From a virus: DNA of 42,789 bases. The notes beneath the pieces were generated by a model. The model had not been told where the DNA came from. It worked only from the letters and a program-made list of their open reading frames with translations, and did not search any database. The stretch lies in IMG/VR virus record IMGVR_UViG_3300032288_002660, positions 1-42,789 of that record, one strand, 5' to 3'. Below are positions 1-42,789 of the stretch, piece after piece. The position numbers and the translations under genes are program-made. The first letter of the stretch is position 1. Every line of letters starts with the position of its first letter.

Positions 1-1319
1 ACCTTGATGTCCACTGCAGGTTGATTATCTTCTGCTGTTGAGAACACCTGTGACTGTTTAGTTGGAATAGTTGTATTCTTCTGAATCAACTTGGCCATTA
101 CACCGCCCATTGTTTCAATACCTAGGCTCAATGGAGTAACGTCTAGCAATAGAACATCTTTGCGATCTCCACCTAGAACAGCACCTTGTACTGCGGCACC
201 TGCGGCAACTGCTTCGTCTGGGTTAACATCTTTACGTGGTGCTTTGCCAAACAGTTTCTCTACAGTTTCCTGTACCTTAGGCATGCGTGTCATACCACCA
301 ACTAGGATAACTTCGTCGATGTCGTCTTTGGTTACTTTTGCATCCTTCATGGCAGTCTGGCAAGGGCCAACCGAACGTTGGATCAGCTCTTCAACTAATT
401 GCTCTAGTTTACTGCGTGTGAGTTTGACATTGAGATGTTTTGGACCACTAGCATCAGCAGTGATGTAAGGCAAGTTCACATCTGTTTGGCTTGAACTTGA
501 CAATTCGATCTTTGCTTTTTCAGCGGAATCTTTTAGACGTTGTAAAGCTAGTACGTCTTTGCTTAGATCAATGCCTGCATCTTTCTTGAACTCATCAATT
601 AGATGATCCATGATGCGTTGGTCAAAGTCTTCACCGCCTAGGAATGTATCGCCGTTGGTTGACAATACTTCAATTTGCTTCTCGCCGTCGATGTTGGCAA
701 TTTCGATAATGCTTACATCAAATGTACCACCACCTAGATCATAGACAGCAACTTTGCGGTCTTTTTTATCTTCTTTGTCAACACCGTATGCAAGAGCAGC
801 CGCTGTTGGCTCGTTGATAATTCGCAGAACTTCTAAGCCAGCAATCTTACCAGCGTCTTTGGTTGCTTGGCGTTGACTGTCGTTGAAGTACGCAGGCACG
901 GTGATGACTGCTTGGGTAACTTCTGTGCCCAAATAGTCCTCTGCGGTTTTCTTCATCTTGCGAAGAACTTCTGCTGAAATCTGTGGTGGAGCTAAATCTT
1001 TGTTATTTGCTCGAACCCAAGCATCTCCATTGTCAGCTTCAACAATAGAATATGGCATCAAGTCGATGTCTTTTTGCACAGCTTCTTCTTTGAACTTGCG
1101 TCCAATTAATCGCTTGGCTGCGTAGATTGTATTTTTTGGATTTGTTACTGCTTGACGCTTTGCAGTTGCACCGACTAGAATTTCGGAATCGGTATAAGCA
1201 ACAATACTAGGAGTAGTACGAGCGCCTTCTGAATTTTCAATTACTTTGGCTTTGCCGTTTTCAATAACAGCTACACATGAGTTTGTGGTACCTAAATCGA
1301 TACCGATGATCTTAGACAT
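1..1319 (-). CDS. dnaK: Molecular chaperone DnaK (Hsp70), C-terminus beyond the window
   Basis: ATP-driven Hsp70 chaperone of the cytoplasm. I translated about 439 residues from the start at 1319. They hold the complete nucleotide-binding domain: [10 protein letters not shown] near residue 5 (phosphate 1), [12 protein letters not shown] near 191 (phosphate 2), [11 protein letters not shown] near 336 (adenosine motif), then the interdomain linker [10 protein letters not shown] near 392 and the first strands of the substrate-binding domain. The rest lies left of position 1. A strong AAGGAGA ribosome site sits 6 nt before the ATG. The reading frame is intact and very close to ordinary bacterial DnaK, which suggests recent acquisition from a bacterium. 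DnaK is unusual in a phage, but the neighbours downstream in the same direction (bS21, phage membrane proteins) look viral. No dnaJ or grpE is visible in the window. Confidence 0.95.
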
Positions 1320-1363
1320 ATTTCATCTCCTTATAAAGTAAGATCTGTTTGGGCCCTATGCCC

Positions 1364-1391
1364 TGTAAATTGCCCTATGGTACAATTTACA
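1364..1391. promoter_or_regulatory. Inverted repeat in the dnaK leader
   Basis: TGTAAATTG (1364-1372) and CAATTTACA (1383-1391) form a perfect 9-bp inverted repeat with a 10-nt spacer, about 45 nt before the dnaK start. The octamer GCCCTATG also occurs twice here (1353-1360 and 1372-1379). The 9-N10-9 layout recalls heat-shock operators such as CIRCE (9-N9-9), but the sequence is not CIRCE. It could be an operator or a hairpin ending transcription of the upstream exonuclease gene. Confidence 0.5.
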
Positions 1392-1402
1392 ATTTTTATT
1401 TA

Positions 1403-1981
1403 TCACTGACGTGATAATGGTGAGAACAATTTCCCATCTAAACTGCTGGCAGATCTCAGTTTTTTATAGACATTTTGGACACCTACTGCTTGATTCCAAG
1501 CATCTTCTAAAGCATGATGCTTTAGCACAGGAGGGCGATCGGGATTTATACCCAAATCAAACAATGTCCTAGTATCTCTAACTTCCCAAAAACTCCACGG
1601 AACTGCTTTACCAATTTTACGGAATAAATGTTCACAAATAATTACATCAAATCCTGCACCGTGACTCCAAACACGTTTGGCGCCCCAGCAAAATTTATAT
1701 AGTTGAGTCATAGCATCAGCGATGTCAATCCTACCATCAGGACTAAATGCTTCATCTTGAGCTGCTTGACTTTGACTAGCCCACCAATCTAGGGTGGCTT
1801 GACTAACAGTACAACCATATCTGTCACAGCTATATAAATCTACTTTTACATAGAATTTTTCACAGCTGGGTTCTTCCACATCCATCCCAAAAGGATCAAA
1901 TTTAACTGCTCCAATCGTAAGTATGGTTGCCGACGGTAGTACATCGAGTGTTTCGAGGTCAATCATTACATCTGTATTCAT
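1403..1981 (-). CDS. DEDDh 3'-5' exonuclease (DnaQ-like / Rv2179c-like)
   Basis: 192 aa. The fold is an RNase H-type DEDDh exonuclease: first acidic pair in VMIDLET near residue 6 (DxE), second Asp in HGAGFDVI near residue 110, and the final His/Asp in KHHALEDAW near residue 155. These residues bind the two catalytic metal ions. The length and the DWWASQS segment near residue 65 resemble the Rv2179c-like exoribonuclease family often found in phages, rather than a polymerase proofreading subunit. The substrate (RNA or DNA) cannot be told from sequence. It lies between guaC and dnaK, all on the same strand. Confidence 0.8.
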   Translation of the reverse strand: MNTDVMIDLETLDVLPSATILTIGAVKFDPFGMDVEEPSCEKFYVKVDLYSCDRYGCTVSQATLDWWASQSQAAQDEAFSPDGRIDIADAMTQLYKFCWGAKRVWSHGAGFDVIICEHLFRKIGKAVPWSFWEVRDTRTLFDLGINPDRPPVLKHHALEDAWNQAVGVQNVYKKLRSASSLDGKLFSPLSRQ

Positions 1982-2019
1982 AATACTATTATACTTTCTC
2001 TGTAGGTAACAGTCAATGG

Positions 2020-3042
2020 TTATTTTAAAAATACATCATTAATCTGTCTATTGACTTTGATGAATGTTGTACACTTCGATAATTGTTTTAAAGATGGTGC
2101 GCCTACATAAGTGCAGGTACTGCGTAATCCACCTAGTATATCTAGAATGGTTTTGGCAACAGCACCTTTGTAGGGGATTTCTACAGTTCTACCTTCTGAG
2201 CTTCTATAGTCAGCAACACCGCCGCTGTGTTTATCCATGGCAGTATCTGAACTCATACCGTAGAATGTTACTTTGTCGTCTTTGACTTCGCCGCCGCCCT
2301 CGTCGTGACCGGCGAGCATGCCTCCGAGCATTACGAAGTCAGCACCCGCACCAAAAGCCTTCGCAATATCTCCAGGACAAGTACATCCGCCATCAGCAAT
2401 AATGTGGCCACCAAGACCGTGGGCAGCGTCGGCGCATTCAATGATTGCGCTAAGTTGTGGATATCCCACACCAGTCTGAATCCTAGTAGTGCAAACGCTA
2501 CCAGGCCCAATGCCAACTTTAACAATATCTGCTCCTCGTAAAATAAGTTCCTGCGTCATGTCTGCGGTAACAACGTTACCAGCAATAATAGTGTGTGTAG
2601 GAAACTCTGCTCTTACTTTGGCTACGAAATCTCCAAAATACTCGCTGTAACCGTTGGCCACGTCAATACAGATAAACTTAGAATCAGTGCCGGTTACAAT
2701 AACTTTTAGTCGATCAAAATCACTGTCGCTGATACCTGTACTAACAGCATAAAAATCTCTTTCGGTGCCTCTCTGAAAGCCAAGCCATTGGTCTACATTT
2801 TTGTTATAGGTTTTTACAAGACAGGTAAACAAATGATGTTTCTGTAATTCCTTGGCCATTTCAAATGTGCCAACACCATCCATGTTACTTGCCATAATAG
2901 GAATACCTGTGTATTCCTTTTTGCTGTGTTTGAACTTGTATGTTCGATGTAGGTCTACTTCTTTACGACTTGATAAAGTAGAACGTTTTGGGCGAATCAG
3001 CACATCTTTGAAGTCTAGTTTGACTTCGTCTTCGATACGCAT
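2020..3042 (-). CDS. guaC: GMP reductase (IMPDH/GMPR family)
   Basis: 340 aa, near the length of E. coli GuaC (347 aa). GMP reductase converts GMP to IMP and ammonia with NADPH, returning guanine nucleotides to the purine branch point. The catalytic loop is plain: [11 protein letters not shown] near residue 178 with the active-site Cys, followed by [19 protein letters not shown] and [29 protein letters not shown]. There is no CBS insertion, and the ADAAHG segment is typical of GMP reductase rather than IMP dehydrogenase. A weak AAAGG site precedes the start. It lies directly downstream of the bS21 gene (12 nt gap). A role in reshaping nucleotide pools with the phage NrdAB is inference. Confidence 0.92.
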
Positions 3043-3054
3043 TTGAAACCTTTC

Positions 3055-3294
3055 TTAGAATAGTTTTGGTGGAAGTGATTGTGATCGTAGTTGTTTGCGC
3101 CAACGTGCTTTAGCAGCACCTTTTTTACGTTTACGTTCAGTAGTTGGTTTTTCGTAGAATTCTTTTTTTCTTAAGGATTCAAGAACTCCTGATTCTTCCA
3201 CTTTCTTTTTGAATCGGCGCAGAGCCTGATTGATGTTTTCGTTCTCTTTTAAAGTTACTGTGTTGCCTTTCAATTTATTTTCAAATCTAGCCAT
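3055..3294 (-). CDS. rpsU: Ribosomal protein bS21, phage-encoded
   Basis: 79 aa, highly basic. The N-terminal [19 protein letters not shown] matches the bS21 core, followed by the [22 protein letters not shown] tail in pieces typical of the family. bS21 sits near the anti-Shine-Dalgarno end of 16S rRNA and helps initiation. Phage copies are known from aquatic phages and are thought to swap into host ribosomes. The nearest Shine-Dalgarno-like AAGG lies about 12 nt from the ATG, so its own ribosome site is poor. It follows the unknown gene upstream by 2 nt. Confidence 0.92.
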
Positions 3295-3296
3295 TT

Positions 3297-3671
3297 TTAA
3301 TTTATTACCTTCTCCAGTAAGTTATGAATCTGATCAGTATTATATATAACACAATTATTGGCAGCAGTCAATGATCTGAGAGTTCCAAAATAATGAGAAT
3401 TTTTTTGCGCTGCCATATATCCAACAATAATATCATTGTCGCTGTCTGCGTTAAAGATAATCAATTGACTTTTGTGTTTTTTGTCTAGCAACCAATCGAT
3501 ACTGTCTGTTGAATTCCAAAGATAAGTGACGATAGTAACATCTTCTGTTAATTGGTTTAGAGCATCTGAAATTAATTGAGTTTGAGAATTGTTGAGATCT
3601 ACTAACAACACTCGAATGCCATCTATTAGTATATCATCTGGAGGAGTAACTATAATAACCTTATCTGTCAT
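3297..3671 (-). CDS. Conserved-looking phage protein of unknown function, 124 aa
   Basis: I chose the ATG at 3671 because it overlaps the upstream stop codon by one base (TAATG), a common coupling in this genome; a start 12 codons earlier would run into the upstream gene. The protein alternates short hydrophobic strands ([38 protein letters not shown]) with helices, as in a Rossmann-like or receiver-like fold. No phosphoacceptor pattern is convincing and I do not recognise the family. Confidence 0.7.
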
Positions 3672-5194
3672 TATTGGTCTTTCTTGATGTCCTTGATTCT
3701 GGTCCAAATTGTAGTTTCGCCTTGTTCAGCATTTTGAATGTAGCCTTCTATTCTTCTCTGGATTTCTTTATCTGTTGATTGCCTACTCGTTCCATCCACG
3801 TCGTTATCTTTTTTTTTAGACTCTTCGCTAGTGTCTAAACCTATGTAATGTCCTCGGTCTTTTTTCTCCACTTGCTCTAAGGCCCATTTGGCAGCTTCTT
3901 CGGCAGCATCATCGTCTGAAAAATCTGGTTGGGCTTTTAAATAGTCTTCCCAAGGAAGTTTAGCAATAGCACCACTGTCGAATAAACGTCTTTGTAACTT
4001 TAATGAACTGTCCGGATTATCCGCCTTCCAGAGAGTCATCGCTTCTTTTTCGGAAGATGCTGCTTTTTCTAAAATTTCATGATCTTCTAATTCTTTTTCT
4101 TCTTCCACTGCTCGTTCAGCTTCGGCTATCATTTCGTTCCATTCATCTAACGGTTTCTTTTCGTCAAACTTTGGATCTTGTTCTTTAAGTTCTGGATAAT
4201 CATCTAATGTAGAACCCATGCCCTCGTGTCCGTCACCTGTATATTCTTCTTCTACTGGTTTTTCATTTTTGTCAATTCTAGGAAACGGCCATAAGCTGGA
4301 AAACTGTGGCCAAATAGGTTTTTTATCGTCTAGATCTTCTGGATAAAGATCTTTTTCATCAGCTAAGAATTTAAAATCATCATCTTTATATTCGGGTTCT
4401 GATTTTTCATCAGGGTTTTGTCTGAACCACATAAAACTATATTGGCTAGCTAATAATAAAATAACGGCTAACGGATCGAATACCAATACAATAATAATGA
4501 TTACCCAACGTACCGCTGCTTCTAAGAGATTCTGGTCGGGGCTATCGCCATAAAGGAGGGCTGCGATGTATTTGATGGGCCCGACTTCAGCTTCAACCTT
4601 ACGGAGTTCCTTGGCGATTGGAGCACGTTCTTCGTTGAGACCTGCAATCGCACTCTGGGCCTTTGCGATATCATTTTGTAATTGGTTTCTTTCTCTTTGC
4701 TGATTTCTACGTAAGGCTGCGGCTTTGTCTGCACCTTTTTCGTCCGAGCTTCGTGCCATAACTTGGTCAACAGATTCGTCCATTTGTCTAAGAGCTTTTC
4801 GAGCAGCATCAATGTTCTCCCTATTTGTCTTGATCTTTTCATCTATCAATGCAACCTTATCAGCAACGTCCCCGGTTGGTACTGCTTGATCTAGGTGTGC
4901 TTTAGACAGGAAGCCGAAAATGCCCATTGATGTTATCAGCATCAATATTGCAATCGCAGATATAAGATATGTTTTGATTAGTCTTGGAGCAATAGTCCAA
5001 TTGACTTTAAGCCATACAGTTGCTACCAGTTTGCTGACTTCTAATGCCACGCCCATAATCATGATCGGGACCGCGGCAGCGGCAAAGATAGATACGAGGC
5101 CGGCAACACTATACCATACCGCTACAGCACTAATGCTGAGACCGCTGAATAATGTTAGCCAGGCTATTATTTTGTCGCTTGTGTTTATTTTCAT
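3671..5194 (-). CDS. Large membrane protein with coiled coil and acidic cytoplasmic tail
   Basis: 507 aa. Predicted membrane segments lie at about residues 10-55 (two), 72-95 and 228-252. Between the third and fourth is a long charged helix rich in A, K, E, R and Q (about 110-210) that should form a coiled coil. After residue 260 the protein is hydrophilic and very acidic, with repeated D/E/K. Proteins of this layout are common in T4-like marine phages, usually labelled coil-containing; their function is unknown to me. The start has no clear Shine-Dalgarno site, and a GATAAATA element lies only 7 nt upstream, inside the end of the previous gene. Confidence 0.75.
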   Translation of the reverse strand: MKINTSDKIIAWLTLFSGLSISAVAVWYSVAGLVSIFAAAAVPIMIMGVALEVSKLVATVWLKVNWTIAPRLIKTYLISAIAILMLITSMGIFGFLSKAHLDQAVPTGDVADKVALIDEKIKTNRENIDAARKALRQMDESVDQVMARSSDEKGADKAAALRRNQQRERNQLQNDIAKAQSAIAGLNEERAPIAKELRKVEAEVGPIKYIAALLYGDSPDQNLLEAAVRWVIIIIVLVFDPLAVILLLASQYSFMWFRQNPDEKSEPEYKDDDFKFLADEKDLYPEDLDDKKPIWPQFSSLWPFPRIDKNEKPVEEEYTGDGHEGMGSTLDDYPELKEQDPKFDEKKPLDEWNEMIAEAERAVEEEKELEDHEILEKAASSEKEAMTLWKADNPDSSLKLQRRLFDSGAIAKLPWEDYLKAQPDFSDDDAAEEAAKWALEQVEKKDRGHYIGLDTSEESKKKDNDVDGTSRQSTDKEIQRRIEGYIQNAEQGETTIWTRIKDIKKDQ

Positions 5195-5197
5195 GAA

Positions 5198-5641
5198 CTA
5201 ATATTTATCGTTAACCCACTGCCATCTATTGTTAATGTCATCAAAACAGGCAGTTGCAGTCATTGTTTTTTCTACATTATATGCAATGGCCTGTACATGT
5301 ACTCTGCGGCAATAACCGTTACCGTTTGGCCACGTCATTACCGGAACTGCAAATCCACTGGCATCATCTTGATACCAAGAAACTCTCTGGCCATTATCAG
5401 CAAACATAATGGCATGATTAATCGAAGAATGATATGCTTCTTTCTGCGGATCACTTAATGTTTTGAACCAACCGAAGCTGAGATCAGATACACGATTAAT
5501 AAATCCGCCTGCACGATATTCAAAAAATCTAGGATTGTCTGCTTCAACTGCGGCCGAGTTAAGACTAACGGCCAGCAGTATTAACGATTTCCCAACTACC
5601 GTCCGGCTTTTGGCAACTAATGCCTTTGCGTTGAACATCAT
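5198..5641 (-). CDS. Secreted surface-antigen-like protein
   Basis: 147 aa from the ATG at 5641, chosen because AAGGAAG lies just before it and a hydrophobic signal-like segment (SLILLAVSLNSAAVEA) follows. The body matches the layout of the 17-kDa surface antigen / RT0821-Lpp0805 family: a helix LSDPQKEAYHSSINHAI, then NGQRVSWYQDDASG, a YCRR strand, and a closing ATACFDDINNRWQWV, with the paired Cys of that family. The gene overlaps the end of the upstream lipoprotein gene by 77 nt in another frame. Predicted location is the periplasm or outer membrane; the role is unknown. Confidence 0.7.
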   Translation of the reverse strand: MMFNAKALVAKSRTVVGKSLILLAVSLNSAAVEADNPRFFEYRAGGFINRVSDLSFGWFKTLSDPQKEAYHSSINHAIMFADNGQRVSWYQDDASGFAVPVMTWPNGNGYCRRVHVQAIAYNVEKTMTATACFDDINNRWQWVNDKY

Positions 5642-5921
5642 AGCTTCCTTGTTTGGTCCAATATAAAAATTCACCACAGTTAGCAGCCATGCCTAAACGA
5701 ACTTCTGCCAATCTTTTGATTTGGTCATCAGTGCATTCAACAGTAGTCTTGCTGTTTACCTCGTTTCTGTTTTTGGTCTCGATAGTTTGAGATGTATAAC
5801 AGTACTGAGGTTTCTGAGCCATTACCTTTGGTGCCGAAGAACATCCTGATAGGAGAGCGATAACCACGAACAATGAGATTATCACAATCCATAGACAATT
5901 CTTAATCTTGTAACTGTCCAT
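5565..5921 (-). CDS. Small lipoprotein with surface-antigen-like C-terminus
   Basis: 118 aa. A hydrophobic stretch (residues 9-25) ends in the lipobox LSGC with the lipid-carrying Cys near 27, so the product should be a membrane-anchored lipoprotein. The C-terminal ISCQKPDGSWEIV resembles the closing strand of the surface-antigen family encoded by the next gene. The ATG overlaps the stop of the upstream lipoprotein gene by one base (TAATG). The last 77 nt overlap the following gene, a nested arrangement that recalls Rz/Rz1 spanin pairs, but the partner lacks the long periplasmic coil of Rz, so I do not call it a spanin. Confidence 0.7.
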   Translation of the reverse strand: MDSYKIKNCLWIVIISLFVVIALLSGCSSAPKVMAQKPQYCYTSQTIETKNRNEVNSKTTVECTDDQIKRLAEVRLGMAANCGEFLYWTKQGSYDVQRKGISCQKPDGSWEIVNTAGR

Positions 5922-6406
5922 TATTGGGTTGCCAATTTCTGTGCTTTAGCTTCCTGCACCAATTGATCAAAAACTGCCTTTGGCATTTTCAATCGAACAA
6001 AGGTATAGTGACGACCTGCCATTGTAAATTGTCCAACTTCTCGTTGGAGATGTTCACGGATGGTGGTATTCTTGACAATATAAGAAATGCGTGTAAATGT
6101 AGATTTCTTGTCGTCAACGAATTTGATTTCAGTTTCGCTGTTTACTTCGCTGTTGATACGTTTAGCAAAGTTGTTCATAGCGATAGCATACATCTGTTCT
6201 TCTGCGGCCTGTGCGTGAAGTGATTCACCAGCACCGCAAGCGTATGCATATTCTTTTGACCACCAGAACCAACCTTCGGTTCCAGCTTGTGCGCAATCTT
6301 GATACCAGCTGGGCTGTGCATAAGTCTTGCGTTCCTCAACATCCTTCATAGTAGAACAACCGACCATGGCTGCTACCAATGGTGCCAAAATAAGTGCCTT
6401 TTTCAT
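5921..6406 (-). CDS. LPP20-like outer-membrane lipoprotein
   Basis: 161 aa. Lipobox VGC at residues 15-17 after a short hydrophobic signal. The rest has the layout of LPP20-family lipoproteins: PSWYQDC, GWFWWSKEYAYACGAGES, a helix HAQAAEEQMYAIAMNNFAKRI, then strands and a final helix VFDQLVQEAKAQK. Such proteins are usually outer-membrane lipoproteins of unknown or adhesive function. It is the first gene of an envelope unit (lipoprotein, lipoprotein, surface-antigen-like protein, coiled-coil membrane protein) behind its own sigma70-like promoter. Confidence 0.75.
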   Translation of the reverse strand: MKKALILAPLVAAMVGCSTMKDVEERKTYAQPSWYQDCAQAGTEGWFWWSKEYAYACGAGESLHAQAAEEQMYAIAMNNFAKRINSEVNSETEIKFVDDKKSTFTRISYIVKNTTIREHLQREVGQFTMAGRHYTFVRLKMPKAVFDQLVQEAKAQKLATQ

Positions 6407-6442
6407 AAATGCCTTTCTGTGTGAGTGATTAACAACAACTAT

Positions 6443-6471
6443 AGTATAGCATCACCACCAACCGAAGTCAA
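6443..6471 (-). promoter_or_regulatory. Sigma70-like promoter of the envelope lipoprotein unit
   Basis: On the minus strand TTGACT (6466-6471) and TATACT (6443-6448) are separated by exactly 17 nt. The LPP20-like gene starts 36 nt further on, after an AAAGG ribosome site. Confidence 0.75.
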
Positions 6472-6488
6472 TGGTGACGTTTACCAAA

Positions 6489-6806
6489 TTATTTGAAGAA
6501 GATTAGTGCCATCATTCCGGCTTGTAAAATAAACCCAAATCCAATGGTTACTAGATTCAACATGTCCTTTTGAACAGCGGCCTTGATGAACATCAAAGTA
6601 AGACCAGTCCAAACTAACAATACCAAATCAACACCAGGCATTCTATCTGTAAGTCCGCTCATGACTGCGAGCAAACTAGGAACAGTACTGGCATGTAATA
6701 CAATAGCTGCCAACCAACCTAGAGTTTCTGCCGAAATATGTGAAAATTTATTGGCTACGAAATCTTTTAGTTGATTGATGTCGAAGTTAAAGTTAAATTT
6801 TTGCAT
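6489..6806 (-). CDS. Small three-helix membrane protein, possible holin
   Basis: 105 aa. After a charged N-terminus there are three hydrophobic stretches (about residues 28-48, 58-75 and 82-103). Its start lies 14 nt inside the end of the cell-wall hydrolase gene, so the two are translationally linked. A small multi-helix membrane protein next to an endolysin is the usual setting of a holin, but there is no sequence signature, so this remains an inference. Confidence 0.65.
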   Translation of the reverse strand: MQKFNFNFDINQLKDFVANKFSHISAETLGWLAAIVLHASTVPSLLAVMSGLTDRMPGVDLVLLVWTGLTLMFIKAAVQKDMLNLVTIGFGFILQAGMMALIFFK

Positions 6807-7359
6807 ATTGATTATTTGCCTTTCCTCTGTAAAAAATGTGGTTACCGATTTTGCCTATTTTTTCAAATCCCCATCGTGGATTGACATAGTCTGCATGATA
6901 GTATAATGCATCTTTCAAAACATCAAGTTTAAAACCTTCCAATAGAACCTTTTTGGCAACTGCATAACTTTCATCATATGCCTTTGGGTTAACTGGACGA
7001 GTTTTGGTTGCAGAATCGCAGAACCATGAGAACTGGCACACAACTCTTTCCATAACTACTGATTTTTGGTAAATGACTCCGCAGACATCTGGTGCAAATT
7101 TACCAGACTCTACACGATTCATAACAACTTGTGCCACAGCAACTTTACCTTCGAAGGGTTCATAACCCGCTTCTCGATAAATGTTCATTGCCATACACTC
7201 GAGTTGTTTTTCACGAGTCTTGATTGATACTACATCAGCTGATTGAAGTCCGCTGGTATTTCTTAATACCTGAAACTTAGTAGCTGTGATAGTTTGAACT
7301 AACATTACTACCGCTATGATACCTATGATCATAGATACCATTCTTATTGCTTTATCCAT
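6793..7359 (-). CDS. SleB-type cell-wall hydrolase with N-terminal signal anchor
   Basis: 188 aa. An uncleaved-looking N-terminal helix (residues 6-27) is followed by a SleB/CwlJ hydrolase domain from about residue 50: ECMAMNIYREAGYEPFEGKVAVAQVVMNRV with the likely catalytic Glu, then VCGVIYQKS, CQFSWFCD, and ALYYHADYVNPRW. The family cleaves peptidoglycan glycan strands. With its membrane anchor it may be a signal-anchor-release type endolysin. A good ribosome site (AAAGGAGG) precedes the ATG. Confidence 0.85.
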   Translation of the reverse strand: MDKAIRMVSMIIGIIAVVMLVQTITATKFQVLRNTSGLQSADVVSIKTREKQLECMAMNIYREAGYEPFEGKVAVAQVVMNRVESGKFAPDVCGVIYQKSVVMERVVCQFSWFCDSATKTRPVNPKAYDESYAVAKKVLLEGFKLDVLKDALYYHADYVNPRWGFEKIGKIGNHIFYRGKANNQYAKI

Positions 7360-7423
7360 ATAAGTCCTCCTTTGACTTGGTGTGATTCAAAAATCAAATC
7401 ACATTACATTAAGGGAGTTAACT

Positions 7424-7495
7424 TCACGAGGCTCTAATGATGAACCCTGGGTTCGTGTAGTTGTTCTCCATTGGACGCATGATCTCATAACTCAT
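7424..7495 (-). CDS. Candidate 23-aa micro-ORF in the gap before the hydrolase gene
   Basis: An ATG at 7495 with AAAGG three bases before it opens a 23-codon frame starting MSYEIMRPMENNYTNPGF and ending in TGA. It lies directly behind a predicted RNA structure (7505-7554). I recognise no family. It could be a leader peptide or chance. The palindrome GAACCCAGGGTTC lies inside it. Confidence 0.4.
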   Translation of the reverse strand: MSYEIMRPMENNYTNPGFIIRAS

Positions 7496-7504
7496 GTGCC
7501 TTTG

Positions 7505-7554
7505 GCGAGCATGGCTTCCCGAATCTCACGGGTTTCTCATTGGCCAAGACTCGC
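7505..7554 (-). ncRNA. Candidate structured RNA element upstream of the micro-ORF
   Basis: A 50-nt segment read on the minus strand closes with GCGAG (7554-7550) pairing CTCGC (7509-7505). Inside it TGGC pairs GCCA, and CCCG pairs CGGG around the loop TGAGATT. The gap between the 129-aa gene and the hydrolase gene is 306 nt, long for this genome. The layout (compact structure, then a short ORF) is like small riboswitches, but the sequence does not match the glutamine or cobalamin consensus that I know. Confidence 0.35.
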
Positions 7555-7665
7555 GGATTTGGTCTTTTACAAATATTCGCTCCAACCAAACCTACTATCT
7601 TAGTTTCTTTGCGAAACGTAGTTATATATAGTCGATAATTTGGATTCATATGCAAAAACCGGCGA

Positions 7666-8055
7666 TTATCGACGCATTTTGGCAATATCTTCTGCCTCTT
7701 CATTACTAAAGATTGGTACTGCATTACTTTTGTGCATAGTACCAATGCCTTTAATCATTGTACCTGTATAAACTTTGTCTGGTGCTTTTGGGCACGGACC
7801 GCCAGTAAATGGAAGACTGTCGATCTTTGCTGTCTCTCGAACATAAGGCTTTACTACGACCGGATTCATCAAAGGAGCAGCTAGGCCACGTTTACGTTTT
7901 TTGTCCTCGGCTTCGATTTTCCATTTCTTTTGTAACTCTTTCCAAGACTCTTCCAATTCACGGGCCTTTCTAGCATGTTCTGCTGAAGCAAATTTCTTTC
8001 GACCTTTTTTCTTGCCTGTGGTACTGAGCCACGGGCCTTCTAAATGCATACTCAA
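7666..8055 (-). CDS. Basic hypothetical phage protein, 129 aa
   Basis: Begins MSMHLEGPWLSTTGKKKGRKKF, followed by a long charged helix (about residues 24-58, ARELEESWKELQKKW) and a Pro-rich C-terminal half with RETAKIDSLPFTGGPCPK. The very basic start suggests nucleic-acid or ribosome contact, but I recognise no domain. It has its own promoter (8089-8117) and is followed by the 306-nt gap. Confidence 0.65.
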   Translation of the reverse strand: MSMHLEGPWLSTTGKKKGRKKFASAEHARKARELEESWKELQKKWKIEAEDKKRKRGLAAPLMNPVVVKPYVRETAKIDSLPFTGGPCPKAPDKVYTGTMIKGIGTMHKSNAVPIFSNEEAEDIAKMRR

Positions 8056-8088
8056 AATAATTCTCCAAACTTGTTTACTATAGATACT

Positions 8089-8117
8089 AGTTTAACATCT
8101 ATTTTGGATTTTGTCAA
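8089..8117 (-). promoter_or_regulatory. Sigma70-like promoter of the 129-aa gene
   Basis: Minus strand TTGACA (8112-8117), 17-nt spacer, TAAACT (8089-8094). The -35 box is a perfect consensus. It abuts the stop codon of the SGNH hydrolase gene, and the start codon follows about 34 nt downstream. Confidence 0.7.
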
Positions 8118-8516
8118 TCACTTAGATTGGGTAGCTAACTCTTTATAACCTGCGGTACTAGGATGTACGCCATCTTTTTGTAGACGTGTAATTGGCAAAA
8201 CCACATCGCCGAACTCGCCTGCAACTTTTATAACGGTTTCTTGGATATTGGGTTTGATGGCCGGCAAGATCCAATAAACTCGATCTGCTTTGGTTAATGA
8301 CCTGATGGTACGTAATTCACTTTCTGTTTTAACATACTTGTGATCATTGCTACCCAAACTGATAATAACTGTTTTGGCAACATAAGGGCTCTTACCAACG
8401 TTTGAGTTCAACCATTGATAACTGTTGATGCCGCCTTTAGAATATGAAACACACTCTTGTCGCACTTGGGCAGTGCCTACTGCAATACTGTCACCCATAA
8501 TTAAACAATCTAACAT
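8118..8516 (-). CDS. SGNH/GDSL-family hydrolase
   Basis: 132 aa from the ATG at 8516, chosen because GGAGG lies 4 nt before it; an earlier in-frame ATG has no ribosome site. Block I is MGDSIAVG with the nucleophile Ser near residue 9, block III is ISLGSNDHK near residue 50, and block V is KDGVHPSTAGY with the catalytic Asp and His near residues 116-119. The domain is short (usual length about 180-200) but has all catalytic blocks. The family removes acyl or acetyl groups from carbohydrates or lipids. No signal peptide is seen, so it may act in the cytoplasm or on the virion. Confidence 0.85.
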   Translation of the reverse strand: MLDCLIMGDSIAVGTAQVRQECVSYSKGGINSYQWLNSNVGKSPYVAKTVIISLGSNDHKYVKTESELRTIRSLTKADRVYWILPAIKPNIQETVIKVAGEFGDVVLPITRLQKDGVHPSTAGYKELATQSK

Positions 8517-8547
8517 TATTCCTCCAAAAATTTCAATCATAAAACAC

Positions 8548-8576
8548 ATTGTAGCATCGTTTGAAATTCAAGTCAA
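8548..8576 (-). promoter_or_regulatory. Sigma70-like promoter of the SGNH hydrolase gene
   Basis: Minus strand TTGACT (8571-8576), 17-nt spacer, TACAAT (8548-8553); the start codon follows 31 nt downstream after GGAGG. It lies just past the terminator of the pqqA-like gene. Confidence 0.75.
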
Positions 8577-8581
8577 GAGAA

Positions 8582-8599
8582 AGCCCACCGAAGTGGGCT
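8582..8599 (-). terminator. Terminator of the pqqA-like gene
   Basis: AGCCCAC and GTGGGCT form a 7-bp stem around a TTCG tetraloop, followed on the minus strand by TTTCTCTT. Confidence 0.75.
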
Positions 8600-8608
8600 A
8601 GGTCTTTA

Positions 8609-8680
8609 TTATCGATTCATCACGTACATAGTGACTTCGAATCCGTAACGCATTTCAACTGCTTCTGGTTTTGTCCACAT
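8609..8680 (-). CDS. pqqA: PqqA-like PQQ precursor peptide
   Basis: A 23-codon gene whose product begins MWTKPEAVEMRYGFEVTMY and ends VMNR. Length, the MWTKP start, the G-F-E-V-T-M-Y core and the final N-R match PqqA, the ribosomal peptide from which pyrroloquinoline quinone is made. Glu15 and Tyr19, the two residues that PqqE and later enzymes join into the cofactor, are both present and correctly spaced. An AAGGAG ribosome site lies about 9 nt before the ATG. It has its own TATAAT box, palindrome and terminator, so it is a complete single-gene unit. No pqqB, C, D or E gene is visible in the window, so the peptide would have to be processed by host enzymes; this is inference. Confidence 0.9.
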   Translation of the reverse strand: MWTKPEAVEMRYGFEVTMYVMNR

Positions 8681-8701
8681 AATAGTACTCCTTTATAAAA
8701 A

Positions 8702-8724
8702 ATACATACTGCATTAGTATGTAT
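8702..8724. promoter_or_regulatory. Perfect 9-bp palindrome in the pqqA leader (likely operator)
   Basis: ATACATACT (8702-8710), spacer GCATT, AGTATGTAT (8716-8724). The palindrome lies 5 nt after the -10 box, so it overlaps the expected transcription start and the untranslated leader of pqqA. It could bind a repressor, or form a hairpin in the mRNA. It also lies 58 nt before the divergent plus-strand oxygenase gene and could serve both. Confidence 0.6.
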
Positions 8725-8728
8725 CGTT

Positions 8729-8757
8729 ATTATATGACAAAATCCCCACAAATACCA
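8729..8757 (-). promoter_or_regulatory. Promoter of the pqqA-like gene
   Basis: A perfect TATAAT (8729-8734 on the minus strand) but a poor -35 hexamer (TGGTAT at 8752-8757, 17-nt spacer). A weak -35 with a palindrome at the start site suggests a regulated promoter. Confidence 0.5.
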
Positions 8758-8782
8758 TAGTGAATATCATTAAAAGGAGTTA

Positions 8783-9535
8783 GTGTTAGTACTGCCTTTT
8801 CTAGACTGTAAATACTTGATGAATCGACATAATATAGAATATTTGGCTAATGCTTTCCAAAATGCAAATCCTTTTCCGTTCATTGAAATAGATAACTTCT
8901 TGCCAGAGTCAACAGCAACGGAGTTGAATGAAGAATGTCAAACAATTGAACAACAACACTGGACTGAATTTACTAGAAATAACAGTTACATGCAAGAATG
9001 TAAAAATCTAGAAGTTGCACCACAGGCACGAAAGCTGGTAGAAAAATTACACAGTTCAGAAACATTATCATGGTTAGAGCAACTGTCGGGAATACAAGGA
9101 ATTATTCCCGATCCGCATCTCGTTGGTGCAGGTTATAGCCGAAGTTTCACTGAAGATTCTTTAAAGGTTCATGTAGACTTTAACTGGAACGATCGTCTCA
9201 AACTGCATAGGGTGCTGTCTTTAGTCGTTTATCTCACGCCAAATTGGAATAATGATTGGGGTGGTGCGTTGGACTTATACGATGAGAATAAAGATGCTTG
9301 TGTACACTCAATAAAATATAAGTTTAATAAATGTGTTATATGGAGATACAGTCCAGTAGGTTATCATGGATATAATTCTCCGCTAACATGTCCGCAGGGA
9401 GTATCACGAAATGCATTTAGATTATTCTATTATGTAAGCAGTGCAGAACCTAGCTTAACCGATCCTCCGCATAGGAGTCTTTATTGGCATAATAAAGAAA
9501 CGAATAAACCTTATGACATACGGACAGAGAAATGA
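8783..9535 (+). CDS. 2-oxoglutarate/Fe(II)-dependent oxygenase (prolyl-4-hydroxylase type)
   Basis: 250 aa from a GTG at 8783, which has AAGGAG just upstream (spacing short, 3 nt); the alternative ATG at 8819 has no ribosome site. The double-stranded beta-helix motif is visible: iron ligands HVD in LKVHVDFNW near residue 132, a later His in VGYHGYN near residue 194, and the 2-oxoglutarate-binding Arg in SRNAFRLFYY near residue 211. LSLVVYLTPNWNNDWGGALDLY is typical of the family. The substrate is unknown. It opens a two-gene plus-strand unit with a glycosyltransferase-like gene (4-nt overlap). Both are clearly more AT-rich than their neighbours, which suggests a separate origin. Confidence 0.85.
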   Translation: MLVLPFLDCKYLMNRHNIEYLANAFQNANPFPFIEIDNFLPESTATELNEECQTIEQQHWTEFTRNNSYMQECKNLEVAPQARKLVEKLHSSETLSWLEQLSGIQGIIPDPHLVGAGYSRSFTEDSLKVHVDFNWNDRLKLHRVLSLVVYLTPNWNNDWGGALDLYDENKDACVHSIKYKFNKCVIWRYSPVGYHGYNSPLTCPQGVSRNAFRLFYYVSSAEPSLTDPPHRSLYWHNKETNKPYDIRTEK

Positions 9536-10713
9536 TATATTCTAGAATCAATATTAAATTTGAAAATATGTCTACCACATTTCCATTGCCAGACAAAGAT
9601 AATCTCAACACAAACAATGTATACCTTTACGATAGACATGATCGAGTAATCCGAAACTTAGAATTCAACGATTTCATCGACGACATACACTGGGAGCATG
9701 TTAGAACTGATCCTGCTACGAAAATATTAATCTTTTATCCAGACGAGTATTTTGATATTACTAATATTAATGTGTTTTCGAAAGTGATAAAAGATAAAAA
9801 GATAAATCCTTCTCAAGTTTATATGCTGACTATGGACTCTAATTTTTCTAAGTTCGCCAAAGATGCATTTATAAAAAATGAAATACTAGGAGTTCATATT
9901 GCAAATTACAATGGGTTATTAAAAAAGGTAAAGAGATGCGATAGTGTAGGAAAACCTTCGAAAAGATTTAGTGCATTTAGTCGAAATTATAATACTTGGC
10001 GTCTTAAGTTATTTCTGTCTCTGGCGGATCAATCAATGCTTGATCAATTCGTATACACTTTTAATAATATAAATCCGTACTATACTCCTGTAAAGATATT
10101 TTCACATGCTGTATTACATAACGATTTAATTGATGCGGGATTCAAAGACTCTGAAAATGCCATTGCTTGGTTGAAAGATATTCCGTACACAATCGATGAC
10201 GATCTTTCAAAATGGTCCAACACAATTTATAAAAATATAATTAGATCTCGATTACATTTAATAGTTGAATCTCATTTTGATCCTTATCTCTATCCTTCTT
10301 ACCGAGAAGAATTTTCACAAGATTATGGTCCAAATGAGTATTCTCCGGCGTTTCCTACAGAAAAGACATATAAACCAATTGCATGTTCACGTCCGTTTAT
10401 TGCATTTTCCACTCCTTTTTTCTTAGAAGGATTAAAACAACTTGGATATAAAACATTCCATCCGTTCGTCGACGAGTCTTACGATTATATAGTAGACGAC
10501 AATGAAAGGTTACATGCCATAGTATCTGAAATAAAAAGATTATCATCTTTATCAGATTCCGAATTTAAGAAAGGCATTCGGGGATGTAAAAATACCGTTG
10601 AACACAATCTAAAATTAATGGAACAGCTTCAGGCAGAAATAGTCCTCCCTGAGGAGTTCAATTGGCTCAATGATTATTTTAATACTAGAACCAGTGCAAC
10701 GATAGTTGTTTAA
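9532..10713 (+). CDS. Glycosyltransferase-like protein (fucosyltransferase-type C-terminus)
   Basis: 393 aa, start overlapping the oxygenase stop (ATGA). The first two thirds have no motif I recognise. Residues about 275-305 read FPTEKTYKPIACSRPFIAFS followed by EGLKQLGYKTF, the pattern (E-K-x-x-x-P-I-x-x-x-x-P-F-I ... L-G-Y-x-T-F) seen in the nucleotide-sugar-binding half of fucosyltransferase-like and related phage glycosyltransferases. The role may be modification of a surface glycan or of phage DNA or protein; the acceptor is unknown. AT-rich codon use is shared with the preceding oxygenase. A terminator follows. Confidence 0.6.
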   Translation: MIYSRINIKFENMSTTFPLPDKDNLNTNNVYLYDRHDRVIRNLEFNDFIDDIHWEHVRTDPATKILIFYPDEYFDITNINVFSKVIKDKKINPSQVYMLTMDSNFSKFAKDAFIKNEILGVHIANYNGLLKKVKRCDSVGKPSKRFSAFSRNYNTWRLKLFLSLADQSMLDQFVYTFNNINPYYTPVKIFSHAVLHNDLIDAGFKDSENAIAWLKDIPYTIDDDLSKWSNTIYKNIIRSRLHLIVESHFDPYLYPSYREEFSQDYGPNEYSPAFPTEKTYKPIACSRPFIAFSTPFFLEGLKQLGYKTFHPFVDESYDYIVDDNERLHAIVSEIKRLSSLSDSEFKKGIRGCKNTVEHNLKLMEQLQAEIVLPEEFNWLNDYFNTRTSATIVV

Positions 10714-10718
10714 GTCGT

Positions 10719-10746
10719 AAAAAAAGCCCCAGACTGGGGCTTTTTT
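10719..10746. terminator. Bidirectional terminator between convergent genes
   Basis: AAAAAGCCCC and GGGGCTTTTT pair around the loop AGACT, with A and T runs on both sides. It ends the plus-strand glycosyltransferase unit and the minus-strand ahpC-ahpD unit. Confidence 0.9.
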
Positions 10747-10759
10747 ATTAGGTGGTAAA

Positions 10760-11266
10760 TTAACTGTTTAAAACTTTAGACACACTGTTCATAACACTGG
10801 CAATACGTCCAATGTCACGAAGCTGTTCCACAGTATAGCCTTCTGTCTTCAATGTCTCGTAATGTGCTTTCACACAGAAGTGACATTTGCCAACAATACT
10901 AGCTGCCAAACTAAATGCTTCAAAGTTTGACTTAGTAGTTCCGCCATGATTAGCAATAGCGTTCATGCGTAACTGTGCCGGTAGGCCTTTGAGTCCAGGA
11001 TCATCAGCCATTTCAACATATGGATACCAAACATTGTTCTGTGCCATAATGCTTGCGGCTGTCATAGCAGCATCTGCGTGAACAGGTGCGTCTGCTAGCA
11101 TAACAGCGAGTACTTTACCGTTGCCAGTTGCGGCCAATGCGGCTACGGCACAACCCATCGCCACATCAGGATCCAATGTGCTACGCAAAAGGACAGCGTC
11201 CAAGTTTAACTTGGTGTCCTTTGCGTATTCTGGCAACGCTTCTTTGATAGCGTCATTGAATGCCAT
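10760..11266 (-). CDS. ahpD: Alkylhydroperoxidase AhpD (carboxymuconolactone decarboxylase family)
   Basis: 168 aa. The active site GKCHFCVKAHYETL (about residues 127-140) carries the CxxC pair and the following His, preceded by an NFEAF segment with the conserved Glu. The N-terminus ALPEYAKDTKLNL is like that of mycobacterial AhpD. AhpD is a disulfide reductase that recycles AhpC and has weak peroxidase activity. The ATG overlaps the ahpC stop by one base (TAATG), so the two are coupled. Confidence 0.93.
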   Translation of the reverse strand: MAFNDAIKEALPEYAKDTKLNLDAVLLRSTLDPDVAMGCAVAALAATGNGKVLAVMLADAPVHADAAMTAASIMAQNNVWYPYVEMADDPGLKGLPAQLRMNAIANHGGTTKSNFEAFSLAASIVGKCHFCVKAHYETLKTEGYTVEQLRDIGRIASVMNSVSKVLNS

Positions 11267-11823
11267 TATAGTGTTTCTCCGCCAACTGTGCGATTACATG
11301 CACATAGTTCGCCAGTTTGTAATGCGTCAAGAACACGCAATGTTTCTTCTGGTGAGCGACCAACGTTCAAGTTGTTTACAGTAACGTGTTGGATAACGTT
11401 GTCTGGATCAACGATGAATGTTGCGCGAAGTGCGGCACCTGCTGGCGCATAGAATACACCAAGTTGTTCAATCAAACTTAGATTATGTCCAGTATTATCG
11501 TTCCAACGCTGTGTGTCTGCAAATTGATTATGCGTAATCTTTTGTAGATCCGGATGTGCCTTTTGCCATGCCACTTTACAGAACTCGTTGTCTGTGCTGC
11601 CTGTGAGCAAGATTGCATCACGGTCAGCAAAGTCACTGGCTAGTTTGTCATAGGCTACGATTTCTGTAGGACAAACAAATGTAAAGTCCTTTGGATAGTA
11701 AACGATTACTTTCCACTTGCCTTCAAATGACTTTTCAGTAATGTCAAAGAAAGCATCTTCTGGTTGTCCAGGCTTGACACCTGTGATTACAAACGGTTCT
11801 AATTTATCGCCAACTGTTTTCAT
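11266..11823 (-). CDS. ahpC: Peroxiredoxin AhpC, AhpD-dependent type
   Basis: 185 aa cytoplasmic thiol peroxidase reducing H2O2 and organic hydroperoxides. The peroxidatic Cys lies in DFTFVCPTE (Cys51). The C-terminus GELCACNR carries two Cys (174 and 176), an arrangement known from Mycobacterium AhpC, which is reduced by AhpD rather than AhpF; the ahpD gene follows directly. GKWKVIVYYPKDF and FIVDPDNVIQ are typical family segments. An AAGGAG ribosome site precedes the ATG and a sigma70-like promoter lies at 11877-11906. Confidence 0.95.
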   Translation of the reverse strand: MKTVGDKLEPFVITGVKPGQPEDAFFDITEKSFEGKWKVIVYYPKDFTFVCPTEIVAYDKLASDFADRDAILLTGSTDNEFCKVAWQKAHPDLQKITHNQFADTQRWNDNTGHNLSLIEQLGVFYAPAGAALRATFIVDPDNVIQHVTVNNLNVGRSPEETLRVLDALQTGELCACNRTVGGETL

Positions 11824-11876
11824 ATCTTCTCCTTGTGTGTGTTGAAAACTTCTACAACTCTGTGTTGTATATGTAT

Positions 11877-11906
11877 ATTATATAGCCTATTAAAACCTAA
11901 AATCAA
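11877..11906 (-). promoter_or_regulatory. Sigma70-like promoter of ahpC-ahpD
   Basis: Minus strand TTGATT (11901-11906), 18-nt spacer, TATAAT (11877-11882). The ahpC start is 53 nt downstream. No OxyR-like repeat is obvious. Confidence 0.7.
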
Positions 11907-11957
11907 TAGGTTTTTGCAATAATTATTTCTATAACGCTAATTGAAAAAATCAATAAC

Positions 11958-11980
11958 AAAAGGACCCGAAGGTCCTTTTT
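11958..11980 (-). terminator. Terminator of the outer-membrane barrel gene
   Basis: AAAAAGGACC, loop TTCG, GGTCCTTTT on the minus strand, 20 nt after the stop codon of the barrel gene and just before the ahpC promoter. Confidence 0.9.
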
Positions 11981-12000
11981 GTGTTTTGAATCTAATTAGA

Positions 12001-12561
12001 TTAGAAACGACGGATGTATCCAACTTTGGTGATGTTCTGTTCGCTGTCACCACGTTGACGATCATAACCAACATAGACTGTGTCTGATTTGGTTAGGTCG
12101 TAACCTAACTTGCTACGCCATGTGCGTGTAGTGTCGTTCTTGTTGTCAGCAAATGCATCTTGGAAACGATATCCAACGCTTAATGCTAGACCTGGAACAA
12201 CTGTGATTGGAGCAACCACACCTGGCTCAACTGAGTAGTAGCTGAATCCACCTGAACCGCTAACATACTTTTCACCAACTGCTACACGAGTGTAAGCAGA
12301 AACTGGACCAACTGGAACTGCACCTGTTAGACCTGCTTCATAACGAGTAGACAAAATGTCAGTGTTATCAGTGCGGTAATTTTTGACTACGATATCACCG
12401 GCAAAGTTTTTAGTGATGGATTCTTTGATACCCAATTCGTAAACTCTTTGATCTGCGGTAGTACCAACGCCGTTGGCGTTTTGAGCTTCTAAACGAACTT
12501 CAGCTGCGGTTGCAGTTAATGTTGCTAGAGCTAAAATAGTCGCTAATGTAATTTTCTTCAT
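12001..12561 (-). CDS. Small outer-membrane beta-barrel (porin-like) protein
   Basis: 186 aa. A clear signal peptide (MKKITLATILALATLTATAA) is followed by about eight alternating amphipathic strands (VRLEAQNANG, RVYELGIKE, AGDIVVKNYRT, TRYEAGLTG, VSAYTRVAVG, LALSVGYRFQD, WRSKLGYDLT, TVYVGYDRQ, ITKVGYIRRF). The protein ends in Phe, the usual barrel-assembly signal. It is a short barrel, like OmpX/OmpA-size proteins. It has a strong promoter and terminator of its own. A role in masking receptors or blocking superinfection is possible but not shown. It could also be a host-derived porin fragment that still folds. Confidence 0.8.
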   Translation of the reverse strand: MKKITLATILALATLTATAAEVRLEAQNANGVGTTADQRVYELGIKESITKNFAGDIVVKNYRTDNTDILSTRYEAGLTGAVPVGPVSAYTRVAVGEKYVSGSGGFSYYSVEPGVVAPITVVPGLALSVGYRFQDAFADNKNDTTRTWRSKLGYDLTKSDTVYVGYDRQRGDSEQNITKVGYIRRF

Positions 12562-12601
12562 TTTTTAATTCCTTTTGTTATATGACATGAAGTCATCAAG
12601 T

Positions 12602-12631
12602 AGTATATAGTGAAACTACTTAATAAGTCAA
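12602..12631 (-). promoter_or_regulatory. Sigma70-like promoter of the outer-membrane barrel gene
   Basis: Minus strand TTGACT (12626-12631), 18-nt spacer, TATACT (12602-12607). It starts just past the tmRNA terminator, and the ATG lies about 41 nt downstream. Confidence 0.75.
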
Positions 12632-12632
12632 G

Positions 12633-12659
12633 AAAAAGCGGCTTTTTCAACCGCTTTTT
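12633..12659 (-). terminator. Terminator of the csp-tmRNA unit
   Basis: AAAAAGCGG and CCGCTTTTT form a 9-bp stem around TTGAAAAAG on the minus strand, followed by a short C-T stretch. It closes the tmRNA coding piece. Confidence 0.85.
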
Positions 12660-12818
12660 GGTATTTTCTGTTACGAGGTATTTCCTACCCTAAGCAGTGT
12701 TTAGGCTGCTAATGCGTATTCGCTTGAATTTGCGTTTACTTGTTTTGCTTGATTTACGGTCATCGCCTACCGTGTTGCCGTCTCTACTATCTACCCCTGT
12801 CGAAACCATGGCAGGCCC
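12660..12818 (-). ncRNA. ssrA: Two-piece tmRNA, coding piece
   Basis: tmRNA rescues stalled ribosomes by acting as tRNA-Ala and then as mRNA for a degradation tag. This piece begins with the 5' acceptor strand GGGCCTG (12818-12812) and the conserved D-arm GGTTTCGACAGG. A hairpin ACGGT/ACCGT stands just before the tag reading frame. The tag stop lies inside a CCTAA/TTAGG hairpin (helix 5). GGGCCTG pairs over all 7 bp with CAGGTCC of the acceptor piece at 13079-13085, and the third pair is G-U, the identity element for alanyl-tRNA synthetase. The 3' end is an estimate: the RNA probably ends before the terminator stem. Confidence 0.93.
12701..12748 (-). other. tmRNA tag reading frame
   Basis: Fifteen codons and a TAA encode AKQVNANSSEYALAA inside the tmRNA coding piece. 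The first codon is GCA, the usual Ala resume codon, and the tag ends in ALAA, the ClpXP/ClpAP degron. It is longer than the common 10-11 residue proteobacterial tag, and its middle (QVNANSSE) differs from the usual ANDENYALAA type. Confidence 0.93.
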
Positions 12819-12830
12819 ATCATAAGAAAA

Positions 12831-12938
12831 TTACACATCTTTTTTGTGATGCGGTTTAATATTGAGATTGTATAGATAACTGACACAACATATTGATAAG
12901 ATTATCATCACCGCGCCAAATACTATTACCTTTATCAT
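12831..12938 (-). CDS. Membrane micro-protein inside the tmRNA intervening segment (second)
   Basis: 35 aa, starting MIKVIVFGAVMIILSICC and ending in a basic tail (KPHHKKDV). One membrane helix spans about residues 4-24. AAGGAG lies 9 nt before the ATG, and the upstream micro-ORF stops 12 nt before. The gene sits between the acceptor and coding pieces of the permuted tmRNA, in RNA that is removed when the tmRNA matures. No family recognised. Confidence 0.6.
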   Translation of the reverse strand: MIKVIVFGAVMIILSICCVSYLYNLNIKPHHKKDV

Positions 12939-12950
12939 TTTACAAACTCC

Positions 12951-13061
12951 TTACCACAACTGGCACTGTTTTAATTTTTCAATATCCTGAGCTTTGTCCC
13001 GTGTAATATAAAATACACCAAACACTATCCAGAACACTAAAAATAAAACATAGCCAATCAT
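12951..13061 (-). CDS. Membrane micro-protein inside the tmRNA intervening segment (first)
   Basis: 36 aa, starting MIGYVLFLVFWIVFGVFYIT (membrane helix), then a charged tail RDKAQDIEKLKQCQLW. AAGGA lies 8 nt before the ATG, only 3 nt after the CCA end of the tmRNA acceptor piece. With the next micro-ORF it fills nearly the whole 256-nt intervening segment. The layout (helix, then amphipathic tail) is like small membrane regulators or toxins, but I recognise no family. Confidence 0.6.
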   Translation of the reverse strand: MIGYVLFLVFWIVFGVFYITRDKAQDIEKLKQCQLW

Positions 13062-13074
13062 AATAATTTCCTTA

Positions 13075-13140
13075 TGGTGGACCTGGCGGGAGTCGAACCC
13101 GCGTCCAGAAGTCCTTCGCTTTGAAGGGATTACAACAATT
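13075..13140 (-). ncRNA. ssrA: Two-piece tmRNA, acceptor piece
   Basis: Read on the minus strand it holds a CCTTC/GAAGG hairpin, the near-invariant GGACGCGGGTTCGACTCCCG T-arm (13087-13106), the 3' acceptor strand CAGGTCC, then A and an encoded CCA (13077-13075). It lies upstream of the coding piece, so the gene is circularly permuted as in the alpha-proteobacterial, some beta-proteobacterial and cyanobacterial tmRNAs. It begins within a few bases of the stop codon of the cold-shock gene and probably shares its transcript. The exact 5' end is not determined. Confidence 0.93.
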
Positions 13141-13142
13141 TC

Positions 13143-13346
13143 TTAAGCAGGCTGTATATTACTAGCTTGCTCGCCTTTTGGGCCCATAACTACTTCAAAC
13201 CTTACACTTTGTCCTTCTTGTAGGCTTTTGAAGCCGTTAGATTGAATCTGTGAAAAGTGTGCAAATACGTCTGCGCCACCATTGTCTGGAGTAATGAAAC
13301 CAAAACCTTTAGCGTCATTAAACCATTTTACTTTACCTGTTGCCAT
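13143..13346 (-). CDS. Cold-shock-domain protein
   Basis: 67 aa, the full CspA length. RNP1 is KGFGFITPD near residue 13 and RNP2 is DVFAHFS near residue 26; GKVKWFND is the typical start. These five-strand OB-fold proteins bind single-stranded RNA or DNA and melt RNA structure. The gene directly precedes the tmRNA acceptor piece, with no terminator between them, so the cold-shock mRNA and the tmRNA precursor appear to be one transcript from the promoter at 13394-13422. Confidence 0.95.
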
Positions 13347-13393
13347 AATACTGCTTTTCCTATTAAGTTAATGTTTTTCTCTGTGTGTATGTT

Positions 13394-13422
13394 ATTTAAA
13401 CATATTTAGGCTGAAATGTCAA
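13394..13422 (-). promoter_or_regulatory. Sigma70-like promoter of the csp-tmRNA unit
   Basis: Minus strand TTGACA (13417-13422, perfect), 17-nt spacer, TTAAAT (13394-13399). It lies inside the last codons of the upstream gene. The csp start is 48 nt downstream, with AGGA before the ATG. Confidence 0.65.
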
Positions 13423-13708
13423 CCTCTTTTGATTCTTTTTGGACTAATTTATCTGGACGGATAGGTTCTAGCCATGTGTCTGGTATGTATGCTTTAGGTG
13501 TGTCACCGTACATGTTGCTCAATCCAAATTCCGTACTGATCCACCAAAAATGATCTGTGATCTGTGCTTTACATGCGACACCTCGAAAATCAAATTCTTC
13601 GCCTGCTTTGAAGTGTCCGATATATTTTTCTACTAATACTGTTTTTCCTATATTGCTAGGACGTAGACTCATTATAATTTTTGCAAGATCGCCTTGTTCA
13701 CATTTCAT
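13406..13708 (-). CDS. Small hypothetical protein after the radical SAM gene
   Basis: 100 aa from the ATG at 13708, which has AAGGAAG upstream and overlaps the end of the radical SAM gene by 11 nt. The sequence is strand-rich (GKTVLVEKYIGHF, EEFDFRGVACKAQITDHFWWIST) with an Arg/Trp-rich middle, as in a small beta-barrel. No family recognised. Coupling to the radical SAM gene suggests a shared role; no PqqD-like motif is visible. Confidence 0.65.
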   Translation of the reverse strand: MKCEQGDLAKIIMSLRPSNIGKTVLVEKYIGHFKAGEEFDFRGVACKAQITDHFWWISTEFGLSNMYGDTPKAYIPDTWLEPIRPDKLVQKESKEVDISA

Positions 13709-14807
13709 AATTTTCTTCCTTTGCTGATAAACTTTGATACAGGTCTGGAATAACTCGGGCAAGATCTGTTTTCATAGCAGCATCTTGATCTTGTAAAAAT
13801 TTTAATAATTTACTAGGATCCCTAGGAGATTCGCTATTCAATGCATTTTCAAGATCTGTATCTAATAATTGTTTAGCCCTTAATTGCATAACATAATTCT
13901 CCGGCAGACTGTGTATAGACAGCTCTGTGGGATATTTAAGTAGATCATAGTAGAAATCGATGCCGTTGTCTTTGGCCCACTGTTTAATCATTACGAACTG
14001 ATGTAAATTCAAAGCCTGCAATGTATGTGAAACTGTAAGATGTATATTGCTATGAGATTTTGCCAATTCTAACCATTTTTCAACTACCTTACTTACTTTG
14101 TTCCAGGGTTGACCAGTGCGTATATAATCGCATAAGTCGTCAAATCCATCGATGCTCAATGATACTACTAGCATATTAAATTTCACTAGATCGGAAATTA
14201 TCTCTTTTGGAAATACTGTGCAATTTGTACTAGTAGACAAATTTACATTTTCTATAGAAGTTTTCTTTTTTATTTCGTTGATCATTTCACTTAGATGATT
14301 TCCAATAAAAGGTTCACCGCCTTGGAGCTTAATGAATTTTATATTTGAAAAATCAATAGTTGCTAACACTTCGAGTATGGTACGATTTGCATGATTGACT
14401 GGCTGATAATAATGATACTTTGTTAATGAGATATTCTTTTCTATTAATCGTTCCCAGCGGCTGCTGGCCTGTGGTCCACACATCTTGCAGGTTAAATTAC
14501 ATTCATTATCGAAACTGATGTCAATGTATTCTAACTTATCAGGATCTCCGCTGAGATCCCTATTCATATTCATCCTAGGACTTAGCTTCCCAGCTTCTTC
14601 ATCTATTCTACATCCGCTGCAATTAGGATGCCAACCAGTCTCCATTTGTTGTTGGACATCTCTGTAAAAGTCACTGTTTTTGTATTCATTCCATTCGAGA
14701 TGTCCAACGTTGACAACTTCCTGTGTTCTTTGGAAGGAACAACAGGGTCGAAATCGACTATCAGTATCTAGGCAAAGGTGATTATGCAGGGCATTACATT
14801 GAGGCAT
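13698..14807 (-). CDS. Radical SAM protein with N-terminal twitch domain
   Basis: 369 aa. The cluster motif CNLTCKMC (CxxxCxxC, near residue 103) binds the 4Fe-4S cluster that cleaves S-adenosylmethionine. KLQGGEPF near residue 162 is the GGE motif. Before it, residues 1-70 hold HLCLDTDSRFRPCCSF and CSGC, Cys that probably bind an auxiliary cluster, as in the twitch-type radical SAM proteins common in marine T4-like phages. The substrate is unknown. It is followed by a small strand-rich protein and preceded by a 2OG-Fe(II) oxygenase, which suggests a peptide- or protein-modifying cassette. Confidence 0.9.
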   Translation of the reverse strand: MPQCNALHNHLCLDTDSRFRPCCSFQRTQEVVNVGHLEWNEYKNSDFYRDVQQQMETGWHPNCSGCRIDEEAGKLSPRMNMNRDLSGDPDKLEYIDISFDNECNLTCKMCGPQASSRWERLIEKNISLTKYHYYQPVNHANRTILEVLATIDFSNIKFIKLQGGEPFIGNHLSEMINEIKKKTSIENVNLSTSTNCTVFPKEIISDLVKFNMLVVSLSIDGFDDLCDYIRTGQPWNKVSKVVEKWLELAKSHSNIHLTVSHTLQALNLHQFVMIKQWAKDNGIDFYYDLLKYPTELSIHSLPENYVMQLRAKQLLDTDLENALNSESPRDPSKLLKFLQDQDAAMKTDLARVIPDLYQSLSAKEENYEM

Positions 14808-14809
14808 TA

Positions 14810-15466
14810 TTAGACTGTTAGGGTATTGATTGCACCACCCGATTTGCCTCTTGGAAATAAATTAAAAGCCAGGGTATATCTAGTTTTACCTTTGATATTT
14901 GGATCTACAGAATGAGATACCTGAGATGGAAATAACAACAGATCATTTTTTAAAGGTTGCATTCCAAAGTTTTGAATATTATAAACATTCATTTTAGATT
15001 GATCTAGGCTGTCTTCAAAATTGTGTCCTAGTTCGATTAAAGGATTAAACAGATTCATATGTGATCTGTCTTTGTGAAATATAATATCGCCAGTATCCTG
15101 TTCAATTTCGATATAGTAGACCCCACTGAGTATACTGCTACCGTGCCAATGAGGTTGACTGAAGTCTCCTTTATGGTGCCGATTAACCCAACTGTTTTCC
15201 ATTTCAAACGTCATGACTTTTTTGCAGTCAAGGTAGTCGTAGACGAAATGATTCACCTTGCTCATTATTTTTTCTTTTAATGGAGCAAGTTCAGGACAGT
15301 TGAGAATATATTTGTTTACAGAATAGTCCCCATTACCTGCAGGCATACGTTCAAACTCTATGTTTTCAATAAACTCTCGCATGTCCCTTGCTAGGCTTCC
15401 GAGATTTGTTCTGTATAACGGAGTAGCGAATAAGGGTATTACTTCAAAATTGTTTACTTGAGCCAA
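14810..15466 (-). CDS. Putative 2OG-Fe(II) oxygenase (TIGR02466-like)
   Basis: 218 aa. PHWHGSSILSGVYYI near residue 104 and LLLFPSQVSHSVDPN near residue 178, followed by TRYTLAFNLFPRG, are the conserved blocks of this phage-common family; the His residues should bind iron and the Arg 2-oxoglutarate. The N-terminal VIPLFATPLYRTNL is also typical. The substrate is unknown. The first 13 nt overlap the DUF454 gene upstream, and the radical SAM gene follows after 2 nt. Confidence 0.85.
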   Translation of the reverse strand: MAQVNNFEVIPLFATPLYRTNLGSLARDMREFIENIEFERMPAGNGDYSVNKYILNCPELAPLKEKIMSKVNHFVYDYLDCKKVMTFEMENSWVNRHHKGDFSQPHWHGSSILSGVYYIEIEQDTGDIIFHKDRSHMNLFNPLIELGHNFEDSLDQSKMNVYNIQNFGMQPLKNDLLLFPSQVSHSVDPNIKGKTRYTLAFNLFPRGKSGGAINTLTV

Positions 15467-15861
15467 CCTATTTTCTCTCCATTGTCAATGCGTCTTTGAT
15501 GTTCTTCTACACTACCAGGAAAACGCCAAGCCCATATTGCTACACAGATCATAAAGATACCTGTATAAACAACGCCACGCAATGGTACAGTAAAACTCAT
15601 TATAATTAAACTGGTGCTCATCATGGCCAACATAAAGTATTTCATCTTTGTAGGAAATACACGCTTCTGACCCCAGTTTGTTAAGAACGGCCCAAATATC
15701 TTGTGATTGTAAATCCACTTGTGCATACGTTCGCTGCCTTTGCTGAAACAGTAGGCAGCAAATACCACAAATGGTGAATATGGTATACCAGGTGTTATTA
15801 CTCCAATATAAGCCATTCCTAAACTCAAGAATCCCAGTGTGGTCCAAAATAGTTTTTTCAT
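15454..15861 (-). CDS. DUF454 (YbaN-like) inner-membrane protein
   Basis: 135 aa from the ATG at 15861, one base after the stop of the PAAR-M15 gene; an AAGGA site lies within that gene's last codons. LGMAYIGVITPGIPYSPFVVFAAYCFSKGSERM (in two parts) and NHKIFGPFLTNWGQKRVFPTKMKY follow the DUF454 pattern, with two N-terminal and two C-terminal membrane helices. The family has no established function. Confidence 0.88.
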   Translation of the reverse strand: MKKLFWTTLGFLSLGMAYIGVITPGIPYSPFVVFAAYCFSKGSERMHKWIYNHKIFGPFLTNWGQKRVFPTKMKYFMLAMMSTSLIIMSFTVPLRGVVYTGIFMICVAIWAWRFPGSVEEHQRRIDNGEKIGWLK

Positions 15862-15862
15862 A

Positions 15863-16894
15863 TTATCCTTCTGCAAGTTGAATCAAGCCGTATCCATTGG
15901 CTGCTGTTTTTGTTTCTCTTTTGTCGTTTAAGAAAGTCATAACCTTCGTTGCGTCTTTAGGAGATCTCTGAGGCACAGCGAAACTAACATGTATCCAAGG
16001 AAGTCCTGATCCTGTTGTTTTATATTCCAATAACAATTGATCAAATGGCACATTGTCTCGAATCCATATAGCTATATTATAATATTCTGACTTAGGGACC
16101 CCACGAAACTGGATATCTGCTGCTTGACCTTTACCGTGTTGAGTCTTTGAATCTTCTCTATAGGTATTAGTAATAAATGCATTGGGATATTTGGCTCTGA
16201 TTGGTTCGAGCGTATTGATAGCCAACAATTTTAGATTTTCAACAATGGTTTTTGTAGGCAGTCCTGAAGCACTAGGAGCAGATACTGGATGATCAAAAAC
16301 CACATTGGGCTTTCTGGTTAATCTTCCTAGAGTATAATTATCACTGAGTTGGAGACTATCGGGAAATTCAGTTCCCACATCTCCGGGACTGGTAGTAGCA
16401 GGTTTTTTATTAGCTTTTACACCACCAGCACTTTTACCTGTGGCTTTAACGGAGTCTTCACGCTCAACTTCGCGAGCATCGACGGTTCCTGATTTGGCTT
16501 TTGATGCGAAATATGCTGATCCGGGTCCACGGCCTGCTCGAGGACCACCACGCGAAGCTGGCTTGGTATTTGCTTCTTCTTCATCTCCTCCAACTACAGC
16601 TCGAGTGCTAGGAATGTCTTGATCGATATCATCTCCTACAAAGACATTACCGCTGCCGCCGATTCGAACACGGCCATCATTATCTGGATTGTCGGTGTAA
16701 TTAACAGGCTTATTATGAGCGAATACAACACCACTGCCGTTGGCAGTATTAGTTGTTCCTGGATTATATCTTACTAGGCTAGTATCAACACTAGTTAATA
16801 AATCATTAGCATACACTGTGGTATTGCCGTCAGTGTTTGCAACTGTTCCGCCACCATTATTTGGGTCTGTAAGGCGTTGGATTGGACGCGGCAT
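15863..16894 (-). CDS. PAAR-like spike tip fused to an M15 peptidase
   Basis: 343 aa. Residues 1-95 have a PAAR-like layout, with repeated Gly-rich turns and strands such as GSGVVFAHNKPVNYT and GSGNVFVGD, as in the proteins that cap the spike of contractile tails. Residues 100-170 are a Pro/Gly/Lys linker. Residues 180-335 form a DD-carboxypeptidase/M15 domain: TNTYREDSKTQHGKGQAADI near residue 240 (zinc His and Asp) and LPWIHVSF near residue 300 (second zinc His). This would place a peptidoglycan peptidase at the tip of the injecting spike. Followed by a DUF454 gene one base away. Confidence 0.75.
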   Translation of the reverse strand: MPRPIQRLTDPNNGGGTVANTDGNTTVYANDLLTSVDTSLVRYNPGTTNTANGSGVVFAHNKPVNYTDNPDNDGRVRIGGSGNVFVGDDIDQDIPSTRAVVGGDEEEANTKPASRGGPRAGRGPGSAYFASKAKSGTVDAREVEREDSVKATGKSAGGVKANKKPATTSPGDVGTEFPDSLQLSDNYTLGRLTRKPNVVFDHPVSAPSASGLPTKTIVENLKLLAINTLEPIRAKYPNAFITNTYREDSKTQHGKGQAADIQFRGVPKSEYYNIAIWIRDNVPFDQLLLEYKTTGSGLPWIHVSFAVPQRSPKDATKVMTFLNDKRETKTAANGYGLIQLAEG

Positions 16895-16895
16895 G

Positions 16896-17186
16896 TTATG
16901 CTAACTTGATACCTGTAGTACCTTGAATGTAGCTATCAGCAAATTGTTTTTCTGTAGCTTCGATAATAGTAACTGTGCTCTTTGAAAGTTTGACATCTTT
17001 ATCACTGCTGACTGTAAACAGATACGGAGCCATTCCTAGGCCTTGTTGATTCATAGTTAACACCATAGGTCTGTTTAGTTTATAGTATACTGGACCGTCT
17101 TCAACTAATTTGGCAACTAGTTCTTCACCTGAAGTAAGTTTAATGGTAACTACTTCACCTTCTGTAACACCTTTGTCAATTAACAT
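16896..17186 (-). CDS. Sm-like phage protein
   Basis: 96 aa. EVVTIKLTSGEELVAKLVED near the N-terminus, followed by a central PMVLTMNQQGLGMAPYLF, has the strand pattern of an Sm/LSm fold (Sm1: hydrophobic-x-L-x-x-G-x-x-hydrophobic-x-G/A-x-L). Similar small proteins occur next to structural genes in T4-like aquatic phages. Function unknown; RNA binding or a virion role are both possible. It lies between the glutaredoxin and PAAR-M15 genes with 1-nt gaps. Confidence 0.6.
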   Translation of the reverse strand: MLIDKGVTEGEVVTIKLTSGEELVAKLVEDGPVYYKLNRPMVLTMNQQGLGMAPYLFTVSSDKDVKLSKSTVTIIEATEKQFADSYIQGTTGIKLA

Positions 17187-17187
17187 A

Positions 17188-17412
17188 TTATCCTTGTAAA
17201 TGCTTTTTTAATTCTGTAAAACCGCCAATCAATTCTCCGTCTAGGAAAATCTGCGGCACTGTTCTTGCTGTTGGAACTGCTTCTAATAGATCTTCTTTAG
17301 AATAACCATCTCCAATTTTCTTTTCTTCAAACTCTATGCCTTTCTGTTTCAATAATGCTTTTGCTTGATCACAAAAAGGACAATGATACTTACTCCATAC
17401 TGTCGCTCTCAT
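17188..17412 (-). CDS. Glutaredoxin
   Basis: 74 aa, the usual short glutaredoxin/NrdH size. Active site YHCPFCDQAKALL near residue 9 (CPFC), cis-Pro in ARTVPQIFLDG near residue 52, and GGFTEL glutathione- or partner-binding loop near residue 63. It most likely supplies electrons to the ribonucleotide reductase encoded next to it. Confidence 0.93.
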   Translation of the reverse strand: MRATVWSKYHCPFCDQAKALLKQKGIEFEEKKIGDGYSKEDLLEAVPTARTVPQIFLDGELIGGFTELKKHLQG

Positions 17413-17426
17413 ACTTCGTCCTTTAC

Positions 17427-17594
17427 TTAATTTGAATATATAACACTACCACTTTTATCTACAACGCGAACTACCAACATGCCTTTGTTTTTGTAACTCA
17501 TAGCGGCAGACATTGCTGCCTGTTCACTACCGTAATGTCCAATAGTTGTCCAAGATTCAAATGGGTTATGTCGTTTGAATTGTGCTTTGTACAT
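17427..17594 (-). CDS. Small conserved-looking protein between nrdB and glutaredoxin
   Basis: 55 aa, beginning MYKAQFKRHNPFESWTTIGH and ending VVRVVDKSGSVIYSN. It fills the gap between nrdB (6 nt) and the glutaredoxin gene (14 nt). The frame shows a beta-hairpin start, a helix (EQAAMSAAMSYKNKG) and a last strand pair. I have seen similar short proteins beside reductase genes in aquatic T4-like phages but know no function. Confidence 0.75.
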   Translation of the reverse strand: MYKAQFKRHNPFESWTTIGHYGSEQAAMSAAMSYKNKGMLVVRVVDKSGSVIYSN

Positions 17595-17600
17595 AATATA

Positions 17601-18701
17601 TTATATAGCAGGAAGAGATTCGTAGTCAAGATTTTCACTCATCACACCAATAACATAATTGGTTGATTCTGATTCCTGCAACGCTGTTTGTTTTTTGCTG
17701 GTGTCGCTGTGCTTGTTAAACCACGGAATTGGCGTAGATTTTGGTGCTGGAGTTTGATATTTAATACCGATTTCTTTTAAGGCGGCTGCTGCTGTGTAAT
17801 CTACGAACTCTTTTAGAATATTAGCATTTAGTCCAATAACTGGTCCTTTATTAAACAAGTAGTCAGCCCATTGTTTTTCTTCTCGAATAACATCTAGATA
17901 TAATTTATATACTTCTTGTTCACACTCTGCTTTGACTTCGGCAAAGCGAGAATCTTCTTTAATCACTTGATTAATTAAGTAAGCAGTCCAACCTTTGTGT
18001 AGCAGTTCATCTTGCAAGATCAGACTGATAATGTTACCATTGCCAATAAAGATTTTATTTTCTACCATTGCTAAACTTGTAGCAAATGAAACCATAAAGC
18101 GGAAAGCTTCTAGAGCATATGATGCATGTAATGCCATCCAAATTGCTTTGATATGCGTTTTTTCATTGATCTTTTCACCTGCCTCTTTACGACAATTGAT
18201 TTGATGTAATGATTCATAATAATCACCAACACTGCTAGCCATTTCTACAATTTCTTTAGTATCATGGATAGTGTTGAACACTTCCTTAGGCACGTTATAG
18301 ATATTACGAATGATGTGGCTATATGAACGACTGTGAATATTAGTTTCAAAGAAGGTCCAATTGTAGACTAATGCTTCTAATTCTGGAAGGCTCACGACCG
18401 GAGTAAAGATTTGACTTGGGCCGCGACCTTGCAAACTGTCAAGAGCAGTTTGCCTAAGCAGGTTGCTAGTGAAGATATGTTTAACTGCATCCGATGCATC
18501 CTTAAAATCGTTAGCATCTTTACTGAGACTGATTTCTTCCGGTACCCAAAAGAAGCCACGTGCTGTTGTTTCAAAGTCTGCTATTTTTTTATACTTGACT
18601 TCTTCAAAACGTTGGATAGTTACAGGTCCTGCTGGATCTAGAAACATCTTACGGTTAAGATAGTCTGTCTTTGTGTTTAAATTGTATTGTTCTTTGCTCA
18701 T
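17601..18701 (-). CDS. nrdB: Ribonucleotide reductase class Ia, beta subunit
   Basis: 366 aa (E. coli NrdB 376). It carries the diiron-tyrosyl radical that starts catalysis in NrdA. Visible: iron ligands in LPELEALVYNWTFFETNIHSRSYSHI (two parts; radical Tyr in RSYSHI near residue 127), and a second ligand set around ILQDELLHKGWT near residue 230. The C-terminal ENLDYESLPAI resembles the tail that docks on NrdA. The ATG overlaps the nrdA stop by one base. Confidence 0.95.
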   Translation of the reverse strand: MSKEQYNLNTKTDYLNRKMFLDPAGPVTIQRFEEVKYKKIADFETTARGFFWVPEEISLSKDANDFKDASDAVKHIFTSNLLRQTALDSLQGRGPSQIFTPVVSLPELEALVYNWTFFETNIHSRSYSHIIRNIYNVPKEVFNTIHDTKEIVEMASSVGDYYESLHQINCRKEAGEKINEKTHIKAIWMALHASYALEAFRFMVSFATSLAMVENKIFIGNGNIISLILQDELLHKGWTAYLINQVIKEDSRFAEVKAECEQEVYKLYLDVIREEKQWADYLFNKGPVIGLNANILKEFVDYTAAAALKEIGIKYQTPAPKSTPIPWFNKHSDTSKKQTALQESESTNYVIGVMSENLDYESLPAI

Positions 18702-21034
18702 TATAGTTTACATGCCTCACAGTCTTCGTCTTCAATTAATTCTCTTTCATTATGAAATCCATTGTAATGAACTTCAGGTGTTCTTTCTGCTTCCTGCTTA
18801 CTGCCTGCTTTATTAATTAGGCTGTAGTAGAATGTCTTTAGCCCCCAAACATGTGCCTGCATTAAATTCCTAGCAATCAGTGTAGTTGGTACTTTACGAT
18901 CCGCAAAGTGTGCTGGATTATAGAATGTGTTTGTCGAAATACTTTGATCAACATAAGCTGCTAATACTGCGGCAGTTTTTAAATACCCATCGCAATCTTT
19001 CTGTTCCCACATCATTTGATACTTGTTCTTAAGTTTGTGATACTCAGGGACAACTTGTACAAATGATCCTGCCTTTGATTCTTTAACACTAATTAAACTC
19101 ATAGGCATTTCGATACCATTAGTGCTGTTAATAACAACACTACTAGATTCTACAGGAGCAATGGCCATTAGTGTTGCATTTCTAACGCCATACTTCTTCA
19201 TATCTTCACGCAGCCCTTCCCAATCCAATTCAGGTTTGAAATCTGCGAGTTCATTAACACCCTTGGCACGTCGTTCCCAAGGAAACTCTCCCTTGCCGTA
19301 TCGTGTATGTGTGCTATGCAGACAAGGTCCACGCTCTCGGGCAAGTTCGACTGTGGCTTCTGTTAGATAAAATGCCTGATGCTCCATCCAGCTCTTGACA
19401 TCTTGTAGTGCGTCTTTGTCGCCGTACTTGAGTCCGCGCTTGGCGTGCCAGTAGGCTAAGTTAGTTACACCGATACCTAATGGTTGTATCTCATCGTTAC
19501 TTAACTTGCTTTGTATCGATAAGAAGTCTTGGTAGTCAAGGATGTTACACAGGCTACGCTGTAGAATCCTACAGGCTCTACGCATATCCTCTGGATTACG
19601 GAACGATCCCCAGTTGATAGATCCCAGTGTACATAACGCTATGCGTCCAGCATCGTCGTCTAATCTCTTAAATGGACGTGTTGGTAATAGGATCTCACAG
19701 CACAAGTTACTTTGATAAATCGTATGGTATTCAGGATCAAAAGGTCCTTGGTTCATTACATTATCAATGAATACGAGATATATTCGACCCGTGTCTGTGC
19801 GTTCTTTTAGTATACCACCCTTGAAAACTTCTTCAGCACTAAGAACTTTCTTTCTTAGGTCTTTACGCTTTTCATATTTTACATATAATTCTTCAAATAG
19901 GTTTGTATCTTTATAAAATGCTTCGTATAAATCGGGTACTTCGTTAGGATCAAAGAATGTTATTTGTTCTTTGTTTTTAAATCGTCTCCAGAAGAAAGCA
20001 CTAAGCACAACCCCATAATCCATATGACGGACTCGGGTTTCTTCTGTTCCTTGGTTGTTCTTAAGCACGATAAGATCATCAAACTGATGATGCCAAATAG
20101 GATAGAATACAGTAGCACTAGCATTACGGATACCTCCTTGTGAACATGAACGTAGGTCACCGAACCATTTCTTAAGGAATGGGATCATGCCAGTGTGCAT
20201 GATTTCACCACCTCTAATGGGACTGCCTAATGGACGCAGACGTCCAATCTCCAAACCAATGCCAGCACGTTTGCTGGCATATTTGGCCATCATCTCTCCA
20301 GAAGCAAATATGCTATCCAGATCGTCGTCACTGCGGATAAGCACACAACTAGAAAACTGCTTAGTTGGAGTGCCAAGACCAGCCAGCACAGGTGTAGCAA
20401 GAGTAAACAGACCATCGGATGCTGCTGCATAGTATTCTTTAATGTAACGCATCCTTGAACTATTCGGTTCTTCTTTATGGAAGACAGTCGCTGCTGCCAC
20501 CATATATCTAACTTGTGGAGTTTCATAAATTTCCTTTGTCGCACGATTGCGTACCAAATATTTTTCAATCAACTGTTCAATGGCCGCATATGAATAATCC
20601 TCATCTTTGGAATGATCAATGACGTCATTCATCTTATTCCAATCTTCTTCTGAGTACCATTCAAGAAGCTCTGGAGTATATAATCCAGTGGCTACATTTG
20701 TCTTGACAATCTCATATAGGTGGGGAGGTTGATAAGATCCATATACATCTTTGCGTAACATGCTTAGGCGCTGTTTGCCTGCCACATATTGATAGTTGGT
20801 ATGACCTACGTCTGGATTGTGTTCTACATCGATGAGATCAACAATGGCACGTAGAGTAATGCCGTCAATTTCTTCTGTAGTAATTCCATCATAAAAATGT
20901 AGTTGCGCTTTAATCTCAATCATCGACTGACTGACGTCAGCTATTCCCTTGCATACCTTTGCTACCTGAGCTTGCCATTTCTCAATCATTAGCGGTTCTT
21001 TAGAACCATTTCTCTTAATTACTGTAATTGTCAT
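18701..21034 (-). CDS. nrdA: Ribonucleotide reductase class Ia, alpha subunit
   Basis: 777 aa. It reduces ribonucleoside diphosphates to deoxyribonucleotides. An ATP-cone is present at the N-terminus (VIKRNGSKEPLMIEKWQAQV). Active-site Cys lie in FSSCVLIRSDDDLDSI near residue 230, NLCCEILLPT near residue 445 and IALCTLGSINWG near residue 468. The C-terminal CEACKL is the CxxC pair that is re-reduced by glutaredoxin. The gene has a T4-late-like element 33 nt upstream and begins the unit nrdA-nrdB-small protein-glutaredoxin. Confidence 0.97.
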   Translation of the reverse strand: MTITVIKRNGSKEPLMIEKWQAQVAKVCKGIADVSQSMIEIKAQLHFYDGITTEEIDGITLRAIVDLIDVEHNPDVGHTNYQYVAGKQRLSMLRKDVYGSYQPPHLYEIVKTNVATGLYTPELLEWYSEEDWNKMNDVIDHSKDEDYSYAAIEQLIEKYLVRNRATKEIYETPQVRYMVAAATVFHKEEPNSSRMRYIKEYYAAASDGLFTLATPVLAGLGTPTKQFSSCVLIRSDDDLDSIFASGEMMAKYASKRAGIGLEIGRLRPLGSPIRGGEIMHTGMIPFLKKWFGDLRSCSQGGIRNASATVFYPIWHHQFDDLIVLKNNQGTEETRVRHMDYGVVLSAFFWRRFKNKEQITFFDPNEVPDLYEAFYKDTNLFEELYVKYEKRKDLRKKVLSAEEVFKGGILKERTDTGRIYLVFIDNVMNQGPFDPEYHTIYQSNLCCEILLPTRPFKRLDDDAGRIALCTLGSINWGSFRNPEDMRRACRILQRSLCNILDYQDFLSIQSKLSNDEIQPLGIGVTNLAYWHAKRGLKYGDKDALQDVKSWMEHQAFYLTEATVELARERGPCLHSTHTRYGKGEFPWERRAKGVNELADFKPELDWEGLREDMKKYGVRNATLMAIAPVESSSVVINSTNGIEMPMSLISVKESKAGSFVQVVPEYHKLKNKYQMMWEQKDCDGYLKTAAVLAAYVDQSISTNTFYNPAHFADRKVPTTLIARNLMQAHVWGLKTFYYSLINKAGSKQEAERTPEVHYNGFHNERELIEDEDCEACKL

Positions 21035-21066
21035 CTACGCCTCTACTTTTGTTCTATATGGAATGA

Positions 21067-21074
21067 TATTTATA
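21067..21074 (-). promoter_or_regulatory. T4-late-like promoter element before nrdA
   Basis: TATAAATA on the minus strand, 32 nt before the nrdA start codon. The sequence is the exact T4 late -10 element, although nrd genes are usually early or middle genes. It overlaps the stop codon of the upstream gene. Confidence 0.5.
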
Positions 21075-21495
21075 AACTATTTTCTATTTTCCAAACCATG
21101 TTGGTTTGAACACCGTCTAGTTTATTAAAATCAACTACGTTCTTATATTCCAGATTTAACACCTTGGAACCGTCTACAACCAGGAAATACCTAGGAGACT
21201 TTTCTTTTGGAATTATAGACGTATGTATCTCGCATTTGGTTTTCATAAACCGCTGTGTTAATTTAATAGTATACAGCATTCCAAGAGCGATTGCAAGATC
21301 GTCATAGTGGTTGTCTAGCACCAAATGCCAAGGATCAGGCCATTCGGAAGGGGAATTTGGATTTAAGTATTGATTAACGAACGGAGCATGACTCCAAAAC
21401 TCTGCAACATCTTCAAAAGGACTGTTGCTGTTTTCTAGCCTATCTCTAAATTCTTTCCACTCAGTTAATCTATCTGTGCCGTGCTGATTAAACAC
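21070..21495 (-). CDS. Conserved-looking phage protein after the tailspike
   Basis: 141 aa, soluble, mixed helix and strand, Trp-rich middle (SEWPDPWHLVLDNHYDDLAIALGMLYTI). The last part (YFLVVDGSKVLNLEYKNVV) is strand-rich. Its start overlaps the tailspike gene by 8 nt, so it may be a tail accessory or fibre chaperone; this is inference from position only. Confidence 0.65.
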   Translation of the reverse strand: MFNQHGTDRLTEWKEFRDRLENSNSPFEDVAEFWSHAPFVNQYLNPNSPSEWPDPWHLVLDNHYDDLAIALGMLYTIKLTQRFMKTKCEIHTSIIPKEKSPRYFLVVDGSKVLNLEYKNVVDFNKLDGVQTNMVWKIENSL

Positions 21496-23062
21496 CGTAC
21501 GCTAGGTCGTATGCTAAAAGACCAGTAGCGCCACTAGTTGGATTCTTATAACCTATCACCACAGTTTCGTTACCAGTTACGGCATTATTATTTGCAAGTG
21601 CTGCAGAAAATTCAAAATTGGTCATTGTTGTCCCTCCTGGATCTAAGACTAGTGATGGTGAGTATTGATATTCGTCAGTGATAGCAACATTAGTTGCATC
21701 TGAACTGACTGAAATAGTTAGCTTACCTGTGCGTGTATGTGTTCCTAATTGTAGGAAATATTTTATTGTATACGATTTGTTTTCTGCTGATAATACTGTA
21801 AGTGAAGTGTAACTTACAGAATATGAAATATCTGCATAATTTCTGTTAATGAAGGTTGAGTAATCACTGTTATATACTTCTGTTACTGCTGAAGTAGTTG
21901 ACGGGTATAGCGGATTACTTTGAACAGTGTCGTGATTTAATTGTGCTCGATCATTTATGCAATTAACTAACACATTTCCTGTCTTTTCACCAAAATATAC
22001 TATTGGATATAAAGGAATGGTTGGCGAATTGCCGTTACCGCAGTTAACAAATTTAGAATCTGAGATCGCTGTGTAACGACCATATGTAGATTTAAATGCC
22101 TGAGCATACACTTCTTCAAAGACACAATCGTTTATTTTCCAGTTGTTGTTTTGTCCAGCCACACCGTCAATCAATATCGCAGTATGGTTAACGAAAAATT
22201 TAGAACTGCTAAATTTAATTTCTGTTGAGAACACTGTATCTTGGATGCATTTCATGCTTAGGGCGTTATTTAGAAAATTACAATTTCTAAATAATATATT
22301 AGTAGTCTTTGTTCCCTCGTCGGTGTTTTGCCAAAACACCGAAGCCGGTATAATAGTGAGGTCGCTGATAACATCTACAAGGTCATATTCACCTTGGAAT
22401 GTAACGTCTTCGATTACACTATCAGCAACACCAGATAATACCAGTTGGCCTGACGACCGTCTGATTGTGATATTAGATATGTTTATATCTCGAGGACGAT
22501 TGACACTGTTAAAGTTACCTAATTCTTCTCCGCTAGATGTAATGAATTGAATGTTATTAGTATCGATGTTCAATACAACACCTGCTGGAGTTTCGCCTCT
22601 GATAATAGTTCCGCTGGGAATCTTTAAGTCTCGTAGGAACAGGTATTCACCGTTTGGTATGGTTAATACTTTTTTGTAATTAGGGTTGGTGTTTCGAAAT
22701 AATTCTAAAAATGCTAACTCAAATGCATCTGTGCAATCTGTACTGCCATCACCAACAGCACCAAAATCAAATATAGATACATATTCGTCTAACTTACCTT
22801 GAAGGCTTCTTGGAACACTACCAGTGAGGTATGCAGGGGCAAATTGATAACTAGATGCTAATTCTAATAAGTTATCGTGTTCTGTAATAATTTTTGTATT
22901 GCCAACATACGGAGCTCCTTCTGCTACGCTTCCGTTACCAATAAACAGTTCTTGTGAATCAACAGCCCACGCAAATTCAGCCGAGCTTAGTTGTGGAACA
23001 CCACTGTTGGAATTTTTTTGTCCTCTGCGGACCTGTATTTTAGATATCTGTACGACAGCCAT
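21488..23062 (-). CDS. Tailspike with beta-helix (pectate-lyase-like) domain
   Basis: 524 aa. The N-terminus (ISKIQVRRGQKNSNSGVPQLSSAEFAWAVDSQELFIGNG, in parts) is the short attachment motif shared by many T4-like aquatic phage fibres. From about residue 90, IFDFGAVGDGSTDCTDAFELAF marks the start of a right-handed beta-helix of the pectate-lyase superfamily, followed by many short N-rich rungs to residue 390. The last 130 residues form a separate strand-rich domain. It should bind or cut host surface polysaccharide. A GATAAATA element lies 22 nt before the start. Confidence 0.88.
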   Translation of the reverse strand: MAVVQISKIQVRRGQKNSNSGVPQLSSAEFAWAVDSQELFIGNGSVAEGAPYVGNTKIITEHDNLLELASSYQFAPAYLTGSVPRSLQGKLDEYVSIFDFGAVGDGSTDCTDAFELAFLELFRNTNPNYKKVLTIPNGEYLFLRDLKIPSGTIIRGETPAGVVLNIDTNNIQFITSSGEELGNFNSVNRPRDINISNITIRRSSGQLVLSGVADSVIEDVTFQGEYDLVDVISDLTIIPASVFWQNTDEGTKTTNILFRNCNFLNNALSMKCIQDTVFSTEIKFSSSKFFVNHTAILIDGVAGQNNNWKINDCVFEEVYAQAFKSTYGRYTAISDSKFVNCGNGNSPTIPLYPIVYFGEKTGNVLVNCINDRAQLNHDTVQSNPLYPSTTSAVTEVYNSDYSTFINRNYADISYSVSYTSLTVLSAENKSYTIKYFLQLGTHTRTGKLTISVSSDATNVAITDEYQYSPSLVLDPGGTTMTNFEFSAALANNNAVTGNETVVIGYKNPTSGATGLLAYDLAYGV

Positions 23063-23083
23063 AGATTCATACCCTTGTTAGAG

Positions 23084-23091
23084 TATTTATC
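23084..23091 (-). promoter_or_regulatory. T4-late-like element before the tailspike gene
   Basis: GATAAATA on the minus strand, 21 nt before the start codon and followed by an AAGGG ribosome site. It fits a late promoter of T4-like phages. Confidence 0.5.
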
Positions 23092-23820
23092 TTACTGTGT
23101 CAGGAGTTGCTTATAGCCCTGTAAGCCCGTTGTATAGTACTCTTCGACTTTGTTTAACCAAGCATCTTGCCACTTGTTAAAGTCTTTGGGTTCTAGTGTA
23201 AACTGCTGATATTGAAAGTCTCTGCTACACATAAAGATAACACCTTTTTTGATGTCGGTGCCGTAGACTTCATTATGTGCTAATATATAGGCCATTAGCT
23301 GTAGGTAATAATCTTCTACCCACTCTGCTTTCTTAGGCTTGTTAGTCTGCTTATAGTCCATCACTGCGGGTTCATCTTCGTGTACACCTACCAAGTCCGT
23401 GGTTCCGGAAAACAAACCTGGAAAATATAGACTCTGTTCCATAGCCCATATTTCGTTTACTTTGCTTAGACCATTTTCGATAATAACATCTGCCATTTTA
23501 TTCGCCTGCACGTGAACAGGTGCATTTCCTGGCTGTCTTGGTTCGCCGACTACGAACCTCTCCAAGTTGGCATGCATGGCTGTGCCAACGCCTGCGGCTT
23601 CTGTGGTAATCTGTTGTGCTTTAGCATGTCCGATACGATTTTTCCATTCGTTTAAATGGGTCATATCTTTGGTTGCCGAAAGGATAGTTGTAACACTAGG
23701 AAGACTTTCACCATCGGGTGTTAGATAGACTCTTTTGCGAGTTATGGGGTCGTTTACTTGTTGGCAGTTCTTATATTGGAAACGTTCAACGAACGGTGGG
23801 GGTGTATAATTAGTAGTCAT
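23092..23820 (-). CDS. PD-(D/E)XK nuclease (RecB/Cas4-like)
   Basis: 242 aa. Ordered motifs: GTAMHANLERFV near residue 79, GTTDLVGV near residue 138 (Asp), AVMDYKQTNK near residue 150 (D-x-K core), and YYLQLMAYILAH near residue 166 (QxxxY). This is the layout of RecB-family exonucleases found in many phages, with SVTTILSATKD at the N-terminus. Likely substrate is DNA during replication, recombination or host DNA breakdown. No iron-sulfur Cys set is seen, so it is not a typical Cas4. Confidence 0.9.
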   Translation of the reverse strand: MTTNYTPPPFVERFQYKNCQQVNDPITRKRVYLTPDGESLPSVTTILSATKDMTHLNEWKNRIGHAKAQQITTEAAGVGTAMHANLERFVVGEPRQPGNAPVHVQANKMADVIIENGLSKVNEIWAMEQSLYFPGLFSGTTDLVGVHEDEPAVMDYKQTNKPKKAEWVEDYYLQLMAYILAHNEVYGTDIKKGVIFMCSRDFQYQQFTLEPKDFNKWQDAWLNKVEEYYTTGLQGYKQLLTQ

Positions 23821-23852
23821 TCTGTATATATTACAGGAATGATTTTAGTTTG

Positions 23853-24221
23853 TCAAGCCTGAGCGGCTAATTGCTGTGGAGCGGCTGATGCGGCTATTTG
23901 ATCTACCTGATCTTGGCTGGTTTGGCCAGACTTTTGTGGACTTTGTTCTTGGTCGTCTGGAGCACCAGGAACATTTAGATTAATGCCATCTTTGTTAAAA
24001 TCTTTAACTAAAGACTGCACAACTGGATTAGAATCGTATATGGATTTAAATGTTTCATAATCGGCAGCAAGTTCTACTCCGCTGGTTTGGAATATTTTAT
24101 TAAGACCATTCCAGTTCAACTGACTTCCTGCACCTTTGCTAGATGCACGGCCTATATAGTTCTTTAAAACTACAACTAATTTATCAGTAGGATCGTCGTT
24201 GACGAATTCAAAATATCTCAT
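23853..24221 (-). CDS. Hypothetical phage protein, 122 aa
   Basis: Starts MRYFEFVNDDPTDKLVVVLKNYIGRASSKG, then a helix-rich middle (AADYETFKSIYDSNPVVQSLVKDF) and a Gln/Ala/Ser-rich tail. The short N-terminal M-R-x-F/L-x-E pattern recurs in several genes of this window (24218, 28037, 33674), which suggests a shared tag, for example for capsid or prohead packaging. The ATG overlaps the upstream stop by 4 nt. Function unknown. Confidence 0.65.
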   Translation of the reverse strand: MRYFEFVNDDPTDKLVVVLKNYIGRASSKGAGSQLNWNGLNKIFQTSGVELAADYETFKSIYDSNPVVQSLVKDFNKDGINLNVPGAPDDQEQSPQKSGQTSQDQVDQIAASAAPQQLAAQA

Positions 24222-24547
24222 CCTAGTTGCGCCAATTGTTTTTGTAAATCTGCAAGTTCGGCCTGCTTTTGTTTAATAGCATCTTGAACCTGTTTCTTTT
24301 GTTCCTGCTGATCTTTTGATGCCTGTGCGGCCTGTGCTGGATCCATGCCACCACCTGACAGTCCACTGACTGCTTGTCCGACCTGCTGACCAACTGACCG
24401 AACCCCTTGAGCTATCTTTCCGCCAACTGCGGCAGCTCCTCGACCAACTGCGGCAGCTCCTCGAGCAAGCCCACCTACAGCCGCACCGATAGCTGGAAGA
24501 ATCTCATCCAGCTGTTCGTCGTTTTCTTTTAGTTCGGATAATCTCAT
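24218..24547 (-). CDS. Small Gly/Ala-rich phage protein with C-terminal coiled coil
   Basis: 109 aa. The N-terminal MRLSELKENDEQLDEI is followed by a Gly/Ala-rich low-complexity region (residues 18-70, repeats of RGAAAVG) and a helical coil rich in Gln, Lys and Ala (residues 78-109). The low-complexity part could be flexible or membrane-active. Its ATG overlaps the upstream stop by one base. No family recognised. Confidence 0.6.
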   Translation of the reverse strand: MRLSELKENDEQLDEILPAIGAAVGGLARGAAAVGRGAAAVGGKIAQGVRSVGQQVGQAVSGLSGGGMDPAQAAQASKDQQEQKKQVQDAIKQKQAELADLQKQLAQLG

Positions 24548-26109
24548 TATCCTGCCAATACTCTTAGTAATTGATTGCTACGGTCAATGCTTTCGCGCTT
24601 TTCACGTCCAGCTGTTTCTAATCCACCAGCTGCTGGTTCTGCTGCACCAAAGTCGTCTTCTGGAGCACCAAACTCGTCACCGCCTGCATTCATTGCATCT
24701 GGTTCTGCTGGAGCTGCCATATCCGCACCAAACTCGTCACCACCTGCTTCTGCACCTGGTTCACCGCCTAGCATTTCTGCAGACTGTTCCTCACCAGTTA
24801 AAGCACGTACACCACTTGATAGTGTTTCACGTGTTTGTTTTAGATTTTCTAGAGCTTGCTGGATAGTTGGAGCAACAGCACTGATAAATGCTTTTGCTTT
24901 TTCTTGTCCCATTTCGTCACGGATAGAATCGCCTAGTGTTAGGAGTGTGTCGTTCTCCATACCAGAAAGTTCTTCAATCCAACGTCCTACTCGGTCTACC
25001 ATTGTCTTTGCTGTGACGATCGCAGAAGCTTGCTGGATCTCACCTTCTCTTAAGTTACGCATATCTTCTCCTGTGTTTATGCTTTCATTTTTTTCTTTAT
25101 TGTGTTGCTTCCATGCAGTTGCATACGCAATAGATTTTTCTTTATCAGTTAGGTCGCCATCTTTAGCATATCCTTTTTTAATATGCTTAACCATTCTCTC
25201 GCCCTTGGCAGTGGGTGGTGCACTTTCTTGTTCTATACTTTCTGTTGCTGGTTCGCCTGTAACATGAACTGACCATTTCTTACCTGTTGATTCGGATTTC
25301 TTCGCAGCCCAGTCTTGTAATTGGCGATAGTGTTGTCTTTCTCTTTCGTCGTCTGCGTAGTATCCACGACCTTTAAACACTTTCCACTTCTTGCCGTTAA
25401 TATAAACAGCAAAATTGTTAGCAGGCTCTGTATTACCTTCATCCCAATCTTCTGGATCTCTATCACGTTCCATCTCAATGCTTTCGTCATGCCCAGCAAA
25501 ACCATAGTCTTCGTCTGAACCGTGTCCAGCTGATGCTAGAGCATAAGCGTCATCAGTCTCGCCGCCTTCATCGTCTGATCCGCCGACCATGTCCTTAAAT
25601 TGATCTTCAAGATCTTCAATGTACGAATCCATGTTACGAAGTTCGCCACCGTCTTGATCAGAATACGCATACCATACTACTTCAACAGCAGATTCAACAT
25701 CGCCCTGGTTTAAGGCAGCTAGAATTTTACCGTAGTCTGGATCACCGTAACCACCGATTTCGTTCATATCCTCGTCAAAACGTTTGAGGATGGCCATTAA
25801 TTCTTGTTTGTCAATGTCTGCACCTTCTTGAACTGTGTTATCAACAATGTGTTCTTGGCGATCCATAAGTTCTGCAACAATAGCATCGTGCATCCATTGT
25901 GCTTGTGTTAGAGCTTCGTTTTCAATAGTTTCATTGAAACCGCTTTCTGCTCGGGCTGAATGGATCTGAGTACGTAGCTTGTTTCTAGCATCTTCTAGCT
26001 GAGGTGTGTCAAAAGTTTCAAAATTTAACTTTTTACCAAACACCTTATCAATGCTTTCATTGATACGTTTGCTCGATCTATTAAACTTAAAAAGGTCTGT
26101 TGTTTTCAT
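24547..26109 (-). CDS. Large acidic phage protein, possibly prohead- or capsid-associated
   Basis: 520 aa, very acidic. The N-terminal MKTTDLFKFNRSSKRINESI and following NFETFDTPQLEDARNKLRTQIHSAR are helical and occur in related marine phages to my knowledge. Residues 175-220 are an Asp/Gly/Glu-rich stretch, 245-290 hold a strand-rich region (FAVYINGKKWKVFKGRGYY), and the C-terminal 90 residues are Gly/Ala/Glu/Pro low complexity. Function not known; composition and neighbours suggest an assembly or internal head protein. An AATAAATA element lies 27 nt before the start. Confidence 0.65.
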   Translation of the reverse strand: MKTTDLFKFNRSSKRINESIDKVFGKKLNFETFDTPQLEDARNKLRTQIHSARAESGFNETIENEALTQAQWMHDAIVAELMDRQEHIVDNTVQEGADIDKQELMAILKRFDEDMNEIGGYGDPDYGKILAALNQGDVESAVEVVWYAYSDQDGGELRNMDSYIEDLEDQFKDMVGGSDDEGGETDDAYALASAGHGSDEDYGFAGHDESIEMERDRDPEDWDEGNTEPANNFAVYINGKKWKVFKGRGYYADDERERQHYRQLQDWAAKKSESTGKKWSVHVTGEPATESIEQESAPPTAKGERMVKHIKKGYAKDGDLTDKEKSIAYATAWKQHNKEKNESINTGEDMRNLREGEIQQASAIVTAKTMVDRVGRWIEELSGMENDTLLTLGDSIRDEMGQEKAKAFISAVAPTIQQALENLKQTRETLSSGVRALTGEEQSAEMLGGEPGAEAGGDEFGADMAAPAEPDAMNAGGDEFGAPEDDFGAAEPAAGGLETAGREKRESIDRSNQLLRVLAG

Positions 26110-26136
26110 ATTTGTAAGGGTCCAGATTGATACTAT

Positions 26137-26144
26137 ATTTATTC
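26137..26144 (-). promoter_or_regulatory. Late-like element before the 520-aa gene
   Basis: AATAAATA on the minus strand, 27 nt upstream of the start codon, which is preceded by AAGGG. One base from the GATAAATA/TATAAATA form seen elsewhere. Confidence 0.35.
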
Positions 26145-26571
26145 AGATAGTTGCCAAAGTTTCTGCTCTTGCTTTGGCAGATAGTACCTTATCTCTGCTT
26201 TCACAGTATCTAGCCCACAACATATCTGCACGATCATAGTCCTGATTATTTAGAGCTTTTTGATATTGGGTTCTCAGTATCTGACTCTCATTAAACCAGC
26301 GTCCGTATTCTTGATCTGCTTTATAGATAGTGTCTGTTTGATAACTGTTTCCGTGTTTAGCTAACATGTTGGCCAATTTAATAGCTACTTTGTTTAGGCT
26401 AACTTCTCGATAAACAACCGAATCGTGCTGCCATAGATCTTTTAATGATCCGTTGCTGGTTATCAAAACGTTGCCAACAAGAATTCCACCATCAACCTTA
26501 ACAGGCAGTATTGGGGCTTTTTGGATTGCTGAGCGTAGTGTTTGCTCTAAACGTTTAGAAATATCAGTCAT
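26143..26571 (-). CDS. Hypothetical phage protein, 142 aa
   Basis: Helix-rich, soluble: ISKRLEQTLRSAIQKA at the start, a strand segment (VKVDGGILVGNVLITSNG), then long helices (NKVAIKLANMLAKHG, DRADMLWARYCESRDKVLSAKARAETL). Possibly a virion assembly factor, but I recognise no family. The ATG follows directly after a terminator hairpin (26574-26593), so it may be translated from read-through transcripts or from an internal start. Confidence 0.6.
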   Translation of the reverse strand: MTDISKRLEQTLRSAIQKAPILPVKVDGGILVGNVLITSNGSLKDLWQHDSVVYREVSLNKVAIKLANMLAKHGNSYQTDTIYKADQEYGRWFNESQILRTQYQKALNNQDYDRADMLWARYCESRDKVLSAKARAETLATI

Positions 26572-26573
26572 AA

Positions 26574-26593
26574 AAAAAGGACCTATGGTCCTT
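26574..26593 (-). terminator. Terminator after the coiled-coil membrane protein gene
   Basis: AAGGACC and GGTCCTT pair around a 3-nt loop, followed on the minus strand by TTTTTTT. The T run touches the start codon of the next gene. Confidence 0.75.
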
Positions 26594-26610
26594 ATTTAAC
26601 TGGGTATATT

Positions 26611-27033
26611 TTATAACCCTAGGAACTTGAGTATATGTGGAAAACTAACTGAATTCAACCAACCTGTTCCTGCTGCAAACGCCAATGCAACCATAGCGTA
26701 CATAGTCCATTTGTTTTTGATTTTTTCTAGTTCGTCAATTCGAGAACCTAGTTTACCATGTGTTGCTACATCTTCTGCGTGTAATTTATCTGCGTGATCA
26801 AAGAACTTTTGGCTGTTGTTACGATATTCGTCTTGCATTTTACCTAGTTCGGCCATAACGCTGTCGCGAGTTTGATCTAAACAGTCGTGCATTTCTCTTA
26901 CATCACTCTTAAGTTCTGTAAGTTGTTCCTTGATTGATTCAACTTTGGTTTCGACAATACCCACACGTTCAGGCAATTCAGCTAGCTGTGCCTGTGCTTC
27001 ACTACGGGGTTTTTTAATTGTTGCAGTGGCCAT
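26611..27033 (-). CDS. Coiled-coil protein with C-terminal membrane anchor
   Basis: 140 aa. A basic start (MATATIKKPRSEAQAQL) leads into a long heptad-rich helix (about residues 20-105, VGIVETKVESIKEQLTEL) and one membrane helix near the C-terminus (WTMYAMVALAFAAGTGWL). The layout resembles tail-anchored spanin-like or holin-associated phage proteins, but there is no motif to decide. It has a leader with a late-like element and a GAG-loop hairpin. Confidence 0.65.
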   Translation of the reverse strand: MATATIKKPRSEAQAQLAELPERVGIVETKVESIKEQLTELKSDVREMHDCLDQTRDSVMAELGKMQDEYRNNSQKFFDHADKLHAEDVATHGKLGSRIDELEKIKNKWTMYAMVALAFAAGTGWLNSVSFPHILKFLGL

Positions 27034-27066
27034 ATTGGCTATTTTTCCTTGTATATTAAGTCAAGT

Positions 27067-27079
27067 GCTCGCTCCGAGC
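27067..27079 (-). promoter_or_regulatory. GAG-loop hairpin in the leader of the coiled-coil gene
   Basis: GCTCG and CGAGC pair around GAG in the minus-strand leader, 34 nt before the start codon. A TATAAATA element lies about 47 nt further upstream (27126-27133). The same order is seen at 27976-28005. Confidence 0.45.
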
Positions 27080-27125
27080 CATGTGCCTAAGTTAGAAATG
27101 CCTAATGGTTGTGCCTTTGATAATA

Positions 27126-27133
27126 TATTTATA
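27126..27133 (-). promoter_or_regulatory. T4-late-like element before the coiled-coil gene
   Basis: TATAAATA on the minus strand overlapping the end of the upstream 134-aa gene, 92 nt before the next start codon. Confidence 0.45.
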
Positions 27134-27533
27134 CCGAATTTGATATTTCGTATATCCAGGTATTGGGTTTTTCTCCTAGAGTTCGAAATACTGCTGGAGT
27201 TATATCTACATTATTATTTAAGTCGGTTACTATAGGAACACCGTTTAGATCTTCTAGTAACAGACCTACAGGATCTGTGTCTTTTAGAAAGAGATAATCA
27301 CGTTCAGTTTCAAATTCCCATATCCAATGGTTGGCTTTGCCGATCATAGGATGTGGCAAACGTCCTGTATTCATTGCAGGATCTTGTTGCCAATCGACGT
27401 TAGCCCGTAATCCTATGGCCTGTATCAAACTGTTGAAGTTGGACTGTTGTCCTAATTTAAGTTTGTCTGTTTCTTGGCGCAAGGGATTCGATCTTGTGAT
27501 GTCAATAAACGTGATTATTTTGTATCGTGCCAT
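27129..27533 (-). CDS. Hypothetical phage protein, 134 aa
   Basis: Strand-rich: starts MARYKIITFIDITRSNPLRQE, contains HWIWEFETERDYLFL near residue 68 and ends FRTLGEKPNTWIYEI. Trp/Tyr-rich strands and a D-L-N-G-V-P turn suggest a compact beta protein. It resembles proteins often present in T4-like aquatic phages, function unknown. It follows a terminator. Confidence 0.65.
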   Translation of the reverse strand: MARYKIITFIDITRSNPLRQETDKLKLGQQSNFNSLIQAIGLRANVDWQQDPAMNTGRLPHPMIGKANHWIWEFETERDYLFLKDTDPVGLLLEDLNGVPIVTDLNNNVDITPAVFRTLGEKPNTWIYEISNSV

Positions 27534-27551
27534 ATCTATTATTTACGCCAA

Positions 27552-27575
27552 CAAAAAAGGACTCCGAAGAGTCCT
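27552..27575 (-). terminator. Terminator of the 116-aa gene
   Basis: AGGACTC and GAGTCCT around TTCG on the minus strand, followed by a run of T. It isolates the 116-aa gene as its own unit. Confidence 0.88.
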
Positions 27576-27599
27576 GATTTGCTTCCCATCCCTAGGAAA

Positions 27600-27950
27600 T
27601 TAAACTGCTAGTGTGAATGTAGTAACAATAGAAACAGTGATATCTGAACCGTAGTCACCAGATGAAGTACCTAATGTACCTGTACCATTCAATAGAACGT
27701 ATGCAGGATCTGTACCTAAAGTAGCTGCATTGAAACCAACAACGTTAAATGCGTCGTTTGTTGAACCAACGTCTGTACCGTTACAGATTTTCTTTAAAAC
27801 TGCTACTAATTCTGCTTCAGTAGCTGAACCTGTGCCTTTTGCGATAGAAGCAAGGATTAGGTTACCGCTTAGACCTTGTGTGTTAACTAACTGTTCGTAG
27901 TTTGCACCAAATGTTGTTGAACCAATTGCTAATGATGTAATGTCTGCCAT
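27600..27950 (-). CDS. Small Gly/Thr/Ser-rich protein, likely virion component
   Basis: 116 aa, no signal peptide, composed of short strands and Thr/Ser/Gly turns (IGSTTFGANYEQLVNTQG, DYGSDITVSIVTTFTLAV) around one helix (TEAELVAVLKKICNG). It is a single-gene unit with a TATAAATA element, a leader hairpin, a strong AAGGAG ribosome site and its own terminator. That arrangement fits an abundant structural protein. Identity not known. Confidence 0.65.
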   Translation of the reverse strand: MADITSLAIGSTTFGANYEQLVNTQGLSGNLILASIAKGTGSATEAELVAVLKKICNGTDVGSTNDAFNVVGFNAATLGTDPAYVLLNGTGTLGTSSGDYGSDITVSIVTTFTLAV

Positions 27951-27975
27951 GATTAATTTCTCCTTATATCAATGA

Positions 27976-27988
27976 TCCCGCTCCGGGA
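27976..27988 (-). promoter_or_regulatory. GAG-loop hairpin in the leader of the 116-aa gene
   Basis: TCCCG and CGGGA pair around GAG in the minus-strand leader, about 25 nt before the start codon and 9 nt after TATAAATA. A 5' hairpin could stabilise the mRNA. Confidence 0.5.
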
Positions 27989-27997
27989 CCGGCATAG

Positions 27998-28005
27998 TAT
28001 TTATA
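27998..28005 (-). promoter_or_regulatory. T4-late-like promoter of the 116-aa gene
   Basis: TATAAATA on the minus strand, 47 nt before the start codon, in a true intergenic gap (27951-28036). This is the best-placed late-like element of the window. Confidence 0.6.
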
Positions 28006-28036
28006 TTGGAAGTAAAAAATCAGGGTTTTTGGATGC

Positions 28037-29134
28037 TTAATCGGCTCTAAATGGAGTCCAACGATCACGTGGTACTAGTTTAGCATCTTTGTAGACATAG
28101 CCCTCGCCACCGGGTTTGCCGCCCGTGTTTTGTTCTATATCGCCCTTGGCAGCATCAAGCTCACGTATAACTTCGTCCTTGGCTTTCATTAGCTCTGTGA
28201 CTAACTGGAATACTAGATCTAAAGTGCCTGGATGTTTTTGACTATGCTCGCTGATTTTTTTAAGTTTAGCAGGATTTGCTGCCAACCAATCAAAGAATGC
28301 TTTTGCATTGATATTTTGTAGTTGTTTGGCTTTGCTTTGATTGTTGACAAATGTATAGATAGTATCTTGTAGGTATCCCATACCTGCAACTGGCGCAAGG
28401 AATTGATCAATCGCACTCGATTTAGTATTAACTATCTTTTCAATGGCTGCTAGATTGTCTGCATTTACAGCAGGTTGATGGCTAACATAAGTTTGCCCAA
28501 ATACCACAAGATCCGGACTTGCATTGAACTGCGCCACATCGCTGATAGGCTCTCCGCTCTTATCACCGAAGTAATCGAGATGTTTATGTACTGCTACAGC
28601 GACCTTGGCTTTGCTCAATCTGCGCCCTATAGCACTGCCAACTTTTACTGAATATGTTGTTTGATTAGGAGTAAACGAAATCCTACCATCTGCACCTTCA
28701 AAGGATTTGCCTGGGTGGAATAAAATATCTCCATAGACATAACCACGGAATTCTTTAGGAGTTGCTGCTTCAAACACAGGCCACAGGCTGGCCATATCGC
28801 TGGCAAATTTTTCACGCCAGTCCTCGCCCTTGCCGCGGCTCATGATAAACTGTTTTAATTCTTCTGGGCTAGATGATTTGCCTTCTTCGCGTCCCCAATT
28901 ATTTTTACCTACCATGCGGAAGGTACCATCTTCTTCGCGTCCCCAATACACAGTAGGATTACCATCCCATTTAATGCTGACATCTTTGGCATCTTGTGCG
29001 ATGCTTTTTAATAACTCAACAGCCTTCTTTCCACCGTTGGGTTCCGTGAATACTAGATCTTCTAAGTGATTGAATTCACGCCCTACCTTCTTAGGTGCAG
29101 GTGCGTCTTCTGTTAGAAATTCAAATGCTCTCAT
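28037..29134 (-). CDS. Phage protein with ligase-like nucleotidyltransferase motifs
   Basis: 365 aa from the ATG at 29134, which overlaps the upstream stop (ATGA). I see a possible covalent nucleotidyltransferase motif set: SIKWDGNPTVYWGR near residue 50 (KxDG, motif I), EFRGYVYGDILFHPG near residue 130 (motif III-like), GGEGYVYKD near residue 340 (EG, motif IV-like) and AKLVPRD near residue 350 (K, motif V-like). These would fit an RNA or DNA ligase fold, though the spacing of the last two is unusually long after an inserted helical region. The protein occurs widely in related phages to my knowledge, as an unknown. Its partner upstream looks like a nucleotidyltransferase. Confidence 0.6.
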   Translation of the reverse strand: MRAFEFLTEDAPAPKKVGREFNHLEDLVFTEPNGGKKAVELLKSIAQDAKDVSIKWDGNPTVYWGREEDGTFRMVGKNNWGREEGKSSSPEELKQFIMSRGKGEDWREKFASDMASLWPVFEAATPKEFRGYVYGDILFHPGKSFEGADGRISFTPNQTTYSVKVGSAIGRRLSKAKVAVAVHKHLDYFGDKSGEPISDVAQFNASPDLVVFGQTYVSHQPAVNADNLAAIEKIVNTKSSAIDQFLAPVAGMGYLQDTIYTFVNNQSKAKQLQNINAKAFFDWLAANPAKLKKISEHSQKHPGTLDLVFQLVTELMKAKDEVIRELDAAKGDIEQNTGGKPGGEGYVYKDAKLVPRDRWTPFRAD

Positions 29135-29940
29135 TTTACGATATCGATCATTTGACGCATCCAACCAATTGTTCCTGGTTGGTAGCTTTCTACTTGATTG
29201 GCCTTAGGTAACTCAATGCCTTGGCGGCCCAGCGTTTCACGAGCACCGGCAATTAGTTCTTCGTAGTTAGGCAATTTTTTAATGTAATTTAAAATATTGT
29301 CAACAGAACGAATGTCTTTGACCGTGGCTGTTTGACCTAGTAATTCTTTGGCAATTTGATTCCAATCGTTACCGTTAGGCAGCAGTTCGTCAGTTTGTGG
29401 ATTTAGCAGACCATGTTTGGGACTGTATTTCATTCCTTTGGCACGAGCGATTGAACTTAAAACAATGTGTCGATGTTCGCCACGATATGTATCATTGCCT
29501 CCAATCATAGATCCTTGTTGGAATTTAGGATTAGCTGAAAACATAAAATCTGCTTGTACAAATCCGTTGGCAGCATCGCCTTTGATGGGTACTTTCCAGT
29601 GTACATTATCTCCACTGAGTTTGATATTTTCTTTACCAAAGTGTGCGATAAGTTTATCTGCAAATGATTTCTTATCTACTTCGTTGGCATCTACGCTGAG
29701 ATCTAGATCACCCGAACTATTCTTTTCAAACGTACCATCGGCATGTTCTTTGCGACCTGTAGTACCTAGCCATTTAACAGGCTTTTTGTCATCAAGATCT
29801 TTTTCTTTGGTAAAATCTAGTCCTGTGATTTTTTCAATATAGGCAACGGTTTCTTCAACGTCTGCTGTGGCAATACGCTGTGTTAGGGGTTTCTTGTCTG
29901 GGCCTTTGAATACATTGCCGCCCTCAAATAGTTTACTCAT
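29131..29940 (-). CDS. Polymerase-beta-type nucleotidyltransferase
   Basis: 269 aa. VKWLGTTGRKEHADGTFEKNSSGDLDLSVD (in parts, about residues 54-83) gives the pattern of a small residue pair followed by D-x-D (SGDLDLSV), and VQADFMFS near residue 128 provides the third acidic residue. These are the metal-binding residues of pol-beta-like nucleotidyltransferases. C-terminal helices follow (NILNYIKKLPNYEELIAGARETL). Substrate unknown. It lies between a small helical protein (8-nt overlap) and the ligase-like protein (4-nt overlap). Confidence 0.7.
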   Translation of the reverse strand: MSKLFEGGNVFKGPDKKPLTQRIATADVEETVAYIEKITGLDFTKEKDLDDKKPVKWLGTTGRKEHADGTFEKNSSGDLDLSVDANEVDKKSFADKLIAHFGKENIKLSGDNVHWKVPIKGDAANGFVQADFMFSANPKFQQGSMIGGNDTYRGEHRHIVLSSIARAKGMKYSPKHGLLNPQTDELLPNGNDWNQIAKELLGQTATVKDIRSVDNILNYIKKLPNYEELIAGARETLGRQGIELPKANQVESYQPGTIGWMRQMIDIVK

Positions 29941-30220
29941 CTTCTTTGGATTCCAACAGCTTTTGATTACTTTTTCGTGATTCTACTATTTTTCGTATAC
30001 CACGAGTAAATTTAGCAGTGTCTTGCCCTTTGATAGAATTGATAAATCTACGCTCAAGCTCATCTGCATCTTCTGGGGTATAATGCTTGTGAATACTTTC
30101 CAAAAGATTAATCGCAGAATTGATAATATTAACGGCACGACTTTCAAAAAGAGCGTCTTTGTTACGCACCTCGGCCAGTTCATTAAGTTCCTGCAATATC
30201 GATCTTGTTCTAATTTTCAT
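29933..30220 (-). CDS. Small helical phage protein upstream of the nucleotidyltransferase
   Basis: 95 aa, almost all helix (RSILQELNELAEVRNKDALFE, VNIINSAINLLESIHKHY, ADELERRFINSIKGQD), basic at both ends. It overlaps the next gene by 8 nt and begins the operon of nucleotidyltransferase and ligase-like genes, behind a sigma70-like promoter at 30265-30293. No family recognised. Confidence 0.65.
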   Translation of the reverse strand: MKIRTRSILQELNELAEVRNKDALFESRAVNIINSAINLLESIHKHYTPEDADELERRFINSIKGQDTAKFTRGIRKIVESRKSNQKLLESKEDE

Positions 30221-30264
30221 GTGCCTTCCCTGATGTAGTATTTACCCTCTGTGCATCAATTGAT

Positions 30265-30293
30265 ATTATACACTGTTTGTTCTATTTAATCAA
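30265..30293 (-). promoter_or_regulatory. Sigma70-like promoter of the nucleotidyltransferase operon
   Basis: Minus strand TTGATT (30288-30293), 17-nt spacer, perfect TATAAT (30265-30270). It faces away from the plus-strand micro-gene island. On the plus strand the same gap holds TTTACC-17 nt-TATTAT (30241-30269), a weaker divergent candidate. Confidence 0.7.
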
Positions 30294-30310
30294 GTTGTAA
30301 TCATCTAGAG

Positions 30311-30320
30311 CTAAATACAT
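30311..30320 (+). promoter_or_regulatory. Late-like element before the plus-strand micro-genes
   Basis: CTAAATACAT, 43 nt before the first micro-gene. The related GTAAATACA at 30748-30756 precedes the cupin gene by 23 nt. Together they suggest a plus-strand version of the TAAATA element. Confidence 0.35.
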
Positions 30321-30362
30321 CAGTAGAAACCATAAGTCTACACACACTTACAGAGGATGAAA

Positions 30363-30542
30363 ATGAAAATCATATCAACCAAAATGCTGAGTATTTTGGA
30401 ACGTTTATCAGAGATGTTTCCAGGATCCAGCTATCAAACTCGCTTAGATACCTATCTAAGTACCAAAGGCATTACCGATGCCGCACAGCTCGAAAATTAC
30501 ATTCGCGAGTTCAACTACTCTCACAAGGAGCAATACCTATGA
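30363..30542 (+). CDS. Small helical protein, DUF3563-like
   Basis: 59 aa from the ATG at 30363 (6 nt after AGAGG); an ATG two codons earlier lies inside the ribosome site. SYQTRLDTYLSTKGITDAAQLENYIREFN resembles the short DUF3563 proteins of beta-proteobacteria (R-L-D-x-Y-L-x ... D-x-x-x-L-E-x-x-x-R), which have no known role. The similarity is from memory only. The stop overlaps the next micro-gene (ATGA). Confidence 0.6.
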   Translation: MKIISTKMLSILERLSEMFPGSSYQTRLDTYLSTKGITDAAQLENYIREFNYSHKEQYL

Positions 30543-30640
30543 AACTGATCAAAAACACCTGGAATTTTTTAATCGCATTTGCTGAATCACTACACGAATA
30601 TCGCAGTCGTAAAGGATATCGCAATGGCGGATATTATTAA
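30539..30640 (+). CDS. Micro-protein, 33 aa
   Basis: Starts MKLIKNTWNFLIAFAESLHE and ends with an Arg/Tyr/Gly-rich tail (YRSRKGYRNGGYY). AAGGAG lies 9 nt before the ATG, which overlaps the upstream stop. The N-terminal half could form an amphipathic helix. Its 3' end overlaps the next micro-gene by 17 nt. Confidence 0.6.
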   Translation: MKLIKNTWNFLIAFAESLHEYRSRKGYRNGGYY

Positions 30641-30731
30641 AAAAATAGAAACGCTTGAAGCAAAATACGGTGAAAAGCTAGCAGGCTGGGCCATTATAGC
30701 CATCGTTGCTTACCTAGTTGTAGCACAGTAA
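30624..30731 (+). CDS. Single-helix membrane micro-protein, 35 aa
   Basis: A charged helix MADIIKKIETLEAKYGEK is followed by a membrane helix (LAGWAIIAIVAYLVVAQ). AAAGGA lies 8 nt before the ATG. Third in a chain of overlapping small genes. No family recognised. Confidence 0.65.
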   Translation: MADIIKKIETLEAKYGEKLAGWAIIAIVAYLVVAQ

Positions 30732-30779
30732 TTTTGCACTGCACGAAGTAAATACACAGAGAGAAAAGGAGTCTTCTAG

Positions 30780-31196
30780 ATGACCACGAAGTTTTCACAC
30801 GTCAAGGGATCGGAAGTAGAGTTTAAGGGCGGCGGATTACGCGACTTTTTCCTATATAAAGATCTTGGCGTAGCAGATGCAACACACGGGCGTGTGCTTG
30901 CTCATATCACCAAAGCTAACTTACCCCCAGAAAATTCAGGCGGCACAGGCTGGCACATTCATGTAGCTGAGTTCCAAATCGTTTATATGTTAAAGGGTTG
31001 GGCTAAGTTCATGTATGAAGATAAAATACACCTAGTTGAAGCAGGTGACTGCGTACAGCAACGTCCAGGCATTGTACACTATTTGTACGACTACAGCCCA
31101 GATATGGAATATCTAGAAATCATTACACCTGCTGACTACGGAACAGAGCCTGCTGAGGGGCCTTGCGAAATACCAGAACCTGCTCCTTGGAAGTAA
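30780..31196 (+). CDS. Cupin-domain protein
   Basis: 138 aa. Cupin motif 1 is TGWHIHVAEFQIVYMLKGWAKF in two parts (residues 58-79: H-x-H, then Gln and the usual G), motif 2 is GDCVQQRPGIVHYLYDY near residue 88 with a metal-binding His. The pattern matches small single-domain cupins that bind a metal and a small molecule; the substrate is unknown. AAAGGAG lies 10 nt before the ATG. The next gene starts 4 nt after the stop codon. Confidence 0.88.
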   Translation: MTTKFSHVKGSEVEFKGGGLRDFFLYKDLGVADATHGRVLAHITKANLPPENSGGTGWHIHVAEFQIVYMLKGWAKFMYEDKIHLVEAGDCVQQRPGIVHYLYDYSPDMEYLEIITPADYGTEPAEGPCEIPEPAPWK

Positions 31197-31199
31197 TTG

Positions 31200-31775
31200 A
31201 TGACTTTAGTTTATATTCATGGCGCTAGTGCTACTAGCGAAAGCTTCAATTACATTAGAAGCAAATTGGGTGAAGGCATTGATATCAACTATGATAGCCG
31301 AAATGGGTTTGAAAACAATCTAGCAGAGATCATTGAACATCTAAAACCTGTAAAGGACATTGCATTTATAGCGCATAGTCTAGGAGGTATCTATAGCCTA
31401 CACGTTGCCAATACCATGCCCGATCAAGTGCTTGGTGCTGTTACCCTAAGCACACCCTATGGCGGTGCCGAAGTAGCAGATTATGCCAAATACTTTTTAC
31501 CATTCAGTAGACTCATGCGCGACATTGGCCCAAACAGCTGGGCTTTTAAACAAGCTGATAGAATTAAAATACAACATCCTTGGACTAATATTGTTACTGT
31601 AAAAGGGCAAAGCCCGTTTATGTTAGCACATAACGACGGTGTAGTTACCGTTGCCAGTCAGAAACATCACAAGGATATGGAATTAGTGGAAGTAGATTGC
31701 AACCACTATGAAGTAGTGCTCAGCGATAAAGTGGTAACATTGATTCAAGAACGAATAAAAAAGTTCAGAAAATAA
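31200..31775 (+). CDS. Alpha/beta hydrolase
   Basis: 191 aa from the ATG at 31200, four bases after the cupin stop. MTLVYIHGASATSESF carries the oxyanion HG motif, FIAHSLGGIYSLHVA near residue 60 the nucleophile Ser (G/H-x-S-x-G), HNDGVVTV near residue 150 the Asp, and DCNHYEVV near residue 168 the His. The order and spacing give a complete lipase/esterase-type triad. Substrate unknown; the adjacent cupin suggests a joint small-molecule role. Confidence 0.88.
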   Translation: MTLVYIHGASATSESFNYIRSKLGEGIDINYDSRNGFENNLAEIIEHLKPVKDIAFIAHSLGGIYSLHVANTMPDQVLGAVTLSTPYGGAEVADYAKYFLPFSRLMRDIGPNSWAFKQADRIKIQHPWTNIVTVKGQSPFMLAHNDGVVTVASQKHHKDMELVEVDCNHYEVVLSDKVVTLIQERIKKFRK

Positions 31776-31776
31776 G

Positions 31777-31805
31777 TTGCTTTTTTGTCTCTAGGCATAT
31801 ATAAT
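31777..31805 (+). promoter_or_regulatory. Strong sigma70-like promoter before the 89-aa gene
   Basis: TTGCTT (31777-31782), 17-nt spacer, perfect TATAAT (31800-31805). It is the only clear plus-strand sigma70-like promoter and gives the 89-aa gene a separate transcript with a leader of about 50 nt. Confidence 0.75.
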
Positions 31806-31864
31806 AAGTTAACAGCGAAAAAGAAGTAGTTGTTAATAACAGACATACACACAAGGAGATTATT

Positions 31865-32134
31865 ATGTCATTCGAAACACCAAAACTACCAGAAGTAAAA
31901 TTCAATAAAAACGGATATGAAATCCGTGCAGATATCCTAGCACTTGCTAAAGATCATGTACAAGCAGAATACGGTTACAAATTTAATGGTTGGGAAATGT
32001 CAGCAAAGCGTGACGAAAAAACTGGCCAGATCGTAACTACTGTAGGTATGCCAGAAGTTCCAGGACTTGAAAAAGTTCTTGAAGCTGCTGAGAAAATGTA
32101 TGATTTTGTAAATAAAGGTGCAGCTAAGAAATAA
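31865..32134 (+). CDS. Small hypothetical protein from a strong single-gene unit
   Basis: 89 aa: EVKFNKNGYEIRADILALAKDHVQAEYGYKFNGWEMS (in parts), then VPGLEKVLEAAEKMYDFVNKGAAKK. Two amphipathic helices flank a strand pair. With its strong promoter, AAGGAG ribosome site and following terminator it is probably abundant. I recall similar small proteins in aquatic T4-like phages but know no function. Confidence 0.75.
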   Translation: MSFETPKLPEVKFNKNGYEIRADILALAKDHVQAEYGYKFNGWEMSAKRDEKTGQIVTTVGMPEVPGLEKVLEAAEKMYDFVNKGAAKK

Positions 32135-32175
32135 TTATTCGTCGCATAGCGATATATTATACATTAGAGAAAAAG

Positions 32176-32198
32176 AAAAGCACCTTCGGGTGCTTTTT
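32176..32198. terminator. Bidirectional terminator between convergent genes
   Basis: AAAAGCACC, loop TTCG, GGTGCTTTTT. Ends the plus-strand 89-aa gene and the minus-strand desaturase gene. Confidence 0.9.
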
Positions 32199-32200
32199 CT

Positions 32201-32902
32201 TTATGTTCTAAGACGAGCTAATCCTAATAGTTTAAATATTTTAAACCACATCCAACCAATATCAAACTCGAACCATCTACGACTTAGTTTAGGATTGGCT
32301 GGATCTAAGTGATGATTGTTATGTAACTCTTCCCCACCAATTAATATACCCCAAGGGCCTACATTGCGACTATGATCGTTTGTCTCACCATTTCGATATC
32401 CCCACCAATGTCCTACTCCATTGATAAAGCCAGCTGCCCAGAATGGGATCCAGATCATCTGTACTCCCCATACTAGAAAACCCCACAGCCCAAATAACAA
32501 CAAGTCTATGACTAACATTAAGAGAATGCCGTGGCGGTGATATCTAGTATAGAAAACTTCGATACGATCCTTAGGAGTACCTGCGCCATATTTGATAACC
32601 ATACGAGGATCTTTAGTTGCTTCGTGGTACAAACTCCAACCACCTAGCAGTAGTCTTTTAATACCAAAGATATGGGGACTATGCGGGTCACCTTCAACGT
32701 CTGTATTTTGATGATGTTTTCGGTGTACGGCTACCCATGCCTTAGTGGTCATACCTGTAGTCATCCACAACCAAAATCTCATAAAATGACTTAGTATTGG
32801 GTGGAACTCGATTCCACGATGTGCTTGGCTTCTATGTAGGTAAAGTGTCACAGACACTATGGTGATGTGCGTCATCACTAACGTTGCTATAATTTCTATC
32901 AT
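32201..32902 (-). CDS. Acyl-lipid/acyl-CoA fatty acid desaturase
   Basis: 233 aa integral membrane di-iron enzyme. The three His boxes are present in order: YLHRSQAHRG (HxxxxH) near residue 22, HRKHHQNTD (HxxHH) near residue 60, and HNNHH near residue 195. Membrane helices lie near residues 3-20 and 130-165. It introduces a double bond into a fatty acyl chain, so it could change host membrane fluidity. Short compared with typical 300-aa delta-9 desaturases but with all boxes. Confidence 0.93.
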   Translation of the reverse strand: MIEIIATLVMTHITIVSVTLYLHRSQAHRGIEFHPILSHFMRFWLWMTTGMTTKAWVAVHRKHHQNTDVEGDPHSPHIFGIKRLLLGGWSLYHEATKDPRMVIKYGAGTPKDRIEVFYTRYHRHGILLMLVIDLLLFGLWGFLVWGVQMIWIPFWAAGFINGVGHWWGYRNGETNDHSRNVGPWGILIGGEELHNNHHLDPANPKLSRRWFEFDIGWMWFKIFKLLGLARLRT

Positions 32903-32910
32903 GCAGATAT

Positions 32911-33555
32911 TTATCGCTTAGATAGATCATTGACAAAATCTAGCAGTAATTCGTGATGTCGTCCACCGTGATAATGCGGTTTCATCCAACTGTAATATTC
33001 ATTATACCAACTAGCAGTGCTTTCGGGGTGGCACCCAATAAGCCCTAGTCGTCCTTGCATAATTGCCATGGGATCACCATTAGGATACAAAGCATAGATA
33101 TCCGATGTGTCTAGCCCAGATCCGTGAAATGCACAGCCATCGTAGAAGAACATCTTTTCTTCTTGGCCTTTCCATAATACTCGTTGCGCTTTGGCGTGTG
33201 GGCGTCGAGTATCTGTGCCTGGGCGTGTTATATATTGGTCTGCTCGAACATCGACTAACAGATCAAAATAATGTTTGTCTGCCCAGTACGCTCCCATACA
33301 GATGCCTAGATACTTACCACCGCCTTGCACGAATCTGCGTATTCGTTCACCGTTTTCTTTAAACAACCACTCGTGGCTGTCACTGTCTCCAATGCCGCCG
33401 GGAAAGGCAATGCAATCAACATCGTCAAAAAAATCGGCGTCTAAGCGCCACTTGGTAAAAATTTTAAATTTGTGATACGGTTGAAGAGCTTCAAGAATGC
33501 CGTTGCCCGATTCTATCGAACACTTTGGCTGGTGCACAAATAACGCTATCTTCAT
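32911..33555 (-). CDS. Class I glutamine-amidotransferase-like protein (BPL-N type)
   Basis: 214 aa from the ATG at 33555; the open frame runs further upstream but that part is GC-rich and unlike the gene body. CIAFPGGIGDSD near residue 50, KYLGICMGAYWAD near residue 78 (nucleophile Cys in the elbow) and GLIGCHPESTASW near residue 175 (His and Glu) form the amidotransferase/BPL-N triad. The role is unknown; the family includes biotin-ligase N-domains and ThuA/PfpI relatives. The start lacks a strong ribosome site, so the true start is uncertain. Confidence 0.75.
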   Translation of the reverse strand: MKIALFVHQPKCSIESGNGILEALQPYHKFKIFTKWRLDADFFDDVDCIAFPGGIGDSDSHEWLFKENGERIRRFVQGGGKYLGICMGAYWADKHYFDLLVDVRADQYITRPGTDTRRPHAKAQRVLWKGQEEKMFFYDGCAFHGSGLDTSDIYALYPNGDPMAIMQGRLGLIGCHPESTASWYNEYYSWMKPHYHGGRHHELLLDFVNDLSKR

Positions 33556-33673
33556 GCTGACACTTTCATTAATGCTCACTTCAGTGCGCCATTCCGGGGC
33601 ACGACTCCCATAACGCTCTGCCCAGCAGCCGGGCAACCCTATAGTAACAATAACGTCCTAAGGTAGGGTGTTC
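33556..33673 (-). other. GC-rich leader with a 23S-rRNA-like motif
   Basis: A 118-nt gap between two minus-strand genes, clearly richer in GC than its surroundings. On the plus strand it contains AACGTCCTAAGGTAG (33651-33665), which differs by one missing G from the conserved 23S rRNA segment AACGGTCCTAAGGTAG, the core of the I-CeuI homing site. GCCCGG and CTGGGC-type pairs can form hairpins. It could be a structured leader, a remnant of a mobile element, or chance. Confidence 0.35.
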
Positions 33674-34801
33674 TTAATCTGGTGCTCTTTCGAAACTGTA
33701 GTCAGCTTCAGATGAATCTGGATATCTTGTTAAAACTTTTTGTATTACGTCTTGCTTGCTTTCGCCCTGTATACGTGCTGAACGTCCACTGGCTATCTGT
33801 GTTACAATGTAAGTACCTGGTGTAGAATCTGGATCTTGTTCATCTTCTGGTTCATCTTTTTCCACTGCTGATGCATATGATAAGGGTGCTTTCTTTTTAA
33901 TATCAGCAACTGCGGCTGCTACATCATATCCGCCTCTTGCGATATCTTTGCTGGCTTCTTTGATTTCATCTGCATGAGCTGTCATGCTATCTGCAATTTT
34001 CTTCATCAAGCCAGGAAATAGTTCTGCAAAGCGTTCGTCATTGCGGGGCATGTTGCCGCGATTGTCTTGATTGCCGTTTTGCAATTGATTTGTAGGCAAG
34101 TGCATTTGCCACTTGCCGTCTTTGGTATCTGGATTTTCTTTGTCAAATATTGAAACAATAGGACCGTCTGGGGCATAGTTGTTGAACCATGATAGTCCTG
34201 AGCTAGATCCTGTACAAAAGTTTGCCTGATAACCATTTGAATTGTTAAATGTATAACAAGCACCGTAGTTAAAAGGTATAACAACTAGGAATCGTTCGTC
34301 ATCAACTAATGTAACTTCTTTCTTTTCACGTTTGTGTTTTTCAATTACTTCAGCGTCTTTGATTTTACGTAGTTCATCACGATAAGTGCTATCGCGAACC
34401 AGCTGTTGGATCTGTCTTAGGCTTTTGAATTTGTTAAAATCTTGATGTGGTTCTTTTAGTTTTCCACGAATGCTTAGTGCTTTCCAAGCACCTAGTGCAT
34501 CACCGCCTTCTCCGTTGATATCTTCGTAGTCTGCTTGTCCGTTGATATACAAGCGTGTTAACCATTCATCAAATTTACCATCTTGTGATAAATCACCGTA
34601 ATCTGTTGAGCGCAATGAGTTATCTAACATTTCACTCCATAGGGCTAGAATACTTTGATCGTCGGGTTTGGGACCTAGTTTAGCAATTGAATGTTTAGGC
34701 AAGGAACCATCATGGCGCATGGCGATACCTAACATCTTGATAGTCTTAGGATCTTTAATTTTAGAAGCAACGTTGGCTTCGAATATCTGTTTTAATCTCA
34801 T
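33674..34801 (-). CDS. Large hypothetical phage protein with Cys/Gly-rich core
   Basis: 375 aa. The N-terminus MRLKQIFEANVASKI again has the M-R-x-x-x-x-F/x-E pattern. The conserved-looking centre (about residues 165-250) reads VVIPFNYGACYTF, NFCTGSSSGLSWFNNY and DGPIVSIFDKENPDTKDGKWQMHL in pieces, a pattern I associate with an unnamed family widespread in large phages. The C-terminal 75 residues form a small alpha-beta unit. Function unknown. Confidence 0.7.
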   Translation of the reverse strand: MRLKQIFEANVASKIKDPKTIKMLGIAMRHDGSLPKHSIAKLGPKPDDQSILALWSEMLDNSLRSTDYGDLSQDGKFDEWLTRLYINGQADYEDINGEGGDALGAWKALSIRGKLKEPHQDFNKFKSLRQIQQLVRDSTYRDELRKIKDAEVIEKHKREKKEVTLVDDERFLVVIPFNYGACYTFNNSNGYQANFCTGSSSGLSWFNNYAPDGPIVSIFDKENPDTKDGKWQMHLPTNQLQNGNQDNRGNMPRNDERFAELFPGLMKKIADSMTAHADEIKEASKDIARGGYDVAAAVADIKKKAPLSYASAVEKDEPEDEQDPDSTPGTYIVTQIASGRSARIQGESKQDVIQKVLTRYPDSSEADYSFERAPD

Positions 34802-35676
34802 CCTGAAATCATTGACCTTTTAAAGAATGAAAGAATAGTTCCTAACTTAGCAGTATCGCCTTCTGATATATCTTTTAACAACTGCTTGGGCCCTTCTTCG
34901 AATTGTGATGAATAGCTACGGCTATAACTTTTTGTGATGTTGCCTGTTTGTTCTGGATAGTAGTGACTGGCTGTCATGAGTATAGCTGTCTGTACCGCTG
35001 TACCGATAAATCCAGGAACATCTCCGCTACCGGATTCAATGGCTTCTAATCCCTGCTGTAGATTTTCTATATGATTTAGTTTTGATTTTGCTTTTTCAAA
35101 AGCATCATTTTTAATCTGATTAGCAACGTGTCCTTTGATGTCTGCGATCGCTGCTGTTATGGCTTTGGCCCAAAGAGGTTTGAATTTTCTAACTAATGTT
35201 TCTTGTGAAATCACATTAGGTCCTGCGCCTGCCTGATTGCTGGCACGTTTCTTTTGTTTGTCGCTGACAGCGGTAGTATTCTTACCTACATAAAACTTAC
35301 GTAGTCCGCCAATTTCACCTTTGAGGAAATCAATAACATTACCACCTCTGCTGTCTTTGACTGTGCGAGGTTCGCCGCCTGTGCTGGCTACCGCAAGATA
35401 TGTTCCAGTATTTCCACCCGAAGCTTTGATAGCACCGGTTCCGCGATCTCCTTGGATAATGACCCAAGCACCTCTATAACTGTCTTTTAAATCACTCCAA
35501 GAAATCTTTGGTACAGCACTGTAATTGATGTCGTGTGCTAGTTTTTCGTCTCGGTGTAGTTTTTGTATAACTTCCTTGCCACCTGGTTTCTGTTGGATAA
35601 TATCCATAGAGCTACTGGCTTCTGGCAAGTAGCTTTCGCAGAATTGAGCAAATAATCGTAGTGTTTCTGGGCGCAT
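34798..35676 (-). CDS. Hypothetical phage protein, 292 aa
   Basis: Starts MRPETLRLFAQFCESYLPEA; helical at both ends with a central strand region (RGAWVIIQGDRGTGAIKASGGNTGTYLAV in parts, residues 68-97). The last 80 residues include a hydrophobic helix (FIGTAVQTAILMTASHYY). The stop overlaps the next start by 4 nt. An AATAAATA element lies 6 nt before the ATG, with no ribosome site between. Family not recognised. Confidence 0.65.
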   Translation of the reverse strand: MRPETLRLFAQFCESYLPEASSSMDIIQQKPGGKEVIQKLHRDEKLAHDINYSAVPKISWSDLKDSYRGAWVIIQGDRGTGAIKASGGNTGTYLAVASTGGEPRTVKDSRGGNVIDFLKGEIGGLRKFYVGKNTTAVSDKQKKRASNQAGAGPNVISQETLVRKFKPLWAKAITAAIADIKGHVANQIKNDAFEKAKSKLNHIENLQQGLEAIESGSGDVPGFIGTAVQTAILMTASHYYPEQTGNITKSYSRSYSSQFEEGPKQLLKDISEGDTAKLGTILSFFKRSMISG

Positions 35677-35684
35677 AAGTGTAT

Positions 35685-36455
35685 TTATTTTAAACTAGAC
35701 CATTCGGCTAGATTTGGAGGAGTGTCTTCTAAGACTTTCTTTTGTTGTGCTGTTAGTTGTGGCATGAAATTAATGCCAGTGTACTGTTCGATCGAGCCCA
35801 CACTGGTAGCATACTTAGGCAAGTCGGCAACAGGTAACGGAGCATTAGGGAATAAGAATGCGATTGATTTAGAATTTTTACGATCTACGATAACCTTCCA
35901 CATGTGCGTAGGAATACCTACACGATTTGCACCTATGGTTTGATAACCGGGCGCATATACAGTTCCGGATATAACATAGATATCTTTGCCCTCTGATACC
36001 CAATTACGTACTGCTGTTTCTAACTGTTTCCAAATACCACGATTGTGATTTGGAACTTGTGGAACCATATTTGACAAGAAGAAGCTTTCGCTCATGATTT
36101 CATCGTTGATGGTATTATCTGCACCCGGACTTAGATGTCCCCTATCAAAAGGAAATCCAGCATAATCTGATAGCTGTGATTGGTGTTGTTTAGGTATAGA
36201 TGGGTCTGGTCTAAAATCGTCTTTTCTTTTTGCAGGTCCAGAAATAGACTGCGGTGTAACGTGTTGCACCACATACTCTGCTGTCTTGGTATCGTATCTA
36301 TAGTGTATGGCATAGTTCTGTTTACAAAGATACTGCGTGTTTGCTGTAATAGGGCTTACAGGCGCACCACGCAGTACGTGTTGGGGACATTGGTCGTCGA
36401 TGGGATTTGCTAGAGCAGCAAAAGGAATTAATAATAATAGTAGCAGTTTACGCAT
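35685..36455 (-). CDS. Secreted DNA/RNA non-specific endonuclease (NUC1-like)
   Basis: 256 aa. A signal peptide (MRKLLLLLLIPFAALA) precedes the beta-beta-alpha-metal nuclease domain: FDRGHLSPGADN near residue 103 (DRGH, catalytic His) and FFLSNMVPQVPNHNRGIWKQLE near residue 127 (metal-binding Asn). YVISGTVY and AFLFPNAPLP are typical. It should cut DNA and RNA in the periplasm or outside the cell. A phage enzyme of this type could degrade competing incoming DNA or salvage nucleotides. Confidence 0.93.
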   Translation of the reverse strand: MRKLLLLLLIPFAALANPIDDQCPQHVLRGAPVSPITANTQYLCKQNYAIHYRYDTKTAEYVVQHVTPQSISGPAKRKDDFRPDPSIPKQHQSQLSDYAGFPFDRGHLSPGADNTINDEIMSESFFLSNMVPQVPNHNRGIWKQLETAVRNWVSEGKDIYVISGTVYAPGYQTIGANRVGIPTHMWKVIVDRKNSKSIAFLFPNAPLPVADLPKYATSVGSIEQYTGINFMPQLTAQQKKVLEDTPPNLAEWSSLK

Positions 36456-36489
36456 TAGGTACGGCCCTTGTAATAAAGTTATCAGTTAT

Positions 36490-37113
36490 TTAGTTGGCTT
36501 TTTCTAGATATTCAGATTTGTCCCAACCTAGGATTTCACGGGCTCGCCAATGGTTTTGATCAAAGCCTTTGAGATCCTGCCATTCTGCCCTGCGATCCCA
36601 TACCATTTCAGCTACTGTTATCCAGTTAGTGTGACGAACTTTATAGCCGAAATCCAGCATACGATTCTTAAACGTTTCGTAGTTTCTACTATCGTATTCT
36701 ACGTGCAAGACTTCAAACACAGTACCATCGGGTGCAATACCATTTAGATCAAAGTCGAAACCCCATTTGGGTACGGTGTCTATTAACTGCTGTGTTAATG
36801 GTTGTTGGGCTCGAAGTTCTTGTAGTTGATCTAATGCTGCTTTGTTGTATCCGCAGCGTACCAGCATCATTGAATGATCTAGTATTAGTCCTAGGTCATT
36901 GCGCTCTAGTTCAAACCAAGGTTCCTGCCAACAGACGTGATTGAGTATGCGATGCTGTATAGGAAAATCCATAGCAGCATAGAACTTCTGTTCTGCTAGA
37001 TTAAGTTCAAAACCGTCTTTGTCGTAGTATTGGAAATCGGTGGGTTGGAGATTGTCTACGGCCCTAACACAGGCCACTTCACTTCTTAGGCTTGTATTGT
37101 GGCGTTTAAACAT
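36490..37113 (-). CDS. Hypothetical phage protein, 207 aa
   Basis: Acidic-to-neutral, Trp/Tyr-rich: DFPIQHRILNHVCWQEPWF near residue 50, KWGFDFDLNGIAPDGTVFEVLHVEYDS near residue 115 in pieces, then helical VAEMVWDRRAEWQDLKGF. The layout recalls proteins common in T4-like aquatic phages, with no known function to me. Starts near MFKRHNTSLRSEV. Confidence 0.65.
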   Translation of the reverse strand: MFKRHNTSLRSEVACVRAVDNLQPTDFQYYDKDGFELNLAEQKFYAAMDFPIQHRILNHVCWQEPWFELERNDLGLILDHSMMLVRCGYNKAALDQLQELRAQQPLTQQLIDTVPKWGFDFDLNGIAPDGTVFEVLHVEYDSRNYETFKNRMLDFGYKVRHTNWITVAEMVWDRRAEWQDLKGFDQNHWRAREILGWDKSEYLEKAN

Positions 37114-37129
37114 TAATTGGTCTCTAGTT

Positions 37130-37963
37130 TTATAGTCCGTTTTGTATTAGGTAACCTTCTATCTGACCACCAATTTCAGAACTGCCAGATTTACTAGATA
37201 CTTGCCATTGTATGTCAGTTTTTTCAAGATAAGGTCTAGGAACAACTTTTAGTGAGTTATAGTTTACAGGGAACGGGAATGTTAAAACAATGTTTATTAC
37301 ACCGGCTGAATTTTGTGTCCAACTACGATATAATCCTGTGTTGTTACCAGTGTTGTTAGTATACCAATTACTTTGCGTTAGATAAAATGTATAGCCTGCT
37401 GGTACAGTATAGATAGTCTGTTGGCTTCGACCGGCACCTGCTTCAATAGTACAGAGCACAGTTGTCTTACCATTGTTACCTGCGTGTATAACACCTACGT
37501 TCATTGGTGTACGAGTTAAATTCATATTGTTAACACGTAAGAAACTCTTTGTGGTTTGAACACCAGTTAAGCCGTTGTTTAACACTACTGTTTCTGTAAT
37601 AGGAAGATAGTTGGCATCCAACCCAGATACCAGCACACTTACGTTAGTATCACTAGCACTATCACTCCATACAGTTAATTGTGTTGCAGTATTTAGATAA
37701 GTGTATGTAGTGTTGCCATGCCATAATGGAACGTATGATGTTCCTACAGAACCGTTGTATCCGCTGATACTCAAACCAGTGACACCTGTAACTTGTCCCA
37801 TTGCAACCTGCAAGTTCCAATTGGCATTGCTTAATGTCTGGCCGAAGGTTACTCTTAATTCAGGCTGTCCGTCAGTGTTATACTGCATGGACTTGTGTAG
37901 ATTTAGAAGATTTGGTTCGTCTGCGTGTTCGTAAGACGTTGAGTTAGGATTGCGGACTCCCAT
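37130..37963 (-). CDS. Virion structural protein, beta-rich
   Basis: 277 aa of Gly/Asn/Thr-rich short strands (TGLSISGYNGSVGTSYVPLW, TLTRTPMNVGVIHAGNNG-like segments, GYTFYLTQSNWYTNNTG). No signal peptide or enzymatic motif. Position next to fibre genes and composition fit a baseplate, tail or fibre-associated protein. Starts 3 nt after the upstream stop. Confidence 0.65.
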   Translation of the reverse strand: MGVRNPNSTSYEHADEPNLLNLHKSMQYNTDGQPELRVTFGQTLSNANWNLQVAMGQVTGVTGLSISGYNGSVGTSYVPLWHGNTTYTYLNTATQLTVWSDSASDTNVSVLVSGLDANYLPITETVVLNNGLTGVQTTKSFLRVNNMNLTRTPMNVGVIHAGNNGKTTVLCTIEAGAGRSQQTIYTVPAGYTFYLTQSNWYTNNTGNNTGLYRSWTQNSAGVINIVLTFPFPVNYNSLKVVPRPYLEKTDIQWQVSSKSGSSEIGGQIEGYLIQNGL

Positions 37964-37966
37964 GGA

Positions 37967-38416
37967 TTAGCTCCAGGGTCTGCCGTCTACTAGCCCACCA
38001 ACATTTGGATTGTCTGTGACGTTGTTGCCTGTGTACTTGGTAGGCAGGTCAGTTAATGTATAAGTGCTTCTTGGATTGCCGTCGGCCTGTCTAGTTTTTG
38101 ATGCAATATCTAATTTCTGTATCTGTTTCTGTTCTTTGGTTAGCCCAGCTTGGATTGGAGTTGCTATGAATACATCGTTGTTTACTAGACTAATTCCTAA
38201 TGCTGTTTCAATCTGATCAAAATATTCTGTAGGATAATCTACGCTATTAAATCTAGGATCTCTCTCCAACGACAGATAGTAATAAGATGAGGTTAATCCT
38301 TCAGCAGCAGCGACGATGCCTATGTATCCTGAAAAATTTGCTGTGGTAGTTTCAACATTTAATTGAATGTTGCCTTGTCTTGTTAAACCATCGTAATATG
38401 TTATGCGGCCTGCCAT
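37967..38416 (-). CDS. Probable virion protein, 149 aa
   Basis: Starts MAGRITYYDGLTRQGNIQLN; strand-rich front with a Tyr-rich stretch (SSYYYLSLERDPRFNSVDYPTEYF), a helix (TKEQKQIQKLDIASKTRQ) and an extended, Asn/Gly-rich C-terminus. The ATG overlaps the upstream stop by one base. Likely a small tail or fibre part. Confidence 0.6.
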   Translation of the reverse strand: MAGRITYYDGLTRQGNIQLNVETTTANFSGYIGIVAAAEGLTSSYYYLSLERDPRFNSVDYPTEYFDQIETALGISLVNNDVFIATPIQAGLTKEQKQIQKLDIASKTRQADGNPRSTYTLTDLPTKYTGNNVTDNPNVGGLVDGRPWS

Positions 38417-38718
38417 TATTTTGCTCCATGAACTGTGCCTGGATACAGGCTAGGATGTTCACCTTTTATGTCTGCAGGATGTTTTGTGCCCTGCCAACCG
38501 TCGGCACCTGCTTGATTAGTAACAGCTTCTACATCTGCATACTGTTCATTTGGTGTGGTTGAATACTCGCCTGTGCCTTTTAAGCCGGCAATTTGTTGAA
38601 AACGCTTTATATCAGCATCTGTATAGCCAAGTTCTTCTACGGGCTGCTCTGTTGATGACTGTTGTTCTACCTGATCGATTAAATCAAGCACTGATCGGAT
38701 TATTTCTTGTACTCTCAT
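38416..38718 (-). CDS. Small hypothetical protein, 100 aa
   Basis: MRVQEIIRSVLDLIDQVEQQ is a helix with the M-R-x-x-E-type start seen in several genes here; the middle is a helical YTDADIKRFQQIAGL, and the tail is extended (HPSLYPGTVHGAK). Probably part of the virion assembly set by position. A GTAAATATA element lies just before the start. Confidence 0.6.
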   Translation of the reverse strand: MRVQEIIRSVLDLIDQVEQQSSTEQPVEELGYTDADIKRFQQIAGLKGTGEYSTTPNEQYADVEAVTNQAGADGWQGTKHPADIKGEHPSLYPGTVHGAK

Positions 38719-38734
38719 AGTTGTATATTTACCC

Positions 38735-39553
38735 TTATACTGCCCACTTGTTACCTAAATATCCTTCGACCGCTAGCACTTCGTTGGAACTCAATGCTCG
38801 TGTCCAAATTAGAACTTCACCTAAGTCCCCAATATAATAGTTGCTGGTAGCATTATTAGCAGAACCTGTTCCAGTACATCCGCCAAAGAAATATGCGGCA
38901 GATGCTGATGTTGCTGTGCCTACAGTTCCTGTAAATGTTAAAACAACATCAGTACCATCTAAACGTGCTTTGAGTCTATTAGCATTGCCTGTCTGTGTTC
39001 CGTCAAAAGTTAGCATAATGTGATGCCAGTTTGTATCTGCTGTCACAGAATTTACCGTAAATGTTGCTCCAGAAAACCCACCAATCCATTGTGTACCATT
39101 TTGTCCCCATTGATATCCACCTACGTCAGTTGATGTAATATAACGTATACCAGCGGCTGTGCTTAGACTGCGAAACATTATAGCCATTGTAGCACCTGCT
39201 TTGCTGTTGATATAGGTAACAGGGTTAATAGTTAAACGTTCGTTTGTATCAGCATCTTCTCCCGTAGGAGTTGCGCCTGTGTTGTTAAAACGTACACAAC
39301 CTTTGCCGTTCTGTATGTTACTAAACCATTCTGGACGAGAACCTCCTATTGAGTTCCAATCGTGTGATGTTAGTCCGCCAGCGTTGGCCCAAGCCGATAC
39401 TTCAGTACCTGATGCTATACTACCAACCTGTGTGTTGACATCAGAATAGTACCAAACTTCCAAGTTAGGTAACTGTGCCGCACTGGTAATTGTTAGTGGT
39501 CGTTCCCCTGCTCTGAAACTGCGGCTAAAACTCGATGTTACTCCAAATGCCAT
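38735..39553 (-). CDS. LamG/concanavalin-like lectin-fold protein
   Basis: 272 aa. The C-terminal two thirds follow the LamG jelly-roll pattern: KAGATMAIMFRSLS, TNWHHIMLTFDGTQ near residue 170 (the typical W-H-x-hydrophobic-x-x-x-x-D-G), NRLKARLDGTDVVL, YYIGDLGEVLIWTRALSSNEVLAVEGYLGNKW in parts. Such domains bind glycans and are common on phage fibres and tail tips. Directly follows the long fibre gene (3-nt gap). Confidence 0.85.
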   Translation of the reverse strand: MAFGVTSSFSRSFRAGERPLTITSAAQLPNLEVWYYSDVNTQVGSIASGTEVSAWANAGGLTSHDWNSIGGSRPEWFSNIQNGKGCVRFNNTGATPTGEDADTNERLTINPVTYINSKAGATMAIMFRSLSTAAGIRYITSTDVGGYQWGQNGTQWIGGFSGATFTVNSVTADTNWHHIMLTFDGTQTGNANRLKARLDGTDVVLTFTGTVGTATSASAAYFFGGCTGTGSANNATSNYYIGDLGEVLIWTRALSSNEVLAVEGYLGNKWAV

Positions 39554-39556
39554 ATG

Positions 39557-42277
39557 TTATCCAAATGTTACCATCTGTCCAAGCACTGTGTAAGTACTGG
39601 CGCCGGTTTGTAATACGCTGTAGCCCACTGCTTCTGTCTTGCTGGCAGTAGGTGTTGGTGCTGTACCACCCTGCCAAGTCACTGATACTGCTGTTCCGTT
39701 GATTGAAACTGCGCTAGGAATGAACGGAGTTGAGCCTTCTACAATGACCATTGTGATGTTGGTTGCTTGTCCTGTTGTAATCTGTACGTTAGTAAACAAT
39801 GCTGTCCAGGCTGATGCTGGACCACCTGAAGGATTGACTAACCATATGTTACCACCTGTGCAGTTAAATGTAATATTTGGTGATCCTGATATTGCTGTCG
39901 AATAAGTTTGATACGGTTCGATAAATTGTCCACTAACAGTAACGTTAGTAAACGTTGGCGAACCACCGCCTGCTGTAACTGTAACACTCTTGGCTGTATT
40001 ATCTGTTGTAAGTGTGATACCTGTACCAGCTACTAACGTCAATGTTGCAGTATTACTTGCGGCTGTTACACTTGTTTGTCCACTAACTGCCACAGTCTTA
40101 AATATGTTCTGTGCGCTACCTGTATCAGTGTTTGTAATAGTAACTGCTGTTGATCCGTTATAACTTGTGCCACCTAATCCTGTTCCAATAGTCAATGCGT
40201 TGGTTGCTGTAGCTGTGATTGTTCCGCTGCCGCCTAGGCTGATACTAGTTCCATTAACTGTGACGCTGCTGTTAGTTAATTGATTGTTAGCAATACCACT
40301 TAGTGATCCTCCTAGTGTAATAGTGCCAGAACTTGTAATAGTTCCCCCAGTTAAGGTAATACCATTTACGCTACCACTTGTGGCAATGCTGGTTACAGTG
40401 CCAGTGTTACTTGTATATCCATTTGGATTACTTGAACTGTAAGGTGTGTAACCCAGTGCTGTTGTGACTTGTAAACTCGTGATACTGGTTAAGTAACTGC
40501 TGAGATCTGGCGGTGTGTATTTGAATACGCCGTTGGTATTGTTGTAACTGATAGCGCCACTGCCGCTAGCTGCGTTAGGCACACCAACACTAAAGTCTGT
40601 ATAACTTAATCCACCGCCGCTGCCGCCTGTTTGATCACTGCCGTTATACCATTTGCTGGTACTACTATCGTACTTTAACACCTGTCCATTGCTTGGTGTA
40701 CCTACCAAAGCCACGTCTGTGAGATTTGATAGTGCCACACTGGTTAGATAACCGCTGAGGTTTGGTCCAGCGATAGTAATATATCCCTCACTGTCCGAAC
40801 TAACACTGACTCCGCTTGAGCCTATAAACTTTATTAATTCACCATTACTGATTGTTCTCTGTGTTGAATCATCTCCAGCCACGCTGAATGTAAATGGATT
40901 TTCTATATAAGAAGTAGCACCTGGATCACCTTTTGGTCCTGTGGAACCTATTAAACTTGTTAGCCATTGCGCTTCTGTTCCAACAAATCCGTTTGCCACG
41001 GCTAGTTCATAGGCACTGGCTCCATTTGTTCCGTTAGTTCCATCTGCACCATCTGCACCTATTAAACTTGTTAGCCATTGCGCTTCTGTTCCAACAAATC
41101 CGTTTGCCACGGCTAGTTCATAGGCACTGGCTCCGTTAGTTCCGTTAGTTCCGTTAGCGCCGGCTGGACCTACAATATTGCCAACATCATCCCACATTGT
41201 GCCGTCGTAGACCCATAGGTGTCCGTCGTCTTGAGCAATAACACCATTACCGATAACTGCGCTAGGAAATGCTGTGTCTAAAACTACCTGGGGATCATCA
41301 GGAGGGATACTATGAACGTTGGCTACTGAACCAATGATACTAACACTAGTTCCATCTGCTCCGTTGGTTCCTGCTGTACCAACCAAACTTGTTAACCACT
41401 GGGCTTCAGAACCAACGAATCCATTGGATACGGCAACTTCATAAGCACTTAGTCCGTCAGCCCCATCAGCCCCATCAGCACCTGCTGTGCCAACTAAACT
41501 CGATAGCCATGCCTCTTCGCCACCAACAAATCCATTAGCTACAGCAACTTCATAAGCACTTAGTCCGTCAGCGCCATCAGCTCCGTTATTACCAGTATCA
41601 CCTTTAGGTCCTGGGATTAATAAATTAAATTCTGTCCAACCATATCCGGCATCTGGTGTTGGGCTTTGAAGATAGCCACTAGGGTCACTTAGAATCCAAA
41701 ATGATCCTCCATATGATACAACATCATTAGGGTTATAGGCAGAGAGATTAGTCCAAACAAATGGAGTTCCTTGTTGGTATGCTGTTGGTCCGGTATTTCC
41801 AATATCTCCAGTGTCACCTTTGGGTCCTGTATCTCCGGAGTCTCCTTTGGGTCCTTGTACTAGTGTGATAGACTCTGATACCCAGCCTGTCGTATCAGGA
41901 CGAGCAATGTTTAATTTTAAAGGATCAGCATCTTTAACAAATGCCCAATAATTGTCTGGAGGTGTAGGAAAGGCTGAGGTTAAATCTCCGGCTGTGTTAA
42001 AAGTTCCTATGAACTCTGAGTTTAATCCGGTGTCGCCTGTGTCTCCTTTAGGTCCTGGGATACCTCCACTGATAACACCATCAGTTATCGTAATAGTAGT
42101 ACCATCGATCTTAACACCACCTAACACAGTAGTTGATGCTGTGGGCAGAGTATAAGCAGCCTGTGCCACTTCACTGCCTATCCATTTTTCGCCGTCATAG
42201 ACATAGAGTTGACCGTTAGGGGCAACATAACTGTCACCGCTCTGCGGAGGTGGACTATTGGGGAAATCTAATGCCAT
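39557..42277 (-). CDS. Long tail fibre with collagen-like repeats
   Basis: 906 aa. The start (PPPQSGDSYVAPNGQLYVYDGEKWIG) is the usual phage fibre head. Residues 70-200 and 300-480 hold collagen-like Gly-x-y runs (GPKGDTGDTG, GPKGDSGDTGPKGDTGD, GADGADG, GTNGTNG). Four copies of a unit of the form SAYEVAVANGFVGxExxWLxSL occur between them; these helix-forming units alternate with collagen triplets. The C-terminal 430 residues are Ser/Thr/Gly-rich beta repeats (SGSVNGITLTGGTI, NALTIGTGLGGTSYNG) ending in a compact domain. It should form a trimer and carry the receptor-binding tip. Confidence 0.93.
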   Translation of the reverse strand: MALDFPNSPPPQSGDSYVAPNGQLYVYDGEKWIGSEVAQAAYTLPTASTTVLGGVKIDGTTITITDGVISGGIPGPKGDTGDTGLNSEFIGTFNTAGDLTSAFPTPPDNYWAFVKDADPLKLNIARPDTTGWVSESITLVQGPKGDSGDTGPKGDTGDIGNTGPTAYQQGTPFVWTNLSAYNPNDVVSYGGSFWILSDPSGYLQSPTPDAGYGWTEFNLLIPGPKGDTGNNGADGADGLSAYEVAVANGFVGGEEAWLSSLVGTAGADGADGADGLSAYEVAVSNGFVGSEAQWLTSLVGTAGTNGADGTSVSIIGSVANVHSIPPDDPQVVLDTAFPSAVIGNGVIAQDDGHLWVYDGTMWDDVGNIVGPAGANGTNGTNGASAYELAVANGFVGTEAQWLTSLIGADGADGTNGTNGASAYELAVANGFVGTEAQWLTSLIGSTGPKGDPGATSYIENPFTFSVAGDDSTQRTISNGELIKFIGSSGVSVSSDSEGYITIAGPNLSGYLTSVALSNLTDVALVGTPSNGQVLKYDSSTSKWYNGSDQTGGSGGGLSYTDFSVGVPNAASGSGAISYNNTNGVFKYTPPDLSSYLTSITSLQVTTALGYTPYSSSNPNGYTSNTGTVTSIATSGSVNGITLTGGTITSSGTITLGGSLSGIANNQLTNSSVTVNGTSISLGGSGTITATATNALTIGTGLGGTSYNGSTAVTITNTDTGSAQNIFKTVAVSGQTSVTAASNTATLTLVAGTGITLTTDNTAKSVTVTAGGGSPTFTNVTVSGQFIEPYQTYSTAISGSPNITFNCTGGNIWLVNPSGGPASAWTALFTNVQITTGQATNITMVIVEGSTPFIPSAVSINGTAVSVTWQGGTAPTPTASKTEAVGYSVLQTGASTYTVLGQMVTFG
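40946..41023. repeat. 78-bp perfect direct repeat in the fibre gene, copy 1
   Basis: Identical to 41057-41134, offset 111 bp (37 codons). It encodes one SAYELAVANGFVG-type unit. Two more diverged units lie near 41380-41450 and 41490-41560. Confidence 0.95.
41057..41134. repeat. 78-bp perfect direct repeat in the fibre gene, copy 2
   Basis: Identical at all 78 positions to 40946-41023. The offset is a multiple of three, so gain or loss of a unit keeps the frame. Confidence 0.95.
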
Positions 42278-42298
42278 TGTACGCTCTCTTTATAGTTA

Positions 42299-42789
42299 TT
42301 AATCCATTGCTCCGCCGAACACGTTCCAAGCACCGTCTGTAAAGATAGCGTAGGCCATAGTGCTGGCTCCAAAGCGACCTATAATTTCAGCGCCAGCATT
42401 GTCAACAGCATTTTCTACGAATGGACTCCAACCGCCTGGTGTCGATACTTCTGCTAGTCCGGTGCTATTGTTCCAATATCTCACGTGGCTAATGGTTATA
42501 AGGATCGGAGCATTCACACCATTATAACTGTATGCGCCAGTCTGCGGAACAAAGTACATGATCTGTCCTTCAACACCGTCAGCTAGTGTGTACTGACCAT
42601 CTGTGAGTTTGTTGACAGATTTAGTCAAGTCTATTGCCGTTGCTGTTATGACGTTGGTCAGTGTTGCTACTGTAAAGGTAATGTCATCAACACCTAATGT
42701 TCCGCCAAGAACGCCTCCCCCTCCTAATGTACCGTAATCGCCAACGCTTAGGTTAGGAATGCTGTAAATTACCACAGCACTGATATCAC
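42299..42789 (-). CDS. Fibre-associated protein, N-terminus beyond the window
   Basis: At least 163 codons. A GTG at 42775 could be read as a start, but the frame stays open to the window edge (residues DISA before it) and no ribosome site precedes the GTG, so the gene most likely begins outside. The visible part is Gly-rich (GDYGTLGGGGVLGGTLGVDD), then strands typical of fibre or baseplate proteins (GQIMYFVPQTGAYSYNGV, MAYAIFTDGAWNVFGG). The next gene is the collagen-like fibre. Confidence 0.7.
   Translation of the reverse strand, partial: DISAVVIYSIPNLSVGDYGTLGGGGVLGGTLGVDDITFTVATLTNVITATAIDLTKSVNKLTDGQYTLADGVEGQIMYFVPQTGAYSYNGVNAPILITISHVRYWNNSTGLAEVSTPGGWSPFVENAVDNAGAEIIGRFGASTMAYAIFTDGAWNVFGGAMD

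Follow-up and report, generated by a model that had tools for sequence, protein, structure and literature searches.

Why a phage should carry a gene for PqqA, the precursor peptide of PQQ, is the question raised by a short open reading frame of 23 codons, beginning with ATG, at positions 8609-8680 (minus strand) of the window, i.e. the whole stretch of 42 789 nucleotides analysed here. In PQQ synthesis, PqqA alone is consumed stoichiometrically, one peptide for each cofactor molecule made: PqqD/PqqE cross-link a Glu and a Tyr residue of the peptide, peptidases free the fragment, and PqqB and PqqC finish the cofactor, hydrogen peroxide being released in the PqqC reaction. The product of the reading frame, MWTKPEAVEMRYGFEVTMYVMNR, is a true PqqA. 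It covers the whole profile of the Pfam family PF08042 with 35.9 bits (E 7.1e-9; curated cut-off 21.1) and matches TIGR02107, the NCBI equivalog model of the PQQ precursor, with 34.9 bits (E 1e-8; cut-off 20), the chance expectation of such a match being about 2e-6 for the approximately 320 ATG-initiated reading frames of at least 20 residues in the window. The original prediction had described a 23-residue PqqA-like product with Glu15 and Tyr19, which translation confirms (the two residues form the E-x-x-x-Y pattern), and had proposed an alignment with PqqA families, in which both curated cut-offs are now exceeded. From these features, binding to PqqD and cross-linking by PqqE are predicted for the window peptide.

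The window is phage-like in content, with tail-fibre and virion-protein families, endolysin families and a class Ia ribonucleotide reductase. It encodes no homologue of pqqB-E, as had been claimed from its reading frames and as a homologue search now confirms; since the window is a fragment, in which the dnaK frame runs off the left end, absence from it is not the same as absence from the phage. Queries that recover the host operon found no pqqB-E in the complete genomes of MEP301 and MEP401 or in the 222 viral loci listed, and no PqqE over cut-off in 18 long pqqA-bearing contigs of up to 364 kb. A methanol dehydrogenase is encoded in just one of these 18 contigs. The contig in question (IMGVR_UViG_3300025120_009955, 72 kb) has, like the Baikal phages, both genes: a methanol/ethanol dehydrogenase gene at 34049-35731 (TIGR03075, 608 bits) and, approximately 6 kb away, pqqA near 41923.

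How far such isolation is peculiar to phages can be judged from the family Methylophilaceae, in which PqqA is found in 120 of 120 genomes, in 1-12 copies (median 4) and with at least two copies in 113 of them; in the class sample, PqqA is present in 28 of 185 genomes, with a median of two copies, the reference genome apart. The arrangement pqqABCDE, with pqqB-E adjoining pqqA, is found neither at the viral loci nor for most host copies, which are mostly distant from pqqBCDE. In the OM43-type strain LSUCC0665, where pqqBCDE are present, none of the three pqqA copies lies within 110 kb of pqqE, and in Methylotenera mobilis 13 two of the twelve copies adjoin pqqE. In the latter genome, this RiPP precursor gene is strongly amplified, its twelve copies being scattered on one chromosome. 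Thus, the original prediction was right in calling the window pqqA an 'orphan', in so far as no pqqB-E accompany it there, but this is not unusual for the gene, because the host copies themselves lie mostly far from pqqBCDE. Host copies are also small units with a ribosome site and a terminator.

In the window, pqqA likewise has the appearance of a short unit transcribed on its own, being equipped with a ribosome site, a -10 box and a terminator and followed by a further promoter-like site. The ribosome binding site AAGGAG (8688-8693, minus strand), 7 nt before the ATG, is kept in related phage leaders. The promoter has a TATAAT -10-like box (8729-8734, minus strand), without a good -35, some 50 nt upstream of the gene; it is kept across the phages of the window lineage, and the 23-nt block around it has one match in the window where none is expected. 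Approximately 10 nt after the stop codon is an intrinsic terminator (8582-8599, minus strand) with a 7-bp stem, a TTCG loop and a T-rich tail; the stretch 8570-8612 has a folding energy of -15.9 kcal/mol (z -4.7), and similar hairpins are also found 3' of host and other phage pqqA copies. Beyond the terminator, TTGACT-17-TACAAT (8576-8548) is promoter-like and placed for the next gene. A frequent neighbour of pqqA, a GDSL-like hydrolase with weak PF00657/PF13472 matches below cut-off, is encoded at 8118-8549 (minus strand). Downstream of the -10 box and upstream of the ribosome site, the leader contains an inverted repeat, GATACATACT-AATGC-AGTATGTATT (8701-8725, minus strand), a probable 5' RNA hairpin with a fold of -8.9 kcal/mol (z -1.8), which is found in most related leaders with a variable loop length. 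Four other leader types of the same phage group are unrelated in sequence and nonetheless have a hairpin at the same place. As pair-by-pair covariation within the window's leader type does not reach significance for the hairpin, an RNA role is put forward as a suggestion; a DNA operator is a possible alternative, disfavoured by the variable length of the loop.

A tblastn search of 50 697 phage records gave 12 PqqA matches, namely nine Methylophilales phage genomes, one cave-spring contig and two 'Acinetobacter phage' records. The last two were dropped, the record inspected ('Acinetobacter phage MD-2021a') being chromosomal, with pqqBCDE beside pqqA; PqqA of Acinetobacter and of the Methylobacterium type, used as queries, revealed no further phages in the phage records. 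The nine genomes (MEP301, MEP401, MEP402, Venkman, P19250A and four Melnitz strains, six phages in all) are all those of Methylophilales phages found among the 50 697 records, so that the PqqA frame is present in nine of nine, a count that excludes the further isolates listed in the taxonomy (MEP431-434, HIM624-A, also written HIMB624-A, and Venkman EXVC038S). The peptide is annotated in none of the nine, and in some another 'hypothetical protein' is annotated across this place; indeed, in the published isolates inspected pqqA was missed because it is too small for the usual gene callers. That complete isolates (MEP301, MEP401/402, Venkman, P19250A and Melnitz) carry pqqA establishes it as a gene of phages and not of misbinned host DNA.

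The isolates come from several unrelated phage lineages. The terminase of MEP401/402 (Zobellviridae) shares 55-56% identity with that of Vibrio phage ICP2, and the terminase of MEP301 shares 42% with that of Pelagibacter phage Hodr; Melnitz is T4-like and is listed in its record under Kyanoviridae. The genes adjoining pqqA are different in every isolate. The terminase relatives with other hosts (the Vibrio ICP2 group and Pelagibacter Hodr) are not among the PqqA matches. Three degenerate-DNA pattern scans of IMG/VR gave at least 222 contigs with a pqqA frame, a small number of which may derive from hosts or prophages, although none has pqqB-E nearby. On comparison of the neighbourhoods, one group of 106 loci (five isolate/spring phages included) and one of 83 (the window included) were obtained, the remainder forming nine smaller groups and ten singletons. 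Six viral contigs (L012, L021, L026, L032, L066 and L115) have PqqA of other types and are perhaps phages of other PQQ-making hosts.

If the phage peptides serve as PqqE substrates, the residues to be cross-linked should be retained, and their retention was measured with patterns that stop before both of them. The scan that fixes residues only up to Arg11 gave, among the matches listed, 120 frames out of 120 with 23 residues, Glu15 and Tyr19. The window peptide is of the PEAVEMRY type, and a complete scan of IMG/VR for PEAVEMR[FY] gave 76 viral contigs, with Glu15 and Tyr19 in 74 of 74 full-length frames and variation at positions 16, 20 and 21; the two contigs without a full frame are one cut at the stretch end (L295) and one whose frame is lost after Gly13 (L340). 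Loss of Glu15 or Tyr19 in related phages, which the original prediction had named as evidence against itself, was thus seen in no full-length frame of either set. For pqqA of the window lineage (34 haplotypes), pN/pS is 0.08 over codons 2-23 and 0.095 over codons 13-23, with synonymous sites close to saturation. The retained Glu and Tyr residues and the low pN/pS therefore indicate that the peptide is kept for its function.

The PEAVEMR type is found in 0 of 187 Methylophilaceae genomes and also occurs in MEP401/402, which were grown on an OM43 strain; among the genomes searched, it is a phage-only form. At positions 6, 8, 12 and 23 it departs from host PqqA, and such a difference, together with its restriction to phages, might be expected of a decoy or inhibitor, i.e. 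of a peptide that occupies PqqD/PqqE unconverted and stops host periplasmic oxidation, as the original prediction had considered. An inhibitor, however, could lose one of the cross-linked residues, and both are kept in every full-length frame listed. Furthermore, many phages encode an exact host peptide, necessarily an equal substrate: 60 of 219 viral PqqA peptides among the matches listed are identical to a host peptide, and that of P19250A is the commonest host PqqA peptide. Because of these identities, we consider the decoy highly unlikely. The gene could instead be a passenger, namely a stand-alone host cassette captured by chance and of no benefit to the phage. Capture would indeed be easy, since the host copies are many, dispersed and self-contained; yet a passenger is hard to reconcile with saturated synonymous change at a pN/pS of approximately 0.08-0.10, with a phage-only lineage in 76 contigs and with the presence of pqqA, at different genomic places, in every Methylophilales phage genome found, so that this explanation, too, is given little credence.

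All named hosts of phages with a pqqA frame are Methylophilales. Outside phages, the motif EMR[FY]GFEVTMY appears to be almost restricted to Methylophilaceae among the matches listed: one-per-species bacterial genomes contain it at at least 120 loci and, by record title, the matches listed comprise 94 from Methylophilaceae/Methylophilales, 25 from unresolved bacterial bins (mostly beta-/gammaproteobacterial) and one labelled Rhodocyclaceae. The type of its peptide points to a methylotroph as the probable host of the window phage, in keeping with the PQQ-making methylotroph that the original prediction had proposed. A host devoid of PQQ synthesis genes, which the same prediction had regarded as incompatible with its reading, is not what the family offers, PqqE being over cut-off in 112 of 120 Methylophilaceae genomes; for the window itself, this applies to a host deduced from the peptide. 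Two other proteins were tried as host indicators. DnaK, whose frame (3-1319, minus strand) has an open 3' end, is 77-80% identical to Methylophilaceae DnaK and equally close to the protein of many Gammaproteobacteria, and is therefore non-discriminating; an AhpD-like protein was of no use, being absent from 80 Methylophilaceae genomes.

The AhpD-like protein belongs to the conserved surroundings of pqqA. In the window lineage, genes for AhpC-like and AhpD-like proteins usually precede pqqA on its own strand and are often no more than 160 bp away. In the window, these are an AhpC-like peroxiredoxin with an FVCPTE motif (11266-11823, minus strand; PF00578, TIGR03137 below cut-off) and an AhpD-like CxxC protein (10760-11266, minus strand; PF02627, TIGR00777 below cut-off). 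Homologues of AhpD are found in 31 of the 222 viral loci listed, 29 of these of the PEAVEMR type, and those of AhpC also in 31 loci, 27 of the PEAVEMR type. No match to the AhpD-like protein is found among the 50 697 phage records, and 11 of the 185 class-sample genomes encode a homologue. Such linkage could mean that an AhpC-AhpD-pqqA cassette works as a peroxide-linked module, in which the peroxidases would remove the H2O2 formed by PqqC or by methanol oxidation. The common strand, the preponderance of the PEAVEMR type and the distance of at most 160 bp between AhpD and pqqA in 15 loci are in its favour, as is the release of H2O2 by PqqC, which is established biochemistry; on the other hand, other pqqA phages, MEP301 among them, have no annotated AhpC/AhpD pair, and the linkage could simply reflect a shared accessory region. 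That the pair serves the peroxide side of the PQQ pathway is, thus, a suggestion drawn from gene order, and we hold it to be rather improbable as the explanation of the locus. It adds to a role of phage PqqA as a supplied precursor and does not exclude it.

In the window, a 2OG-Fe(II) oxygenase (8783-9535) and a protein of 393 residues are encoded between the AhpC/AhpD pair and pqqA; the latter has one distant match among the other viral pqqA loci and the former none. The window also encodes a radical SAM protein (13698-14807, minus strand) of the N_Twi_rSAM subfamily (212.9 bits, cut-off 170). The oxygenase and the radical SAM protein, both near pqqA and weakly similar to peptide-maturation families (YhhB/YhhC models), might constitute a modification system of the phage itself, making from PqqA a new peptide and not PQQ. 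The pairing is, however, peculiar to the window, because neither gene has a homologue in the 222 other viral pqqA loci listed; moreover, PqqE is not among the best 25 matches of the radical SAM protein. As a PqqA-modifying system the two were rejected for want of conservation, and this reading is extremely improbable.

Other features of the region may be recorded. A permuted two-piece tmRNA (12701-13137, minus strand) is recognized with 135 bits by Rfam RF04321 and with the tag ANSSEYALAA by ARAGORN; phage tmRNAs of the permuted type have been reported for Melnitz (PMC9004378). A porin-like protein (12001-12561, minus strand), just below the PF13609 cut-off, has homologues in 11 related loci, and a protein of the IMP dehydrogenase/GMP reductase family (PF00478, 234 bits) is encoded at 2020-3042 (minus strand).

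Taken together, the gene, its family, the purifying selection acting on it, the link with phages of methylotrophs and a host-family PQQ pathway with amplified stand-alone pqqA copies are observed. Quite probably, then, phage pqqA is a working auxiliary metabolic gene that provides the substrate which PQQ synthesis consumes and from which the host PqqB-E make the cofactor of methanol dehydrogenase. The proposal of the original prediction that the phage feeds precursor into the host pathway is therefore the best-supported reading, its expectations on hosts, PqqE and Glu15/Tyr19 having held, while expression during infection, modification by PqqE, a gain in PQQ and a benefit to the phage are what we infer. 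A separate short phage transcript would be translated into PqqA, in which host PqqD/PqqE would join Glu15 to Tyr19; host peptidases and PqqB/PqqC would complete the cofactor, and PQQ would be loaded into host methanol dehydrogenase, whether freshly made or already present. Methanol oxidation, from which these methylotrophs chiefly draw their energy, could thereby go on after host gene expression falls. If the phage cuts off host transcription, stable host enzymes may suffice, whereas a short-lived peptide would run out. The phage would need the precursor only, because the enzymes are catalytic and already there and the peptide pool must be renewed, an argument that is also consistent with the amplified stand-alone pqqA of the host. 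There are counterpoints. Enzymes recycle PQQ, and it can also be taken up from outside, so that extra synthesis within a lytic cycle might matter little; neither DnaK nor the AhpD-like protein of the window points specifically to a Methylophilaceae host; processing of the PEAVEMR type, found in no host genome searched, by host PqqE is a prediction from sequence; and methanol dehydrogenase is, as described above, rare in the long pqqA-bearing contigs. More tentatively, and with less than even confidence, supply of a RiPP precursor may be near-universal in Methylophilaceae phages and have been gained repeatedly by unrelated lineages, with an AhpC-AhpD-pqqA module in the window lineage that would both feed PQQ synthesis and clear the peroxide of its last step.

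In the Lake Baikal methylophage population VP_266, PqqA has been described next to methanol dehydrogenase, with a proposed boost to methanol oxidation, and P19250A was said to have none of these genes (PMC7678222). The latter statement fails for PqqA, because P19250A carries an unannotated PqqA frame (KX815270, 28085-28153). The papers on MEP401/402, Venkman and Melnitz mention no phage PqqA, PQQ appearing only as a component of the growth medium, at 1 nM in that published for OM43 (PMC9004378), where it could hide an effect of a phage-supplied precursor. With respect to the open-access literature, it appears to be new that all the methylophages checked carry pqqA, that the gene is found in several unrelated lineages, that one form of it is restricted to phages and that it is usually without any other PQQ gene, and also that it lies unannotated in cultured isolates, one of which was said to lack such genes. 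Surveys of viral metabolic genes probably undercount pqqA, and for uncultured viruses the PqqA peptide type can serve to indicate the host. The results suggest that the supply of PQQ precursor is a bottleneck exploited by phages in methylotrophs, consumers of methanol in seas and lakes, and amplification of stand-alone pqqA in the host lends independent support to the importance of PqqA dose in Methylophilaceae. Which component of a host pathway a phage must bring is a question that can be tested in cultured OM43 and LD28 phage-host pairs.

With the PqqA family as defined by PF08042 and TIGR02107, the window peptide shares its length, the MWT.P start and the R-x-G-F-E-x-T-M-Y core; it differs from the usual PqqA in being encoded by a phage, alone, and in a PEAVEMR[FY] form that is absent from 187 Methylophilaceae genomes. 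Host stand-alone pqqA copies are, similarly to those of phages, self-contained units of ribosome binding site, pqqA and terminator far from pqqBCDE, and several of the peptides are identical, but the host copies are chromosomal and none in the 187 genomes is of the PEAVEMR type. VP_266, a predicted Methylophilaceae phage, also encodes PqqA; there, however, a single metagenomic population has pqqA beside methanol dehydrogenase, whereas here the gene is found in all the isolate lineages checked, usually without that enzyme. The closest parallel in logic is psbA of cyanophages, coding for the photosystem D1 protein, in that the phage brings only the fast-consumed part of an energy pathway of its host; psbA, however, encodes a protein subunit, whereas phage pqqA encodes a one-use RiPP precursor with a predicted role in infection.
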